DNA of 64,000 bases, taken from the NCBI RefSeq assembly GCF_003052265.1, contig NZ_QANS01000002.1:310001-374000 (forward strand), in the 5' to 3' direction. The notes below the pieces were generated by a model. That model was not told the origin of the DNA. It searched no databases and saw only the letters and a program-made list of their open reading frames with translations. The DNA is from Stenotrophobium rhamnosiphilum. GTDB taxonomy: Bacteria; Pseudomonadota; Gammaproteobacteria; Nevskiales; Nevskiaceae. Position numbers and translations under genes: made by a program. Positions 1 to 64,000 of this stretch are shown here, piece by piece. Position 1 is the stretch's first letter, and the number at the start of each line of letters is the position of its first letter.

Positions 1-1
1 C

Positions 2-1291
2 GGCATGACGGCTGTCATCATCACCAACAAAGTGATGCTGCCCATCGTGCTGACGTGGGTGAAACTGGAAGACGCCGCTAAATTCCGCGAACGGCAGAAA
101 CTGCGCCAAGATCTCGGCGACAAACTCTGGCGTCACGTCGCAAAGTTCAGCACACCTAAATTTGCACTGCCAACTTTAGGTATCGCCCTACTCGCGCTGG
201 CGTGGGCAATCTGGATGTATCCGAAGCTGATCATCGGCGATCAACAAATTGGCGTGCCTGAGCTGCGCCAAGACAGTCGCTACAACCAGGACTCGCGGGC
301 CATCGCGCAAAATTTTGTGATTGGCGTTGATCTGCTGAAGGTTATTGCTGAAGGCAAACCCTATGGCTGCGTCAATCACGACACGATGGCTGTGATAGAT
401 CGCTTTGCATGGCATATGCAAAACACGGAAGGCGTGCTGTCGGTGATCTCGCTGCCCACCATCGCCAAATCGCTGAACGTTGCCGTGCATGAAGGCTCAC
501 CGGATTGGTACGTACTGCCACGCAATCAAGGTGGACTCGCACACATCATCGGGCCCGTGCCCTCCTCTGCTGGCTTGCAGAATCCGGATTGCTCGGTGAT
601 GCCAATCTTGATCTTCACGCAAGATCATCGTGCCGAAACCATTAGCCGCATCATTGCAGCAGCAGAAAAATTTAATGCCGATAACAAAACTGACGGCGTG
701 AATTTTGCACTGGCCTCCGGCAACGTTGGTGTGATGGCCGCAACCAACGCTGAGATCAAAGCGCGTGAGATTGTGGTGATTGTTTGGGTTCACCTGACAC
801 TGCTGATCTTTGTATGGATTTCTTTCCGCTCACTAGCTGCAGTGGTCTGCATCATTGCGCCGCTGGTGCTGTGCTCCTTACTCACCTATGGCGGCATGGC
901 GACGATTGGTATTGGCATGAAAGCGGCGACGCTGCCGGTCGCTGCATTTGGCGTCGGCATTGGCGTTGATGACGGCATCTATTTATGGAGTGTGCTGGCG
1001 ATCTATTTAAAGCAAGGCATGCCGCTGCGCGAGGCTTATTTCCAAGCCTTGCGTCATACCGGCAAGGCCGTGGTGTTTACATCGCTATCCCTGATTGTTG
1101 CCGTCTTCACGTGGCTGTTCTCGGATCTGCAGTTCCAAGCTGACATGGGCATGTTGCTGTTGTTCATGTTCACCACCAATTTGTTTGGCGCAGTGCTGTT
1201 GCTGCCCGCGCTGGCGTGGATCATGGTGCGGCAGGACAAAACGCCCGAACCGAACCCAGAACCGAACGTTGTCACCGCGCAAAAGTCTTAA
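2..1291 (+). CDS. RND/MMPL-family transporter, C-terminal part (5' truncated by window edge)
   Basis: The frame is open to the left edge of the window, so this is the C-terminal ~430 residues of a larger inner-membrane exporter. A periplasmic loop (residues ~70-255) is followed by a block of about five membrane helices. The run GVGIGVDDGIYLW near residue 320 is the conserved acidic helix of the RND superfamily, with the Asp pair used in proton relay. Large MMPL-type RND proteins of this kind are often encoded next to DUF1329 proteins in lipid- and hydrocarbon-using proteobacteria, and the next gene is one. Export of lipids or hydrophobic compounds is inference. A small hairpin without a T-run (1300-1317) follows the stop codon. 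Confidence 0.85.
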   Translation, partial: GMTAVIITNKVMLPIVLTWVKLEDAAKFRERQKLRQDLGDKLWRHVAKFSTPKFALPTLGIALLALAWAIWMYPKLIIGDQQIGVPELRQDSRYNQDSRAIAQNFVIGVDLLKVIAEGKPYGCVNHDTMAVIDRFAWHMQNTEGVLSVISLPTIAKSLNVAVHEGSPDWYVLPRNQGGLAHIIGPVPSSAGLQNPDCSVMPILIFTQDHRAETISRIIAAAEKFNADNKTDGVNFALASGNVGVMAATNAEIKAREIVVIVWVHLTLLIFVWISFRSLAAVVCIIAPLVLCSLLTYGGMATIGIGMKAATLPVAAFGVGIGVDDGIYLWSVLAIYLKQGMPLREAYFQALRHTGKAVVFTSLSLIVAVFTWLFSDLQFQADMGMLLLFMFTTNLFGAVLLLPALAWIMVRQDKTPEPNPEPNVVTAQKS

Positions 1292-1354
1292 GTAGCGACG
1301 CTCCCCAATTCGGGAGCTCGCGCTCAGTACGAATACAGAACTTGAGTGTTACTA

Positions 1355-2701
1355 ATGAATACCAAAAACAATATAAGTAAATATATTTGCACATTCTTGC
1401 TTCTGGTCCCCGCAATCGTCAGCGCTAAAGTCTCGCCTGACGAAGCGGCCAAGCTAGGCCAAGAACTGACGCCCATCGGCGCAGAAGCCGCCGCCAACAA
1501 AGCCGGCACGATTCCCAAATGGGAAGGCGGCCTGCCGCAAAAAGACATGCCGCGCGGCTCCAATCCCTTCGCTGCGGATAAACCGCTGTACACCATCACC
1601 GCTTCGACGGTCGATAAGTACAAAGACGTGCTGACGGAAGGTTACAAAAATCTGTTCAAGACCTATCCCGATTACAAGATGAATGTGTATCCGACGCGCC
1701 GCAGCGCTTCGTACCCGCAGTGGTTTTATGACGCCAGCAAAAAGAATGCGACGACGGTTGAGCTGACCAACAACGGTTACGGTTTTTGCTGCACGACCAG
1801 TGGCTATCCATTCCCGATTCCCAAGAACGGCACCGAGGTGATGTGGAATCACATCATGCGTTACAACACCAAAGGCTTCCGCGGATTTGTCGATGCTGCC
1901 GCCACGCAAGCTGATGGCTCGTATGTCGTTCAGCGCGACTACTTCGAACTGTCTTACGTCTACAACAACCCCAAGACCACGCTCGACAACATGAAGGGCA
2001 TGAACCTTTATGCGCTGACCAAAACCATCGCACCGCCAAACCTCGCTGGCGAAGCGCATTTGCTCCACGTACCAATTGATCGCATGAAGGATCAAACCGG
2101 CGTTTGGTTCTTCAGCCCGGGCGTTGGTCGCGTGCGTCGCATTGGCGAAGTCGGCTATGACAATCCGCTATTCGATGGCCTGATGACGCATGACCAGATC
2201 GACATGTTCAACGGGCCGCTGGATCGCTACACCATCAAGCTGCTCGGCAAGAAAGAAATGCTGGTGCCCTACAACAGCTACATGCTCTACAGCGACAAGA
2301 TCAAATACAAAGACATCGTTAAGCAAGGCCACATCAATCAGGATCTGGCGCGCTACGAACTGCATCGCGTTTGGGTGATTGAAGCGCAGGTCAAACAAGG
2401 CGTGAACCACCGCTACAAAAAGCGCACGTTCTACATCGACGAAGATAGTTGGATTGTGTTGCTACAAGACATGTATGACGAGCGTAACCAGTTCTGGCGC
2501 ACCGCCGAATCACACGCGATTGCCTTCGCCAATGTGCCTGTAGTGGTGAATGGCGTGCAAGTTCATTACGACCTGCAATCGCGTCGTTACGTCGTTATCA
2601 ACATGACCAACGAAGAAAAGAAAATGGTGGATTACGACTGGGAAGCCAAGCGCGACTATTTCACCCCGGCGACGCTTAAAAAGTTCGCCGAAACCCGGTA
2701 A
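1355..2701 (+). CDS. DUF1329 domain outer-membrane/periplasmic protein
   Basis: A 448-residue protein with an N-terminal signal peptide (lysines, then a hydrophobic run ending VSA before KVSPDEA). The rest matches the DUF1329 family (LolA-like fold), with the typical start containing LGQELTPIGAE, the KWEGGLP segment and many aromatic residues. The ATG at 1355 is preferred because GAG lies about 9 bases upstream; an in-frame GTG at 1346 would add three residues. It lies 63 bp after the RND transporter gene on the same strand and probably works with it, perhaps carrying a hydrophobic substrate between membrane and exporter. That role is inferred from the common pairing of these families. Confidence 0.85.
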   Translation: MNTKNNISKYICTFLLLVPAIVSAKVSPDEAAKLGQELTPIGAEAAANKAGTIPKWEGGLPQKDMPRGSNPFAADKPLYTITASTVDKYKDVLTEGYKNLFKTYPDYKMNVYPTRRSASYPQWFYDASKKNATTVELTNNGYGFCCTTSGYPFPIPKNGTEVMWNHIMRYNTKGFRGFVDAAATQADGSYVVQRDYFELSYVYNNPKTTLDNMKGMNLYALTKTIAPPNLAGEAHLLHVPIDRMKDQTGVWFFSPGVGRVRRIGEVGYDNPLFDGLMTHDQIDMFNGPLDRYTIKLLGKKEMLVPYNSYMLYSDKIKYKDIVKQGHINQDLARYELHRVWVIEAQVKQGVNHRYKKRTFYIDEDSWIVLLQDMYDERNQFWRTAESHAIAFANVPVVVNGVQVHYDLQSRRYVVINMTNEEKKMVDYDWEAKRDYFTPATLKKFAETR

Positions 2702-2721
2702 AACCTACCTTTCAAACCACC

Positions 2722-2754
2722 AACCGCCGACGTTCATCGTTGGCGGTTTTCTTT
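2722..2754 (+). terminator. Rho-independent terminator after the DUF1329 gene
   Basis: An 11-bp stem (AACCGCCGACG pairing with CGTTGGCGGTT, one G-T pair) with a 5-nt loop, followed by TTTTCTTT. It closes the RND-DUF1329 transcription unit. Confidence 0.8.
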
Positions 2755-2838
2755 ACAAACATATTCAGTCCTAATTCAGCTTGGGTGCGTAATCTGCATA
2801 CATCCCGCAAAGGCGGGTTAAGCCCAAGGAGCAGGCAA

Positions 2839-3375
2839 ATGAACAAACTGACTTTGACCACCACCCTCATGACCGGCCTGATGGCCATTACCGCTGCCAC
2901 CCCGGCTTTAGCGGGTCGTGACGGCACCGTGTATGCCCAGGTCGTCAGCAGCCGTCCGCTTTACAGCCAAGTTCAAATTTCCGAGCCAGAGCGCGTCTGC
3001 CGCGATGAACGCGTGGTCTACCGCGAACCGGCTCGCGTCAGCAGCAATCCGGCCGGCACGATTCTCGGCGGCATCATCGGCGGCGTGATTGGTCACCAGT
3101 TTGGTGGCGGCCATGGTCGTGATGTTGCAACCGCTGCGGGTGCCGTTGTTGGCGCCGGCATTGGTAGTCAGTCCGGCAATCAGTACCAAGGCCCGAATGA
3201 GCGCGTGAGTTATGAGCAGCGTTGCGATGTCGTCAATCATTACCGCACCGAACAGCGCGTTGACGGTTATGACGTGACGTATAACTACGGCGGCCAGCTC
3301 TACAACACGCGCCTGCCTTATGACCCAGGCCGTCGCATTGCGGTTAACGTGAGCGTGCAACCAGTGCGTTATTAA
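2839..3375 (+). CDS. YcfJ-like glycine-zipper 2TM domain protein
   Basis: A 178-residue exported protein. The start at 2839 is fixed by AAGGAG 7 bases upstream. A signal peptide ends at PALA. Next come a conserved YAQVVSS segment, a cysteine (ERVCRDERVV), a glycine zipper (GTILGGIIGGVIGHQFGGG..., residues ~73-115) and a second cysteine segment (EQRCDVV) followed by GYDVTYNYGG. This order and length match E. coli YcfJ (179 aa) and related outer-membrane-associated 17-kDa antigen proteins. The two cysteines may form a disulfide in the periplasm. The exact role of the family is unclear; envelope stability is the usual suggestion. Confidence 0.8.
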   Translation: MNKLTLTTTLMTGLMAITAATPALAGRDGTVYAQVVSSRPLYSQVQISEPERVCRDERVVYREPARVSSNPAGTILGGIIGGVIGHQFGGGHGRDVATAAGAVVGAGIGSQSGNQYQGPNERVSYEQRCDVVNHYRTEQRVDGYDVTYNYGGQLYNTRLPYDPGRRIAVNVSVQPVRY

Positions 3376-3398
3376 CGCACTCGCACTAAACTAGAACC

Positions 3399-3674
3399 AT
3401 GCGCACTCGGCGTTACATTTTGGTGGTTCTGTTAGGCGGACTGGTTTTCCAGTCCGCCTTTGCTGATCCCGGCCGCGGCCACCGCCGTGATGACGACCGA
3501 GAGGAACAACAACGTCCTTCTGCCGGACGCATGTCACCTAGCGAAGCTGCTGCGAAAGCACAGCGAAATAACGGTGGCGGCAAAGTGCTTGCTGTAGAAC
3601 CCACCGGCACCGGCTATCGCGTCAAGCTACTCCAGCGTGGCGACGTCAATATTGTTTTTGTTCCAGCAGACTAA
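3399..3674 (+). CDS. Small secreted PepSY-like protein
   Basis: A 91-residue protein with a clear signal peptide (RTRR, hydrophobic run, cleavage after AFA), a charged linker rich in R, D, E and Q, then MSPSEAAAKAQRNNGGGKVLAVEPTG and YRVKLLQ..VNIVFV. The SPSEAA..A....GGKVL..E pattern is that of short PepSY-like proteins encoded next to PhoPQ-type two-component systems. It lies 9 bp upstream of the response regulator gene, so it is probably cotranscribed with it and may modulate the periplasmic sensor. That link is inferred from position and family. Confidence 0.75.
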   Translation: MRTRRYILVVLLGGLVFQSAFADPGRGHRRDDDREEQQRPSAGRMSPSEAAAKAQRNNGGGKVLAVEPTGTGYRVKLLQRGDVNIVFVPAD

Positions 3675-3683
3675 AGGCAGCCC

Positions 3684-4361
3684 ATGCGCGCATTGGTAAT
3701 TGAAGACGATGCCGCATTACGCGCGCAGGTCACAAAAATTCTGGAAGATGAAGGCTTCGCTGTGGATGTCGCCGCTGACGGCGAACAAGGCCTGTACATG
3801 GCCGAAGAATATCCAATCGATATCGCCATCATTGATCTTGGCCTGCCGAAAACCTCCGGCATCGAAATCATTCGCAAGGCCCGAAAAGCTGGTCGCAGTT
3901 TTCCCGTTCTGATTCTCACCGCGCGTGATGGCTGGCAGAGCAAAGTCGAAGGTCTGGAAGCAGGCGCTGACGACTATTTGGTCAAGCCTTTTCACAAAGA
4001 AGAACTGCTAGCGCGCACGCGTGCGCTGCTGCGTCGCTCCGGCGGCTGGTCACAGGCCACGCTGAACTCTGGCCCGATCTCTTTGGATACCACCGCCAAG
4101 AGCGTATCGGTTTCTGAAAAGAACGTTGACCTCACCAGCTTTGAATACCGTGTGCTCGAATATTTGCTCACGCACGCGGGCAAGGTCATTTCCAAAACCG
4201 AACTGACAGAACATCTCTACACCGAAGACGAAGAGCGTGACAGCAATGTCATCGAAGTCTTCATCAAGCGCCTGCGCTCGAAACTTGATCCTGACAGCAC
4301 GCTCAGCCCGATCACCACGCTGCGTGGACAGGGCTACCGTTGGGACCTGCCGCGCGAATAG
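3684..4361 (+). CDS. OmpR/PhoP-family response regulator
   Basis: A 225-residue DNA-binding response regulator. The receiver domain (1-115) has the acidic pair E7/D8-D9, phosphoacceptor D51 in IIDLGLPKTSG, the T/S switch in ILTARD and Lys in LVKPF. A winged-helix output domain (125-222) ends RGQGYRW as in OmpR/PhoB proteins. AAAGG precedes the ATG. It is followed 21 bp later by its likely cognate histidine kinase. Sequence style is closest to the PhoP/QseB branch; the signal sensed is unknown. Confidence 0.9.
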   Translation: MRALVIEDDAALRAQVTKILEDEGFAVDVAADGEQGLYMAEEYPIDIAIIDLGLPKTSGIEIIRKARKAGRSFPVLILTARDGWQSKVEGLEAGADDYLVKPFHKEELLARTRALLRRSGGWSQATLNSGPISLDTTAKSVSVSEKNVDLTSFEYRVLEYLLTHAGKVISKTELTEHLYTEDEERDSNVIEVFIKRLRSKLDPDSTLSPITTLRGQGYRWDLPRE

Positions 4362-4382
4362 CGCCCTGCCCCGCGCAAGCGC

Positions 4383-5708
4383 ATGACCTCTCTACGCGCA
4401 CGCCAACTTTTTGCCGCGTCCTTGGTGCTCACCGCGTTCATCGCGTTGTGCGGCGCTGGCTTGGAGCAGGCATTTAATAGCAGCGCATTACAAGCTGAAG
4501 AAGACAAGCTGCAAGGCTTGGCCTATGCCTTGCTCGGCGCTGCAGAAGCCAATGACAACGGCGATCTGGGCATCCCCGAAACACGTTTGCCTGATCCACG
4601 TTTGGCCAGCCCGCAATCAGGCTTGCAAGCAGCAATCGTCAATGATCGCGGCGGTTTGATTTGGGGATCACCGAGCTTGGCGGATGATTGGCCTCTGACG
4701 CTTGCGCCGCAGGAAGTCGGCACTTGGAGATTCCAGGAACAAGGTGATTGGTTTTCGCTGACCTTCGGTTTGCGATGGCTTGACCGCGCCGACGCGCCGC
4801 GTCGTTACACCTTGCTGATCATCGAAAACAATGCATCTTTCAAAGCGCAGCTGCGAACCTATCGCCGCACGCTGTGGGGCTGGTTGGGTGGCGCTGCGCT
4901 AGGTCTGCTTGCTGTGCAATTGCTCGTGCTGCGTTGGAGTCTGACGCCGCTACGCAAACTGACCAAGGAGCTGCACAACATTGAAACCGATCAACAAGGA
5001 AATATTGAAGCGACGTATCCCAGCGAGCTGACGCCACTGACTGATGCACTCAACAGCATGATTCAGTCTGAGCGCAATCAGCAGACTCGCTATCGCAATG
5101 CACTCGGTGATCTAGCGCATAGCTTGAAGACGCCGCTGGCGGTATTGCACGGCGTCACCGACGAAGACGTCAAAGATACAAACCTACGCGGAAAACTTCG
5201 CGAGCCCTTGTCACGCATTCAAGCCATCACCGATTACCAACTGCGCAAAGCTGCAACTGCAGGACGTCGTACTTTGTCTGGACCTGTTGCGATGCGCCCC
5301 CTGGCCGAGAAAATTTCTGGCGCGCTGCAGAAGGTTTACGCAGACAAGAACATCAAATTTAGCATCAACATAGAGCCCACCCTGCGTGTGCGCGCAGACG
5401 AAGGTGATCTCTATGAATTGATCGGCAACCTGCTCGACAACGCCGCCAAGTGGTGCAAATCACGCGTGCAAATCAGTGCCAATCTCTCACGTCGCAATGT
5501 GGAGCTGATCATTGATGACGATGGCCCGGGCTTTCCAGAGAACGCCGAAAACTTGTTGCAGCGTGGCGTGCGCGCAGACAATCAGACGCCAGGCCAAGGC
5601 ATAGGCTTGGCCGCAGTGAATGATCTGATTGGTGTTTACGACGGCAAGATTGAACTGCAACGCGGCCCGCTCGGTGGCGGACGCGTCTTAATTCAATTTC
5701 AGGCTTGA
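4383..5708 (+). CDS. PhoQ-like sensor histidine kinase
   Basis: A 441-residue membrane kinase. TM1 (residues ~10-28), a periplasmic sensor of ~130 residues and TM2 (~165-183) are followed by a HAMP-like linker, the dimerisation/phosphoacceptor helix with His246 in [13 protein letters not shown], and an HATPase domain with N box ([10 protein letters not shown]), G1 box (DDGPGF) and G2 box (GQGIGLA). The [11 protein letters not shown] phosphoacceptor motif is typical of PhoQ-type kinases. Pairing with the upstream regulator is expected from adjacency. The last 10 bp overlap the 3' end of orn on the opposite strand, so the two genes are convergent. Confidence 0.9.
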
Positions 5709-6256
5709 GCTGGAACGCGCAGGAAGTGTTCGCGGTAGTAGCGCAGTTCTGCAATGGAATCGCGCACATCATCCAAGGCCAGATGCGTTGAGTGCTTGCT
5801 AAAACCCTTTGCAATTTCAGGCGTCCAACGGCCGCAAAGTTCTTTAAGCGTGCTGACATCCAGATTGCGATAGTGGAAATGTTTTTCCAGCTTCGGCATC
5901 CAGCGCGCGAGGAAGCGACGATCCTGACAGATCGAATTTCCGCACATCGGTGATTTGCCCGCAGGCACCCACTCTTTCAGAAACGCCAGCATCTCTGCTT
6001 CGGCTTCCGCATCCGTAATCACGCTATCACGTACACGTTGCGTGAGGCCGGAGCGGCCGTGCTGATTGGTGTTCCATGAATCCATCGCTGCCAGATCGTT
6101 CACCGACTGATGCACAGCAATCACCGGGCCTTCTGCCAATACATTGAGATGTTGGTCGGTGATCACCACCGCCATTTCAATGATGCGATGAACTTCAGGC
6201 ACGAGGCCGGTCATCTCGAGGTCAATCCAAATCAGATTTGTTGCGTTGGCGGTCAT
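5699..6256 (-). CDS. orn: Oligoribonuclease
   Basis: A 185-residue DEDDh 3'-5' exoribonuclease that degrades 2-5-nt RNAs and the pGpG left by cyclic-di-GMP breakdown. It is alignable from end to end with E. coli Orn: [12 protein letters not shown] (first DED motif), [13 protein letters not shown] (second), the [12 protein letters not shown] block, and [14 protein letters not shown] with the catalytic His/Asp. The start is set at the ATG before TANATNLIW, as in E. coli (MSANENNLIW); an open frame extends 23 codons further upstream without homology. It is divergent from phhB, with 86 bp between the starts for both promoters. Confidence 0.97.
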
Positions 6257-6342
6257 GTCATGAACTACTAGTTGAATGCTGGTATCGTGCGGGAATTGAG
6301 CGCCCCACGCAAAGGCGCCGTACATTTTACAGGACGAACCTC

Positions 6343-6675
6343 ATGACTGAACTCGCCCAGCGACGCTGCATCCCCTGCGAAGGTGGCGTTAAACCTCACG
6401 ATCTGGCCAGCGCAACTGAGCTGATGAAGAATCTGCGCAACGAGTGGCAGCTCGTTAATGATGGCAAAGCGGTACAAGCCACTTTCAACTTCCGCAACTA
6501 TTACCACACCACCGCTTTTGTGAATGCGGCGGTCTATATCGCACATCGTGAAGACCATCATCCCGACATCAGCTTTGGCTATAAAACCTGCACGATCACG
6601 TGGTGGACGCACTCGATCAACGGTCTGTCGGACAATGATTTTATCTGCGCTGCCAAGGTTGATACCTTGCTTTAA
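6343..6675 (+). CDS. phhB: 4a-hydroxytetrahydrobiopterin dehydratase
   Basis: A 110-residue pterin-4a-carbinolamine dehydratase, which regenerates the pterin cofactor of aromatic amino acid hydroxylases. The active-site signature HREDHHPDI (catalytic histidines) and the flanking NAAVYIA and TWWTHSINGLS segments are intact. The ATG is chosen because AGGACG lies about 7 bases upstream. No phenylalanine hydroxylase gene is in the window, so the partner must be elsewhere, or the protein may act on molybdopterin-type substrates. Its last 4 bp overlap the end of the convergent AraC-type gene. Confidence 0.92.
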   Translation: MTELAQRRCIPCEGGVKPHDLASATELMKNLRNEWQLVNDGKAVQATFNFRNYYHTTAFVNAAVYIAHREDHHPDISFGYKTCTITWWTHSINGLSDNDFICAAKVDTLL

Positions 6676-7685
6676 TGCGCGGAGCGCTTTCTCAATGCAG
6701 ATGGCGTTTGATCAAACCAGCGGCGACAAGCGCGTGTGAACACCGACTGCTCGGCATAGCCCAATAAACCCGCAAGCTGGCTCAGGGGAATGCGCGTTTC
6801 GCAGAGATAACGCATCGCCATTTCTTTCTGAATAATTTCACGTAGCGCTTCAAAGCTGGTGTTCTCTGCAGTGAGATGACGTTGTAGCGTGCGCGGATGC
6901 ATGCCCAACATCGACGCCACTTCCGACTTGCCACCTTGCGGCGTGCCCAGCGTACGTTGCAATGCATGACGCACACGCATGGCGACCGTCTGGCCCGGAT
7001 TTCCAAAATTGAGTGCCAGATAATCCACGGCAATCTTCTGCAGCGCTTGATTAACGCCCTGCAAATTCTGCTCAAACGTTGAACGCGCAATATGCAAACC
7101 ACCGTGCGCCTGCTCGACATGCACCGGCGCGCCAAAAAATCGGCGATACACATTCACTGGTGCAAGCGGCGTATGCGGCAAAGCTACAGCAAGCAAACCA
7201 CTGCGATTGCCTGCGAGAAACATGATGATGCGATGCACATCGGCCAAACAAACATCCATGGTTTGACGCAGCGAGGTCTGCCCCGGCAACTGCAATTCAA
7301 AACGCACTTCGACTGCGTCTTTTACTAACTGACTGCGCGGATGCACGCTCAAAGACATGCTCGGGCTATGTACAAATAAATACCGCGAGAAAATTTCGAC
7401 GGCATCCGCCACCGTCAGTGCGTTTTGCATCGCAATGGCCACAGGCCCGAGCACGGAAATATCTTGCTCCTCGGCCAATCTCAGTCCAAAGTCCGGGCAT
7501 TGCGTGACAGTGGCACTGGCTTCAAACAGGTGAACGACGGAGCGTATGGGCAGCAGGGCTTCATCGTCTTGCAAAGCTTCCGGCGAGATGCGGTAGCGAC
7601 GCAGCAACACAAGCGGGTCCGCGCCGAGCTTGCGCATCAGCGTTTCGTAACCGCGTACCCCACTGGCCCGGACCATGGCTGTCAT
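6672..7685 (-). CDS. AraC-family transcriptional regulator
   Basis: A 337-residue regulator with an N-terminal arabinose-binding-like (PF12625-type) domain (~20-205) and a C-terminal AraC helix-turn-helix pair (~235-335), including VASMLGMHPRTLQRHL and LAGLLGYAEQSVFTRACRRWF. Proteins of this architecture often control neighbouring lipid or aromatic catabolic genes. It is transcribed away from the flavin monooxygenase gene (7805) across a 119-bp intergenic region, which suggests that it regulates the monooxygenase. The inducer is unknown. Confidence 0.88.
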   Translation of the reverse strand: MTAMVRASGVRGYETLMRKLGADPLVLLRRYRISPEALQDDEALLPIRSVVHLFEASATVTQCPDFGLRLAEEQDISVLGPVAIAMQNALTVADAVEIFSRYLFVHSPSMSLSVHPRSQLVKDAVEVRFELQLPGQTSLRQTMDVCLADVHRIIMFLAGNRSGLLAVALPHTPLAPVNVYRRFFGAPVHVEQAHGGLHIARSTFEQNLQGVNQALQKIAVDYLALNFGNPGQTVAMRVRHALQRTLGTPQGGKSEVASMLGMHPRTLQRHLTAENTSFEALREIIQKEMAMRYLCETRIPLSQLAGLLGYAEQSVFTRACRRWFDQTPSALRKRSAH

Positions 7686-7804
7686 GTCTCATAAAATCAA
7701 TTCTTTGTCTCGTATTGTCAAGTTTGTGCTGTTGCACATGGGCAAAGTGGACACCGTGGAATAAGCCCGACCATTACGGGCAGTCATTAGATGAGGAGAT
7801 TTTT

Positions 7805-9295
7805 GTGAACCAAACGTATGACGTTTTGATCATTGGCGCCGGCCTGTCCGGTGTAGGCACGGCCTGTCATCTGGCCCGCGAATGCCCAACTAAGAAAGTC
7901 GGCATCCTTGAGCGCCGTGAGCGCATCGGCGGCACCTGGGATTTATTCCAGTACCCCGGCATCCGCTCAGATACAGACATGATCAGCTTCTGCTTCAAGT
8001 TCCGCCTTTGGGATCGCCTCAAAGTGATGGCTGACGGCAAGTCGCTGTGGCAGTACATCAATGACACCGCCAAAGAATATGGCATCGACAAGAAAGTGCA
8101 GTTTGGCCTCAAGACCACGTCGATGGACTGGTCCAGCAGCGAACAGCTGTGGACGGTGACCGCGACGCACGAAGCCACCGGCGAAGTGAAAACCTACAAG
8201 GCTAAGTTCCTTGTCGGCGCCACCGGTTACTACAACTACGATCAAGGCTACCTGCCCGATTTCCCTGGCATGGACAGCTACAAAGGTCAGCGCATTCATC
8301 CGCAGTTCTGGCCGAAAGATCTGGACTACACCGGCAAGCGCGTTGTCGTAATCGGCAGCGGCGCAACCGCTGTTACTGTCGTGCCTTCGATGGCCGACAA
8401 AGCGGCGCACGTGACGATGCTGCAGCGATCACCAAGCTATGTGTTCTCGCTGCCAGATTTCGATGCCGTCTCCAACGTGCTGATGAAATTCCTGCCGAAG
8501 AGCTGGGTGTTTGGCATGGCACGCAAGCGCAACATTCTCGTACAGCGCTGTATGTATTTAGCCTCCAAACGCTGGCCAGAAAAAGCACGCGCATTCTTGC
8601 TCAGCAGCGTGAAGAAACAACTCGGCCCGAATGCCGATATGACGCACTTCACTCCACGCTATATGCCTTGGGATGAGCGCCTTTGCGCAGTGCCAGATGG
8701 CGATTTGTTCAAAGCAATTCGCGAAGGCAAAGCCAGCGTTGTAACGGATCACATCGAAACGTTTAACGAGACAGGTCTCAAGCTAAAGTCAGGCAAGCAG
8801 TTGGATGCCGACATCATCATCACGGCGACGGGTTTGCAGGTTCAGGTACTCGGCGGCGCGCAGTTGAGCGTCGACAAACAAGCGCGTCCATTGAGCACCG
8901 GCATGACCTACAAAGGCACACTGATGCAGGACATCCCGAACATGGCTTGGATCATTGGCTACACCAATGCTTCGTGGACGCTGAAGGCTGACATCGCTGC
9001 GACTTACATCTGTCGTCTGCTCAAAGACATGGATGCCAAGGGCATGGCTGTTGCCGTCCCACGTGCACCTGCTGGCGAGATGGAAGACGACACCATCCTC
9101 GGCTCACTCGGCTCTGGCTATGTACAGCGCGGCAAGTCACAACTGCCACGCCAAGGTCGCAACCTGCCATGGCGCGTTCTGCACCACTACGGCAAGGACA
9201 CAAAGATGTTGTTGGAAGATCCGGTCAATGACGGCTTCCTGGAATACACACCACCAAGAATACAAGCGACAGCTACAGCCGCCCTCGCAGCTTAA
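7805..9295 (+). CDS. Flavin-containing (Baeyer-Villiger type) monooxygenase
   Basis: A 496-residue FAD/NADPH enzyme. The start is the GTG at 7805, preceded by GAGGAG; the FAD Rossmann motif GAGLSG then begins at residue 11, as usual. A second Rossmann motif (VVVIGSGATAVT) binds NADPH. Between them YKGQRIHPQFWP fits the type I Baeyer-Villiger fingerprint FxGxxxHxxxWP with Tyr for the first Phe. Such enzymes insert oxygen into ketones or oxidise hydrophobic substrates. It is divergent from the AraC-type regulator and followed by a strong terminator and then an esterase-like gene. Together these could act on a cyclic or long-chain ketone: ketone to ester, ester to acid plus alcohol. That pathway is inference. 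Confidence 0.88.
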   Translation: MNQTYDVLIIGAGLSGVGTACHLARECPTKKVGILERRERIGGTWDLFQYPGIRSDTDMISFCFKFRLWDRLKVMADGKSLWQYINDTAKEYGIDKKVQFGLKTTSMDWSSSEQLWTVTATHEATGEVKTYKAKFLVGATGYYNYDQGYLPDFPGMDSYKGQRIHPQFWPKDLDYTGKRVVVIGSGATAVTVVPSMADKAAHVTMLQRSPSYVFSLPDFDAVSNVLMKFLPKSWVFGMARKRNILVQRCMYLASKRWPEKARAFLLSSVKKQLGPNADMTHFTPRYMPWDERLCAVPDGDLFKAIREGKASVVTDHIETFNETGLKLKSGKQLDADIIITATGLQVQVLGGAQLSVDKQARPLSTGMTYKGTLMQDIPNMAWIIGYTNASWTLKADIAATYICRLLKDMDAKGMAVAVPRAPAGEMEDDTILGSLGSGYVQRGKSQLPRQGRNLPWRVLHHYGKDTKMLLEDPVNDGFLEYTPPRIQATATAALAA

Positions 9296-9317
9296 AAAAG
9301 CCTGCTGACCCCGAATA

Positions 9318-9365
9318 CCTGCTCGACGATTTCGCAAAAAACGAAAACGTCGAGCGGGTTTTTTT
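9318..9365 (+). terminator. Rho-independent terminator after the monooxygenase
   Basis: An 11-bp stem (CCTGCTCGACG with CGTCGAGCGGG, one G-T pair) encloses a loop that can form a smaller TTCG..CGAA hairpin, and is followed by seven T. It separates the monooxygenase from the next gene, perhaps with read-through. Confidence 0.85.
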
Positions 9366-9383
9366 ATAAATGAAGGAAATCAA

Positions 9384-10556
9384 ATGTCTCTCAAAGAACA
9401 CCTAGACGGTTTGCTGCGCAATGCGACGGATGCAGGCGATGTGCCTGGCGTTGTTGCGATGGTGACGGATGCAAAAGGCACGATCTATCAAGGCGCATTC
9501 GGCAAGCGCTCACTCGATAGCGATGCGGCAATGACGCTGGACACGGTTGGTCTGATTGCATCGATGACCAAAGCCGTCACCTCCATTGCAGCACTGCAAT
9601 TGCTGGAGCAAGGCAAAGTCGATCTCGAAAGCCCTGCTTCTAAATGGCTGCCTGCGCTTGGCGAGATTCAAGTACTCGAAGGCTTTGATGCTGATGGCAA
9701 GCCACGTACACGCGCGCCGAAACGTGCAGTTACGCTGCGTCATCTGCTCACGCACACCTCTGGCTTCGGCTACGAATTTCTCAACGAAGCGATTCCAAAA
9801 TATCAGGCTGCCACTGGTACACCCAGCGCACTGAGCGGCGAACTGGCAATGCTCAAAGTGCCCTTGATGTTTGATCCCGGCGAACGCTGGGAATACGGCA
9901 CGAGTCTCGACTGGGTCGGACAAATTGTTGAAGCCGTCAGCGGCCTGAAACTCGGCGAATACTTTGCAAAGAATATCTTTGCTCCACTCGGCATCACCGA
10001 CACCGCATTTGTGATGACACCCTCCATGCGCGAACGCAAAGCCAAGATTCACGCACGCGGCCCAGCGAACGAATTGATCCCGATTGATTTGGAATTGCCA
10101 CAACCACCCGAGTTTGGAATGGGCGGTGCCGGCCTGTACGGCACGATGGGCGACTACATCAAGATCATTCGCATGATTCTCAACAAAGGCGCAGGCGATA
10201 ACGGCCGCGTGTTGAAAGAAGAAACCGTAGCCCTGCTATCGACCAATCACATGGGCGATCTGAATGTGCCATCAGTGAAGAGCATTAACCCCGGCCTCTC
10301 CAACGACATGCCACTGCCACCAGACATCCCACACAAATGGGGTCTGGCACACATGATCAACACCAAAACCTTCCCCACCGGCCGCGCTGCGGGCAGCTTG
10401 ATGTGGGCCGGTTTGACGAATGCGTATTACTGGATTGATCCAAGCACCGGCATCGGCGGCGTCTACATGACGCAGATCCTGCCGTTCGCTGACATCAAAT
10501 CGATGCCGTTGTTCTTCCAGTTTGAAGGTACGGTTTATCACTGCTTGAAGGCGTAA
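9384..10556 (+). CDS. Serine hydrolase of the beta-lactamase (class C/EstB) family
   Basis: A 390-residue protein with the SxxK motif S60-M-T-K63 in GLIASMTKAVTS, a YGTS tyrosine motif in place of the class C YxN, and HKWGLAHM near the C-terminus where class C enzymes have KTG. No signal peptide is seen, so it is probably cytoplasmic and more likely an EstB-like esterase than a beta-lactamase. An AAGGAA ribosome site precedes the ATG. It follows the Baeyer-Villiger-type gene directly and could hydrolyse the ester made by that enzyme (inference). Confidence 0.85.
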   Translation: MSLKEHLDGLLRNATDAGDVPGVVAMVTDAKGTIYQGAFGKRSLDSDAAMTLDTVGLIASMTKAVTSIAALQLLEQGKVDLESPASKWLPALGEIQVLEGFDADGKPRTRAPKRAVTLRHLLTHTSGFGYEFLNEAIPKYQAATGTPSALSGELAMLKVPLMFDPGERWEYGTSLDWVGQIVEAVSGLKLGEYFAKNIFAPLGITDTAFVMTPSMRERKAKIHARGPANELIPIDLELPQPPEFGMGGAGLYGTMGDYIKIIRMILNKGAGDNGRVLKEETVALLSTNHMGDLNVPSVKSINPGLSNDMPLPPDIPHKWGLAHMINTKTFPTGRAAGSLMWAGLTNAYYWIDPSTGIGGVYMTQILPFADIKSMPLFFQFEGTVYHCLKA

Positions 10557-10562
10557 TAACAG

Positions 10563-10593
10563 CGCACCCAACATGCAGTGCGTGTTGGGTGCG
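10563..10593. terminator. Inverted repeat between convergent genes
   Basis: A perfect 11-bp stem (CGCACCCAACA / TGTTGGGTGCG) with a 9-nt loop, placed between the convergent esterase and recR genes. It has no T-run on either side but sits where a two-way terminator is expected. Confidence 0.6.
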
Positions 10594-10596
10594 TGA

Positions 10597-11196
10597 TTAA
10601 AGCGGCTGTCGTCCGCTCAATGCATGCGACAGCGTGCCACCATCAACGTATTCCAACTCGCCGCCCATGGGTACACCATGGGCGATGCGGGTGACTTTCA
10701 CGTTCTCGCCGCGCGCCATTTCGGCTAGGTAATACGCGGTGGCTTCGCCTTCTACAGTTGGGTTGGTGGCGATGATCAGTTCCGTGATTTCGCCGCTGGC
10801 CAGTTGCTGGCTCAGCAAATCCAAACCGAGTTCTTGTGGGCCGATGCCATCGAGTGGCGAGAGGCGGCCCATCAATACGAAGTAGCGGCCGCGATATGCG
10901 GTGCTGGCTTCGATGGCCATTAAATCTGCTGGCCCTTCAACAACGCAAATGCTGCCTGCGCTTACGCGCGCTGGAGTGCAGAAACGGCAAGCATCGTCTT
11001 CGCAAAACATGCGACATGTTTTGCATCGGCCGATACCTTCGAGCGCTTCACCGAGTGTCTTGCCCAGAAAAGCTGCGCCTTCGCGATCACGATCCAACAA
11101 GTGGAACGCCATGCGTTGCGCAGACTTGGGTCCCACGCCGGGTAAGCGGCGCAGGCCATCAATCAGGCGCGTAAGACGCGGAGAGTAAGTACTCAC
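10597..11196 (-). CDS. recR: Recombination mediator protein RecR
   Basis: A 199-residue RecR, which acts with RecF/RecO to load RecA on gapped DNA. A helix-hairpin-helix segment ([15 protein letters not shown]), a four-cysteine zinc site ([16 protein letters not shown], residues ~57-72) and a Toprim domain (~80-175) are in the normal order. It starts at GTG, with [20 protein letters not shown] aligning with other RecR N-termini. It is the last gene of the conserved dnaX-ybaB-recR block and begins 10 bp after ybaB. Confidence 0.97.
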
Positions 11197-11206
11197 TTCT
11201 TTCTGC

Positions 11207-11530
11207 TTAGAAGCCCAGATTCATGCCTGGAGGCAGCTGCATGCCGCCAGTCACGGCAGACATTTTCTGCTGCGTTACGGCTTCAAGTTTCTGCGAAGCG
11301 TCGTTGATTGCGGCGGCAATCAGATCTTCCAAAAATTCTTTGTCTTCTTTGAGTGCGTCTGGCGCAATCTCAACTTTGCGTGCCTGATGCTTGCCACTCA
11401 AAGTTACTTTAACCATGCCCGCGCCGGATTCACCGGTGACCTCAGTGCGTGCAATTTCTTCCTGCGCGCGCTTGAGGTTTTCCTGCATTTTCTGGGCCTG
11501 CTGCATCATTTGGCCGAGTGCACCTTTCAT
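11207..11530 (-). CDS. ybaB: YbaB/EbfC family nucleoid-associated protein
   Basis: A 107-residue small DNA-binding protein with the typical glutamine/methionine-rich N-terminal helix ([15 protein letters not shown]), central [13 protein letters not shown] and C-terminal ..[19 protein letters not shown] lies about 9 bases before the ATG. It lies 21 bp after dnaX and just before recR, the classic arrangement. Confidence 0.97.
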
Positions 11531-11551
11531 CTAAATCTCTCCTTACAAATT

Positions 11552-13198
11552 TTAAGAGTCGAGCGACCGGACTGAACCCGGCTTAACGCTCGCACCAAAC
11601 ATATCTTTGAAAGCACGCACAGCCGGATCAGCTTCAATCGCGGCTTCTGCAGCACGTTGACGATCGCTGACGCGCTGTTGATCCAACTGCGCAGGAGACG
11701 CCAAGGCTTCTTCCATCGCCAGTTCAATCGTGAGACGAATCGTTACGCCCAGCTGCGCCGAGAGTGCGCGCTCAATTGCAGCGCGGCGGTCATCGTGTAG
11801 CAAATGCTTGGCGCGCGGATCGAGTGATAAACGCACGGCGTCACCATCACGCCCTGCCCACGCGCAGTTGCGTGCGAGTTGCTTGGGCAGGCCATCCAGT
11901 GTCATCGCATCAACGCGTGCATCCCAAGACGCATCCGCAGGCAAATCGACGCGCGCTGCAACGGGTGCAAGCGTTGGCTCTGGTGCACGAGTAGGCGCTG
12001 GCTTCGCTGCCGCAAATACTGCTGGCGCCTCAGCAACTGCAGGAGCCGCGCTGACGCCGCCCGCGCTACTCGTCGTACGTGATGCCGCTGGTGATGCGGC
12101 ACGTACTGGCGTGCCATCGTCTGGCTTGAAGGCGAGCATGCGCAGCACCGTCATTTCAAAACCCAAACGTGGATCGGGTGCGTACGGCAAATCGCGACGA
12201 CCAAGCACTGCGATCTGGTAATAGAGCTGCACATCTTCTGGCGCGATCAGCGGCTTGAGTACGATGAGTGCTTCTTCATCATCTTCGTTCTGCGCATTCG
12301 GCAATAGTTGCAGAACAGACAGACGTTGAATCGCAGCAGCGAGATCATTGAGCAGTGCGGCGTAATCCGGTGCTTGTGCATCGAGACGTTGGATGCAAGC
12401 CAGCAAGGTGTCGGTGTCGCCCTTGGCCAGCGCGCCGAGAATTTCCAGCAAGGTTTGACGCCCAACCGTGCCGAGCATTTCTTCAATCGGTGCGCGCTTG
12501 AGTTCTGCGCCGCCAGAGAATGCGATGGCTTGATCAAGCAGTGAGAGACCATCGCGCATCGAACCATCCGCAGCGCGTGCGAGTTCTGTGATTGCGCCTT
12601 GTTCAAACGACAACGATTCGTTCTGTAACACCAGCCCAAGCTGCTCACGGATAGTCGCAACGGTGAGGCGCTTGAGATTGAACTGCAAGCAACGCGACAG
12701 CACCGTCACTGGCAGCTTCTGCGGATCAGTGGTCGCGAGAATAAATTTAACGTGCGGCGGTGGTTCTTCCAGCGTTTTTAGCAGCGCGTTGAAAGCACCT
12801 TTGCTGAGCATGTGAACTTCGTCGATCAGGTAAACCTTGTAGCGACCGCGCGCGGGTGAGTACTGCGCGTTATCGATCAGATCGCGAACGTTGTCGACGC
12901 CAGTGTTCGACGCAGCATCGATTTCCAGCATATCGACAAAGCGGCCTTCATCGACTTCCTTACAGGCGCTACACACACCGCAAGGATTCGCGCTGACGCC
13001 GGTCTCGCAGTTGAGACCCTTAGCGATGATGCGCGCGAGCGTGGTTTTACCAACGCCGCGCGTGCCGGTGAGCAGAATCGCAGGATGCAGCTTGTCGTGA
13101 TCCAACGCATGCGACAGCGCTTTAACGACGTGGCCCTGCCCCATGACGTCTTCAAAACGGCGTGGGCGCCACTTACGCGCAAGGGCGAGATAGCTCAT
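11552..13198 (-). CDS. dnaX: DNA polymerase III subunits gamma/tau
   Basis: A 548-residue clamp-loader ATPase. Walker A is GTRGVGKT, the zinc module has four cysteines (C-x8-C-x2-C-x2-C, CETGVSANPCGVCSAC), the DExx box is DEVHMLSKGAFNALLKTLEEPP and a sensor segment (ILATTDPQKLP) follows. The C-terminal part has an Ala/Pro-rich linker (~365-415) and a domain ending AFKDMFGASVKPGSV. It is shorter than E. coli tau (643 aa). I saw no clear A-rich slippery site for a frameshifted gamma form. Confidence 0.96.
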   Translation of the reverse strand: MSYLALARKWRPRRFEDVMGQGHVVKALSHALDHDKLHPAILLTGTRGVGKTTLARIIAKGLNCETGVSANPCGVCSACKEVDEGRFVDMLEIDAASNTGVDNVRDLIDNAQYSPARGRYKVYLIDEVHMLSKGAFNALLKTLEEPPPHVKFILATTDPQKLPVTVLSRCLQFNLKRLTVATIREQLGLVLQNESLSFEQGAITELARAADGSMRDGLSLLDQAIAFSGGAELKRAPIEEMLGTVGRQTLLEILGALAKGDTDTLLACIQRLDAQAPDYAALLNDLAAAIQRLSVLQLLPNAQNEDDEEALIVLKPLIAPEDVQLYYQIAVLGRRDLPYAPDPRLGFEMTVLRMLAFKPDDGTPVRAASPAASRTTSSAGGVSAAPAVAEAPAVFAAAKPAPTRAPEPTLAPVAARVDLPADASWDARVDAMTLDGLPKQLARNCAWAGRDGDAVRLSLDPRAKHLLHDDRRAAIERALSAQLGVTIRLTIELAMEEALASPAQLDQQRVSDRQRAAEAAIEADPAVRAFKDMFGASVKPGSVRSLDS

Positions 13199-13248
13199 GG
13201 ATTTCCGGAGGCAGGAGTAAAGACTGATTTTCGCGGATTAGAACGAAG

Positions 13249-13279
13249 GAGGCCAGTAAAACATGCGTTTACTGGCCTC
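13249..13279. repeat. Perfect 12-bp inverted repeat upstream of dnaX
   Basis: GAGGCCAGTAAA and TTTACTGGCCTC flank a 7-nt loop. It lies 50 bp upstream of the dnaX start and has no T-run, so it could be an operator, an mRNA leader hairpin or a weak terminator. Confidence 0.5.
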
Positions 13280-13308
13280 AGTACAGCAACAAATATTTAT
13301 TGACTTAC

Positions 13309-13333
13309 AAACAAGCGCTTACGACGCTTGTTT
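13309..13333 (-). terminator. Likely terminator of the alcohol dehydrogenase gene
   Basis: A 9-bp stem (AAACAAGCG / CGCTTGTTT) with a 7-nt loop just after the stop codon of the minus-strand dehydrogenase. The downstream T-run on that strand is short. Confidence 0.55.
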
Positions 13334-13342
13334 TGGCGGCCC

Positions 13343-14560
13343 TCAGGCGGCGACAGGCAGCATCTGGCGAATGAAGTTCTCGCAGGTAGCGTTATCCATA
13401 TAGCGCGGCACGGCATAGAACCAGAAGGTCTCATCCTGCGCCTTCAGCGTGATCGCCGGAATATCGGATTCCTTCAGCTTGTCGACCTGCGTCGGGATGC
13501 CGTAATCCGCATTCATTGCACGAACCTTGGCGATGAACGCATCGGCCAATTGCTCGTCGCTCTCGCCGCCTTTCTTGAGACCGCTGACTTCTGCCAGCTT
13601 AGCGAGGCGTGCGATGCAATTCGGCTTCGAGAAATCCAGCACGCGCGGCAGGATGATCGCGTTCGCGAGGCCATGCGGCACGTGGTAGTAAGCACCGAAG
13701 TTGTGCGCGATGGCGTGAACATAGCCAACACCTGCAATCGTGAAAGCCACACCCGCTTTGAATGAGGCAACCGCCATGTTCTGACGAGCCGTCACGTTGC
13801 TACCGTTCTTCACGGCCTCGGTGAGGTTCTCCATGATCAGCTTCACCGCATCGAGTGCTTCCTGATCGGTTTTCTTGGTGGCGTTGCGCGATATATAGGC
13901 TTCGACCGCGTGGGTCATTGCATCCATGCCGGTCGCAGCGGTGATGTTGGCAGGCAAGCCGGTCATCAGCGCGCCATCCAGCGCAGCGCCCTTAGGCACC
14001 AGCGCGGTATCCATGATCGCGAATTTGCGCGTGGTAGAAGGATCCGACACAACTGCAGCGATCGTCACTTCCGAACCCGTGCCAGCCGTCGTCGGCACAG
14101 CGTAGAGCTTCATAGGTGGAATGATCACGCGCATCAGGCCGGCCATCCAAGTGATTGGATGCGGGTTTCGCGCGCGTGCAGCGATCACTTTGGCTGCATC
14201 AATCGAAGAACCACCGCCAATCGCGAGGATCGCTTTGCAGTTTTCTTTCTTCAGCATCGCCAAACCCGTCTCGATTTGCGCGATGGTTGGATTGGGCAAC
14301 ACGCCGTCATAAACGACTGCGTCAATGCCGAGTTGCTGTAGCTTTTCCTGCATCGGCTTCAACAAACCAATCTTCACCAACATGCCGTCGGTGACGATCA
14401 GGATTTTCTTCACGCCGGTCTTGGCGATGTGCTCACAGAGCTGCAACGAGGAGCCTGGGCCGATAAACATTTCCGGCGTGCGGAAAATCAGGATCTTTTG
14501 GCTCCAAAACAGAATGAACTGCCAGATCTTAAAAATCAGAACCTTGAGTGAGTGCGGCAT
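13343..14560 (-). CDS. Iron-containing alcohol dehydrogenase
   Basis: A 405-residue group III dehydrogenase that interconverts alcohols and aldehydes with NAD(P). The Rossmann-like half has the dinucleotide motif GGGSSIDAAK. The helical half has the metal-binding Asp and histidines in MDAMTHAVEAY, YVHAIAHNFGAYYHVPHG and the region after it. A hydrophobic, aromatic N-terminal stretch (FKIWQFILFWSQKILIF, ~10-26) precedes the core and may bind membrane. The gene stands alone between ffs and dnaX, and its substrate is unknown. Confidence 0.9.
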   Translation of the reverse strand: MPHSLKVLIFKIWQFILFWSQKILIFRTPEMFIGPGSSLQLCEHIAKTGVKKILIVTDGMLVKIGLLKPMQEKLQQLGIDAVVYDGVLPNPTIAQIETGLAMLKKENCKAILAIGGGSSIDAAKVIAARARNPHPITWMAGLMRVIIPPMKLYAVPTTAGTGSEVTIAAVVSDPSTTRKFAIMDTALVPKGAALDGALMTGLPANITAATGMDAMTHAVEAYISRNATKKTDQEALDAVKLIMENLTEAVKNGSNVTARQNMAVASFKAGVAFTIAGVGYVHAIAHNFGAYYHVPHGLANAIILPRVLDFSKPNCIARLAKLAEVSGLKKGGESDEQLADAFIAKVRAMNADYGIPTQVDKLKESDIPAITLKAQDETFWFYAVPRYMDNATCENFIRQMLPVAA

Positions 14561-14688
14561 TTGGCTTCCCCAGATGTGTATTACGTGTGGGCCGCCTACG
14601 CGGGGCCTGCCCTGTGGCGCGATTGTCGTCGCCTAACACCGCACTGGCAAGCAAGGTGCGTACGGTGTTTTTAGGGGGCGAAAATGGA

Positions 14689-14798
14689 GGCAGCCCGTAC
14701 CAGCTACTCCCGGCACCCAGCGTCACCGATACCGTTGCTCCCTTCCGGGCCTGGCGGGGTTCACGGCTTGCTGTCGCGGGAGGCCGGCACGGGCCACC
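14689..14798 (-). ncRNA. ffs: Signal recognition particle 4.5S RNA (small type)
   Basis: On the minus strand the sequence contains the SRP core GGCCCGGAAGGGAGCA (domain IV apical loop and Ffh-binding region) and, further 3', GTGCCGGGAGTAGCTGG. The ends GGTGGCCCGT and ACGGGCTGCC pair, giving one long hairpin of about 110 nt, the usual small bacterial form. Ends are set by this pairing and may be off by a few bases. It lies between tsaB and the alcohol dehydrogenase gene, not far upstream of dnaX, a common location. Confidence 0.92.
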
Positions 14799-14802
14799 AT
14801 AG

Positions 14803-14828
14803 AAAAATGTGCTCGGGCTAGGCCCGAG
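14803..14828 (-). terminator. Rho-independent terminator of the mrcB-tsaB unit
   Basis: On the minus strand a 7-bp stem CTCGGGC / GCCCGAG with a 3-nt loop is followed by CACATTTTT. It sits between the tsaB stop and the 5' end of ffs. Confidence 0.75.
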
Positions 14829-14853
14829 GGACGCGCAGTTTACGGATAACGTC

Positions 14854-15552
14854 TCACTTGCGCAAAGCTGCTTGTTCGACAAGCGTCAAAGCGACTTTGT
14901 TCCGCAGATATACCGGAGCCAGATCATCGGCATTAATTGCTCGTCCAGCCGCGAAATCTGGCGCGGCCAACAGCAAAGCATCGCCAGCATGCGGCAAAGC
15001 GCCTGGCAAAACTTCAATGAGTTCAACAGCGGACGCAGCGCTCAATGCCTCGCGATATGCGCCCCAACCTGTTCCTGCAGCCAGCCAGCGTCCTGATGAC
15101 ATTGCTGGAATCGCTGCAGGCGGCACGACAACTTCTGCAGCGAGTTCACGCAGCTTTCCATCAATCACTTCAAACGCGCCGAAATAAACCTCGTTCATGC
15201 GCGCATCAATCGCCGATAACACTTGCGTTGCGCCATGCTCACGCGCGGCGCGCAGCGCCAACATCGCGAGTGAAGACACGCCGAGCACAGGTCGATCTAA
15301 AGCGAGACCCAAACCTTTGACGTAACCGACGCCAATGCGCACACCAGCAAAACTTCCGGGACCATGGCCGCAAACAATGCCGTCGAGTTGTTGATAGCTC
15401 ACCCCACATTCCGCCATCAGTGACGCAACCTGCGGCATCAACTTTTGTGTGTGCTCACGACCCGTCAATTCAAAGCGCTCACGCACTTCACCATCCAGCC
15501 ACAACGCGGCGGAGCAAGCTTCGGTTGAGGTGTCGATAGCAAGAAGTTTCAT
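14854..15552 (-). CDS. tsaB: tRNA t6A biosynthesis protein TsaB
   Basis: A 232-residue ASKHA-fold partner of TsaD in threonylcarbamoyl transfer to A37 of ANN-decoding tRNAs. The N-terminus MKLLAIDTSTEACSAAL and the GHGPGSFAGVRIGV motif are diagnostic. The start is placed at the ATG before KLLAID; an in-frame ATG five codons earlier lies inside yoaA. Its ATG overlaps the TGA of yoaA (ATGA), implying translational coupling. It is the last gene of the mrcB-TPR-yoaA-tsaB set. Confidence 0.95.
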   Translation of the reverse strand: MKLLAIDTSTEACSAALWLDGEVRERFELTGREHTQKLMPQVASLMAECGVSYQQLDGIVCGHGPGSFAGVRIGVGYVKGLGLALDRPVLGVSSLAMLALRAAREHGATQVLSAIDARMNEVYFGAFEVIDGKLRELAAEVVVPPAAIPAMSSGRWLAAGTGWGAYREALSAASAVELIEVLPGALPHAGDALLLAAPDFAAGRAINADDLAPVYLRNKVALTLVEQAALRK

Positions 15553-17495
15553 AGCGTGCGCAACCATTTTTGCGCCGTGTCCAAATCAGGAAGCTGCGGC
15601 ATCTTCGGCAGGCTCGCGAGCATACGACGCCCATAGGGTTTCGAGCGCAAGCGCGGATCGCAAATCATCAGCAGACCACGATCATCAATATCGCGAATCA
15701 AACGGCCAACGCCTTGACGCAGCGTCATGATCGCTTGCGGCACTTGGCAATCGTTAAAGGGATTGCCGCCGCCGCGACGAATCGCATCCAGTCGCGCTTC
15801 AAACACAGGATCGCCTGGCGCAGCGAATGGCAGGCGATCAATGATCACCACGCGCAGTGCCCTGCCCTTCACGTCGACGCCTTCCCAGAAACTGCTGGTG
15901 CCAACGAGCACTGCATTACCGTTTTCAGTGAAAGCGCGCAGCAGTGCGCCGCGACTATCCTGTCCTTGCACAAACATCGGCAGGCGCAAACGCGCAGCTA
16001 ATTTGTCTGCAATCTTTTGCAGCGCGCGATGACTCGTGCACAGCACGAAAGCACCACCACCACTGGCTTCAATTATGGGAATCGCAGCTTCAGCTACTGC
16101 ATCGGCGTAAGTGAAATCAGTCGGCTCTGGCAAACCTTGTGGCAGAAAAAGTTTCGCCTGATTCTCAAAATCAAACGGACTATCCACACGCAAAGTCTTC
16201 GCGCGCTCAATGCCCAGCTGACTAATGAACAGCGAAAAATCTTCGCCCGCCGCAAGCGTTGCAGAAGTGAAGACCCAAGCGCCGGGATAAGTTTCCAACA
16301 TGCGCTGAAAACCTTCAGCCACTTTGATCGGCGTGGCATGCAAGCTGCCACCGCGACCTGCGGGCTCTACCCAACGCACAAACTCAGGTTGTGCGGGCTG
16401 AAGAATTAAATTCAAACTTTCAACCAAACCAGCAGCGCGCTCGACGCAAGCAGCAAGTTCGGCGTTGCGCTCTTCGTAAGGTTTGAGTTCGGTGTAGAAA
16501 CCATCGAGTGCAGCTTCGGCATCATCCAAAGCTTCGTGTGCGCCGGGCAGATCAGCAAAAGCATCCAGCGTCATGCGGTTTTGCACGCCTGCGAATGCAG
16601 CTTCCAACATCATCGCTTTCTGCGCCAACACAGTTGCGGCGACTTCAAGATCAGGCATATCGCCAGACTTGTCTGCTTCCGCGCGCGTGTCGCGTGCAAT
16701 GTCTTGCAGCTGTCGCGTTGATACGCGATTGCCAAAGAAGCTCGTCGCCAGTTCAGGGATCTGATGCGCTTCGTCGACTACGACGGCATCAGAGCCAGAA
16801 AGAATTTGGCCGAAGCCTTCTTCTTTCAACACAAAGTCGGCGAACAGCAAATGATGATTAACAACGACTAGATCCGCAGCCTGCGCATTGCGTCGCGCTT
16901 TAGCGACGAAGCACTCGTTGAAATCTGCACACTTGGCACCGAGGCAGTTGTCTGCAGTCGAAGTCACGCGTGGCGTGATCGGATCATCCGATTCAAAAAT
17001 TCCGAGTTCGCTGAGTTCGCCCGTCGTCGTGCTACGCGACCATTCTTCCACCATGCGCAAACGCGCAGGGTCGACACGCACACCGCCCGCGCCGGGCGAA
17101 CGCTTCATGCGATAGAGGCAGAGATAGTTGGAGCGGCCTTTGAGTAACGCCGTGCGTAGCGGCACACGTAGCGCATCAGACACACGCGGCAGATCGCGAT
17201 GAAAAAGCTGATCTTGAAGATTCTTGGTGCCGGTTGATACGACAACACGTTTTCCCGACATCAAAGCCGGTACAAGATAAGCGTAGGTTTTGCCGGTGCC
17301 GGTGCCTGCTTCAACCGCGAGCAAACCGTTGTGCTCAAACGCGTCTGCAACCGCTTGCGCCATCTGCTGCTGCGCCGCGCGCGGAACGAATCCGGGGATT
17401 GCGTGGGCAAGTGGGCCGTCGGCGCCAAGTAGTTCAGCAGTTTGACCTTCAACTACAACATCGCCATTCCCACTTTCGTGAGAGGCTTTATTCAT
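15549..17495 (-). CDS. yoaA: YoaA-type ATP-dependent DNA helicase (DinG/XPD family)
   Basis: A 648-residue superfamily 2 helicase with Walker A (EAGTGTGKTYAYL), DEAH box (VVDEAHQIPEL) and late motifs including GVGRLIRD. Between motifs I and II are the cysteines of the Fe-S cluster (CLYRMKR, then CLGAKCADFNECF), as in XPD, DinG and YoaA. Length is closer to E. coli YoaA (636) than DinG (716). YoaA acts with the HolC clamp-loader subunit in repair of stalled forks. It overlaps the TPR gene and tsaB by 4 bp each. Confidence 0.9.
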   Translation of the reverse strand: MNKASHESGNGDVVVEGQTAELLGADGPLAHAIPGFVPRAAQQQMAQAVADAFEHNGLLAVEAGTGTGKTYAYLVPALMSGKRVVVSTGTKNLQDQLFHRDLPRVSDALRVPLRTALLKGRSNYLCLYRMKRSPGAGGVRVDPARLRMVEEWSRSTTTGELSELGIFESDDPITPRVTSTADNCLGAKCADFNECFVAKARRNAQAADLVVVNHHLLFADFVLKEEGFGQILSGSDAVVVDEAHQIPELATSFFGNRVSTRQLQDIARDTRAEADKSGDMPDLEVAATVLAQKAMMLEAAFAGVQNRMTLDAFADLPGAHEALDDAEAALDGFYTELKPYEERNAELAACVERAAGLVESLNLILQPAQPEFVRWVEPAGRGGSLHATPIKVAEGFQRMLETYPGAWVFTSATLAAGEDFSLFISQLGIERAKTLRVDSPFDFENQAKLFLPQGLPEPTDFTYADAVAEAAIPIIEASGGGAFVLCTSHRALQKIADKLAARLRLPMFVQGQDSRGALLRAFTENGNAVLVGTSSFWEGVDVKGRALRVVIIDRLPFAAPGDPVFEARLDAIRRGGGNPFNDCQVPQAIMTLRQGVGRLIRDIDDRGLLMICDPRLRSKPYGRRMLASLPKMPQLPDLDTAQKWLRTL

Positions 17496-18127
17496 TGAGG
17501 CGCGACCGGCAACACGGCGGGCTGCAACATCTGCTGAATCACATCGATGCGCGACTGCGCTTCTGCAGCGCCAGCAGGATTATTGCGTGCGGTGCGGGAG
17601 TCGCGAATCACGCGCCAGTTTTCTTGCAGAACATAAACATTGCCACGCGCGATGCTGTTGGATTTCTGCGCCACGCTTTCAGCTTGGTCGTAGCTCTTCT
17701 GACGCAGATAAGTATCAGCCAGCGTTGACCAGACAAAATAATTACGCGGTTCGATACGCAGTGCGCGCTCTAGAGAACCAGCCGCTTGCGCATACTGACC
17801 CGCAGCGCGTGCGCTTTGTGCCGAACGCAGCAAAGACAACACAGCTGGGCCACTAATGGCATCAGCTGACTTGGGAAAATTCGGCAACACTTTTTCAGTC
17901 GGCGGAGCGAGAACTGAATCCGTGCCCGGTGCAACTGGCGTCGTCGGGGCAACCGGTGTCGGCTCGCCTAGCGGCGGTGTAACGACGCCGTATCCAGGCT
18001 TGCTTGCCGGCGCAGACGGCTGCGTAGGCTGTGGTGGCACGTTGCTTTCATGACGTCCGCGTGCGGTCTGACAACCGGCAACCACGAGCGTGAGGACAAC
18101 CGCGCCAACCTTGATCCATTGCGTCAT
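17492..18127 (-). CDS. TPR-repeat lipoprotein
   Basis: A 211-residue protein with a lipoprotein signal (lipobox VVAGC, Cys19), a long Pro/Ala/Thr-rich linker (~28-85) and about two tetratricopeptide repeats (AAGQYAQAAGSLERALRIEPRN, then TLADTYLRQKSYDQAESVAQK). It overlaps mrcB (upstream) and yoaA (downstream) by 4 bp each. By position it may be an outer-membrane partner for PBP1B, in the way LpoB is in enterobacteria, but it has no visible LpoB homology; that role is inference. Confidence 0.8.
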   Translation of the reverse strand: MTQWIKVGAVVLTLVVAGCQTARGRHESNVPPQPTQPSAPASKPGYGVVTPPLGEPTPVAPTTPVAPGTDSVLAPPTEKVLPNFPKSADAISGPAVLSLLRSAQSARAAGQYAQAAGSLERALRIEPRNYFVWSTLADTYLRQKSYDQAESVAQKSNSIARGNVYVLQENWRVIRDSRTARNNPAGAAEAQSRIDVIQQMLQPAVLPVAPQ

Positions 18128-20424
18128 TGAAGCATTCCTTTAAGCCAATCCACTGCCGAATTTACTGGTGCCAGTATCGAGGCACATGGCGCAGTTTCGG
18201 TCGGGGCATAACCGCGAATATACGGGACGAGCATAGCGCCTGTGCAGCCCGCATCGGCTTTGAGGCCGGTGGCTGTATCAGTGAGCTGCTCTTCAACATC
18301 TGCTGGCGGCAATGGATCAAGACCACGCACACCGATATCACGCATCACCTTCGACCAGATGGGCAACGCACCTGTCGCGCCAGACAATCCCATCGGACGG
18401 AAGTCATCGCGACCCACCCAAATCACAGCGACGCGATCTGCGCTAAAACCTGCAAACCAAGCATCACGCATTTCGTCGGTGGTGCCCGTCTTACCAGCAA
18501 CAATGGTTGAAGGCGAAATGACGTTGTAAGCGCTGCGACCCGTGCCCAGCGTCATCACTTGGCGCATCGCCCAAGTTGCGAGATACACCGGACCTTCCGG
18601 CAAAGTTTGTTTCACTTTAATTGGGAAGCGCGAGAGCGGCTGACCTTCTTTGGTCTCCACTTCACGGATCGCCGACAAAGGTGACTGATAACCGCTGGCG
18701 GCAAGCGTTGCATACATCTGCGCCACTTCAACCGGCGCAGCGTCCAGCGAGCCAAGGAAGATTGAAGGCACCGGCAAAACATTGCCGCTATAGCCTGCAA
18801 GCTGCATGGTCTTGCGCACTTCTGTTGCGCCAACACGCAAGCCGAGTGCAACCGTCGGCAAGTTATATGACTGCGCCAACGCCATGTAAAGCGGCTGTGG
18901 CCCGTGATTCTGACGGTCGTAGTTATGCGGTTCCCAAACATCTTTATTGGGCATCGTCAGGCTGATCGGATCGTCCGGCAGAATCGTCGTCAGATTGAAT
19001 TGCTGCGGCTGCTGCAGTGCCGTCAGATAAACAAAGGGTTTCGCCAACGAACCAATCGAACGTCGCGAATCCAGCGCGCGATTGAATCCGGCGTATCGCG
19101 TTTCACGACCACCCACCAATGCCAGCACTTCGCCGCCATCAACGCTCGTGATCACGCCTGCGCCTTGCAGCGCGCCTGCCTTCATCTTGCGCTGACCTTC
19201 GAGTACCGGAAGACCTTCTGTAATTTGTTTCTCCAAGGCTTCCTGGGCGCGCGGATCCAGCGTGGTGAAAATGCGTAGACCTTCGTTGGTGAGATCGTTG
19301 TCTTGGTATTGGCCTTTGAGCTGGCGCTTCACCAGATCAACAAAGGCTGGATAGCGTGCGACGCCATCACTCTTACCTGCCAAGCCTAGCGGCAGTTCAA
19401 CAGCACTCTTGTATTCAGCGTCATCAATCAAGCCTTCGTCATTAAAGATCTGCAACACCAGATCACGACGGGCTTTGGCGCGCTCAGGATTGCGGCGCGG
19501 GTTGTAGTACGACGGGCCTTTGACCAAGCCGACCAGCAATGCGAATTCGTGTGGATGCAACTCGCTCAGCGGCTTGTTGAAATAGAACTGCGCGCCCAAA
19601 CCAAAACCATGCACGGCGCGATTGCCGTCTTGTCCGAGGTGCACCTCATTGAGGTAGGCCTCCATGATTTCGTCTTTGGAGTAATGCGCTTCCAGCAACA
19701 GCGCCATGCAGACTTCTTTGAACTTACGCTTGAGCGAACGCTCTGGCGTTAGAAAGAAATTCTTCACCAGCTGCTGCGTGATCGTGCTGGCGCCTTCAAC
19801 CGCATGGCCCGCCATCAGATTGGCGAATGCAGCACGCATGATGCCTTTGATGCTCACACCGTAATGCGAATAGAAGCTGCGATCTTCCACAGCCACCAAT
19901 CCACGCGGCAGCATCTGCGGCACATCGGTGAGTTTGACCAGCACACGGTCTTCACCCTGCTGCGGATAAATACTGCCGATTAACATCGGATCGAGTCGCA
20001 CGATATCGCGTGACTTGCCGCTGACGGCATCGTTCACTTCGGTGATGCCCGCAGGCGCCAAACGAACCGATAAACGTGACTCGGGCTGTGCGCCGTCCCA
20101 GAAATTGAACGCGCGGGTATAAATCAGCGCCTGATCTTTGGTGATCGCAAAAGTGCCGGGGCCCTGGGGCTCTGGCTGTTCGCGATAGCCCAGACGTTCC
20201 AACTCATGTTTAAGGGTGGCCGAATCCAGTGCCTGTCCGGGATACAACTCCAGCGGGGCGGCATAGACCTGCGCCGGCAAGGCCCAGCGCGCGCCAGCAA
20301 AGCGGGCGCGAATCTCTTTATCGAGACTCGTTAAATAGATAGAGAAGCCGATAACAGCAGCACTGATCAACAGGATGAGTGCGGCAACGACTACGTAGCG
20401 GATTTTAATAAAGAAGGCTTTCAT
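18124..20424 (-). CDS. mrcB: Penicillin-binding protein 1B
   Basis: A 766-residue bifunctional peptidoglycan synthase. One N-terminal TM helix (~10-32) is followed by a UB2H-like domain, a GT51 glycosyltransferase (VEDRSFYSHYGV, STITQQLVKNFFL, SLKRKFKE) and a transpeptidase with SIGSLAKPF (SxxK serine), AQSYN (SxN) and AGKTGTTDEM (KTG). Domain order and length fit PBP1B rather than PBP1A. It heads a run of four minus-strand genes joined by 4-bp overlaps. Confidence 0.94.
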   Translation of the reverse strand: MKAFFIKIRYVVVAALILLISAAVIGFSIYLTSLDKEIRARFAGARWALPAQVYAAPLELYPGQALDSATLKHELERLGYREQPEPQGPGTFAITKDQALIYTRAFNFWDGAQPESRLSVRLAPAGITEVNDAVSGKSRDIVRLDPMLIGSIYPQQGEDRVLVKLTDVPQMLPRGLVAVEDRSFYSHYGVSIKGIMRAAFANLMAGHAVEGASTITQQLVKNFFLTPERSLKRKFKEVCMALLLEAHYSKDEIMEAYLNEVHLGQDGNRAVHGFGLGAQFYFNKPLSELHPHEFALLVGLVKGPSYYNPRRNPERAKARRDLVLQIFNDEGLIDDAEYKSAVELPLGLAGKSDGVARYPAFVDLVKRQLKGQYQDNDLTNEGLRIFTTLDPRAQEALEKQITEGLPVLEGQRKMKAGALQGAGVITSVDGGEVLALVGGRETRYAGFNRALDSRRSIGSLAKPFVYLTALQQPQQFNLTTILPDDPISLTMPNKDVWEPHNYDRQNHGPQPLYMALAQSYNLPTVALGLRVGATEVRKTMQLAGYSGNVLPVPSIFLGSLDAAPVEVAQMYATLAASGYQSPLSAIREVETKEGQPLSRFPIKVKQTLPEGPVYLATWAMRQVMTLGTGRSAYNVISPSTIVAGKTGTTDEMRDAWFAGFSADRVAVIWVGRDDFRPMGLSGATGALPIWSKVMRDIGVRGLDPLPPADVEEQLTDTATGLKADAGCTGAMLVPYIRGYAPTETAPCASILAPVNSAVDWLKGMLQ

Positions 20425-20520
20425 GCAGCGCGCAATGATACAGGCTGAGGTAAGCCTATGACCGTGCCTAAAGCACGGAGTGCCCTACTTTTTGTGTCAG
20501 AAAATAGCCCCGGCCGCGCT

Positions 20521-20550
20521 TGGCCTGATCTAGGCCTTGTTAGGCCTGTT
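20521..20550 (+). repeat. Three tandem 10-bp imperfect repeats
   Basis: TGGCCTGATC, TAGGCCTTGT and TAGGCCTGTT follow one another. Each has the GGCCT core, and the last two contain the palindrome AGGCCT. They lie just before an AT-rich stretch with a TATAAT hexamer and could be a repeated protein-binding site. Confidence 0.4.
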
Positions 20551-20763
20551 GTTTTATTAAATATAATAATTAATTCTTTAGTTTATTTTAGAAAACACTA
20601 CATCAGCGCAAAAAATCTGCCCTGTCACCGTCACTTAAACCGGCGATTCCACAAGAACACTCGAATACAAGGCATTGTTATAAATAAGTTTGTCAGCGTA
20701 AATCATACGCACCAAATTAAATCACCAACTGGCAGAGACCTAGTTCATCTTTTATCCTTGCGG

Positions 20764-20781
20764 CCTTCACAAAACTGTCAC
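20764..20781 (+). promoter_or_regulatory. Pho box upstream of DUF47-pit
   Basis: CCTTCAC-AAAA-CTGTCAC fits the PhoB site of two 7-mers (CTGTCAT-like) spaced by 4 bp. The second half is nearly ideal. It ends 93 bp before the DUF47 start codon, so PhoB may control the Pit transporter genes; whether it activates or represses cannot be read from the sequence. Confidence 0.65.
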
Positions 20782-20874
20782 AAAGGGATGCGGTCGCCAC
20801 GGCGGCCCCAAAAACGGTAGGCGACATGTCAACCGCGACAGCAAATCAGTTTTAGAAAATCTGGGAGCACTTCA

Positions 20875-21501
20875 ATGTTTGCACGCTTTATGCCGAAAGA
20901 GGCACGCTTTTTCGACTTTTTCATTGCCCATGCAGACCAGTTGGTCCTTGGCGCTAACGAGCTCAAAGCTCTAATGAACAATGTCGCCGACCTGCCGCTG
21001 CGCAAGCGCAATATCGAAACCATTGAGCACGCCGCGGACAAGATCACCCAGCAGACCATGCAGCTGCTGCACCAGACCTTCATCACCCCGCTGGATCGCG
21101 ACGAAATTCACCAGCTGATCACGCGCATGGACGACATCCTCGATCTGATGGAAGACGCCTCGCAGTGCATGCATTTGTATGACATCCACGCCGTCACCGA
21201 TGAAACCCGTCATCTGGCTGATATCTGTCTGGAAAGCACCGAACGTGTCCGTGACGCGGTTCGTCTGCTGCCCAACATGAAGAATGCCGACAAGATTCTC
21301 GATAACTGCAAACACATCGACCGCCTTGAAAGCGACGCCGACCACGTCATGCGCACCGCCATGGCCAAGCTGTTCCGCGAAGAAGCCGACACGCGCCAGC
21401 TGTTTAAGATGAAAGAGCTGTATCAGTTGCTCGAATCCGTCACTGACCGTTGTCAGGACGTGGCCAACATCCTCGAAGGCATCGTGCTCGAGAACGCGTA
21501 A
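20875..21501 (+). CDS. DUF47 family (PhoU-like) protein paired with Pit
   Basis: A 208-residue helical protein (MFARFMPKEARFFDFF...). PhoU-like motifs occur in DRDEIHQLITRMDDILDLMEDA and LESDADHVMRTAMAKLF, with acidic/His clusters that bind metal in this fold. DUF47 proteins are encoded with Pit phosphate transporters and are thought to regulate them. Its stop is directly followed by the pit ATG. The upstream region has a Pho-box match. Confidence 0.9.
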   Translation: MFARFMPKEARFFDFFIAHADQLVLGANELKALMNNVADLPLRKRNIETIEHAADKITQQTMQLLHQTFITPLDRDEIHQLITRMDDILDLMEDASQCMHLYDIHAVTDETRHLADICLESTERVRDAVRLLPNMKNADKILDNCKHIDRLESDADHVMRTAMAKLFREEADTRQLFKMKELYQLLESVTDRCQDVANILEGIVLENA

Positions 21502-22509
21502 ATGGATGCCTCCATTATCGGCCTGCACACGGTCATATTTTTGGTCGTGTTAGCGCTGCTATTCGATTTCATGAATGGCTTTCATGATTCGGCCAACTCG
21601 ATTGCCACCATTGTTTCCACGGGCGCAATGAGCCCGCAGAAAGCCGTGGTATGGGCAGCCTTCTTCAACTTCATCGCTTTTATTTTCTTTGGCTTTCACG
21701 TTGCAACGACCATCGGAAAAGGCACGATTGATCCTTCCATCGTCGATCACCACGTGATCTTTGGCGCACTCGTCGGCGCCATCAGTTGGAACATCATCAC
21801 CTGGTACTACGGCATTCCCTCCAGCTCCTCGCACGCGCTGGTTGGCGGCTTGGCCGGTGCAGCGATTGCCAAAGGCGGCACGGGCACATTGATTGCGGCA
21901 GGCTTCCTCAAAACCGCTGCAGCCATTTTGTTGTCGCCATTGTTCGGCTTCTTGCTCGGCGCACTTCTGATGGTGATGGCATCGTGGGTCGGCACGCTCT
22001 CAACCGCGCGCAAGATGGATCGCTTCTACAAATATCTGCAATACGTTTCTGCAGCGCTGTACAGCCTCGGTCACGGCAGTAACGACGCACAGAAAACCAT
22101 GGGCATCATCTGGATGATCTTGATCGCATCACAGATCACCACGGCGGATGCGCCATTGCCATTCTGGGTTGTACTCGCCTGCCAAACCGCAATGGGCCTC
22201 GGCACCTTGTTCGGCGGCTGGCGCATCGTCCGCACCATGGGCATGAAGATCACCAAGCTTCGTCCTGTCAGTGGATTTAGCGCTTCAGCCAGCGGCGCGA
22301 TCACACTCTTCATTGCGACGAGCCTTGGCGTTCCCGTTTCCACCACCCACACCATCACCGGCTCTATCGTTGGCGTCGGCGCTGCACGTAACGTCAACGC
22401 AGTGCGTTGGGGTGTTGCCGGCAACATCGTATGGGCTTGGGTGCTGACCATTCCTTCATCTGCGTTTATTGCAGGTGTGGCTTGGTGGGTTGGACAGCAT
22501 TACTTCTGA
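21502..22509 (+). CDS. pit: PiT-family inorganic phosphate transporter
   Basis: A 335-residue inner-membrane carrier with about 10 helices. The duplicated PiT signature appears as FDFMNGFHDSANSIATIVSTGAM near the N-terminus and YSLGHGSNDAQKTMGIIWM in the second half. It moves metal-phosphate complexes or phosphate with cations at low affinity. Its start immediately follows the DUF47 stop, so the two are surely cotranscribed. The island also encodes the high-affinity Pst system. Confidence 0.95.
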   Translation: MDASIIGLHTVIFLVVLALLFDFMNGFHDSANSIATIVSTGAMSPQKAVVWAAFFNFIAFIFFGFHVATTIGKGTIDPSIVDHHVIFGALVGAISWNIITWYYGIPSSSSHALVGGLAGAAIAKGGTGTLIAAGFLKTAAAILLSPLFGFLLGALLMVMASWVGTLSTARKMDRFYKYLQYVSAALYSLGHGSNDAQKTMGIIWMILIASQITTADAPLPFWVVLACQTAMGLGTLFGGWRIVRTMGMKITKLRPVSGFSASASGAITLFIATSLGVPVSTTHTITGSIVGVGAARNVNAVRWGVAGNIVWAWVLTIPSSAFIAGVAWWVGQHYF

Positions 22510-22523
22510 TCCCATCGTTCCCA

Positions 22524-22555
22524 ACGAAATAGCCCGCGAAAGCGGGCTATTTCGT
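22524..22555 (+). terminator. Terminator after pit
   Basis: A perfect 14-bp stem ACGAAATAGCCCGC / GCGGGCTATTTCGT closed by a GAAA tetraloop; the T-rich part lies inside the stem. Confidence 0.75.
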
Positions 22556-22691
22556 ATTAGGTGTGAAGTGTTTTATTCAATGCGGATAAAGGCCTTCAAT
22601 ACTTAGACTCTAGCGATGTACACATAGCATATGTAATATTTTGTTTTGGCACTTGGCTTCCAAAAATACTTCCAACCAAACCAGAGAAACC

Positions 22692-23312
22692 ATGAATTAT
22701 CGAGTTTTAATTCTTGCGCTATTACTTACCGGCTGTAGCGGTGGCAACAACACTCCATCGACTGGATTAAAGATATTCATCACTGAAGAAACCCACGCCG
22801 GTGACTTTGCAGGTGATCCAACACTGCCGGGAACCACCGCAATTCAGAAAGCAGATGCCTTCTGCAACAGTTCAAGGTCCAAGCCAAGCGACGATACGTA
22901 CAAAGCTCTCATAGTTGATGGCACTTCTCGCGACGCCGTGTCACTAACCGATTGGGTTCTAAAACCAGATACAGATTACTACCAAGCATTCAATGACGTT
23001 TTGATTGACAGAACCACCAACGCAGCGATCTTCGCGGCCTACTACAGATCGATGAAAAATCCGATCGATCCATGCGGCAAAAACTGTGCTCCAGAAAAAC
23101 AGCGAACAGTGTGGACGGGCATGATCGACGCATCAACATTTGAAGCTGGAACAGCGTTTTACAACTGTAATGAATGGGGGCAGGCTGGCAGCATAACTAG
23201 TCAAAGTGGAGTGTTTAGCCTCACGACTGAAATCGACGGACGAGCATTCGCTACAAATGGCTATGCCGGCTGTACTACCCACCAGTTCCCAGTCTATTGC
23301 GTTCAACAATAA
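22692..23312 (+). CDS. DUF1554 domain lipoprotein
   Basis: A 206-residue lipoprotein with lipobox LLTGC (Cys15). The body follows the DUF1554 pattern (KIFITEETHAGDFAG..., ADAFCNSS..., YKALIVDG, later VWTGM and a cysteine-rich end CNEWG..GCTTHQFPVYCVQQ), a fold known from Leptospira and other bacterial surface lipoproteins. Several cysteines suggest disulfides outside the cytoplasm. It is more AT-rich than its neighbours and sits alone between two terminators inside the phosphate island. Its function is unknown; the GTG/ATG starts upstream of 22692 lack a signal peptide. Confidence 0.7.
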   Translation: MNYRVLILALLLTGCSGGNNTPSTGLKIFITEETHAGDFAGDPTLPGTTAIQKADAFCNSSRSKPSDDTYKALIVDGTSRDAVSLTDWVLKPDTDYYQAFNDVLIDRTTNAAIFAAYYRSMKNPIDPCGKNCAPEKQRTVWTGMIDASTFEAGTAFYNCNEWGQAGSITSQSGVFSLTTEIDGRAFATNGYAGCTTHQFPVYCVQQ

Positions 23313-23345
23313 TGCAAGCTATTTAGAGCCTCTAAATTTTTAATG

Positions 23346-23379
23346 AATAAAAAAGCCCGCTTTAGCGGGCTTTTTTATT
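23346..23379. terminator. Bidirectional terminator between the lipoprotein gene and phoU
   Basis: A 15-bp stem AATAAAAAAGCCCGC / GCGGGCTTTTTTATT with a 4-nt loop and T-runs on both strands, placed between convergent genes. Confidence 0.9.
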
Positions 23380-23392
23380 GAGTCGAGAAAAC

Positions 23393-24106
23393 TTAATCGC
23401 CCATTACTTCACGTTCCATCGCTTCGATGGAAACGTGGCGAACGTCTTTGCCCTTGACGAAGAAGATGACGTATTCAGCAATGTTCTTGGCGTGATCACC
23501 AATACGTTCCAGCGCGCGCACGCTCCAGATGATGTCCATTACGCGACGGATCGTGCGTGGATCTTCCATCATGAAGGTGATGCATTGGCGCATCAGCGCT
23601 TCGTATTCGCGATCAACGGCGGCGTCTTCGCGTGCAACGTCTAGTGCGGCGTTGATGTCCATGCGTGCGAATGCGTCGAGTGCGTCGTGCACCATCTGCG
23701 AAACGTGCTTGGAGAGATGGCCGACTTCAACCATTGAAGCGCCACGCTCTTGCGCAGCAAGATCAGCTGCCATGCGTGCGATCTTTTCAGCTTCGTCACC
23801 GATGCGTTCAAGATCGGTGATGGTCTTGATCACTGCAACAACTAAACGAAGATCGCTGGCAGTCGGCTGACGACGCGCAAGAATGCGGTTGCACTCTTCG
23901 TCGATATAAACCTCGAACTGGTTGACCTTGTAATCGTTACGCGCAACTTCATCAGCAAGCGCTGCGTCGTGATCCATGAATGCGCGAGTGGCATCCACGA
24001 TCTGCTGTTCGACAAGTCCGCCCATCGAGAGCACGCGCTGACGCACGTCTTCGAGTTCTGCATTGAACTGGCTGGAGATGTGCTGCTTGTAAACCGGCTT
24101 ATCCAT
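23393..24106 (-). CDS. phoU: Phosphate signalling protein PhoU
   Basis: A 237-residue protein of two three-helix bundles. It has the typical N-terminus ([27 protein letters not shown]), the metal-binding E/D motifs in [19 protein letters not shown], and the mirrored [19 protein letters not shown] in the second half. PhoU couples Pst activity to PhoR and represses the Pho regulon when phosphate is plentiful. It is separated from pstSCAB and on the opposite strand, with its own AAGGA ribosome site. Confidence 0.95.
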
Positions 24107-24128
24107 GACCGCGTGTCCTTAAAAAAAC

Positions 24129-24146
24129 ATCGGGAATTTATGACGC
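24129..24146 (-). promoter_or_regulatory. Possible weak Pho box upstream of phoU
   Basis: On the minus strand GCGTCAT-AAAT-TCCCGAT has one good half-site and the ideal AAAT spacer, but a poor second half. It ends 22 bp before the phoU start codon. Confidence 0.3.
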
Positions 24147-24205
24147 CATTCTGACCTGCTGGCCCCTTGGGTCAAGTGCCATGTGCGGCATCTGACCCAA
24201 GGAGT

Positions 24206-24231
24206 GACCCGGCGCCTTTCAGCGCCGGGTC
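24206..24231 (-). terminator. Hairpin downstream of the porin gene
   Basis: A perfect 10-bp GC-rich stem GACCCGGCGC / GCGCCGGGTC with a 6-nt loop, 22 bp after the porin stop. A second inverted repeat (CTTGGGTCA / TGACCCAAG, ~24167-24202) follows. Neither has a T-run. Confidence 0.6.
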
Positions 24232-24253
24232 GCTTACACCTTACAACTTTTAC

Positions 24254-25501
24254 TTAGAATGCGAACTGTGCGCGAGCCATCAGAGCCTTAGGCTTGGTGC
24301 TTTCGCCTACAACTACGTTGGTAGCACCTTCAGCATTAGCAAATGCATAGTCGACCATGAAGCGAACGTTGGGGTTGAAATAGTAGTTCGCACCCACGGT
24401 CACAGCGCTAACCTTCGCGTCAGTGTCCTTGTTCTTGATGTTGTCATAACGAACGGCCACTTCAACTGCGCCATCGACGCCGTTGATCTTAGCCGCGCCG
24501 TAGGTTGCATCAGCGGCCTTATAAGGACGTGATTCACCCGTGATGAACCAGCTGGCAGTCGCCGAGAAAGCATTAACTTTCTGGCCATCCTTAGCATCGC
24601 CATCACGCTTGTACTTGGCCGAACCGTATTCGCCCTGCAGGAATACAGGACCAATCACGCCCATGGCTTCCACAGTCAAAGTGTTGACCTTGGCGGTGTT
24701 GGCGTTGGTGGTAAAGCCGCTGAAGACATTGAAGCCGATACCGGACTTGCCCAGCGAAGTTGCGTAGCCTGCAGTCGGATTGCCGTAGCCAGGGTTGCTG
24801 GCAATCAGATCAAACTGGTCAACGGTGTAGCTTGCGCCGATGTGCAGCAAAGCGCCTTCCGAATTGATCGGGGCATAAGCTACGCGAACGTTGCCGCCCA
24901 AACCTTCCGTGTTGCCCTTGCCAACCTTGGTCTGCGAGTAACCCGAAGCGCCGATCCAGAGGTTGTTAGCGGTGTACTTAACAAACACACCGTCGGTGTA
25001 ATCGCGGCCGCCAAGGATACCGTTGGCTGACAGAACGTTACGTTCCATGAACACGGTGTCGTTGTTGCTTGCGAGTTCGTCCAAGCTGCGGAAAGGCTTG
25101 CGCTGACCCACATAGACCGTGGTGTCACCGAATGACTTGCCGATCCAGACGTCATTGAAGCCAGCGCCAGCGCCAGCCTGCTTGCTGATCGTTGGAGCAT
25201 CTTTCGAAGTGTTGCTGATGTCTTCGTCGATGTTGTACATCCAGCCGAAGGCTTTGCCCTTCAAGGTGATGAACACGCGACGGAAGTAGAAACCACCGTT
25301 TTCGTTGGTGCCGATAGTGTTGTCGTCGACATTTAAAGCCGTGCCATCAAAATGGATACGACCGCCAACGGTCGCTTCAAAGCGGCCGTCGTCAGATTTA
25401 ATGGTGAGACCGCCCTTGGTTGTCGGCGTGTCAGCAAAAGCAGCTGGTGCGATTGCAGCCATAGCTGCTGCGATTGCGGTGTACTTTAAAAACTTGGTCA
25501 C
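24254..25501 (-). CDS. OprP/OprO-like phosphate-selective porin
   Basis: A 415-residue outer-membrane beta-barrel protein: signal peptide ending APAAFA, then GGLTIKSDDGRFEATVGGRIHFDG, the opening strand of the OprO/OprP family, alternating strands throughout, and a terminal Phe (ARAQFAF). The GTG start at 25501 is preferred, since GGGAGA lies 8-9 bases upstream and the signal peptide then begins VTKFLKY; an ATG 24 bases earlier lacks these features. Lysines and arginines inside the barrel would bind phosphate in this family. It is divergent from pstS and has an array of PhoB half-sites upstream. Confidence 0.88.
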   Translation of the reverse strand: MTKFLKYTAIAAAMAAIAPAAFADTPTTKGGLTIKSDDGRFEATVGGRIHFDGTALNVDDNTIGTNENGGFYFRRVFITLKGKAFGWMYNIDEDISNTSKDAPTISKQAGAGAGFNDVWIGKSFGDTTVYVGQRKPFRSLDELASNNDTVFMERNVLSANGILGGRDYTDGVFVKYTANNLWIGASGYSQTKVGKGNTEGLGGNVRVAYAPINSEGALLHIGASYTVDQFDLIASNPGYGNPTAGYATSLGKSGIGFNVFSGFTTNANTAKVNTLTVEAMGVIGPVFLQGEYGSAKYKRDGDAKDGQKVNAFSATASWFITGESRPYKAADATYGAAKINGVDGAVEVAVRYDNIKNKDTDAKVSAVTVGANYYFNPNVRFMVDYAFANAEGATNVVVGESTKPKALMARAQFAF

Positions 25502-25627
25502 TGTTAGGTTCTCCCTAGAACACAAAATGGATTCACACTTTCCCTTCGACAGGTATGCTTCTAGAGATCCATCTGGATCCTGTCAGAGATGCGCATACCC
25601 CCTGAAAACGGCGCTAGGATGACTCGC

Positions 25628-25671
25628 GAATGTCTCAGTCTTGTGAACTTCATGTGTCAGATTCATGACAC
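25628..25671 (-). promoter_or_regulatory. Array of four PhoB half-sites (tandem Pho boxes)
   Basis: Read on the minus strand, four 11-bp units follow in phase: GTGTCATGAAT, CTGACACATGA, AGTTCACAAGA, CTGAGACATTC. The first pair is a near-ideal Pho box (7-mer, 4-bp spacer, 7-mer). Tandem in-phase boxes are known from strong PhoB promoters. The array ends 126 bp before the porin start; it could also serve pstS on the other side. Confidence 0.7.
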
Positions 25672-25780
25672 GACGACCCGGGATCGGGTCTGCACCTATT
25701 AAGGAGTAGGTTGCCCTTTTGTCATTACGCTTTAACGACATAGCGAGAGAATTTGGGGCGAATTGAATAAATCTTTAGAA

Positions 25781-25798
25781 CTGCAAAGAAACTGTAAT
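25781..25798 (+). promoter_or_regulatory. Pho box upstream of pstS
   Basis: CTGCAAA-GAAA-CTGTAAT keeps the CTG..A pattern of both half-sites and the 4-bp spacer. It ends 61 bp before the pstS ATG, a normal distance. Confidence 0.5.
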
Positions 25799-25859
25799 GA
25801 ACGGTCGCTACCATCGCCGCGTCATCAAACATGCTCTATCCGTTTCCAAGGAGATTTCC

Positions 25860-26915
25860 ATGAAAGGCTTAACCTCGATCATGCGTACCGCCGGGCTCGC
25901 CCTGGCTGGCACGATGCTCGCCACCTCAGCTTTCGCCGCAGACATTTCCGGCGCTGGCGCAACGTTCCCCTACCCGATCTACGCCAAGTGGGCTGACGCC
26001 TATAAGAAAGAGACCGGCAATGGTCTGAACTATCAGTCCATCGGTTCGGGCGGCGGCATCAAGCAGATCAAAGCCAAAACCGTCACTTTCGGCGCTTCAG
26101 ACAAGCCGCTGAAACCAGAAGCACTCGATGAAGCAGGCCTGATGCAGTTCCCAATGGTGATGGGCGGCGTTGTGCCGGTCGTCAACGTTAAGGGCGTCAA
26201 GCCAGGCGATATGGTTCTGGACGGCCCAACGCTGGCCAACATCTTCATGGGCAAGATCAAAGTGTGGAACGACGCTGCGATCAAAAAGCTGAACCCAACG
26301 CTGGCACTGCCAAGCACCGCAATCGCGGTTGTGCACCGCTCAGACGGTTCGGGCACCACCTTTAACTTTGCGTATTACCTCGGCGACGTCAGCACCACGT
26401 GGAAAGAAAACGTCGGCGTTGATGCTTCGGTTGAATGGCCGGTCGGTATCGGCGGCAAGGGTAACGAAGGCGTAGCCAACATGACGGCGCAGACGGACGG
26501 CGCTATCGGTTACGTTGAATACGCTTACGCCAAGCAGAACAAGATGTCGTACACCAAGATGATCAACAAGGCGGGCAAGATTGTTACGCCAGACGACACC
26601 ACCTTTGCTGCTGCCGCTGCTAACGCAAACTGGGCCAAGGCTCCAGGTTACTACCTGATTCTTGCTAACCAGCAGGGCGACCAGAGCTGGCCGATGACCG
26701 CTGCAACCTTCATCCTGCTCTACAAGAAGCCGGGCGATACCGCAGCAGTTGTTGAAGCGCTGAAGTTCTTTGACTGGGCCTTTGCTAAGGGCAACCAGAT
26801 GGCGATTGAACTGGACTACGTGCCGATGCCGGACAGCGTTCAGAAACTGGTACAGAACAGCTGGGCGACTCAGATCACCGACGCCGCTGGCAAACCGGTT
26901 TGGACCAAGAAGTAA
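25860..26915 (+). CDS. pstS: Phosphate ABC transporter substrate-binding protein PstS
   Basis: A 351-residue periplasmic binding protein. The ATG at 25860 follows AAGGAG by 5 bases and begins a signal peptide ending SAFA. The mature N-terminus [19 protein letters not shown] is the classic PstS start. Phosphate contacts are expected from the GSGGGIKQI and [12 protein letters not shown] segments. It is the first gene of pstSCAB and is followed by a hairpin with a T-run, which would let it be made in excess over the membrane parts. Confidence 0.97.
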
Positions 26916-26925
26916 GTTGTTTCAG

Positions 26926-26957
26926 AGAGAGAGGCCCCAAAAGGCCTCTCTCTTTTT
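26926..26957 (+). terminator. Terminator/attenuator between pstS and pstC
   Basis: An 11-bp stem AGAGAGAGGCC / GGCCTCTCTCT, 6-nt loop, then TTTT. Partial read-through would give high PstS and lower PstCAB. Confidence 0.8.
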
Positions 26958-26997
26958 CTGAGTTACCATCGCGACACTTTAGAAACGCGGAGTTTGC

Positions 26998-27978
26998 GTG
27001 AATCCTGCTCAAAATACGGCTGGTATTTACACAGCCGATAGAAAAGTCCTGGCGAGGAATTCTCTAAAGGATAGTTTTGCCCGCTATCTCACTAAATCTG
27101 CTGCCGTCCTAGTACTGCTGCTACTGGGTGGCGTCATATTCGCCTTGATTGAAGGTTCTCTGCCTGCAATCAAGCAATACGGTTTTGGTTTTATCACCAC
27201 CGAACGTTGGAACCCGGTCACCGAAATCTTTGGCGCCAAAGCGCCGATTTACGGCACTGTGGTCACCTCACTCATTGCAATGCTGATTGCGGTACCTGTT
27301 GGTATCGGCATTGCTGTCTTCATCACCGAGTTGTGCCCGCGCTGGCTCAAGCAGCCCATCAGCACCGCGATTGAATTGCTGGCCGGTATTCCCAGCATCA
27401 TCTACGGCATATGGGGCCTGTTTATTCTTGCGCCGCTATTGCAGCGATACATTCAACCCGCACTCATCGCCACATTTGAAGGCGTGCCCGTGCTTGAAGG
27501 CTTGTTCTCTGGCCCTCCCTACGGCATCGGCATTCTGACTGCAGGTCTCATTCTCAGCATCATGGTGTTGCCATTCATCACATCGATTACACGCGATGTA
27601 TTTGAAACCGTGCCGCCCATGCTCAAAGAATCGGCCTACGGACTTGGATGCACCACGTGGGAAGTCGTTCGTCACGTTGTTCTGCCTTACACCCGCACCG
27701 GCGTTATCGGCGGCATGATGCTCGGCTTAGGTCGCGCTCTGGGTGAAACGATGGCGGTGACTTTTGTCATCGGCAACGCACACAAAATTGGCAGTTCACT
27801 ATTGGCGCCAGGCACCACCATCTCTGCCAGTATCGCCAACGAATTTACTGAAGCAGATGGCGAGCTCTACACCTCATCACTCATCGCCTTAGGTCTGATT
27901 CTGTTCGTCATCACCTTCATCGTATTGGCTGCCGCACGTTTGATGCTGCTGCGTCTTGATAAGAAGGCAGGAAAATAA
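26998..27978 (+). CDS. pstC: Phosphate ABC transporter permease PstC
   Basis: A 326-residue inner-membrane permease with about six helices, an N-terminal TM (~30-52) and the EAA-type loop [31 protein letters not shown]. It starts at GTG (26998) with GCGGAG upstream. The [13 protein letters not shown]-like periplasmic segment (here [20 protein letters not shown]) is typical of PstC. It forms the Pst channel with PstA. Confidence 0.96.
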
Positions 27979-27980
27979 TC

Positions 27981-28841
27981 ATGAGCGCAACGCAAACCAG
28001 CAGTCGTTACAAACGTCGCAAGGTTTATCACTACCTTGCAATGGCACTGGCGTTCATTGCCACTGGCATGGGTTTATTGGCATTAGCTTGGATTCTCGGC
28101 ACGCTGCTGTGGAAAGGTTTTGGCAGCTTGTCTTGGGATGTCTTCTCGCAGATGACACCACCACCCGGCGAATCCGGTGGTCTGCTCAATGCCATTTACG
28201 GCAGCTTGGTTCAAACCATTCTCGCAACCCTCGTCGGCACGCCTATCGGCATTGCCGCAGGTACGTACATGGCTGAGTACGGTCGCAATACCAAACTCAC
28301 CACGACGGTGCGTTTCATCAACGACATTCTGCTCTCCGCACCTTCTATCGTTGTCGGCTTGTTCGTCTACGAAATCATGGTTGCGCCCATGGGCCACTTC
28401 TCGGCTTGGGCTGGCGTCGCTGCACTATCCATTTTGATCTTGCCAGTTGTCGTACGCACCACTGAAGACATGTTGTTGTTAGTGCCAGACTCTTTGCGCG
28501 AAGCTGCTTCTGCACTCGGCGCGCCACGCTACTTGGTCATCCGCAAGGTTTGCTACGGTGCTGCCAAAGCAGGCTTGATGACGGGCGTATTGCTGGCCGT
28601 TGCACGCATCAGCGGTGAAACCGCTCCGCTGCTGTTCACCTCACTGAACAACCAGTTCTGGAGCACCGACATGAATGCGCCGATGGCGAACTTGCCGGTT
28701 GTTATCTTCCAGTTTGCACTCTCACCGTATCCAGATTGGCAGAAGCTCGCCTGGGTCGGCGCACTCATTATTACGCTCACCGTGTTGACGCTAAATATTC
28801 TGGCGCGCACTTTGATTTCTACTCGCAAGCAGCAGAACTAA
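27981..28841 (+). CDS. pstA: Phosphate ABC transporter permease PstA
   Basis: A 286-residue permease with six predicted helices and the EAA loop [32 protein letters not shown]. The periplasmic [22 protein letters not shown] segment is a PstA hallmark. It starts 2 bp after the pstC stop. Confidence 0.96.
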
Positions 28842-28853
28842 GACTCCATCGCC

Positions 28854-29702
28854 ATGGACACCTCAATGAAAGATCGTTCAAACATCCAGCTGCCCTCAAC
28901 GGCAGTACCTCCAGATGGCGGCAAGCATCCGCGAGGCATGGCGGATCTCAAGGAAAAAATTTCCGTCCGTGATCTCTGCTTCTATTACGGCGAATCGATG
29001 GCGCTGAAGCACATCAGCCTGCCGATTTACGAGAAGACCGTCACTGCATTCATTGGGCCATCCGGCTGCGGCAAATCAACGCTGCTGCGAACGCTCAACC
29101 GCATGTATGACTTGTATCCCAAGCAGCGCGCCAGTGGCGAAGTATTGCTCGATGGACACAACATTCTTGCCGGCGGCCAGGATCTCAACCTCCTGCGCGC
29201 ACGCATCGGCATGGTGTTCCAGAAGCCAACGCCATTCCCTATGTCGATCTACGAGAACATTGCGTTCGGCATTCGCCTGTACGAAAAAATCTCGCGCGCC
29301 GAAATGGATGAGCGCGTAGAAGACGCACTCAAGCGCACTGCCCTGTGGGATGAAGTTAAAGACAAACTCCACAGCAGCGGCATGAGCCTCTCTGGTGGTC
29401 AGCAGCAACGTCTCTGCATCGCTCGCACAATTGCTGTGCGCCCGCAGGTGATCTTGCTCGACGAACCAACGTCAGCACTCGATCCAATCTCCACCGCAAA
29501 GATCGAAGAACTGATTTATCAGCTCAAAGCCGACTACACGATCGTCATCGTCACCCACAACATGCAACAGGCCGCACGCGTCGCCGACTTCACCGCCTTT
29601 ATGTACCTCGGCGAGCTGGGCGAATACGGCAGCACGGATCAGATCTTCACCAAGCCGAAAGAGAAGCGCACGGAAGATTACATCACCGGACGTTTCGGCT
29701 AG
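28854..29702 (+). CDS. pstB: Phosphate ABC transporter ATPase PstB
   Basis: A 282-residue ABC ATPase with Walker [11 protein letters not shown]-loop [20 protein letters not shown] (typical of PstB), signature [14 protein letters not shown], Walker [14 protein letters not shown] and switch His in VTHNM. A ~30-residue N-terminal extension precedes the ATPase core. The true start could be the ATG four codons downstream; neither has a strong ribosome site. Confidence 0.97.
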
Positions 29703-29717
29703 TTCAGCCTCTGCTTC

Positions 29718-29755
29718 AAACAAAAAGCCCGCACATTGTTGCGGGCTTTTTGTTT
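29718..29755 (+). terminator. Terminator of pstSCAB
   Basis: A 16-bp stem built on AAGCCCGCA / TGCGGGCTT with A- and T-rich ends and a 6-nt loop; the T-run follows GGGC. Confidence 0.9.
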
Positions 29756-29763
29756 ATGAACGA

Positions 29764-29847
29764 CGTAGGCTGGGTTGCTGCGAAGCCAAACCCAGTGCTT
29801 GCCAGTCGAGTTATGCTGGGTTTCGCTGCGCTTTAACCCAGCCTACG
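29764..29847. repeat. 84-bp palindromic intergenic repeat (CGTAGGCTGGGTT type)
   Basis: Outer arms CGTAGGCTGGGTT and AACCCAGCCTACG are perfect inverted copies. Inner arms AACCCAG (29789-29795) and CTGGGTT (29816-29822) nest within. I recall this as a type of palindrome that recurs between genes in proteobacteria. It lies immediately upstream of the unrecognised gene at 29894. Confidence 0.75.
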
Positions 29848-29893
29848 GGCTGTGTTCCATCCAATTGTTGTTAAGCCATAAGGCCTATTGCCC

Positions 29894-30406
29894 ATGGGAA
29901 TGACACCAGAACAATTCTTTGAATCCTTCGTAGTAGGGAACCTAGAAGATTGCATCGATCAACCAGGCGACATTCGCAGGGCATTCAATGCATCCGTCTC
30001 CGCCTCGCATCTAGCGGACCATTATTTCCTGCATAGCCAACGGCATCAGCCGGATCTTGTTGCCCCATTCAGTGATATCGGAAAATTTGTCGAACACCTA
30101 TCAACAGAAACTGCTGGTGCATTCAGAGACGTCCGCAGCATCTCTAATGTCTATAAGCACCTGTACACAGATAAGGGAAATCTTGCTCAGTATTCATCAG
30201 TCAATTCTTGTGGCTCTATCGACGCCATAACTCTGAAGAACGACGAAGAATTACAGGGTCCAGAAGAAGACTATGTTGAAGGAAATAACGGTGAAGCACT
30301 TCGACGAGTGATAGTCACACTAAAGGACGGATCACGGAAAGAAGTCCTTGCCGCGCTAGAGTCAGTGACTGAGTACTTTCGAGCGTTGCTCTATGCAAAG
30401 ACATAA
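29894..30406 (+). CDS. Unrecognised protein, possibly HEPN-like
   Basis: A 170-residue soluble, mainly helical protein I cannot assign. The ATG at 29894 has AAGG about 10 bases upstream; TTG 29888 and ATG 29900 are alternatives. The middle has AFRDVRSISNVYKHLY (residues ~77-91), resembling the Arg...Asn-x-x-Lys-His helix of HEPN-type domains found in toxins and RNases, though the R-to-H spacing is longer than the usual RX4-6H. The C-terminal third looks like a small beta/helix unit (RRVIVTLKDGSRKEVLAALE). It stands alone between pstB and phoR, is more AT-rich than its neighbours and is bracketed by two palindromic repeats, which suggests a transferred cargo gene. Confidence 0.65.
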   Translation: MGMTPEQFFESFVVGNLEDCIDQPGDIRRAFNASVSASHLADHYFLHSQRHQPDLVAPFSDIGKFVEHLSTETAGAFRDVRSISNVYKHLYTDKGNLAQYSSVNSCGSIDAITLKNDEELQGPEEDYVEGNNGEALRRVIVTLKDGSRKEVLAALESVTEYFRALLYAKT

Positions 30407-30421
30407 ACAGCGCAAGCAAAC

Positions 30422-30495
30422 GTAGGGCGGGTTAGCGAAGCGTAACCCGCCGTTCTGTCCCATAAATAAGAAAGGCGGGTCTTGACCCGCCCTAC
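30422..30495. repeat. Palindromic intergenic repeat (GTAGGGCGGGTT type)
   Basis: GTAGGGCGGGTT (30422-30433) is matched by GACCCGCCCTAC (30484-30495), with nested AACCCGCC / GGCGGGT. It belongs to a different family from the repeat at 29764. It lies just after the 29894 gene and downstream of phoR. Confidence 0.75.
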
Positions 30496-30516
30496 TATTA
30501 AGCGTTGCAGAACGAA

Positions 30517-31902
30517 TTACTTCTGCATCACCGGCGCAGCTTCGGTCAACACACGAACGCGTTCACCGGGGAAGTAGCAGCTGAACGTGGAGCCCACGCC
30601 GAGTTCGCTATCAATCTGTAGCTGAGCCTGGTGTGATTCCAGCGCGTGTTTGACGATCGACAGGCCCAAGCCTGTGCCACCACTAGCGCGTGAGCGGCCG
30701 ACGTCGGCGCGGTAGAAGCGTTCGGTGAGGCGTGGCAGATCTTTGGCGGCGATGCCGATGCCGGTGTCGGCAACTGCGAAGCGCGCTTGCTCGCCATCAC
30801 GCTCCCACGACACGCGGATCACGCCGCCTGGTGCGGTGTAGCGCACGGCGTTGGAAACAAGATTGGTGAAGATGCTAAGCACTTCGGTTTCGCCACCCAG
30901 CAGACAGAGATCAGGCTGGATGCGTGCTTCGAACGTGTGATTGCCTTGCGACATTGCTTTCACTTCATCAATCACGCGCCGTAGCAGCGAGGGCACGTCG
31001 AGCAAATCTTGCAGCGTCTGGCCATGTGCATGCGCTTCGAGTCGCGCCAGTTTGAGCATGTCGTTCACTAACGATTCCATGCGCACAGTCTGGTTCTTCA
31101 TTTCCATCAACGGCGCGCGCCATTCGGACAATGGATTCTTGCCCTGCGCTTCTGGCTCCAGCATATCGAGATAGCCGCGCAGCACAGTCAGTGGCGTGCG
31201 CAGCTCATGCGATGCATTAGAAACAAAATCACGCCGCGCGGTTTCCAGTCGTTTAATTTCAGAGACGTCACGCACGATAAGCAGACGCTGATTGTTGCCG
31301 TAAGGAATGATCTGCAAGGACAGCGTGCGATCACGCGTGAGCGGTGATGGCGCTTCTATTTCGCCATCGTAAGTATCCGACGCAACGTATTCAGCAAATT
31401 CCGGATAGCGAATAAGATTGACGATGCGCAGACTAATGTCTTGCGGGCTACGTAAACCCAACAAGGTTTGCGCGGCAAGGTTGAACCACATGATTTCGCC
31501 ACGCTCGCTCAGCACTACCGCGCCGTCGGGCAAAGCCTCAGTCGATGAACGAAATTCCGCGAGCATCGCGGTTAAACGTTTTTTCTTTTTGCGATTGCGG
31601 CGTTGGTTGTCCTGCAAGCGATAAAAGATATCGCCCCAGATTCCAGAGGGCTCAGGCAATTCGTAACGTTTGGGTTGATACACCCACGCTTGCAGCTTGG
31701 AGAGACGGCGCACATAAACCACCAGATACAGCGCCAGCACAACACCGATACCAAGGAAGCCATAACCCAGCCAATGGCCGAAGATGCCACCGACAATACA
31801 GGACAGCACAATGCGAACCGCCTCACTGCGCCACGAATTGGGCAGCGGCAATGGCTCTGGTTTGGGCTTGTTAGACGCGGGGTCGAACGGCGAAAAACTC
31901 AT
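30517..31902 (-). CDS. phoR: Phosphate regulon sensor histidine kinase PhoR
   Basis: A 461-residue kinase. Two membrane segments lie near residues 30-65 with almost no periplasmic loop, as in PhoR, then a linker, a PAS domain (~120-205, VVLSERGEIMWFNLAAQTLLG) and the phosphoacceptor His232 in FVSNASHELRTPLTVL. The ATP-binding domain has the N box, DTGIGI and GTGLGLSIVKH. The start is backed by AGGGGG. It follows phoB by 42 bp and responds to phosphate through Pst/PhoU. Confidence 0.95.
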   Translation of the reverse strand: MSFSPFDPASNKPKPEPLPLPNSWRSEAVRIVLSCIVGGIFGHWLGYGFLGIGVVLALYLVVYVRRLSKLQAWVYQPKRYELPEPSGIWGDIFYRLQDNQRRNRKKKKRLTAMLAEFRSSTEALPDGAVVLSERGEIMWFNLAAQTLLGLRSPQDISLRIVNLIRYPEFAEYVASDTYDGEIEAPSPLTRDRTLSLQIIPYGNNQRLLIVRDVSEIKRLETARRDFVSNASHELRTPLTVLRGYLDMLEPEAQGKNPLSEWRAPLMEMKNQTVRMESLVNDMLKLARLEAHAHGQTLQDLLDVPSLLRRVIDEVKAMSQGNHTFEARIQPDLCLLGGETEVLSIFTNLVSNAVRYTAPGGVIRVSWERDGEQARFAVADTGIGIAAKDLPRLTERFYRADVGRSRASGGTGLGLSIVKHALESHQAQLQIDSELGVGSTFSCYFPGERVRVLTEAAPVMQK

Positions 31903-31944
31903 CGGTCCCCCTTATCAATCTAACTGGTGTTAAGCAGCGCGCGA

Positions 31945-32643
31945 TTACGCGCGTTCTGAAAAACGATAGCCGGTGCCACGCACCGTCTGGATCATGTGGT
32001 CGAAACCATGTGGCTCCAGCGCTTTGCGCAGACGACGAATGTGTACGTCGACCGTGCGCTCTTCAACATAAACGCTTTGACCCCAGACGCGATCCAGCAC
32101 CTGCTCGCGCGTGTAGACACGCTCAGGATGGCTGACAAAGAAATGTAACAAGCGATATTCCGTCGGGCCGAGATGCACAGGCGAGCCTTTGGCAGTGACG
32201 CGCTGGCTCGCAACGTCCACTTCAAGACCATCCACCGACAGCTTCTCTTCTTCCCCACCCGGCTGAGCGCGACGGATGACGGCTGAAATGCGTGCGATCA
32301 GTTCTGGGAAGGAAAATGGTTTCGAGACGTAATCATCGCAACCGGTATTCAGACCGCGCACCTTGTCTTCTTCTTCAGCGCGTGCGGTGACCATGATCAC
32401 CGGAATGTCTTTGGTCGTCGCAGCCGATTTCAATTCACGGGTGAGTTCAACGCCAGAGATGCCGGGCATCATCCAATCCATCAGGATCAGGTCCGGACGC
32501 TCTTCCGCGAGTCGCAAGCGCGCCTCTTGGGCGTTGCCCGCTTCGATGACGCGGAACTCAGCGCGAGTCAGCGCAAAGCGAATCATCTCGCGAATCGCGC
32601 TTTCGTCTTCAACAACGAGAATCAGTTTATTGCTCATGCTCAT
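31945..32643 (-). CDS. phoB: Phosphate regulon response regulator PhoB
   Basis: A 232-residue OmpR-type regulator with phosphoacceptor Asp56 in [13 protein letters not shown], Lys in VSKPFSF, and a winged helix with [26 protein letters not shown] and the DNA-contact region [17 protein letters not shown] typical of PhoB. The first of two closely spaced ATGs is chosen; the second lies two codons later. A candidate Pho-box array upstream suggests autoregulation. Confidence 0.96.
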
Positions 32644-32672
32644 AAATTCTGTAGGTCTTCCTTGTTCAGAAT

Positions 32673-32701
32673 ATGACGAGCGTGTGAAGGATTCGTTACA
32701 A
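32673..32701 (-). promoter_or_regulatory. Pho-box array upstream of phoB
   Basis: On the minus strand three 11-bp units run in phase: TTGTAACGAAT, CCTTCACACGC, TCGTCATATTC. The middle half-site CCTTCAC is identical to that of the pit Pho box. The array ends 29 bp before the phoB start and overlaps the 3' end of the preceding gene by 6 bp. Confidence 0.55.
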
Positions 32702-33814
32702 GCGGCGCAAAATCACGCTGCCAGCCGAATATCCTGCACCAAAGGCGCATAAAACGCCGATGTCGCCTGTCTTGAGATCTTCATGATGCTTATGAAATGC
32801 AATGACCGAACCGGCTGAACTGGTATTGGCGTACTCATTCAGAATCACCGGCGCTTCTTTCTCGTCCGGCTCGCGGCCGAGCACTTTGCGCGAAATGAAC
32901 TGGTTCATCGACAAATTGGCCTGATGCAGCCAGAAACGGCTGACGCCGCTGGGCTCGATGCCCAGATCGCCCAAATGGCTGGTGATCTGCTCAGAGACCA
33001 TCGGCACCACTTCTTTAAACACCTTGCGGCCTTCCTGGTTAAACAGCACATCGTTCCACTCGCGTGGCGGCTGTTCGCTGGCATTGAGGAAGCCAAAGTT
33101 GTTACGGATATTGTTGGAATACGAGGTCTGCAGGCGCGTGCCGAGGATTTCGAAACCGCCGTTGACGGCGTTTTCCAGCGGCTCAATCAACACCGCCGTC
33201 GCTGCATCACCAAAGATGAAGTGGCAATCACGATTACGGAAGTTGAGATGTCCGCTGCAAATCTCTGGACAGACCACTAATACTGCACGGGCATTGCCGT
33301 TGCGCACGGAATCCACAGCGGCCTGAATACCAAACGTTGCCGAGGCGCAGGCGACGTTCATGTCATAAGCAAAACCTTTAATGCCGAGATAGTGCTGCAA
33401 CTCAACGGCAATCGCAGGATACGGACGGGCCAGATTGGAGCAAGCCACAATGACGGCATCGACATCTTCAGGCTTGCGCCCTGCACGCTCCAGCGCCTGA
33501 CGTGCTGCAGCCATGCCCATTTCGGCAAGAATCGATGGCTCATCATTGCCACGGCGCGGAATCTGCGGACGCATCACTTCCGGATCGAGAATGCCGGACT
33601 TGTTGACGACAAAACGCGAGTGAATGCCGGAGGCCTTCACAATGAACTCGCTCGAGGAGTGCGCCAGCGGCTGCACGGTGCCTGCCGCAATCGCATCAGC
33701 GTTGCGAGCGTTGAAGTTATCAACGTACTGATTGAAAGCCACGACCAGTTCGTCGTTGCTGATGGATTCTGCCGGGGTGAACAGGCCGGAACCTGTAATG
33801 GCGACGCGCTTCAT
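32696..33814 (-). CDS. KAS III-like beta-ketoacyl-ACP synthase (PA3286 type)
   Basis: A 372-residue thiolase-fold condensing enzyme with nucleophile Cys156 in [13 protein letters not shown], His in [14 protein letters not shown] and Asn in [16 protein letters not shown]. Length and the long N-terminal insert ([19 protein letters not shown]...) match Pseudomonas PA3286, the beta-ketodecanoyl-ACP synthase that condenses octanoyl-CoA with malonyl-ACP and so shunts beta-oxidation products into fatty acid synthesis. AGGA precedes the ATG. It lies directly upstream of phoBR on the same strand. Confidence 0.88.
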
Positions 33815-33856
33815 GGATGCCGTCCTAATTATTCTGTAAGTCGTAATGGCTTGATT

Positions 33857-35272
33857 TTAACCGACCGCAGGCCAGCCGGCCCGCAAAATCGCTTCCCTGA
33901 GGGTTTCGCGGGTTTCTGGCTCGTGTCGCAGCGTTAAATGCGAACCGTAATACCAGTTAACACGCACATCCCAGTGTTTGGCGAGGGCCAGCGCGTGCCG
34001 TGGCAGCGCAATGCGATCACCCGATGCTGCAAAAACCAACAAGCGCTCTTTATCCAATAAAGGCGGCTTGCTCAAAGGCGACACCAAGCTCAAGGCCTGA
34101 CGGTAACGCTCTTCGTCCAGACCCTGCGCGCTGAAGTAACGCAAATACGGCGGCGGCATAAAGCGCCACACGCTGGCGGCAAAGTCGGTGACGGGAATAC
34201 CGGCAACGACAAAGTCCAAACCGGGTTCATAGTTCGCTAAAAGGCTGGCGTTGTACCCACCCAAACTGATGCCGAGCACACCGATTCGCGCATCGGGTTC
34301 TTGTTCGCGAATCCACGCGACAGTGCGGCGCAGATCCCACAGCGATTGGGCTTCCGCGTAAATCAGATCCAGCAAATTACCGTCGAGAAAATGATCGCCC
34401 GAGCGTGCGCCGATACGACGCGCGCCGTGCAGTGGCAACACCGGCTGCACAACATTGAGCCCAAGGCTCTGATGCAACCAGTTGGGGTGAAACAAACCAA
34501 AATCCGTCCACGGCATGCCCATGCGATAACCATGCACGCACAGCAGCCAAGGACGCGAAACACCGGCGTGACGCATCACGCGCACAACGGCTTGGTTGTT
34601 AGTGGTGTGGCGTTTCCATAGCGCCGCACCAGGCAAAGCGTCGTCTGGCAAAAAGCCGCTTTCCCAACGCAGTTCTTCGTAGTCGTGGCCGAAGATGCGT
34701 TTCTTTTCGATGCCGACATTGGTCGGCGCGGGCGGCGCTTGATGGAAGCTGGAGGCATCTTTATCCCAGCCCTGCGCTTTGATGATGGCTTCGAGCTTGA
34801 AGGTGTCTTCGCACATCAGCGCAGCGGAATCGCCGACTGGCGCTTTAACGCCTGCAACGAAGTAACCCAACATGGCTTCATCGAGACCGGCTTTGGCATC
34901 CATCTCCAAAGACATCTCAGGCAGTGGCGCATCCGGATGGACCGACTCGGATAAAAGTCCAACACGACCCGCCACCAAAAATGAACCAACGCAGCCAATG
35001 AAACAGACGAACGCTGTTCCAACATTGCCCATCAAAAACAGGATCACCGCGAACGTTGCTCCGACGACGCTGGCCAATGCCATGTAAGCCGTGATGCGTG
35101 GGTCACCCGGCATTAGCAGCAAGGCGATGCCCGTTGCCAGCAATACGCTGCCCGGTAGCAATGCCCACAACAACCATTGACCATCATTGCGCGCGAGCAG
35201 CCAGTAAAGGCCGACCGCGATAGGAATCCAGCTGAGAATTTCCCAGCGCTTGGGTTGTGGCATTTGCGTCAT
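33857..35272 (-). CDS. Membrane-anchored alpha/beta hydrolase
   Basis: A 471-residue protein. Residues ~10-105 form about four hydrophobic helices. The rest is an alpha/beta-hydrolase domain with oxyanion-loop HGYRMG (~247-252) and nucleophile Ser336 in GISLGGYN; catalytic Asp and His would be in the region after ~400 (AASGDRI; YGSHLTL). The substrate is unknown; the neighbouring KAS III-like gene hints at lipid metabolism. Confidence 0.8.
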   Translation of the reverse strand: MTQMPQPKRWEILSWIPIAVGLYWLLARNDGQWLLWALLPGSVLLATGIALLLMPGDPRITAYMALASVVGATFAVILFLMGNVGTAFVCFIGCVGSFLVAGRVGLLSESVHPDAPLPEMSLEMDAKAGLDEAMLGYFVAGVKAPVGDSAALMCEDTFKLEAIIKAQGWDKDASSFHQAPPAPTNVGIEKKRIFGHDYEELRWESGFLPDDALPGAALWKRHTTNNQAVVRVMRHAGVSRPWLLCVHGYRMGMPWTDFGLFHPNWLHQSLGLNVVQPVLPLHGARRIGARSGDHFLDGNLLDLIYAEAQSLWDLRRTVAWIREQEPDARIGVLGISLGGYNASLLANYEPGLDFVVAGIPVTDFAASVWRFMPPPYLRYFSAQGLDEERYRQALSLVSPLSKPPLLDKERLLVFAASGDRIALPRHALALAKHWDVRVNWYYGSHLTLRHEPETRETLREAILRAGWPAVG

Positions 35273-35294
35273 GGTGTTTCCAAACTAATTGCTT

Positions 35295-35591
35295 TTAGGT
35301 GCTCAGCAAACGCCAGAACGTCATCGTTATAACAACGGCGCCCACGCCCAGTAAGAGTTGTGTTGGCCATACCCAACGGTTGTTGCGCCGCATGGGGATA
35401 AACGCAGCGAGCCCAAGCAGGCCCAGCGTTGTAAACAAGCCGACCAGCTTCACCAACAGCGGCAATTGCTCACGCAGTTCTGGCGCACTGTCGATATAGA
35501 TGTAATACAGAAAACAGACAACGCCCATAACCAGCGCCATAACCCCACCAAACAGCATCAGCGCAACGGTCCACCAACGAAGAAATGTCAT
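35295..35591 (-). CDS. Small membrane protein of unknown function
   Basis: A 98-residue protein with three predicted helices (~8-32, ~46-66, ~74-94), not recognised. Its start overlaps the stop of the next upstream gene by 4 bp and it ends 22 bp before the membrane hydrolase, so the three are probably one transcript. Confidence 0.7.
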   Translation of the reverse strand: MTFLRWWTVALMLFGGVMALVMGVVCFLYYIYIDSAPELREQLPLLVKLVGLFTTLGLLGLAAFIPMRRNNRWVWPTQLLLGVGAVVITMTFWRLLST

Positions 35592-35854
35592 TTTTTACGC
35601 TTCAGTAATCGGACTACGGGAAAGAGTTCGCGAGTAACGGCAGGAGACTTGAAGCCACTCTTGAGCAACAAAGAAACAAAACCGCGGACGATACGATCGC
35701 GGTTCGAGAAAACGCTGTCGACCATCGGTACGCGAACATCGTTTAGAACCGTAATAGCGTCATCTGGTTCATTGCCGAAATTGAATTTAACGGTGAGGTT
35801 TACATCCAACGGTTCTTTCGGGCCTTTCTTACGGGACGAGCTTTTTTCCTGCAT
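35588..35854 (-). CDS. Hypothetical small basic protein
   Basis: An 88-residue protein (MQEKSSSRKKGPKEP...) with a lysine/arginine-rich N-terminus and C-terminus (VVRLLKRKK). Not recognised. The ATG at 35854 has AAAGG 7 bases upstream; an in-frame ATG at 35881 would add nine residues and leave only 6 bp to the divergent hydrolase gene. It overlaps the following membrane protein by 4 bp. Confidence 0.6.
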   Translation of the reverse strand: MQEKSSSRKKGPKEPLDVNLTVKFNFGNEPDDAITVLNDVRVPMVDSVFSNRDRIVRGFVSLLLKSGFKSPAVTRELFPVVRLLKRKK

Positions 35855-35887
35855 CTTGTCGCCTTTGGTTTTGGCTATCATGACTGG

Positions 35888-36403
35888 ATGAACCTCGTCG
35901 AAAATCTCGTCGTATTTGCCCACGGAAAAGAAAGCGGGCCTTGGGGCACTAAGATTACCCACTTGGCCGAGACCGCACGCGGACGCGGCTTTGAGGTGAT
36001 GAGTCCAGATTATAGTCACACCCACGATCCTAGGGAGCGTGTAGCGCAATTACTGGCGCTGGCACCTACAGCAAAGCGTTTGGTCTTGGTGGGTTCCAGT
36101 ATGGGCGGCTATGTTTCGGCTCAGGCCTGTGCCACGCTCAAACCGCAGGCACTGTTTTTGATGGCCCCGGCTTTGTATTTCACGGGTTGGGATGAAGAGC
36201 CTCAGGGCGTGCCGGCACTTTGCAGCGTGGTCCATGGCTGGCATGACGATATTGTGCCGATGGAGCGTGGTTTACGTTTCGCAAAGTCAAATCATGCGAC
36301 GCTACATGTATTGAATTCGGATCACGGCCTTAACGATCAGCTTGCAGCGCTCGCGCTTTTATTCGGCGATTTTCTTGACCAAGTCAAAACAGAAATCTTG
36401 TGA
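35888..36403 (+). CDS. Small alpha/beta-fold hydrolase
   Basis: A 171-residue hydrolase of the dienelactone-hydrolase/YdeN-like size class, with N-terminal FAHGKESGPWGTK, nucleophile Ser71 in VGSSMGGYVSA, acid Asp in HGWHDDIVP and His in NSDHGLND. No signal peptide. It ends in a GTGA overlap with the DUF3293 gene. Esterase-type activity is expected; the substrate is unknown. Confidence 0.85.
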   Translation: MNLVENLVVFAHGKESGPWGTKITHLAETARGRGFEVMSPDYSHTHDPRERVAQLLALAPTAKRLVLVGSSMGGYVSAQACATLKPQALFLMAPALYFTGWDEEPQGVPALCSVVHGWHDDIVPMERGLRFAKSNHATLHVLNSDHGLNDQLAALALLFGDFLDQVKTEIL

Positions 36404-36831
36404 ATATAAAAATAGATCGTCAAAAACTCGAAGAGGCTTATAACAACACGGACTATCGCGTCCTGTTGCCACGCAATGCGCTGACCCTTCGCATTGGCGA
36501 GTACGACGCTGCAGCCGAAAGCAGCTTGTTCAAGCACTGCGACATTCAAGAAAGCTGGGCGATCATCACGCCCTGCAATCCGAATTCAGAAAAAACCGAT
36601 GACGACGCCAACCTTGCAGCGCTCACGCGTTTGCGACAGGAACTGGAAGTGGTGGGACTGCGTTATTTCACCGCCATCAATCAAAGCCCGGATGGCGAAT
36701 GGCCAGAGCATGGCTATCTGGTTGCCGACCCTGAACCTGCAAAAGCCAAGGCACTCGGCCGCCGCTATCGTCAGAACGCGTTTGTCAGCGGCACCAAAGG
36801 CGAAGCGCCGAAGTTGATTTGGCTGCTGTAA
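36400..36831 (+). CDS. DUF3293 domain protein
   Basis: A 143-residue protein matching the DUF3293 pattern: a short tyrosine segment (YRVLLPRNALTLRIGEY), WAIITPCNPNSE, NLAALTRLRQELE, PDGEWPEHGYLV and GRRYRQNAFV. It begins at a GTG whose last two bases start the TGA of the hydrolase gene, so translation is coupled. The function of the family is unknown. Confidence 0.8.
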   Translation: MNIKIDRQKLEEAYNNTDYRVLLPRNALTLRIGEYDAAAESSLFKHCDIQESWAIITPCNPNSEKTDDDANLAALTRLRQELEVVGLRYFTAINQSPDGEWPEHGYLVADPEPAKAKALGRRYRQNAFVSGTKGEAPKLIWLL

Positions 36832-36960
36832 AACCCAGCCGTTGCGGCCACTGAATCGCCGCTTCAATTCAAAATATTGGGCCCAATCGCTTTCTTATCT
36901 ATAGCTATCGCCTAAGCTTTAGCCCTTAATAGAGGTTGAAGTTTTTGCGGTAGTTTTGCT

Positions 36961-36996
36961 CTCTGAGCATTCTGATAAAAATTATATAGCTCAGAG
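36961..36996. promoter_or_regulatory. Inverted repeat around an AT-rich promoter-like core
   Basis: CTCTGAGC and GCTCAGAG (perfect 8-bp arms) flank a 20-bp AT-rich spacer that includes TTATAT. It lies 61 bp upstream of the lipoprotein start at 37057 and could be an operator overlapping a -10 element. Confidence 0.4.
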
Positions 36997-37056
36997 ACCA
37001 AACTGCGCGCTCATTCAATAATAAAAGTGGCCGTTTAATCATTGGGGAGATCAAAA

Positions 37057-37518
37057 ATGATAAGAAAAAATTTTGTGCTAGTAGCACTTTTGACTTTAAT
37101 GACCACTGGCTGCGCCACAATTTTTAATGGCCGCACAGAAGCTGTTCAATTTAGAAGCACGCCGGACCAAGCAGATGTGGTCATCTCAAATCGAGCTGGC
37201 GAAATAACGCATAGAGTCACCACGCCAGCCACGGTTACCCTTAACCGTAGCGCCGGCTTTTTCAAACCCGAGATATACACCGCCGTCGTGACAAAACCGG
37301 GCTTTAAACCAGGAATCATTGCCGTGCCTGGCAAGGTCAATAACTGGTATTTCGCCAATTTGGTAATTGGCGGTGTGATTGGGATGTTAATTGTCGATCC
37401 AGCGACAGGCGCCATGTTTAGCTTTTCACCCAGCACCACCGAGGCCAAGCTCACAGCGCTCTCTACAAGCAATCCAGTAGAGACGAATATCCAAGACGAG
37501 CCATTGATAGCGCCTTAG
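37057..37518 (+). CDS. Predicted outer-membrane lipoprotein
   Basis: A 153-residue lipoprotein with a basic N-terminus, a hydrophobic run and lipobox MTTGC, then ATIFNGRTEAVQFRSTPDQADVVI, a PEGA-like carboxypeptidase-fold strand pattern (TPATVTLNR...YTAVVTKPGFKP). One hydrophobic segment (VIGGVIGMLIVDPATGAMF, ~108-126) follows. GGGGAGA precedes the ATG. Similar small lipoproteins are common in proteobacteria; function unknown. The more AT-rich sequence differs from its neighbours. Confidence 0.75.
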   Translation: MIRKNFVLVALLTLMTTGCATIFNGRTEAVQFRSTPDQADVVISNRAGEITHRVTTPATVTLNRSAGFFKPEIYTAVVTKPGFKPGIIAVPGKVNNWYFANLVIGGVIGMLIVDPATGAMFSFSPSTTEAKLTALSTSNPVETNIQDEPLIAP

Positions 37519-37539
37519 CCAACGGATCAGCTCAATGGC

Positions 37540-37983
37540 TTAGACGGTCTCTATCGGCTTGTAGGCTTCAACAAACTCAGGGGGCATGCGCTTGGGCCTG
37601 CCACTCTTCATATCAATACAAACCCACTGCGTGCGACCACGCAGCACGGTTTTGCCATCGCCGACCCGGATGATTTGATAAGCACGCCACATCGTCAGCT
37701 TGGCGTCGCATTCGGCGATCCAGGTTCCCAGCAGTAGCTCGTCGCCCGCAAAGGTTGCGGCAAGGTAGTCAAGCTCGTGACGGCGGGCCACGCAACCAGC
37801 GTTGAGCCGCTCATAGTCGTCAAAACCCAGCTTCAAACTAACGGAATGGCCCCAAGCCACCTGCTCCGCCCAGCGCAGATACTGCACATTATTAGTGTGG
37901 CCGAACTGGTCCAGATGCTCTGGACCTACCGTCACGCGTTCCGTAAATGGGGTTGGAACGTCCCAAGAAATAGTCGTAGTCAT
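37540..37983 (-). CDS. Acyl-CoA thioesterase (hotdog fold, YbgC-like)
   Basis: A 147-residue hotdog protein with the DQFGHTNNVQYLRWAEQVAW helix, the 4-hydroxybenzoyl-CoA thioesterase signature with its catalytic Asp, and later LLLGTWIAECDAKLTMWRAYQI and GRTQWVCID. The ATG at 37983 leaves room for promoters before the divergent suf regulator; an in-frame ATG at 38028 would add 15 residues without clear homology. It probably hydrolyses acyl-CoA esters. Confidence 0.82.
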   Translation of the reverse strand: MTTTISWDVPTPFTERVTVGPEHLDQFGHTNNVQYLRWAEQVAWGHSVSLKLGFDDYERLNAGCVARRHELDYLAATFAGDELLLGTWIAECDAKLTMWRAYQIIRVGDGKTVLRGRTQWVCIDMKSGRPKRMPPEFVEAYKPIETV

Positions 37984-38066
37984 ACCTAAATATGCCGGAA
38001 AATCATTGAGATTGTCGCGTCGCAGCATTACAATTCCAATCAGGACCCATTTAGTCTTGATTGAAC

Positions 38067-38531
38067 ATGCTCAAGCTCGGCAAATTAGCGGATTACGCAA
38101 CGGCACTGATGACCGCGATGGCATCGGCACCGTCGCAGGTGCATACGGCGCAGGGACTGGCTGATCGCACCCATGTGTCCGCACCCACCGCAGCCAAGCT
38201 TTTGAAACTACTGACTAAAGGCGGTCTTGTTGAGTCGCTGCGCGGTGCGCATGGCGGCTATCGCCTGAGCCGCTCGCCTGAGCGCATCACGGTGGCCGAG
38301 ATCATTGGCGCCGTTGAAGGCCCAATCGCCGTCACTGAATGTTCCGAAGATCACAGCGGTTGCAGCATGGAATCCAGCTGCGCCACCAAAACCAACTGGC
38401 GCCTGATCAACCGCGCGATTTATGAAGCGCTGCAAGCTGTGTCACTGGCGCAAATGGCCGCGCCGGCACCGATGCGCCGCCAGGAGTCCCCCATCCATTT
38501 TCATCCAGCCACTTCGCTGGCTGGCAGCTGA
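38067..38531 (+). CDS. Rrf2-family SUF system Fe-S regulator
   Basis: A 154-residue winged-helix repressor. The HTH ([33 protein letters not shown]) and wing ([11 protein letters not shown]) are typical of Rrf2/IscR proteins. Three cysteines ([15 protein letters not shown], ~92-106) would hold an Fe-S cluster. Position as first gene of the suf operon matches the Xanthomonas-type SUF regulator, which senses cluster status and controls suf. It lies 2 bp before sufB. Confidence 0.9.
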
Positions 38532-38533
38532 TC

Positions 38534-39985
38534 ATGTCCACGACCTCACAAGACATCCAAGACATCGTTCGTAAGAGCGAGTACAGCGCCGGTTTCATCA
38601 CCGACGTTCAATCCGACACCGTGCCACCAGGCCTGTCGGAAGACACCATCCGCTTCATCTCCGCAATGAAGAAAGAGCCGCAGTGGCTGCTCGACTGGCG
38701 CCTGAAAGCGTATGCACGCTTCCTGAAAATGAAGGAACCAAAGTGGGCGCATGTGCACTATGCGCCGACGGATCTGCAAAGCATCTCGTATTACTCGCAG
38801 CCGAAGTCGATGAAGGACGGCCCCAAGTCGCTCGATGAAGTCGATCCGAAGTTGCTGGAGACGTACAAGAAGCTCGGCATCCCGCTGCGCGAACAGGAAA
38901 TGCTCGCAGGCGTTGCGGTCGATGTCGTGTTCGACTCCGTTTCTGTTGCCACCACCTTCCGCGAAAAGCTCAAAGAGTCTGGCGTGATCTTCTGCCCGAT
39001 CAGCGAAGCCGTGCGTGAGTACCCAGAGCTGATCCAGAAATATCTCGGCAGCGTTGTGCCGCAAGGCGACAACTATTACGCCGCGCTGAACTCCGCTGTG
39101 TTCACTGACGGCAGCTTCGTCTACATCCCGAAGGGTGTGCGTTGTCCGATGGAACTGAGCACCTACTTCCGCATCAACGAGCGCAACACCGGCCAGTTCG
39201 AGCGCACGCTGATCATTGCCGAAGAAGGCTCGCACGTCAGCTATCTCGAAGGCTGCACCGCACCGCAGCGCGACGAAAACCAATTGCACGCCGCCGTGGT
39301 TGAACTGGTTGCGATGGACGACGCACAGATCAAATACAGCACGGTGCAGAACTGGTATCCGGGCGACGAAAACGGCAAAGGCGGCATCTACAACTTCGTC
39401 ACCAAGCGTGGCGACTGCCGTGGCAAGCGCAGCAAGATTTCGTGGACGCAGGTTGAGACCGGCTCCGCGATCACATGGAAATATCCGAGCTGCGTTTTGC
39501 GCGGTGACGATTCCGTCGGTGAGTTCTACTCGGTAGCAGTGACCCATCATCGTCAGCAGGCCGACACCGGCACCAAGATGATTCACATCGGCAAGAACAC
39601 CAAGTCGACGATTGTCAGCAAAGGTATTGCTGCCGGTCACGGCCAACAAAGCTATCGCGGCCTCGTGCGTATCCAGCAATCGGCTGAAGGCGCACGTAAC
39701 TACACGCAGTGCGACTCGCTGTTGATTGGCGATACCTGCGGCGCGCACACCTTCCCTTACACCGAAGTGCGCAATCCAAGCGCGCATCTCGAACACGAAG
39801 CCACCACTTCCAAAATTGGTGAAGACCAGCTGTTCTATTGCCTGTCGCGCGGCATCAATGCCGAAGACGCCGTGTCGATGATCGTCAACGGCTTCTGCAA
39901 GCAGGTGTTCAAAGAACTGCCGATGGAATTCGCCGTTGAAGCACAGAAACTCCTCTCCGTAACTCTCGAGGGAGCAGTTGGGTGA
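38534..39985 (+). CDS. sufB: Fe-S cluster assembly protein SufB
   Basis: A 483-residue scaffold subunit of SufBCD. Diagnostic blocks include [32 protein letters not shown] (the conserved cysteine), [21 protein letters not shown] and [22 protein letters not shown]. It is followed by a 135-bp gap holding a double-hairpin repeat before sufC, unusual in an operon that is otherwise tightly packed. Confidence 0.97.
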
Positions 39986-39997
39986 GACGGGGCTTTC

Positions 39998-40058
39998 GTG
40001 AATTGCCTTGAATGGCAATTCACGCCGGCGAACGCCCGCACATGGATGTGCGGGCCGG
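39998..40058. repeat. Double-hairpin dispersed repeat, copy 1
   Basis: Hairpin A is GTGAATTGCC / GGCAATTCAC with loop TTGAAT. Ten bases later hairpin B is GCCCGCACAT / ATGTGCGGGC with loop GG. The same two hairpins in the same order occur, inverted, at 49556-49613. It lies between sufB and sufC. Confidence 0.8.
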
Positions 40059-40120
40059 TGTTTGGAAAATGAACTGAAGTCACGCCAGGGATGGCCTAGC
40101 GAAGTCTTACGAATAGCGAA

Positions 40121-40870
40121 ATGAATATGCTCGAAATCAAAAATTTGCACGCCAGTGTCGAAGGTAAAGACATCCTCAAAGGTATTAATCTCAAGATTAA
40201 TGCTGGCGAAGTCCACGCCATCATGGGCCCTAATGGCTCAGGAAAATCGACGCTCTCCAATGTGCTCGCCGGTCGCGAGGACTACACGATCACTGAAGGC
40301 AGCGTGACATTTGGCGGCAAAGATCTTCTCCAACTGCCCGCCGAGATTCGCGCTTGCGAAGGCATCTTCCTGAGCTTTCAGTATCCGGTCGAAATTCCCG
40401 GCGTCAGCAATATGGTGTTCTTGAAAGCGGCGATCAACGCCAAGCGCAAACATCAAGGCCAGCCAGAAATCGAAGCGGTAGATTTCCTCGCTTGGGTGAA
40501 AGACCGCGTCAAGAAAATGAGCATGGACATCAAGATGCTCCAGCGCGGCGTCAATGAAGGCTTCTCCGGTGGCGAAAAGAAGCGCAACGAAATTCTGCAG
40601 ATGTTGCTGCTGGAACCAAAGCTGATGATTCTCGACGAGACCGACTCCGGTCTCGATATCGACGCACTCAAAATCGTCGCCGAAGGCATCAACACCATGC
40701 GCTCACCTGAGCGCGCGACGCTGCTGGTCACGCACTACCAGCGTCTGCTTGATTACGTGAAACCAGATTTCGTTCATGTGCTCGCTGGCGGCCGCATCAT
40801 CAAGAGCGGCGGACCAGAACTGGCACGTGAGCTTGAAGAAAAAGGCTACGGCTGGCTGGACGCTGCATAA
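40121..40870 (+). CDS. sufC: Fe-S assembly ATPase SufC
   Basis: A 249-residue ABC-type ATPase with Walker A GPNGSGKST, the SufC-specific signature FSGGEKKRNEILQM and Walker B LMILDETDSGLDID. It energises the SufBCD scaffold. Two ATGs (40121, 40127) are possible and neither has a strong ribosome site. Its stop directly abuts the sufD ATG. Confidence 0.97.
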   Translation: MNMLEIKNLHASVEGKDILKGINLKINAGEVHAIMGPNGSGKSTLSNVLAGREDYTITEGSVTFGGKDLLQLPAEIRACEGIFLSFQYPVEIPGVSNMVFLKAAINAKRKHQGQPEIEAVDFLAWVKDRVKKMSMDIKMLQRGVNEGFSGGEKKRNEILQMLLLEPKLMILDETDSGLDIDALKIVAEGINTMRSPERATLLVTHYQRLLDYVKPDFVHVLAGGRIIKSGGPELARELEEKGYGWLDAA

Positions 40871-41926
40871 ATGCTCAACAACATCACCACCGCTCTTGAA
40901 GCGCTACCCGCGCTGCCTGCGCCGCGGCGTGCGGCGCTTGATGCGCTGCTGAAGCAGGGCCTGCCGGGGAAGAAAGATGAAGATTGGCGCCATACCGATC
41001 TTTCCATCCTCGATCAGCTCAGCGCTGCCGACATCGCGCCGAGCGCACTGAACCACGATTATCCGAGCGCCTACGAAGACGGACTCGACGCGCTGAATAC
41101 TGCGCTCTCCGGCGGTACGCAAACCCGTACGCTCGAAGGCAAAGTCGAACTCGACACCGGCCTGCACCAGCGCCTGAAACTCAAAGTCAGCGGCGATGTT
41201 GAACTGGTTCTGCAAGACATCACACCTTCACGCTTTGCGACGTTCTTCGCTGAGATTGAAGTAGCACCCAATTCGCGACTGCGTCTGCTACGCGTACAGC
41301 AGGCAGATTCGCAAGCTCAACGCCTGACTAATCTCAAAATCCTTTTGGCGCGTGATGCGCAGCTGGATGCAGTGACGGTAGATCTCGGCGGCCGCTTCGT
41401 CCGCAACGATCTGTATGTTCACCTCAACGAACCTGGCGCTGGCGTACAACTGTACGGCCTCTATGCACCGACGGGTTCCGAGCACGTCGACAACCACAGC
41501 TGGATCCACCATCGCGCGCCGCATTGCAGCAGCCGTGAATTTTTCCGTGGCGTTGTCTCCGGTTCTGCACGTGCTGTCTTCAACGGCAAGATTTTCGTGC
41601 ATGAGAAGGCGATCAAGACTGACTCCGAAACTCGCGTTGCGAATCTGCTGCTATCGAAAACCGCTGAGGTTTACGCCAAGCCGGAACTCGAGATCTACAA
41701 CGACGACGTTAAATGCGCGCACGGCGCGACTTTCGGTCAGCTCGACGAAGACGCGGTGTACTACCTGCGCGCCCGCGGTCTTGATCGCGATATGGCTCGC
41801 GCGCTGCTGACGCAGGCATTTGCACAGGAAATCATCGAGCACATCAGCAACGATGAACTGCGCGAGAAGATCACGCAGCGTTTTCTTTCACGCCTGCCCC
41901 AAGGCAATACGTCGGGCAAAGCCTAA
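40871..41926 (+). CDS. sufD: Fe-S cluster assembly protein SufD
   Basis: A 351-residue partner of SufB/SufC. The N-terminal GLPGKKDEDWRHTDLSIL, the SREFFRGVVSGSARAVFNGKIFVHE block and the C-terminal CAHGATFGQLDEDAVYYLRARGLD (Cys and His near the SufB interface) identify it. It is shorter than E. coli SufD (423 aa). It starts directly after sufC and overlaps sufS by one base. Confidence 0.95.
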   Translation: MLNNITTALEALPALPAPRRAALDALLKQGLPGKKDEDWRHTDLSILDQLSAADIAPSALNHDYPSAYEDGLDALNTALSGGTQTRTLEGKVELDTGLHQRLKLKVSGDVELVLQDITPSRFATFFAEIEVAPNSRLRLLRVQQADSQAQRLTNLKILLARDAQLDAVTVDLGGRFVRNDLYVHLNEPGAGVQLYGLYAPTGSEHVDNHSWIHHRAPHCSSREFFRGVVSGSARAVFNGKIFVHEKAIKTDSETRVANLLLSKTAEVYAKPELEIYNDDVKCAHGATFGQLDEDAVYYLRARGLDRDMARALLTQAFAQEIIEHISNDELREKITQRFLSRLPQGNTSGKA

Positions 41927-43137
41927 TGAGCGCGCCATTTGATCTGGCGCGCATCCGCGCTGACTTTCCGATTCTGTCGGAGAAGGTGCGCGGCAAACGT
42001 CTCGCTTATCTCGACAACGCGGCGACGACACAGAAACCAGAAGTTGTACTGGCTGCACTCGATCGCTACTACCGCCACCAGAACTCCAACGTGCACCGCG
42101 CCGTGCATGAACTTGCTGAGCGCGCGACCAACGCCTACGAAGGTGCTCGCGACACCATCGCCAGCTTCTTCAACGCAACGCGCGAAGAGATCGTATTCTC
42201 ACGCGGCACGACAGAGAGCATCAACCTCGTCGCACGCTGCTATCTCGCACCACGTATTCAGCCGGGCGACGAAGTACTCGTCACTGCGATGGAGCATCAC
42301 TCCAACATCGTGCCCTGGCAGTTGGTTGGCGCCAAGACGATTGCTGCGCCGGTTAACGACGCAGGCGAACTGATTTTCGAAGAGTGGCTCAAGCTACTCT
42401 CGCCACACACCAAGTTGGTTGCTGTCGGTCATTGCTCCAACTCACTCGGCACCGTGAACCCAATCGAAGACATGATTCGCGAAGCTCACGCTCGCGGCAT
42501 TCCTGTCTTGGTTGATGGCGCGCAATCGATCGCACACATCGCTGTCGACGTGAAAGCACTCGACGTCGATTTCTTCGCCTGCTCCGCACACAAAGCCTAC
42601 GGCCCTACTGGCTTCGGTACGCTCTACGCAAAACGCGAACATCTCGAAGCAATGCAGCCTTGGCATGGTGGCGGTGACATGATCAAGACCGTCGCCTTCA
42701 GCGGCAGTACTTGGAACGATGTGCCGTACAAGTTTGAGGCTGGCACACCGGATATGTCGGGTGCGATTGGTTTCGCCACTGCACTCGATTACATCCGTAG
42801 CATTGGCATCGACGCGATTCATGCACACGAACATGCCGTGCTTGAATACGCCACGCCACGCGTTGCTGAAATTCCCGGCCTGCGTTTGATTGGCACTGCA
42901 CGTAACAAGGGCGGCATCTTGTCCTTCGTCATGGACAACGCGCATCCGCACGATATCGGCTCCATCCTCGATCAGGAAGGCGTTGCGATTCGCACCGGCC
43001 ATCACTGCACGATGCCGCTGATGGAGCGCTTTGGCGTGCCTGCAACTGCGCGCGCTTCGCTTGCTGTGTACAACGGCACTGACGATATCGACCAACTTGT
43101 CGCAGCACTACACAAAGTCCAACGCCTATTCTCATGA
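41926..43137 (+). CDS. sufS: Cysteine desulfurase SufS
   Basis: A 403-residue PLP enzyme that takes sulfur from cysteine for cluster assembly. PLP lysine is in FACSAHKAYGPTG; the catalytic Cys is in RTGHHCTMPLMERFG; a HHSNIVPW block and GSTWNDVPYKFEAGTPD complete the group II pattern. It is translationally coupled to sufD (TAATG). No sufE, sufU or sufT gene follows, so the sulfur acceptor must be encoded elsewhere. Confidence 0.96.
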   Translation: MSAPFDLARIRADFPILSEKVRGKRLAYLDNAATTQKPEVVLAALDRYYRHQNSNVHRAVHELAERATNAYEGARDTIASFFNATREEIVFSRGTTESINLVARCYLAPRIQPGDEVLVTAMEHHSNIVPWQLVGAKTIAAPVNDAGELIFEEWLKLLSPHTKLVAVGHCSNSLGTVNPIEDMIREAHARGIPVLVDGAQSIAHIAVDVKALDVDFFACSAHKAYGPTGFGTLYAKREHLEAMQPWHGGGDMIKTVAFSGSTWNDVPYKFEAGTPDMSGAIGFATALDYIRSIGIDAIHAHEHAVLEYATPRVAEIPGLRLIGTARNKGGILSFVMDNAHPHDIGSILDQEGVAIRTGHHCTMPLMERFGVPATARASLAVYNGTDDIDQLVAALHKVQRLFS

Positions 43138-43901
43138 GCGCGGTACTCGCGGCCAAGTTGTTAGTCTCGCCAGCATTGATTGGACTGGCCAGCCTCGCAG
43201 GTAAACGCTGGGGCCCTAACATCGCAGGACTGATGGGCGGCTTACCGCTAGTCGGTGGCCCTGTAGTTCTGGCCGTGTGGTTGCTGCACGGATCTGAGTA
43301 CGCCACGCAGGTTTCACTGGCCGCGCCGATCGGCGTCTGGGCCACGATGGTCTACTTGCTGGTACTTGGTTTTATCAGCGTGCGCTGGCCTTGGTATAGC
43401 GCCATTCCATTTTCATGGCTGTGCTATCTAATCACCGCGCTGTTGATTGATGCTTCGGGCTTCTCGCAATCACTGGTTCTTGGCATCGCGATTATTCCTG
43501 GACTCTGGATCGCTGCCACGCGCGTGTTACCCAAACCCAAAGCAGCACCGATACCCGCCGCACTTCCGCAAATTGAATTGTTCGCGCGCATGGCTGCCGC
43601 TGCGTTATTGGTGTGGACGCTGACGACGATCTCCGAACACTTGGGAACACATCTCACCGGCGTGTTGGCGGGCGCACCAGTTGCTGCCGTCGTTATTCCT
43701 GCTTTCACTATGGCGAATAGCGGTCGCGATGCGCTGTTGATCACGTTGCGCGGATTTCTCACCGGGCTGATGGGATTTGCAGTGTTCTTTCTGATTCTTG
43801 GCCACAGCATGAGCGCTTTGGGCGCTTGGGCTGTGCTGCCTGCATTATTCGGCGGTGTTGCTGTTGGCTTGTTTGCAACGCATCACGCTAAAAAACATTA
43901 A
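43134..43901 (+). CDS. Duplicated-fold membrane protein of unknown function
   Basis: A 255-residue polytopic protein with about eight helices. The two halves resemble each other: GKRWGPNIAGLMGGLPLVGGPVVL (written in part) aligns with SEHLGTHLTGVLAGAPVAAVVIP, each followed by a helix ending in LVLG/LILG. This is an internal duplication, typical of inverted or tandem repeat transporters. It overlaps sufS by 4 bp, so it is probably cotranscribed with suf. I do not recognise a specific family. Confidence 0.75.
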   Translation: MSAVLAAKLLVSPALIGLASLAGKRWGPNIAGLMGGLPLVGGPVVLAVWLLHGSEYATQVSLAAPIGVWATMVYLLVLGFISVRWPWYSAIPFSWLCYLITALLIDASGFSQSLVLGIAIIPGLWIAATRVLPKPKAAPIPAALPQIELFARMAAAALLVWTLTTISEHLGTHLTGVLAGAPVAAVVIPAFTMANSGRDALLITLRGFLTGLMGFAVFFLILGHSMSALGAWAVLPALFGGVAVGLFATHHAKKH

Positions 43902-45598
43902 GCGGCGCGAAGGTCTTCAATCTGCAGGTCGATACTCTCACGACCCTGCCAACGATTAATCGTTAAGCGATACACCAGCTGCACAAGGCCACGACGCTGC
44001 ATGCGCTCAACGCCGCCAAAATCCATTGCAGCCAAGCTCACGCCGTTCACACGTACTTTATATTTCACGTGCGTTTGCGTCGCGCCAACGAGACGCGCTT
44101 CTTCAATTTCGAACACGCCTTCAAAACGCGGCTCCGGAAAACCCTGACCCCATGGGCCAGCGCGTTCGAGAACTTGAGCCGTTTCGATATGCAGTTCTTT
44201 CGGCGTTAACTCGCCGTCTGTCTCAATCACCTGTTCCAACTGCGCAGGCGCGAGCCATGCACTGCAGATCGCATCGAATGCCGCGCTGAATGTTTCGTAG
44301 TGTTGCTCTGGCAGCGTAAGACCTGCCGCCATGGCATGACCACCGAAGCGTTCAATCATGCCGGGGAATCTTGCATCAACCGCAGCGATGGCATCGCGAA
44401 TATGCAGACCAGGAATTGAACGGCCTGAACCTTTCAACAAGCCGCCTTCTTTTGCGCGTGCAAAGGCAATTGCAGGGCGATGTAGTTTTTCTTTGACGCG
44501 TGAAGCGACGAGGCCGACTACGCCTTCGTGCCAGTCAGCATCGAACAAGCAGACGCCGACATTGCTGCCTTCCTCTGCAACAATCTGCAGCGCCTCATCC
44601 TTCATCTGCGTTTCAATTTCTCGACGCGAACGATTGAGCTTGTCGAGTGTGCGCGCTGATTCTTCAGCGGCAGCTCCGTCCTCACACATCAGGCATTCGA
44701 TGCCGATGCGCATGTCTTCCAGTCGACCTGCCGCATTGATGCGCGGGCCGATGACAAAACCCAGATCAGTTGCTGAAATCTGTGCGGGCGCACGGCCTGC
44801 AGCTTCCAACAACGCCAACATGCCCTGCCGCGCACGGCCTGCACGAATACGCGCAACACCTTGCTGAACGAGAATGCGGTTGTTGTGATCGAGTCGCACA
44901 ACGTCAGCGACAGTGCCGAGTGCGACGAGATCAAGATAGTCCGCCAGATTCAGTTCAGGACGATCAGCGAACCAACCGCTCTCACGCAAGCACGCACGCA
45001 ATGCGAGTAACACGTAGAACATCACGCCAACACCCGCGAGATGTTTGCTCGGGAATGTACAGCCGGGCTGATTCGGATTCACGATGGCGTCAGCTGCTGG
45101 CAATTCAGGTCCGGGCAAATGGTGATCGGTGATTAGCACATCCATGCCCAAAGCTTTTGCGCGTGCAACACCGCTAACGCTGGCGATACCGTTATCCACC
45201 GTCACTAATAATTCTGCGCCCTGCTCTGCTGCGAGGTCCGCCAATGCAGGTGATAAGCCATAGCCCATCAGGAAACGATCTGGCACCACATAACCAACAG
45301 ACTTCGCGCCCATCGCGCGCAGTGCAAGCATTGCCAATGCAGTACTCGTTGCGCCGTCAGCGTCGTAGTCACCCGCAATCACAATCTTGCGTTGACGACG
45401 CAGCGCGTCTTCAAGGAGAGCACACGCCGCATCAATGCCTTTAAGCAAAGATGGCGGAACAAGATTTTTCAATTCGAGCGGGAGATCAGATTCGACTACA
45501 CCGCGTGCAGCGTAGACGCGACGCAACACTGGATGCAGCGTTGCAGGCAGTGCATTGATATCGCCTATGGCGCGCTGACGAATAAGTGGCTGACTCAC
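43898..45598 (-). CDS. recJ: Single-strand DNA exonuclease RecJ
   Basis: A 566-residue DHH-family 5'-3' exonuclease. Motifs: DYDADGATSTALAMLAL, VTVDNGIAS, LITDHHLPG (DHH) and NPNQPGC, then IGPRINAAGRL and, in DHHA1, GGHAMAAGLTL. The GTG at 45598 is preferred: GGAG lies 8 bases upstream, GTGA overlaps the stop of the TauE gene, and the N-terminus then aligns with E. coli RecJ. An ATG at 45631 would overlap that gene by 37 bp. It is convergent with the membrane protein, with a 4-bp overlap. Confidence 0.95.
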   Translation of the reverse strand: MSQPLIRQRAIGDINALPATLHPVLRRVYAARGVVESDLPLELKNLVPPSLLKGIDAACALLEDALRRQRKIVIAGDYDADGATSTALAMLALRAMGAKSVGYVVPDRFLMGYGLSPALADLAAEQGAELLVTVDNGIASVSGVARAKALGMDVLITDHHLPGPELPAADAIVNPNQPGCTFPSKHLAGVGVMFYVLLALRACLRESGWFADRPELNLADYLDLVALGTVADVVRLDHNNRILVQQGVARIRAGRARQGMLALLEAAGRAPAQISATDLGFVIGPRINAAGRLEDMRIGIECLMCEDGAAAEESARTLDKLNRSRREIETQMKDEALQIVAEEGSNVGVCLFDADWHEGVVGLVASRVKEKLHRPAIAFARAKEGGLLKGSGRSIPGLHIRDAIAAVDARFPGMIERFGGHAMAAGLTLPEQHYETFSAAFDAICSAWLAPAQLEQVIETDGELTPKELHIETAQVLERAGPWGQGFPEPRFEGVFEIEEARLVGATQTHVKYKVRVNGVSLAAMDFGGVERMQRRGLVQLVYRLTINRWQGRESIDLQIEDLRAA

Positions 45599-46359
45599 TG
45601 CCAAGTCTCCACACCTTGCAACAACAGCCACGCACCCATCAACAGCGTCACTGATTCGAACGCACGCTTAATGAAGCGATTACCTTTTAGCAATGCGAGC
45701 GAGCTTCCGAAATATCCACCGAGCACACCGCCAACTGCGAGTGCGGGAATCCAATCCCAACGTACAGGCGCAGCAAGCGCAACAGTGACGCCTGCAATGC
45801 TGTTCCAAACCAAGGCCACCATCAGCATGGTGCTGGCAACAGCGGCTTGGTAGTCGAAACCAAACCAGCGCAGAAATACCAGCGTCGCAAACAGGCCGGG
45901 GCCAGAAGGAAATACACCGCAGAGAAATCCGACGACGCTCATCAAACCAGCGCCAATCCAGAGGCCGCGGCCTTCGCGATTACGCGGTGCTGCAATGACG
46001 CCGAAGTCAGGCTTGAGAATGGAATACAGCGCCATCGCGATATTCGTTACGCCAAATAAAACTTTGCCCGGCGCTGCAGGAATCACGAGTGCAGAGAGAT
46101 TGCCGATGATGAGGCCCGGCACGCCAACGGCGAGCATCAGACCAATCAGCGGCCAATCAAATTTAAAACTGCGAAGGAGTTTTCCAGCAGAGCCAACGCC
46201 AAGTGCAACGACTGCAACCTTGTGCGTGACGATAGCGAGTGTAAAAGGCAGACCGAGCGCGATCAGCGCGGGAAACTGCACCAGCCCCGCACCACCACCG
46301 GCTAGCGCCGAGAAGAAACTCGCGACGAAGCCGGTGAGTAGTAGGGGCAGTTGATCCAT
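45595..46359 (-). CDS. TauE/SafE family sulfite exporter-like permease
   Basis: A 254-residue membrane protein with about eight helices and the family's repeated motif: GFVASFFSALAGGGAGLVQFPALIALG at the start and GFLCGVFPSGPGLFATLVFLRWFG in the second half. These proteins move sulfite or organosulfonates. It lies between thrC and recJ on the same strand and is translationally coupled to recJ (GTGA). Confidence 0.88.
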   Translation of the reverse strand: MDQLPLLLTGFVASFFSALAGGGAGLVQFPALIALGLPFTLAIVTHKVAVVALGVGSAGKLLRSFKFDWPLIGLMLAVGVPGLIIGNLSALVIPAAPGKVLFGVTNIAMALYSILKPDFGVIAAPRNREGRGLWIGAGLMSVVGFLCGVFPSGPGLFATLVFLRWFGFDYQAAVASTMLMVALVWNSIAGVTVALAAPVRWDWIPALAVGGVLGGYFGSSLALLKGNRFIKRAFESVTLLMGAWLLLQGVETWQ

Positions 46360-46399
46360 GAGTGAAGAAATCGTGAGGCCGCATTGCGCGGCCGTCCGA

Positions 46400-47506
46400 T
46401 TACTTCATATTCGCGCGCAGTGCCGCTTCGACTTCTGAGCGTTCAGCAGCAACTTGAATCAGATCTTTCAGACCGCCCTGAATAATGACGTCTGGATCTT
46501 TCAAGCCATTGCCGGTGAGCGTGCAGACGATGGTGCTGCCATCTGCGATCTTGCCGTTCTTGATATCGCGCAGTGCGCCGCACAACGATGCTGCCGAAGC
46601 AGGCTCGCAGAACACGCCTTCGGTGCCAGCGAGCAAACGCTGCGTTGCGAGGATGTCTGCGTCAACGCATTCATCAAACCAACCGCCAGATTCTTTCTGC
46701 ACTTTCCAAGCGTGATCCCATGACTGCGGATCGCCGATGCGGATCGCAGTAGCGATGGTCTCTGGATCTTTCACGATGCCGCCGCGCAGAAACGGTGCAG
46801 CGCCTGCAGCCTGATAGCCAACCATCTTCGGGCGACCGTGCGTTGCGGTGCCGAGCTTGTAGCCTTCCATGCTGGCGGAGGTGCGGATGCCAACGGATTC
46901 GCTGTAGCCCATCCAGTACGCAGTGATGTTGCCTGCGTTGCCGACAGGCAAGCAGTGATAGTCCGGCGCACGGCCGAGTGCTTCGAGAATTTCGAACGCG
47001 GCGGTCTTCTGGCCTTGCAGGCGATACGGGTTGATCGAGTTAACAATCGCAACCGGCGTAGTCTGCGCGACTTCTTTCACTAGACGCATGCCATCGTCGA
47101 AGTTGCCTTTGATCTGCACGACAACCGCGCCATGCACGACAGCCTGTGCAAGCTTGCCAAGTGCAATCTTGCCATCAGGAATCAGCACGAATGCCGTCAC
47201 GCCTGCACGCACGGCGTAGGCCGCAGCAGCTGCAGAAGTGTTGCCGGTCGATGCGCAGATGATCGCGCGTGAACCGCGATGCACAGCATCGGTTACTGCC
47301 GAGGTCATGCCGCGATCTTTGAACGAGCCGGTTGGGTTCAGACCTTCGAACTTCACATAGATCTCGCCGCCAAAACCAACCTTCTTAGGCAGGTTCTCAA
47401 GCTTGATCAGCGGCGTGCGGCCTTCACCGAGCGCGATGGCGCGAACGTCTGGTCCAAAAGGCAGGCGGTCGCGGTATGCATCAACCAATCCGGTATAGCG
47501 AGTCAT
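46400..47506 (-). CDS. thrC: Threonine synthase
   Basis: A 368-residue PLP enzyme converting O-phosphohomoserine to threonine. The PLP lysine lies in PTGSFKDRGMTSAV, a glycine-rich phosphate loop is LPVGNAGNITAYWMG, and ICASTGNTSAAAAAYA is typical of ThrC. AGGAC precedes the ATG. It is downstream of hom, with a GNAT gene between. Confidence 0.95.
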   Translation of the reverse strand: MTRYTGLVDAYRDRLPFGPDVRAIALGEGRTPLIKLENLPKKVGFGGEIYVKFEGLNPTGSFKDRGMTSAVTDAVHRGSRAIICASTGNTSAAAAAYAVRAGVTAFVLIPDGKIALGKLAQAVVHGAVVVQIKGNFDDGMRLVKEVAQTTPVAIVNSINPYRLQGQKTAAFEILEALGRAPDYHCLPVGNAGNITAYWMGYSESVGIRTSASMEGYKLGTATHGRPKMVGYQAAGAAPFLRGGIVKDPETIATAIRIGDPQSWDHAWKVQKESGGWFDECVDADILATQRLLAGTEGVFCEPASAASLCGALRDIKNGKIADGSTIVCTLTGNGLKDPDVIIQGGLKDLIQVAAERSEVEAALRANMK

Positions 47507-47532
47507 GTTCTTGTCCTGAGTAAAACTGATCG

Positions 47533-48150
47533 TTAAAACTTAAAGGGCTTGTCCAACATACGCTTGAGATTGTCGCTGACCTGCGGCCACTCTTCACGCG
47601 TGATGCTGAAGTAGACGGTGTGGCGAATACGTCCGCCCTGCACCACCATGTGATTCCTGAAAATACCTTCTTGCGTTGCGCCAATACGCGCAATCGCAGC
47701 ACGAGATTTCTCGTTGAGCGAATCGGTCTTCAACTCCACCCGATTCAACTTCAACGTTTCAAACGCATGCTTCAACAACAAAATTTTGCACTCGGTATTT
47801 ACTGGGGTGCGTTGAACACTGCCGGTGTACCAAGTCCAACCAATCTCTGCACTGCGATGCACGGCAGCGATATTGCCAAAACGCGTGCTACCGACAATGC
47901 GTCCATCGTGCTTCGTGCGAATCACAAACGGCAAAGCTTTGCCCGCCTGCTGATCCTTTAACGCTTCTTCAATCCACTTGCGCATCGGCTCATCACCGGC
48001 GCATGACGTTGGAAACCAACGAAACAACACTTCATCCGAACCCGCTTCACAAAGCCCGGCATGATGCTCAATCTGCATCGGCTCCAAAGTCACATAAGTG
48101 CCTTGGAGCGTGACCGGCAAAAATTCCGGAATGCTGAGATCGCCTGCCAT
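47533..48150 (-). CDS. GNAT family N-acetyltransferase (RimJ/RimL type)
   Basis: A 205-residue acetyltransferase. The acetyl-CoA region follows motif A in a degenerate form (IGWTWYTGSVQRTPVNTECKILLLKHAFE), then the RimJ/L pattern NRVELKTDSLNEKSRAAIARIGATQEGIFRNHMV. It is inserted between hom and thrC on the same strand. It could modify a protein N-terminus or a small molecule. Confidence 0.85.
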   Translation of the reverse strand: MAGDLSIPEFLPVTLQGTYVTLEPMQIEHHAGLCEAGSDEVLFRWFPTSCAGDEPMRKWIEEALKDQQAGKALPFVIRTKHDGRIVGSTRFGNIAAVHRSAEIGWTWYTGSVQRTPVNTECKILLLKHAFETLKLNRVELKTDSLNEKSRAAIARIGATQEGIFRNHMVVQGGRIRHTVYFSITREEWPQVSDNLKRMLDKPFKF

Positions 48151-48180
48151 GACTGTGCCCAGCTGAGTTCGCGAACGAAC

Positions 48181-49494
48181 TCAGTCGTTGAAATGCTCCA
48201 CGCGGAAGCGCGACACACCAGCGTGAACGAAAGGCAGTGACTGCATTTCGACCAGCGCTTCATTGAATTTCTTTTCTTGCACAACCGACGTGATGATCGC
48301 GATCGTGGCGTCTTCATCGTCGCGTGGTTCGCGCTGGATGATCGCTTCGATGCTGATGTCATGAGCAGCGAGGATCGCAGTGATGCGCGACAGCACGCCC
48401 GCTTCATCCGCCACCTGCAGGCGCAGGTAATGCGCGCTCTGTACATCGTCCATTGCGACCAGCGGCAGTTCGCGAATGGCGTCTGGCTGAAAGCCCAGCG
48501 ACGGCACGAAGTGCTTGGCATCAGCTGCGAGCAGGCGCGCGGCATCAACCAGATCGGCAACCACGGCCGAAGCCGTTGCATCACCACCTGCACCACGACC
48601 GTAGAAGCCAACCTGACCCACCGCATTGCCCTTGAGCAATACCGTATTCAGAACGCCATCCACTTTCGCCAGCAATTTATTTTCAGGAATCAGCGTTGGC
48701 TGCACGCGCACTTCAACACCGTTGTCGCCACGCTTGGCGATGCCCAGATGTTTGATGCGATAGCCCATCGCCTGCGCGATGGTGATGTCCTGCGGCGTCA
48801 CTTTGGTGATGCCTTCGGTGTTGACTGACTTGAACGACAGCGGCGTGCCAAACGCGCTGGCGGCAAGAATGGTGAGCTTGTGTGCAGCGTCGATGCCTTC
48901 GACATCGAAGGTTGGATCCGCTTCGGCATAGCCGAGCTTCTGCGCCTGTGCGAGCGCATCGGCGAAGCTCTCGCCCTTCTCCGTCATCTGCGTGAGGATG
49001 TAGTTGCCGGTGCCGTTGATGATGCCGGCGAGGCTTTCGATGCGGTTGCCCGCCATGCCTTCGCGGATCGCCTTGATCACGGGAACGCCACCAGCAACAG
49101 CAGATTCAAACGCGACGATCACGCCTTTGGCGCGAGCAGCGGCGAAAATTTCATTGCCCTGTTCCGCGATCAACGCTTTGTTAGCAGTGACGACATGTTT
49201 GCCGCGTGCGATCGCGGCAAGGATCAATTCGCGTGCGACATCCTTGCCACCGATGAGCTCAACGACGACATCGACGTCGGCATCGCGTGCAATCGTCATC
49301 GGGTCAGCAGCAATCGTAATGCCAGTGAGGTCGCAATCACGCTGGCGCGACAGATCACGCGCAGACGCGTGCGTCACCACAATCGGGCGACCAACGCGGC
49401 GTTCAATTTCTGCAGCGTTGTTCTTGAGAAGACGGACGACGCCTTGGCCGACGGTGCCGAGACCGATAACACCTACGCGAACTGCATTACTCAT
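48181..49494 (-). CDS. hom: Homoserine dehydrogenase
   Basis: A 437-residue enzyme reducing aspartate semialdehyde to homoserine in the threonine/methionine branch. Rossmann motif GVIGLGTVGQGV, catalytic domain segment GIINGTGNYILTQM and YAEADPTFDVEGIDAAHKL, and a C-terminal ACT domain (HYLRLQVADEAGVLSRI) for threonine feedback. The ATG at 49494 has AGGTG upstream and removes a 37-residue extension that runs into the repeat region. Confidence 0.96.
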   Translation of the reverse strand: MSNAVRVGVIGLGTVGQGVVRLLKNNAAEIERRVGRPIVVTHASARDLSRQRDCDLTGITIAADPMTIARDADVDVVVELIGGKDVARELILAAIARGKHVVTANKALIAEQGNEIFAAARAKGVIVAFESAVAGGVPVIKAIREGMAGNRIESLAGIINGTGNYILTQMTEKGESFADALAQAQKLGYAEADPTFDVEGIDAAHKLTILAASAFGTPLSFKSVNTEGITKVTPQDITIAQAMGYRIKHLGIAKRGDNGVEVRVQPTLIPENKLLAKVDGVLNTVLLKGNAVGQVGFYGRGAGGDATASAVVADLVDAARLLAADAKHFVPSLGFQPDAIRELPLVAMDDVQSAHYLRLQVADEAGVLSRITAILAAHDISIEAIIQREPRDDEDATIAIITSVVQEKKFNEALVEMQSLPFVHAGVSRFRVEHFND

Positions 49495-49555
49495 AACCAT
49501 TTCACCTAAAAAGTTCATGCCATCCGTGGCGCAACTGCATGCCATTAACGGCCAC

Positions 49556-49613
49556 CTGCCCGCACATCCATGTGCGGTCGTTCGGCGGGGCCGACTGCCA
49601 TTCAAGGCAGTCG
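49556..49613. repeat. Double-hairpin dispersed repeat, copy 2 (inverted)
   Basis: Hairpin B CCGCACAT / ATGTGCGG (loop CC) is followed 14 bases later by hairpin A CGACTGCC / GGCAGTCG (loop ATTCAA). Read in reverse complement it matches copy 1 at 39998 in order and in loop sequences (TTGAAT; GG). A degenerate extra A-type hairpin (TTGCCTT / AAGGCAG) lies near 49652-49667. It is upstream of hom, downstream of nlpD. Confidence 0.8.
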
Positions 49614-49760
49614 TCCTTGATCCGCCTCACCCATTTCACCTACGCAAATTCTTGCCTTTTAAGGCAGCCGTCCCTGTATCTGCATTGACGCTGGGATTGG
49701 GGACGGAAAAAGGGGCGGTATTATCGATTCAGACCCCTGATATTGCAAAGAAACCGGCGG

Positions 49761-50657
49761 TTAATTACCGCTAAGTTTTGCCCCGGGCGTGGTTTCACGT
49801 TTAGGCAGGAATCGCATGGGGTCTACCGGCTGGCCGCGCTCGCGGATTTCAAAGTGCAGGAACGGCTTGTTTTCAGGCCCATTTCCGAGCTCGCCGATCG
49901 GCTGACCAGCAGTCACCACATCGCCTTCGTTTACGTTGCGGTGGCGGTTGTAGCTGTAGGCCGACAAGTAGGTGTCGTTGTGCTTGATGATGATCAGCTC
50001 GCCATAACCCTTGAGGGCATTGCCGCTGTACACCACTCGACCCGGCGCGGCTGCAAACACCGGCTGACCGAAATTTCCACCGAAATCCAAGCCCTTAAAG
50101 CCCGCTTGTGGGGCATAAGTTTTGAGAATGGTGCCCGTTGTTGGCCAAAACCACTCAAAACCACTGCTGGCGGCGGATGGAGGCACCGTAAACACGGGCG
50201 TTGCGACTGGGGCCGACGGGGTCACAATGACGCTCGGACTCGCCGGCACAATCACTGATGGCACCGGCTTGGACGCAACTCGCTCGGCATCAGACGGCGA
50301 CTGAGGCCGGCTGACCGGTGGTGACACCGTGACAGGCTTAGCAGCTGGGCGATCTGTTCGAGGCTTGAGCCTCAATACTTTGCCCGGAATGATTCGAAAG
50401 TCCGAATCGATGCCATTCCAACTGGCGAGCTCGTGATAGTCGATCTGGTTGCGAAAAGCGATGGAGTACAGCGTGTCGCCGGGACGCACGGTGTAGCTGT
50501 CGCCATCGGAGCGGCGCACTTGAGCAGCGGCTGCGGGCGTACGTCCTGCAGAGCTGGTGCGCTGCGCCGGTTCATTGCCCCAACGCATCAATCCGCTACA
50601 GGCACTCAAGCTCAACAAGAGGACCGGCAGCAAACATTGCGCGATCCGACGCTGCAT
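49761..50657 (-). CDS. nlpD: Murein hydrolase activator NlpD
   Basis: A 298-residue lipoprotein: lipobox LSAC (~Cys20), LysM domain (~55-97, YTVRPGDTLYSIAFRN), a Pro/Val/Ser linker and a degenerate LytM/M23 domain (~165-285) in which the catalytic metal residues are replaced (KGLDFGGNFG; only HFEIR keeps His), as in NlpD activators of AmiC. It follows pcm by 5 bp. No rpoS gene follows, unlike in many gammaproteobacteria. Confidence 0.93.
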   Translation of the reverse strand: MQRRIAQCLLPVLLLSLSACSGLMRWGNEPAQRTSSAGRTPAAAAQVRRSDGDSYTVRPGDTLYSIAFRNQIDYHELASWNGIDSDFRIIPGKVLRLKPRTDRPAAKPVTVSPPVSRPQSPSDAERVASKPVPSVIVPASPSVIVTPSAPVATPVFTVPPSAASSGFEWFWPTTGTILKTYAPQAGFKGLDFGGNFGQPVFAAAPGRVVYSGNALKGYGELIIIKHNDTYLSAYSYNRHRNVNEGDVVTAGQPIGELGNGPENKPFLHFEIRERGQPVDPMRFLPKRETTPGAKLSGN

Positions 50658-50662
50658 CGCTT

Positions 50663-51340
50663 TTAGACCTTGCCCGCGAGTAGCGGCACAAAGCTGACGG
50701 AAGCCAGATCCGTTTCCTTCATGCCAGCGGTGGTGTGTTCAATCAGTCGCAGCGACTGACGCCCTTGCGGGCCTACGGGAATAATCAGGCGACCACCGAG
50801 CGCTAATTGCGCCAACAAAGCAGGCGGCACTTTTTCAGCGCCCGCAGTGACGATGATGCCGTCGTAAGGCGCATAAGGCAGCCAACCGCCCATGCCGTCG
50901 GCGTAGCCGAAATGCACATTGCGATAGCCCATCGCCGTCATACGTTTGCGCGCGATTTCTGTCAGCGGCTTGATACGTTCAACGCTGAATACGGTCTCGA
51001 CCAGTTCTGCCAACACTGCAGTCTGATAGGCGCTGCCCGTACCAATTTCCAAAACACGCTTGAGCTTTTTGCCGTCAAGCAACGCCTGCGTCATCAAGGC
51101 AACAACGACCGGCTGTGAGATGGTTTGCGCGTGACCAATCGGCAACGCGGAATTTTCGTAAGCGCGTTCTTTCAACGCTTCATCGACAAATTCATGGCGC
51201 GGCACTTTCTCCATGACCTTGAGCACGCGCTCATCATGAATGCCTTCGGCGCGCAGTTTTTCGATGAGCCCTGCGCGACGATTCGCGGAGAGATAACCGT
51301 GTCCACGTGCGGCGGCGGCCTGTCTGTAAACGTAGTTCAT
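50663..51340 (-). CDS. pcm: Protein-L-isoaspartate O-methyltransferase
   Basis: A 225-residue SAM-dependent repair methyltransferase with LPIGHAQTISQPVVVALMTQAL, SAM motif LEIGTGSAYQTAVLAEL and post-motif VFSVERI. It is coupled to surE by a 4-bp overlap, the standard surE-pcm arrangement. Confidence 0.96.
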   Translation of the reverse strand: MNYVYRQAAAARGHGYLSANRRAGLIEKLRAEGIHDERVLKVMEKVPRHEFVDEALKERAYENSALPIGHAQTISQPVVVALMTQALLDGKKLKRVLEIGTGSAYQTAVLAELVETVFSVERIKPLTEIARKRMTAMGYRNVHFGYADGMGGWLPYAPYDGIIVTAGAEKVPPALLAQLALGGRLIIPVGPQGRQSLRLIEHTTAGMKETDLASVSFVPLLAGKV

Positions 51341-52083
51341 AGACTTTGCGCCCAGCCTTGCAGACGCTCGACAGCACTGTGTCGCGTGAGATCAACCAAC
51401 AGCGGCGTAATGGACACGCGCTTGTTGGCGACTGCATAAAAATCTGTGCCGGGGCCGCAATCTGCTTCTGCACCTGCAGCGCCAATCCAATAAATGGTGC
51501 GGCCGCGTGGGTCTTGTGACTTCGTCACATCGCCCGAGCGATGACGATTGCCGAGGCGCGTGACTTCAAAACCTTGCAGCTCTTCCCAAGGAACGTCTGG
51601 CACATTGATATTCAGAATGGTGTCGCCGGGCAAACGATCTTCTTGCAAACGATCAATCAAACGCAGCGTTACGCGCGCAGCGGTGTCGTAATGCTTGGGG
51701 TTCACTGCAACGGTAGAGATCGCGATGGCCGGAAAGCCGAGATGACGTCCTTCCATTGCTGCCGCGACAGTGCCGGAATACAACGTGTCGTCTCCGAGAT
51801 TCGCGCCAGCATTGATGCCAGACACAACCATCTCTGGCGCTTGATCCATCAGCGTCGTCAGCGCGAGATAAACGCAGTCGCTAGGTGTGCCATCAACGCA
51901 GATCACACCATCCGCATGCTTCTGCACACGCAGAGGATTCAGCAGCGTCAGCGAGTTGCTCGCGCCACTGCGGTTACGGTCAGGCGCCACGACGTCGACA
52001 GTGTGTCGCGTCAGCAAATGTTCTTGCAGGCAACGCAGGCCTGGAGCCGTGCAGCCATCGTCATTGGAAAGCAGGATGCGCAT
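51337..52083 (-). CDS. surE: 5'/3'-nucleotidase SurE
   Basis: A 248-residue metal-dependent phosphatase with the N-terminal metal site RILLSNDDGCTAPGL (Asp8-Asp9), Ser/Asn ligands in RSGASNSLTL and VSGINAGANLGDDTLYSGTVAAAMEG. It acts on nucleoside monophosphates and short polyphosphate. Confidence 0.96.
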   Translation of the reverse strand: MRILLSNDDGCTAPGLRCLQEHLLTRHTVDVVAPDRNRSGASNSLTLLNPLRVQKHADGVICVDGTPSDCVYLALTTLMDQAPEMVVSGINAGANLGDDTLYSGTVAAAMEGRHLGFPAIAISTVAVNPKHYDTAARVTLRLIDRLQEDRLPGDTILNINVPDVPWEELQGFEVTRLGNRHRSGDVTKSQDPRGRTIYWIGAAGAEADCGPGTDFYAVANKRVSITPLLVDLTRHSAVERLQGWAQSL

Positions 52084-52295
52084 CTAGATTCGAGTCGAAA
52101 AATCAGCGTCAGTTTAGCTTGATCACCGCTATCATTGGGTGACCGTTTTAATCATTGAAAGCGGCACTCGCAAAACCTCTTTGCCTAGTAGCGCTCGTTG
52201 GTTTTGATTAATTAATGCAATTATATGCAAATATTTATTAACATCAATGCTAAGGCGCCGAATTGGGCAGCTAACGCGGTCCAGCAGGACTCGGA

Positions 52296-52838
52296 ATGAC
52301 GAAGAAATTGCCGGACGATGGAGATGATGCGGAGCTATTCCGCGCGGCCATCGCGGGCGTCAAACCACTGGCTGTCAGCCATCACGCGCACGAACGCCCC
52401 AAACCTTCTGCTCGACCACTGCAAAAAGAAGCGGACGAGCGCGCCGTACTTGCTGAGCTACTGAACGATCCAGAACCAGACATGCTGGAGAGCGGCGACA
52501 CGCTGATCTATCAAGGCCCAGGTCTGCAAGACGGCGTATTCCGCAAACTGCGGCGCGGGCAATTTCACATGCAGTCAGAACTGGATCTGCACGGTTTCAA
52601 TCGCGCAGGAGCGAAGCTAGTACTGACGGAGTTTCTCGCGCATTGTCAGGATCGAGGCTATCGCAGTGTTCGGATCATTCATGGCAAGGGGAATGGATCA
52701 CCGAATAGTGGGCCGGTGATCAAAACGCATTTGGATAGTTGGTTGCGCAAGCGAAAGGATGTGTTGGCGTTTTGTTCGGCGCGGCCAGTGGATGGCGGCA
52801 CTGGGGCTGTTTACGTATTGCTACGGTCGACTAGCTAG
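52296..52838 (+). CDS. Smr domain DNA/RNA endonuclease-like protein
   Basis: A 180-residue protein: a charged N-terminal region and a C-terminal Smr domain (~95-178) with SELDLHGFNRAGAKLVL and RIIHGKGNGSP, the catalytic-type LDLHG and HGKG motifs. E. coli homologues of this size are SmrA and SmrB; SmrB cuts mRNA at collided ribosomes. Which one this matches I cannot tell. AGGA lies before the ATG. It is divergent from surE across a 212-bp AT-rich gap (~52190-52250). Confidence 0.88.
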   Translation: MTKKLPDDGDDAELFRAAIAGVKPLAVSHHAHERPKPSARPLQKEADERAVLAELLNDPEPDMLESGDTLIYQGPGLQDGVFRKLRRGQFHMQSELDLHGFNRAGAKLVLTEFLAHCQDRGYRSVRIIHGKGNGSPNSGPVIKTHLDSWLRKRKDVLAFCSARPVDGGTGAVYVLLRSTS

Positions 52839-52867
52839 CTGTCATTCCCGCGAAGGCGGGAATCCAG
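52839..52867. repeat. Small hairpin repeat CTGGAT-CCCGC...GCGGG-ATGACAG, copy 1
   Basis: The stem ATTCCCGC / GCGGGAAT with loop GAAG is bordered by CTGTC and CCAG. In reverse complement it matches the hairpin at 63337-63365. It starts right after the Smr stop codon and could end that transcript. The type is widespread in bacterial genomes. Confidence 0.75.
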
Positions 52868-52882
52868 TTCTGGCTTTTTACG

Positions 52883-53421
52883 CGCTGCGCGAGGCTACTG
52901 CCTGTACTGATTGAGACGGCGTGTTCCGCACTGTGGTGCGGGTTACTTTCTTTGGCGCAAAGAAAGTAACCAAAGAAACATCACCAGCCCACTTTTACGG
53001 TGTTTGGGAATGGGGCTGATACGTTTGCAGCATTAACTCTTAATGCAAGAAACAGGTAACCGCTTCAGCATTTAGTCTTAGCAATCGCGGCAGCTCGGCT
53101 CATTCGATACAACACTTCAGGATCTTGCTGTAACTCTCAAAGCAAGATCCCTCACTGCGTTCGGGATGACAATCCTTAGTTGGTTGCCGCTTATAACGAA
53201 TGAGCCGCGCGAATTCATCGTTCGCACAAATGCTGAAGCGGTTACCCGTTTCTCACATCGAGAAATTGAATGGCGAACGTATCAACCCCAATCCTATTAA
53301 AGACACAAGTGGATTGAGGTGCTTTCTTTGGTTACTTTCTTTGCACCAGCAAAGAAAGTAACCCGCACCACAGTGCGGAACACGCCGTCTCAATCAGAAC
53401 AGGTAGTAGCCCGCGAAGCGC
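52883..53421. mobile_element. Full-length palindromic element 1 (~540 bp, non-coding)
   Basis: The outer arms, 52883-52979 and 53323-53421, are inverted copies that start GGCTACTGCCTG and each contain a hairpin (GGTTACTTTCTTT / AAAGAAAGTAACC). Inside, further pairs nest in order: GGGGCTGATACGTT with AACGTATCAACCCC; 53048-53073 with 53228-53253 (AACCGCTTCAGCATTT core); CGGCTCATTCG with CGAATGAGCCG; and the central GGATCTTGCT with AGCAAGATCC. The whole unit is thus an imperfect palindrome. No coding frame is convincing. The end type recurs at 62602-63327. It lies between the Smr gene and the TetR gene; a mobile origin is inference. Confidence 0.75.
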
Positions 53422-53436
53422 TCACAAAACCCAAAA

Positions 53437-54069
53437 TCAGGGCAGCGAATCCGCACTCGAATGCCGCAACTCAAGCGCTAGCTGCTGCAAGACCTGATGG
53501 AACCGCTCCTCCCCCGCCATACGCGCAATCTGCAAACTGCCTTGTAGCGCAGCGCCGATCTCGACAGCTTTGTGGCGAGAGTCACCGATGAAATTGAGGC
53601 TACCTTGCGCACGCCCCGCGTCCAGCGTCTCAATCAACCACTCAAAAATTTCACGCATCAGCAAACGCGCTTCGTGACGCATGACTTCTGGGATTGCTTC
53701 GAACTCACTACTCAACACACCACCGGGACAAATCTTTGAACCTGCAACTGCGTATTCAACGTAAGTTTGAAAATGCGCGTTGAGACGATCCCAAGCGTTG
53801 CTCAAACGTGCGACTTCATCGGTCCAATCGCGAAAGCGTTGGCGATAGCGTTTAACCAAGGCAACGCCGAGATCTTCTTTACCTGGGAAGTGGTAATGAA
53901 TCGCAGCATTGCGGATGCCGAGCTGCACGGCGATGTGCTGATAGCTGAAGGCGTTGTAGCCGCGACGCTGCAGAAGTTCTTCTGCGGCGTTGAGAATTTC
54001 TTCGCGCGTGTCACGGCCTAGACGCATGCCGCGTTTACGAGCTTCAGTCGGTTTAAGAATATCCAGCAT
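53437..54069 (-). CDS. TetR-family transcriptional regulator
   Basis: A 210-residue repressor. The N-terminal HTH (TREEILNAAEELLQRRGYNAFSYQHIAVQLGIRNAAIHYHFPGKEDL) is classic TetR; the C-terminal helical domain (SSEFEAIPEVMRHEARLL...) is the ligand and dimer part. The target is unknown. A TATACT lies 7-12 bases before the ATG, so the transcript may have little or no leader. Its stop is 16 bp from palindromic element 1. It occupies the position where truD often lies. Confidence 0.9.
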   Translation of the reverse strand: MLDILKPTEARKRGMRLGRDTREEILNAAEELLQRRGYNAFSYQHIAVQLGIRNAAIHYHFPGKEDLGVALVKRYRQRFRDWTDEVARLSNAWDRLNAHFQTYVEYAVAGSKICPGGVLSSEFEAIPEVMRHEARLLMREIFEWLIETLDAGRAQGSLNFIGDSRHKAVEIGAALQGSLQIARMAGEERFHQVLQQLALELRHSSADSLP

Positions 54070-54096
54070 GATTGCAGTATACCCTCGCCACTCGCT

Positions 54097-54588
54097 CTAG
54101 CTAGCGGGGCCTAAAAGGACAACGGCGTGTGCCGCGATGCCTTCTTTACGGCCGATGTGGCCCATGCCTTCGTTGGTGGTGGCTTTAACGTTAACAACAT
54201 CAACGCTTACGCTCATATCCTGTGCCAACACAGCCTGCATCGCCTGCGTGTACGGCGACACGCGTGGCACCTGCGCAATCAGCGTTAGATCTGCATTGAC
54301 CACAGCAAAACCTTTGGCTTTGACGCGTGACATCACTTCTTTGAGCAATTCGCGGCTGTTGATGCCTTTGAACTGCGCATCGGTGTCTGGGAACAGTTTG
54401 CCAATATCACCGCCGCCAATCGCGCCAAGCAGTGCATCGCAGAGCGCGTGAATCATCGCGTCACCGTCAGAGTGAGCAATGATGCGGTACTTGCACTCAA
54501 TCCAGACGCCACCGAGCGTAACGCCCTCGCCTGCTTCGATGCGATGCGCATCAAAACCATGACCGATGCGAAGACTGAATGCGTTCAC
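54097..54588 (-). CDS. ispF: 2-C-methyl-D-erythritol 2,4-cyclodiphosphate synthase
   Basis: A 163-residue MEP-pathway enzyme with the metal-binding RIGHGFDAHRI (Asp and His), AHSDGDAMIHALCDALLGA and the C-terminal KATTNEGMGHIGRKEGIAAHAV. The start is the GTG that overlaps the ispD stop (GTGA). Confidence 0.97.
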   Translation of the reverse strand: MNAFSLRIGHGFDAHRIEAGEGVTLGGVWIECKYRIIAHSDGDAMIHALCDALLGAIGGGDIGKLFPDTDAQFKGINSRELLKEVMSRVKAKGFAVVNADLTLIAQVPRVSPYTQAMQAVLAQDMSVSVDVVNVKATTNEGMGHIGRKEGIAAHAVVLLGPAS

Positions 54589-55295
54589 GGTTGCTGCTCC
54601 TGTCGCGCCAGCCAGAATTCGGCAACGGCGAGGTCTTCTGCGTAGGTGACTTTGATGTTGCTGTCGCGACCGCGAACGAGACGCGGCGTATAGCCGGCAC
54701 GTTCCATCGCACTAGCTTCGTCGGTCACTTCAAGGCCGCGCTCGGCGCATTCCTTAAGGGAACTCATCAGCAAATCGAGTCTGAAAATCTGTGGCGTTTG
54801 TGCACGCCAGATAAATTCACGATCAACCGTCGAACTGACTTTGCCTTGTTTGGATTTTTTCAGCGTGTCGGTCACTGGCAATGCGAGCAGGCCGCCGTGT
54901 TCGTCATCGGCTTCTTCACGCAGGCGTTCGATATCCGCCCACTCCACGCAAGGACGTGCAGCATCGTGAACCATCACGAAAACTTCTTCGAAACCTTGCG
55001 TACGCGCAGCAACAGCTTCCAGTCCTGCGAGCACAGAATCAGCACGCGCAACACCACCATGCGTCGTCACGATTTTGGGATGGCGTGCAATCGGTAGCTT
55101 GGAATATTCCTGATCGTTCTTGGCCAGTACCAGCACCACGCCGTCGATATGATCATGATCAAGAAACGACGCAAGGCTCCATTCCAAAATCGTGCGGCCA
55201 CGCAGCGGCAGATATTGCTTGGGGCGATTAAGGCCCATGCGCGTGCCGCCGCCAGCAGCAGGAATGACGGCCCAATAACGAGGAGTTTGATTCAC
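54585..55295 (-). CDS. ispD: 2-C-methyl-D-erythritol 4-phosphate cytidylyltransferase
   Basis: A 236-residue enzyme with the nucleotide-binding N-terminus AVIPAAGGGTRMGLNRPKQYLPL, VHDAARPCVEWADI, and TDEASAMERAGYTPRLVRG. It starts at GTG. It is coupled to ispF and follows ftsB by 18 bp, as in other gammaproteobacteria. Confidence 0.97.
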   Translation of the reverse strand: MNQTPRYWAVIPAAGGGTRMGLNRPKQYLPLRGRTILEWSLASFLDHDHIDGVVLVLAKNDQEYSKLPIARHPKIVTTHGGVARADSVLAGLEAVAARTQGFEEVFVMVHDAARPCVEWADIERLREEADDEHGGLLALPVTDTLKKSKQGKVSSTVDREFIWRAQTPQIFRLDLLMSSLKECAERGLEVTDEASAMERAGYTPRLVRGRDSNIKVTYAEDLAVAEFWLARQEQQP

Positions 55296-55313
55296 AGTGT
55301 TGTCACGCCAACT

Positions 55314-55589
55314 CTAGGGTTCGACTACGAGGTAGAACGTTTCACCCTGGCGGATCATGCCCATCGTTGTACGCGCACGCGCTTCGATGGCTTGTACACC
55401 GGAATTGAGATCAGCGACTTCAGCATCCAGCGCAGCATTGCGCACTTTCAGCTTTTCATTTTCAGCGCGTTGCTCATCAACCTGCACTTGCAGGCGATGC
55501 GTGTGCGCGATACCGCCGTCAGCAACCCAGAGTCGCCACTGCAGCCCTGCCAGAAGCAGGGCTAACAGAATGACGGCGAATCTGGGCAT
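55314..55589 (-). CDS. ftsB: Cell division protein FtsB
   Basis: A 91-residue bitopic protein: TM helix (~4-22), then a periplasmic coiled coil (LQVQVDEQRAENEKLKVRNAALDAEVADL) and a C-terminal ARTTMGMIRQGETFYLVV typical of FtsB. It forms the FtsQLB complex of the divisome. It lies 9 bp after eno. Confidence 0.93.
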   Translation of the reverse strand: MPRFAVILLALLLAGLQWRLWVADGGIAHTHRLQVQVDEQRAENEKLKVRNAALDAEVADLNSGVQAIEARARTTMGMIRQGETFYLVVEP

Positions 55590-55598
55590 GACTTCGTC

Positions 55599-59480
<3,882 letters not shown>

Positions 59481-59539
59481 CTAGTTCGTAAGACGTTATT
59501 TTACGCTAGCAGCAGGGTGATCTGCACCCGTGTTGGTGC

Positions 59540-59581
59540 AAAAAATGTCGCCCGGCCGCATTTCAGTGCAGACCGGGCGAC
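59540..59581 (-). terminator. Rho-independent terminator of the acyl-CoA ligase gene
   Basis: On the minus strand the stem GTCGCCCGG / CCGGGCGAC with a 16-nt loop is followed by ATTTTTT. It starts 20 bp after the ligase stop codon. Confidence 0.85.
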
Positions 59582-59600
59582 GGCCCATCAACATTCGAGC

Positions 59601-61223
59601 TTAGGCTGTGGGCAGCTTGTAGCCTTTGAAATCCTCACGCAGCTTGGTTTTCAGCAGCTTTCCGGTGGCGGTGTGCGGCAACTGGTCGACGAAGGCGACG
59701 TCGTCCGGCATCCACCATTTGGCGATCTTGCCCTCGTAGAACTTGAGCAGTTCCTCGCGGGTCACTTCCTGCCCCGGCTTTTTGACGATGATCAGCAACG
59801 GGCGCTCATCCCATTTGGGGTGATAAATGCCGATGACGGCCGCCTCTTGTACCGCCGCATGGCCGATGGCGACGTTTTCCAGATCGATCGAGCTAATCCA
59901 CTCGCCGCCGGACTTGATCACGTCCTTGGAGCGGTCGGTAATCTGGATATAACCATCCGGGTCCAAGGTGGCGACGTCGCCCGTCGGGAACCAGCCGTCG
60001 ACCAGCGGGCTGTTCTCGCCACGGTAATAGTGGTCGATGATCCACGGGCCTTTGACCAGCAAGTCACCAAAAGCCTTGCCGTCACGCGGCAGTTCCTTTC
60101 CATCGGCGTCCACAATCTTGAGGTCAACACCGTAAATCACACGACCAGCCTTGGTGCGGATCGCGAACTGCTCGTCCGCGCTCAGTTTCAGATGCTTTTC
60201 TTTCAGCGTGTTGTAAGTGCCCAGCGGCGACATTTCGGTCATGCCCCAGCCTTGGCTGAGTTCGACGCCGTAGTCGTCCTTGAAGGCCTTCATCAGCGCA
60301 GGCGGCAATGCCGAACCACCGACGACCGAGCGCCAAGGCTTGCGGAATTTCAGGCCGTTCTTCTGAAGATGCTGCAACAGGCCGAGCCAGACCGTCGGCA
60401 CGCCGGCTGAGAAGGTCACGCTTTCCGATTCAAACAACTCATAGAGACTAGCGCCATCGAGGCCCGGGCCGGGGAACACCAGCTTGGCACCGACCATGGA
60501 ACAGGAATACGGCGAGCCCCAAGCATTGACGTGGAACATTGGCACCACCGGCAACACCACATCGCGCGAGGACAGGCACATCACGTCCGGCAGACAGGTG
60601 GCATAGGCATGCAGGATCGTCGAGCGATGGCTATAGAGCACGCCTTTGGGGTTGCCCGTCGTGCCGGATGTGTAGCACAGCACTGCGGCGGTGTTTTCAT
60701 CAAAGCTCGGCCATTCAAACGTGTCGTTCTCGGCTTCCAATAATTCTTCGTAGCAGATCGGCGTCACGCCCTTGATCGTGGGCATATGCGCACGATCCGT
60801 CAGTGCCACCCATCCCTTCACCGTTGGACAGTGAGGTGCGAGCGCTTCAACCAGCGGAGCAAAGGACAGATCGAAGAAGACGTATTTGTCTTCAGCGTGA
60901 TTAACGATCCAGCCGAGTTGCTCAGGGAACAAACGGGGATTCACCGTGTGCAAGATCGCGCCAGATCCGGAGACGGCGAAATACAGTTCGAAATGGCGAT
61001 AGCCGTTCCATGCCAACGTGGCCACGCGATCTTCCGACTTCACACCCAAACGCTTCAGCGCATTGGCCAGCTTGCGCGAGCGTGTATGGGCATCGCTGTA
61101 GGTATAGCGATGAATATCACCTTCACAACGACGCGATACAATTTCAACATCGCCGTGATAACGATCCGCATGTTTCACCAGCGACGAAATCATCAACGGC
61201 ATACTCATCATCTGACCCAGCAT
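59601..61223 (-). CDS. Fatty acid-CoA ligase (AMP-forming)
   Basis: A 540-residue ANL-superfamily enzyme activating medium- or long-chain fatty acids. Motifs: P-loop [16 protein letters not shown], the GWGMTEMSP segment, [16 protein letters not shown], hinge [15 protein letters not shown] and catalytic Lys in [14 protein letters not shown]. The start is set at the second ATG (61223), six bases after AGGAG; the first ATG at 61229 abuts AGGAG directly and could not be used well. It lies 33 bp after tilS on the same strand and between pyrG and tilS, breaking the usual cluster. Confidence 0.9.
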
Positions 61224-61256
61224 GTGCATCTCCTCTTATATTTTTGGTGCTACTTT

Positions 61257-62567
61257 TTAAACGTCGCTCCATGTAATGCGGAGCTTACGGCGTGCCAATT
61301 CTGCAGACCATTCCGGGCCAAGCCAGCGATCCGCTACAGAAACCAAACGTCCTTCTGAATAAATCAGCGGCGTTCTTAGACGCTGCCATTGTGGGACAGC
61401 AGCTTCTTGAAAAAGATTCTTCAGCGTTCGCGTGCGAGACGCCCCACCCGTTCGGAGAGTTTCGCCACCGCTTGGAAAGCGAATTGTTAAGAGATGCGGC
61501 AGCGGCTTGCGCGAACTGGACGTCAGCGCACCACAACCTTCTGGCAACTCAAGTCGACCTTTACCATCCCACTGCAACTCAACATCGTGCGGCGCCTTCA
61601 GTAACGGCGCCATAACATACAACTCATCGCGATAACGACGGAATTCATACGCACCACAGTTCAGCAGCGGCTGCGCATCAATACGTGCCTGTAAAACTTC
61701 GCGCTCCAAGCGTTGCAGCATCGCAGCAGCAGGCGCTTCGAAACCTCGCTCATTCAACCAATAGCGTATGGCATTCCGGCGACGTGCGGTACTTAAGTTT
61801 TGCAATGAAACAACACTGAGTGTTTCATTGCGTTGCAGCGTTTTAAGATCTTGCTGCGCCAACTCATCCAACAGTTCATTGGCCTCCGCGCAATGCTCTG
61901 CTGCGCGCGCAAGACTTACATCCGCTTGCGGCCAATGCTCACGCAAGCGCGGCAACACATCCTGACGCAGATACGAGCGCGCATAACGCGGTGAATAGTT
62001 ATGTGGATCTTCAATCCATTTCAGCTTCGCGCTTTTTGCGTAAGCCAGAATCTCTGTACGCGGCGTTTGCAACAAAGGACGCCACAATGTGCCCGGTGCA
62101 AATACAGTCACTGGTCGCATCGCTGCCAACCCGGCAACACCTGCGCCACGCAGCAAACGCAGCAGCACGGTTTCAGCCTGATCATCACGATGGTGCGCGG
62201 TCACCAACACATCACCCGCGCGCATCTTTGAACGCAAAGCGTTGTAACGCGCCATACGCGCTGAAGCCTCAGGGCCTGAGGCGTCGGTCGGATCGATTTT
62301 TACGTGCAGCACTTCACAAGGCACTTTCAGCTTTCGGCATTGCGCTTGGCATTGCTTGGCCCACGCGTCGGCGGTTTCTTGCAGGCCGTGATGGATGTGT
62401 AACGCGTGCAAACCTTTGATGCCTTGTGCGTGCAGCAAGTGCAGTAGCGCTGTGGAGTCCAAACCGCCGCTAAAGGCCAGCCATACGCGAGCGCCTTTGG
62501 GCGATGCGGGCATTGGTAGTAGCGATGGGATTTTGGCTGGAGATTTCACGGTTGAAGGGTAGCGCAT
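61257..62567 (-). CDS. tilS: tRNA(Ile)-lysidine synthetase
   Basis: A 436-residue enzyme modifying C34 of the AUA-reading tRNA. PP-loop VWLAFSGGLDSTALLHLL, then HIHHGLQ, VTAHHRDDQAETVLLRLLRGAG, RPLL and the DPHNYSPRYARSYLR segment are diagnostic, followed by the TilS C-terminal domains. The start may lie up to 18 codons later (ATG before PASPKGARV); no ribosome site decides. Confidence 0.93.
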   Translation of the reverse strand: MRYPSTVKSPAKIPSLLPMPASPKGARVWLAFSGGLDSTALLHLLHAQGIKGLHALHIHHGLQETADAWAKQCQAQCRKLKVPCEVLHVKIDPTDASGPEASARMARYNALRSKMRAGDVLVTAHHRDDQAETVLLRLLRGAGVAGLAAMRPVTVFAPGTLWRPLLQTPRTEILAYAKSAKLKWIEDPHNYSPRYARSYLRQDVLPRLREHWPQADVSLARAAEHCAEANELLDELAQQDLKTLQRNETLSVVSLQNLSTARRRNAIRYWLNERGFEAPAAAMLQRLEREVLQARIDAQPLLNCGAYEFRRYRDELYVMAPLLKAPHDVELQWDGKGRLELPEGCGALTSSSRKPLPHLLTIRFPSGGETLRTGGASRTRTLKNLFQEAAVPQWQRLRTPLIYSEGRLVSVADRWLGPEWSAELARRKLRITWSDV

Positions 62568-62601
62568 CAGGGCCGCATCCGCGCCTATTTCCTTTGTGGC
62601 C

Positions 62602-63327
62602 TTTGGCTACTGCCTGCTCCTCTTTGAAGTGACGTCTTTCGCGCTGTGGCGCGAGTGACTTTTCTTTGCGTGCCCAAAGAAAAGTAACCAAAAGAAAGGG
62701 CACCCTGCGACTACGCCGGAACAAAAAGCGTTCCGGTTCCCTGCGCTTCTCGCACTGACCGGGGTGCATGACAGGCCATCCATGGCCAGGCATGCACGCT
62801 CGGCTCCTGCCTCGCCCGACGCAAGCGTCGGCATTTAACCGATCAGTGCTGTGATGCTCGGCGTTGTCGAAGGGAACCCGGTAAAGCAAAGCCACTTGTA
62901 CATCTCATCAGCTAGCGAGCGAATGAGCCGTGATGTCGCTCTTCATGCGGACAAAAGTGCCGCCAACACTTTTACTGTTCTCAAGAATAGAAGCGGCCAT
63001 TGAGGCGATCCTCTCCACATTCACAGCAAGAGTCGCTTTGCTTTTGATGTCGGGCCCCTTCGGCAGCGCCGAGCATCGCAGGCTTGGCCGGTAATAGCCG
63101 CGCGAGTAGCGCGGGCGTAGGCAGGATGCCGAAGCGTGCGTGTCTGGACAGGGATGTCCTGTCACGCACCCCGGCCAAGACGAGAAGCACAGGGAACTCC
63201 CACGTCTTTTTGTGGGAGCGCGTACGCAGGGTGTGTTTTCTTTGGTTACTTTCTTTGCACAAGCAAAGAAAGTAACTCGCACGGCGTGCGAAACACGCCA
63301 CTTCAAAGAACAACAGGCACTAGCTCA
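62602..63327. mobile_element. Full-length palindromic element 2 (~725 bp, non-coding)
   Basis: Outer arms 62602-62698 and 63236-63327 are inverted copies bearing GGCTACTGCCTG, CTTTGAAGTG / CACTTCAAAG and the TTACTTTCTTTG / CAAAGAAAGTAA hairpin. Nested pairs run inward: CACCCTGCG with CGCAGGGTG; GTTCCCTGCGCTTCTCG with CGAGAAGCACAGGGAAC; CCGGGGTGCATGACAGG with CCTGTCACGCACCCCGG; GATGCTCGGCG (62853) with CGCCGAGCATC (63067); AAAGCAAAGC with GCTTTGCTTT; and AAAAGTG with CACTTTT at the exact centre (~62963). No frame looks coding. It separates accA from tilS. Confidence 0.75.
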
Positions 63328-63336
63328 AAAGACAAA

Positions 63337-63365
63337 CTGGATGCCCGCCTACGCGGGCATGACAG
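63337..63365. repeat. Small hairpin repeat CTGGAT-CCCGC...GCGGG-ATGACAG, copy 2
   Basis: The stem ATGCCCGC / GCGGGCAT with loop CTAC lies between CTGG and GACAG, 9 bp outside the right end of palindromic element 2. Copy 1 is at 52839, outside the end of element 1 in mirror orientation. Confidence 0.75.
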
Positions 63366-63367
63366 AC

Positions 63368-63398
63368 AAAAAAAGAAACGCGCCTTGCGGCGCGTTTC
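63368..63398 (-). terminator. Rho-independent terminator of accA
   Basis: On the minus strand a perfect 10-bp stem GAAACGCGCC / GGCGCGTTTC with loop GCAA is followed by seven T. It ends the accA transcript before palindromic element 2, so tilS needs its own promoter. Confidence 0.9.
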
Positions 63399-63441
63399 TC
63401 TCTTACTCAATCCCTCTCGCTACGGTGAGGCAGCAAATCAA

Positions 63442-64000
63442 TTAAGCCGACTTCGCCACCGGCGCCGTGTCATACGTGCCATAAGACATTAGTCGGTCAT
63501 AACGCGTTGCCAACAACTGCGTCATCGGTACATGTCGCAAACGTTCAAGATTGGTGATGAGCTTCTGCTTCAGCGTGCTCATCATCAATGGAACATCACG
63601 ATGCGCTCCGCCCAGTGGCTCAGGCACAATTTCGTCGATCAACTTAAGGCCAAACAAATCCTTGGCAGTGATCTTCATCGCCTCAGCAGCTTCTGATGCA
63701 CGACCTGCGTCTTTGAACAGAATCGAAGCGCAGCCTTCTGGCGAAATCACGGAATAGATGCTGTGTTGCAACATCATCACGTGGTCAGCCACGCCGATGG
63801 CGAGTGCACCACCAGAACCGCCCTCGCCGATCACCGTCGCCAAAACTGGCGTACGCAGATTCGACAGTTCGATCAAGTTGCGTGCAATGGCTTCTGATTG
63901 ATTGCGCTGTTCAGCGTCAATACCCGGATACGCGCCCGGCGTGTCGATCAAAGTGATGATCGGCAGATTGAATTTTTCTGCGAGCTGCATGATGCGCAGC
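63442..64000 (-). CDS. accA: Acetyl-CoA carboxylase carboxyltransferase alpha subunit, C-terminal part (5' truncated by window edge)
   Basis: The frame runs into the right edge of the window, with LRIM before [19 protein letters not shown], so the N-terminal part is missing. Visible: [43 protein letters not shown] and the [17 protein letters not shown] block of the carboxyltransferase active site. It makes malonyl-CoA together with AccD. The accA-tilS neighbourhood is normal apart from the palindromic element between them. Confidence 0.96.

Follow-up and report, generated by a model that had tools for sequence, protein, structure and literature searches.

ERIC, Correia (NEMIS) and YPAL-type repeats are dispersed, near-palindromic intergenic elements, regarded as MITE-like and about 100-170 bp in length. 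Eukaryotic foldback transposons have long inverted arms made up of short repeats and may or may not enclose genes. Integron gene cassettes hold single unrelated genes beside structure-defined attC DNA hairpins. For REP sequences, exact copies are reported to occur mainly within one strain or its close relatives (PMC2817692). Herein, we describe element 2, a member of a real, widespread family of hairpin-array palindromes that is non-coding, has two inverted arms per element and is found in many proteobacteria. We consider it modestly probable that this is a dispersed, DNA-level repeat family of hairpin arrays with terminator-like ends and a fragile centre, the scheme of renewal and spread set out below included.

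Architecture of element 2 and its relatives in the genome

Inverted-repeat comparison delimited element 2 as an imperfect 720-bp palindrome at positions 62605-63324 of the window, the whole stretch of 64,000 nucleotides that was analyzed. It is flanked by tilS (61257-62567, minus strand) and accA (63442 onward, minus strand; Pfam). Two hairpins make up the end module: H1, which is GC-rich with a short loop, and after it H2 (ACTTTCTTTG-loop-CAAAGAAAGT). Hairpins H3-H5 lie further along the arms. Element 2 comprises the following features:

62605-63324, no strand: element 2, full-length "type 2" palindromic hairpin-array element (13 full-length genome copies)
62605-62616, plus strand: left outer end, GGCTACTGCCTG, with its partner CAGGCACTAGC at 63314-63324
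62638-62655, plus strand: H1, GC-rich hairpin (terminator scan; the same hairpin covaries in alignment A2)
62655-62688, plus strand: H2, GTGACTTTTCTTTG-loop-CAAAGAAAAGTAAC hairpin of the end module
62718-62734, plus strand: H3 (left), GGAAC..GTTCC hairpin (columns 140-157 of alignment A1)
62764-62797, plus strand: H4 (left), GTGCATG..CATGCAC hairpin (columns 247/272 of A1, changes on both sides)
62816-62831, plus strand: H5 (left), CCGACGC..GCGTCGG hairpin
62953-62973, no strand: palindrome centre, AAAAGTG (62953-62959)/CACTTTT (62967-62973)
63136-63169, plus strand: H4', right-arm hairpin GTGCGTG..CACGCAC (columns 636/645 of A1, changes on both sides)
63197-63218, plus strand: H3', right-arm hairpin CTCCCAC..GTGGGAG (columns 685-707 of A1)
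63245-63276, minus strand: H2', right-end hairpin
63276-63292, minus strand: H1', right-end GC hairpin with a T-rich tail, terminator-like and inward-facing (terminator scan)

The inverted pairs 62606-62642/63288-63324 (84%), 62723-62800/63133-63210 (78%) and 62838-62874/63056-63092 (78%) span the whole element, and the arm-to-arm score of the interior was 137 against 18.4 ± 3.1 in 40 shuffles. These results confirmed the original prediction that element 2 is palindromic throughout. The centre that it had placed at AAAAGTG/CACTTTT, near 62963, was also recovered, with the geometric midpoint at about 62965. The 12 other full-length type 2 copies are 83-93% identical to element 2, and two of them have a different hairpin at the H3 (left) position. 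Open frames occur inside the elements, for example at window positions 62908-63306 and in overlapping frames (...VTFFACAKKVTKE...). Spurious protein calls from such frames may arise in automatic annotation and are probably common in proteobacterial databases.

The window contains a second element with the same end module, element 1, which lies between convergent Smr and TetR genes (Pfam):

52893-53411, no strand: element 1, "type 1", same end module as element 2, different interior
52925-52942, plus strand: left H1, terminator-like, inward-facing (terminator scan)
53120-53171, no strand: partial copy of another dispersed palindromic repeat, nested within 7 bp of the element 1 centre
53362-53379, minus strand: right H1', terminator-like, inward-facing (terminator scan)

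Elements 1 and 2 had been predicted to share their ends and one hairpin. The ends and the TTACTTTCTTTG/CAAAGAAAGTAA hairpin are indeed shared, but on its left side element 2 has this hairpin in a longer form, GTGACTTTTCTTTG...CAAAGAAAAGTAAC. The interiors of the two elements (L046 and L045) gave no blastn match to each other at E 0.01 and thus differ as proposed, but that of element 2 is not unique, being common to 13 copies. The type 1 interior is present in three full copies and in half copies, and a third interior type is present in three copies (L042-L044).

The genome comprises 21 contigs with 3.96 Mb in all, and the three IspD relatives identified come from Solimonas species (best segments 69-73%). 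Its end modules were located with R1, a covariance model built for this module. Among 49 complete modules, 38 form 19 inverted pairs, 9 are solitary halves and 2 lie at contig ends. With 38/49 modules paired and palindromic interiors in 18/19 of the pairs (z ≥ 5.9; L044 is the exception), the modules are neither mostly solitary nor mostly joined to non-palindromic interiors, the two outcomes that would have spoken against the original prediction. All nine solitary modules are single arms: in comparisons with full type 1 elements whose central repeat was masked, homology extended along one arm and ended at a distance of 35-142 bp from the centre that varied with the reference.

All three full type 1 elements have another dispersed palindromic repeat 3.5-6.5 bp from their centre, and this repeat (GTCATCCCGAACGCAGTGAGGGATCTTGC...; window 53120-53171; L047, L048, L049) also occurs alone between genes. 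In MBA4, a full copy is adjoined by an extra left half, whose homology runs on for about 20 bp beyond the centre. The elements appear to break, recombine and take up foreign DNA near their centres. A short insert common to three copies (L020, L028, L044) lies within the H2 loop, and three type 2 copies (L021, L024, L028) have a longer insert next to H3; therefore, insertion is not restricted to the centre.

Other repeats were seen around the elements. A third palindromic repeat (GTAGGCTGGGTT...AACCCAGCCTAC) adjoins half elements at the broken centre (L033, L034, L037, L048). Type 1 ends are often bordered directly on the outside by the repeat CCCTCTCCCCAT...ATGGGGAGAGGG (flanks of L032, L034-L038 and L041), and other element ends by GTCATTCCCGCG...CGGGAATCCAG, the two giving concentric palindrome layers. 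A partial extra end module adjoins one full type 2 element (L022 489-550; C15:462857-462920).

Covariation of the hairpins and of the long palindrome

Alignment A2 holds 56 of 75 candidate end modules (51 distinct) from this genome and its order, with 14 similar own-genome copies and 5 copies with inserts left out by hand. Of its 20 base pairs, 13 changed on both sides, and none of 500 shuffles reached the observed covariation on any of five measures. The paired cells comprised 923 Watson-Crick, 9 G-T, 17 A-C and 27 other combinations, with 15 of the A-C cells in one pair. Across the 13 type 2 copies, the local hairpins showed 2081/2301 Watson-Crick cells within copies against a permutation maximum of 2056 (0/5000), in a test where the structure was taken from the same alignment and the copies are related. 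The two arms of the palindrome behaved differently, with an identity of 0.693 within copies vs 0.692 between copies (p = 0.25). Covariation in type 2 is a property of the short local hairpins and not of the long palindrome.

The original prediction had allowed for selection on the palindromic shape itself, under which the whole palindrome is selected and interiors change by compensation across the long axis. Palindromic interiors in 18/19 own-genome pairs and in 23/26 pairs of other genomes (z ≥ 3.7; L084, L109 and L113 fail), also where the sequence differs between genera, are in line with this explanation. Arm-to-arm covariation, the signal it calls for, is absent from the 13 type 2 copies at the p value given above. 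Selection on shape is therefore unsupported copy by copy, and we regard it as highly improbable.

The arms were also compared between loci. For 27 loci, 25 from other genomes together with our own types 1 and 2, the mean arm score was 82.0 within loci vs 25.2 between loci (0/10,000 permutations). With one locus per genus (n = 21), the values were 92.9 and 23.7, respectively (0/10,000 permutations). Arms of one locus are far more alike than arms of different loci across genera, and palindromes therefore seem to be renewed per lineage. A better-matching arm was found in some other locus for 15/27 loci and, in the one-per-genus set, for 8/21, the own partner being best in the remaining 13/21; therefore, such renewal is not general. 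In many lineages, the arms seem to have been homogenized in the past and to have drifted since, an outcome that copying of a half back on itself would produce. The inverted duplication that had been proposed fits the between-genus result (0/10,000; own partner best in 13/21). Up to 15/29 loci share individual inner motifs (CGATGCTC, GCTTCTCG and others), vs at most 8 in 20 shuffles, and the interiors are therefore not wholly unrelated between loci. Among 20 Paraburkholderia copies, arm identity was lower within copies (0.693) than between copies (0.770), a comparison unnormalized for orientation and not used as a test; the lower value is taken to reflect copies lying in both orientations.

The preferred reading of a DNA-level hairpin-array family would place selection or correction on DNA hairpins, either as a cruciform or on a single-stranded lagging strand. 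A new family would arise when a half is copied back on itself to give a fresh palindrome, which could then spread by ectopic recombination and/or through an enzyme acting in trans on the end hairpins. No mobilizing enzyme was found for the family. With local hairpins kept, and the long palindrome not kept copy by copy yet alike within loci across genera, the birth, breakage and repair of palindromes in bacteria become testable.

Terminator-like ends and gene context

A large structured non-coding RNA would also give covarying hairpins, and the consensus fold is very stable (-318 kcal/mol). There is also a slight strand lean in type 2, where folding is marginally better on one strand in 10 of the 13 copies. 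Arm-to-arm transitions in these copies fell at 183 G-U-type vs 152 A-C-type positions. In the end module, G-T was rarer than A-C (9 vs 17 cells), without a G-U excess, and the G-U vs A-C tests pointed to no clear strand. A covariance-model search of window positions 52000-64000 gave no Rfam match inside elements 1 and 2 at E up to 1, its one match (0.55) lying outside them, and a promoter/terminator scan found no promoter-like site within either element. Together with terminator-like sites that face inward at both ends, these results leave the RNA explanation with hardly any credence from us. Conservation is read as acting at the DNA level, perhaps with a small RNA contribution.

The scan found a GC-rich hairpin with a T tract at both ends of both elements and one more site in element 2. 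At each end of elements 1 and 2, the strand that reads inward has H1 first and then the T-rich strand of H2, so that in element 2 H1 and the T-rich strand after it make up an inward-facing site resembling an intrinsic terminator. The numbers of such sites were not clearly above those in shuffles (3 vs 1.4 ± 1.3 and 2 vs 0.7 ± 0.7). The element ends are putative inward terminators, and we call them "terminator-like". H1 with the T-rich strand of H2 would stop transcription entering from either side, and the element may be a tolerated two-way terminator whose interior is kept silent.

Members of the family in this genome are mostly located in gaps between convergent genes. The 28 own-genome loci, 19 pairs plus 9 halves, have convergent flanking genes in 20 cases, tandem ones in 8 and divergent ones in none; orientation was taken from a crude ORF picker, and the locus of element 2 (L168) was set as tandem by Pfam, with TilS and AccA on the same strand. 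Background gene pairs called by the same ORF method were convergent in 7/88 cases in the flanks and 8/65 in the window. Against a stricter background of gaps of 50 bp or more (6/40), the convergent excess had p of about 3e-11. The bias was weaker in other genomes, at 13/29 resolved loci (32 examined, 3 unresolved; L074, L113 and L084 left out). If the ends do terminate transcription, the insulation of many convergent gene pairs would be explained.

Distribution, cargo and relation to known mobile elements

The end module was detected in 69 of the 274 genomes sampled from the class, this genome counted, and in 60/222 genera, a lower bound obtained with strict filters for a class inferred as Gammaproteobacteria in the GTDB sense, betaproteobacteria included. 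It was also present in 19 plasmid-collection records from Paraburkholderia, Burkholderia, Pasteurella, Aeromonas and Pseudoalteromonas. A 68-base query gave no match in 50,697 phage records (E ≤ 1e-3) or in an E. coli collection (E ≤ 0.01), and one exact pattern gave none in viral contigs. Searches of open-access literature gave no description of the element family, a repeat present in about a quarter of the sampled class genomes (69/274) and on betaproteobacterial replicons.

One replicon of P. caribensis MWAP64 carries 44 modules, in 20 pairs and 4 solitary copies. Nineteen of these pairs span 586-599 bp, and the exception, at 1975 bp, holds a Mutator-family IS in one arm. The 1.97-kb pairs (two in MBA4, one in MWAP64) were considered as cargo carriers and rejected on account of the IS they hold. 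The same IS, which we take to be of the IS256 type, lies in one arm at three loci (L209, L210, L211) of two Paraburkholderia caribensis strains, each time roughly 110-180 bp from an element end; its identity (Transposase_mut) comes from the MWAP64 protein, the one searched of three. Hairpin DNA may here have been an insertion target.

Eight of 32 inspected other-genome pairs were judged gene-bearing from open reading frames and composition; this is not a frequency because several long pairs were chosen for length and the gene calls are a matter of judgement. In 7/8, the gene midpoint is within 68 bp of the element centre. The contents include an ion channel (PF07885), a PEP-CTERM-like protein below the Pfam cut-off and a nucleotidyltransferase with a T5orf172-type fragment, the others having no family match. 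In one genome, the arms of gene-bearing L120 and gene-free L128 match at 89-92%. The original notion of different cargo between end modules suits some pairs of other genomes, but not elements 1 and 2, whose interiors are hairpin arms. Also among the 32 pairs, and not counted as gene-bearing, L122 (830-10750) consists of two end modules that face inward across 9.9 kb and enclose a 1777-aa two-partner-secretion-type protein.

Single genes may spread by way of the gene-bearing forms. Taken further, the elements would constitute a new class of mobile gene cassettes in Proteobacteria, with insulated, self-palindromic DNA hairpin arms recognized by a protein, a single gene at the centre and a second arm recopied from the first when broken; we think this unlikely.

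Comparisons with related genomes addressed the state of individual sites. P. phymatum lacks the element at three sites compared, and congeners of G062 and G124 lack the gene-bearing elements of these two genomes. In total, the element was missing from five orthologous sister-genome sites, at all of which divergence was too great for junctions to be seen; no target-site duplication was detected. Three further strains compared carry elements at orthologous sites. At three orthologous sites of MWAP64 and 852011, the elements are 89-95% identical and the flanks about 98-99%, while paralogous MWAP64 copies are 87 to 95% identical in the better orientation. The greater divergence of elements than of flanks is compatible with exchange between copies or with faster neutral change.

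These data bear on a non-autonomous, MITE-like transposon. In that explanation, the arms serve as terminal inverted repeats for a transposase whose gene lies elsewhere, and a passenger gene is sometimes carried along. We hold this explanation possible without leaning toward it. It accommodates the inverted ends, the passenger genes of some pairs, the many copies of near-unit length (586-599 bp in 19/20 MWAP64 pairs) and the five orthologous gaps without an element, whereas the palindrome runs over the whole length, beyond the ends alone, and neither a target duplication nor a related autonomous element was seen. No autonomous relative with the same ends was recognized in the 32 inspected pairs, where several centre proteins had no family match, and complete end-module lists covered only a few genomes. 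The sole transposase recognized inside pairs was that of the Mutator-family IS inserted into an arm at three loci.

Spread of a giant REP/BIME-type composite by RAYT, a Y1 tyrosine transposase, was also weighed and seems improbable. The genome does encode one Y1_Tnp protein (C16:92652-92933), but the whole-genome module scan placed no end module within several kb of it. Intergenic hairpin modules in inverted orientation and in many copies are as expected for REP/BIME, and preserved palindromes are reported for REPs too (PMC2817692). Spans of mostly 350-800 bp are not as expected, and the end module sequence is kept across Gamma- and Betaproteobacteria, unlike exact REP copies as reported there (PMC2817692).

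Our family of hairpin-array palindromes is not filed as a MITE, as REP/BIME or as an integron cassette; for MITE and REP/BIME, this is because defining features were absent or not shown. In the way it works, the family is like an interspersed palindromic repeat whose ends are terminator-like. It resembles REP/BIME in its multi-copy intergenic hairpins, inverted arrangement and retention of base-paired changes, but is far larger, can enclose genes, showed no RAYT link and has one end module recognizable in both Gamma- and Betaproteobacteria. With ERIC, Correia (NEMIS) and YPAL it shares a dispersed, near-palindromic, intergenic nature; in contrast to their size, its members mostly measure 350-800 bp, with two recognizable hairpin-array arms. 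Eukaryotic foldback transposons are alike in their long inverted arms of short repeats, with genes between or not, whereas this family is bacterial and has terminator-like ends and no known enzyme. Integron cassettes also place single unrelated genes beside DNA hairpins, but here the gene is flanked by two inverted arms.
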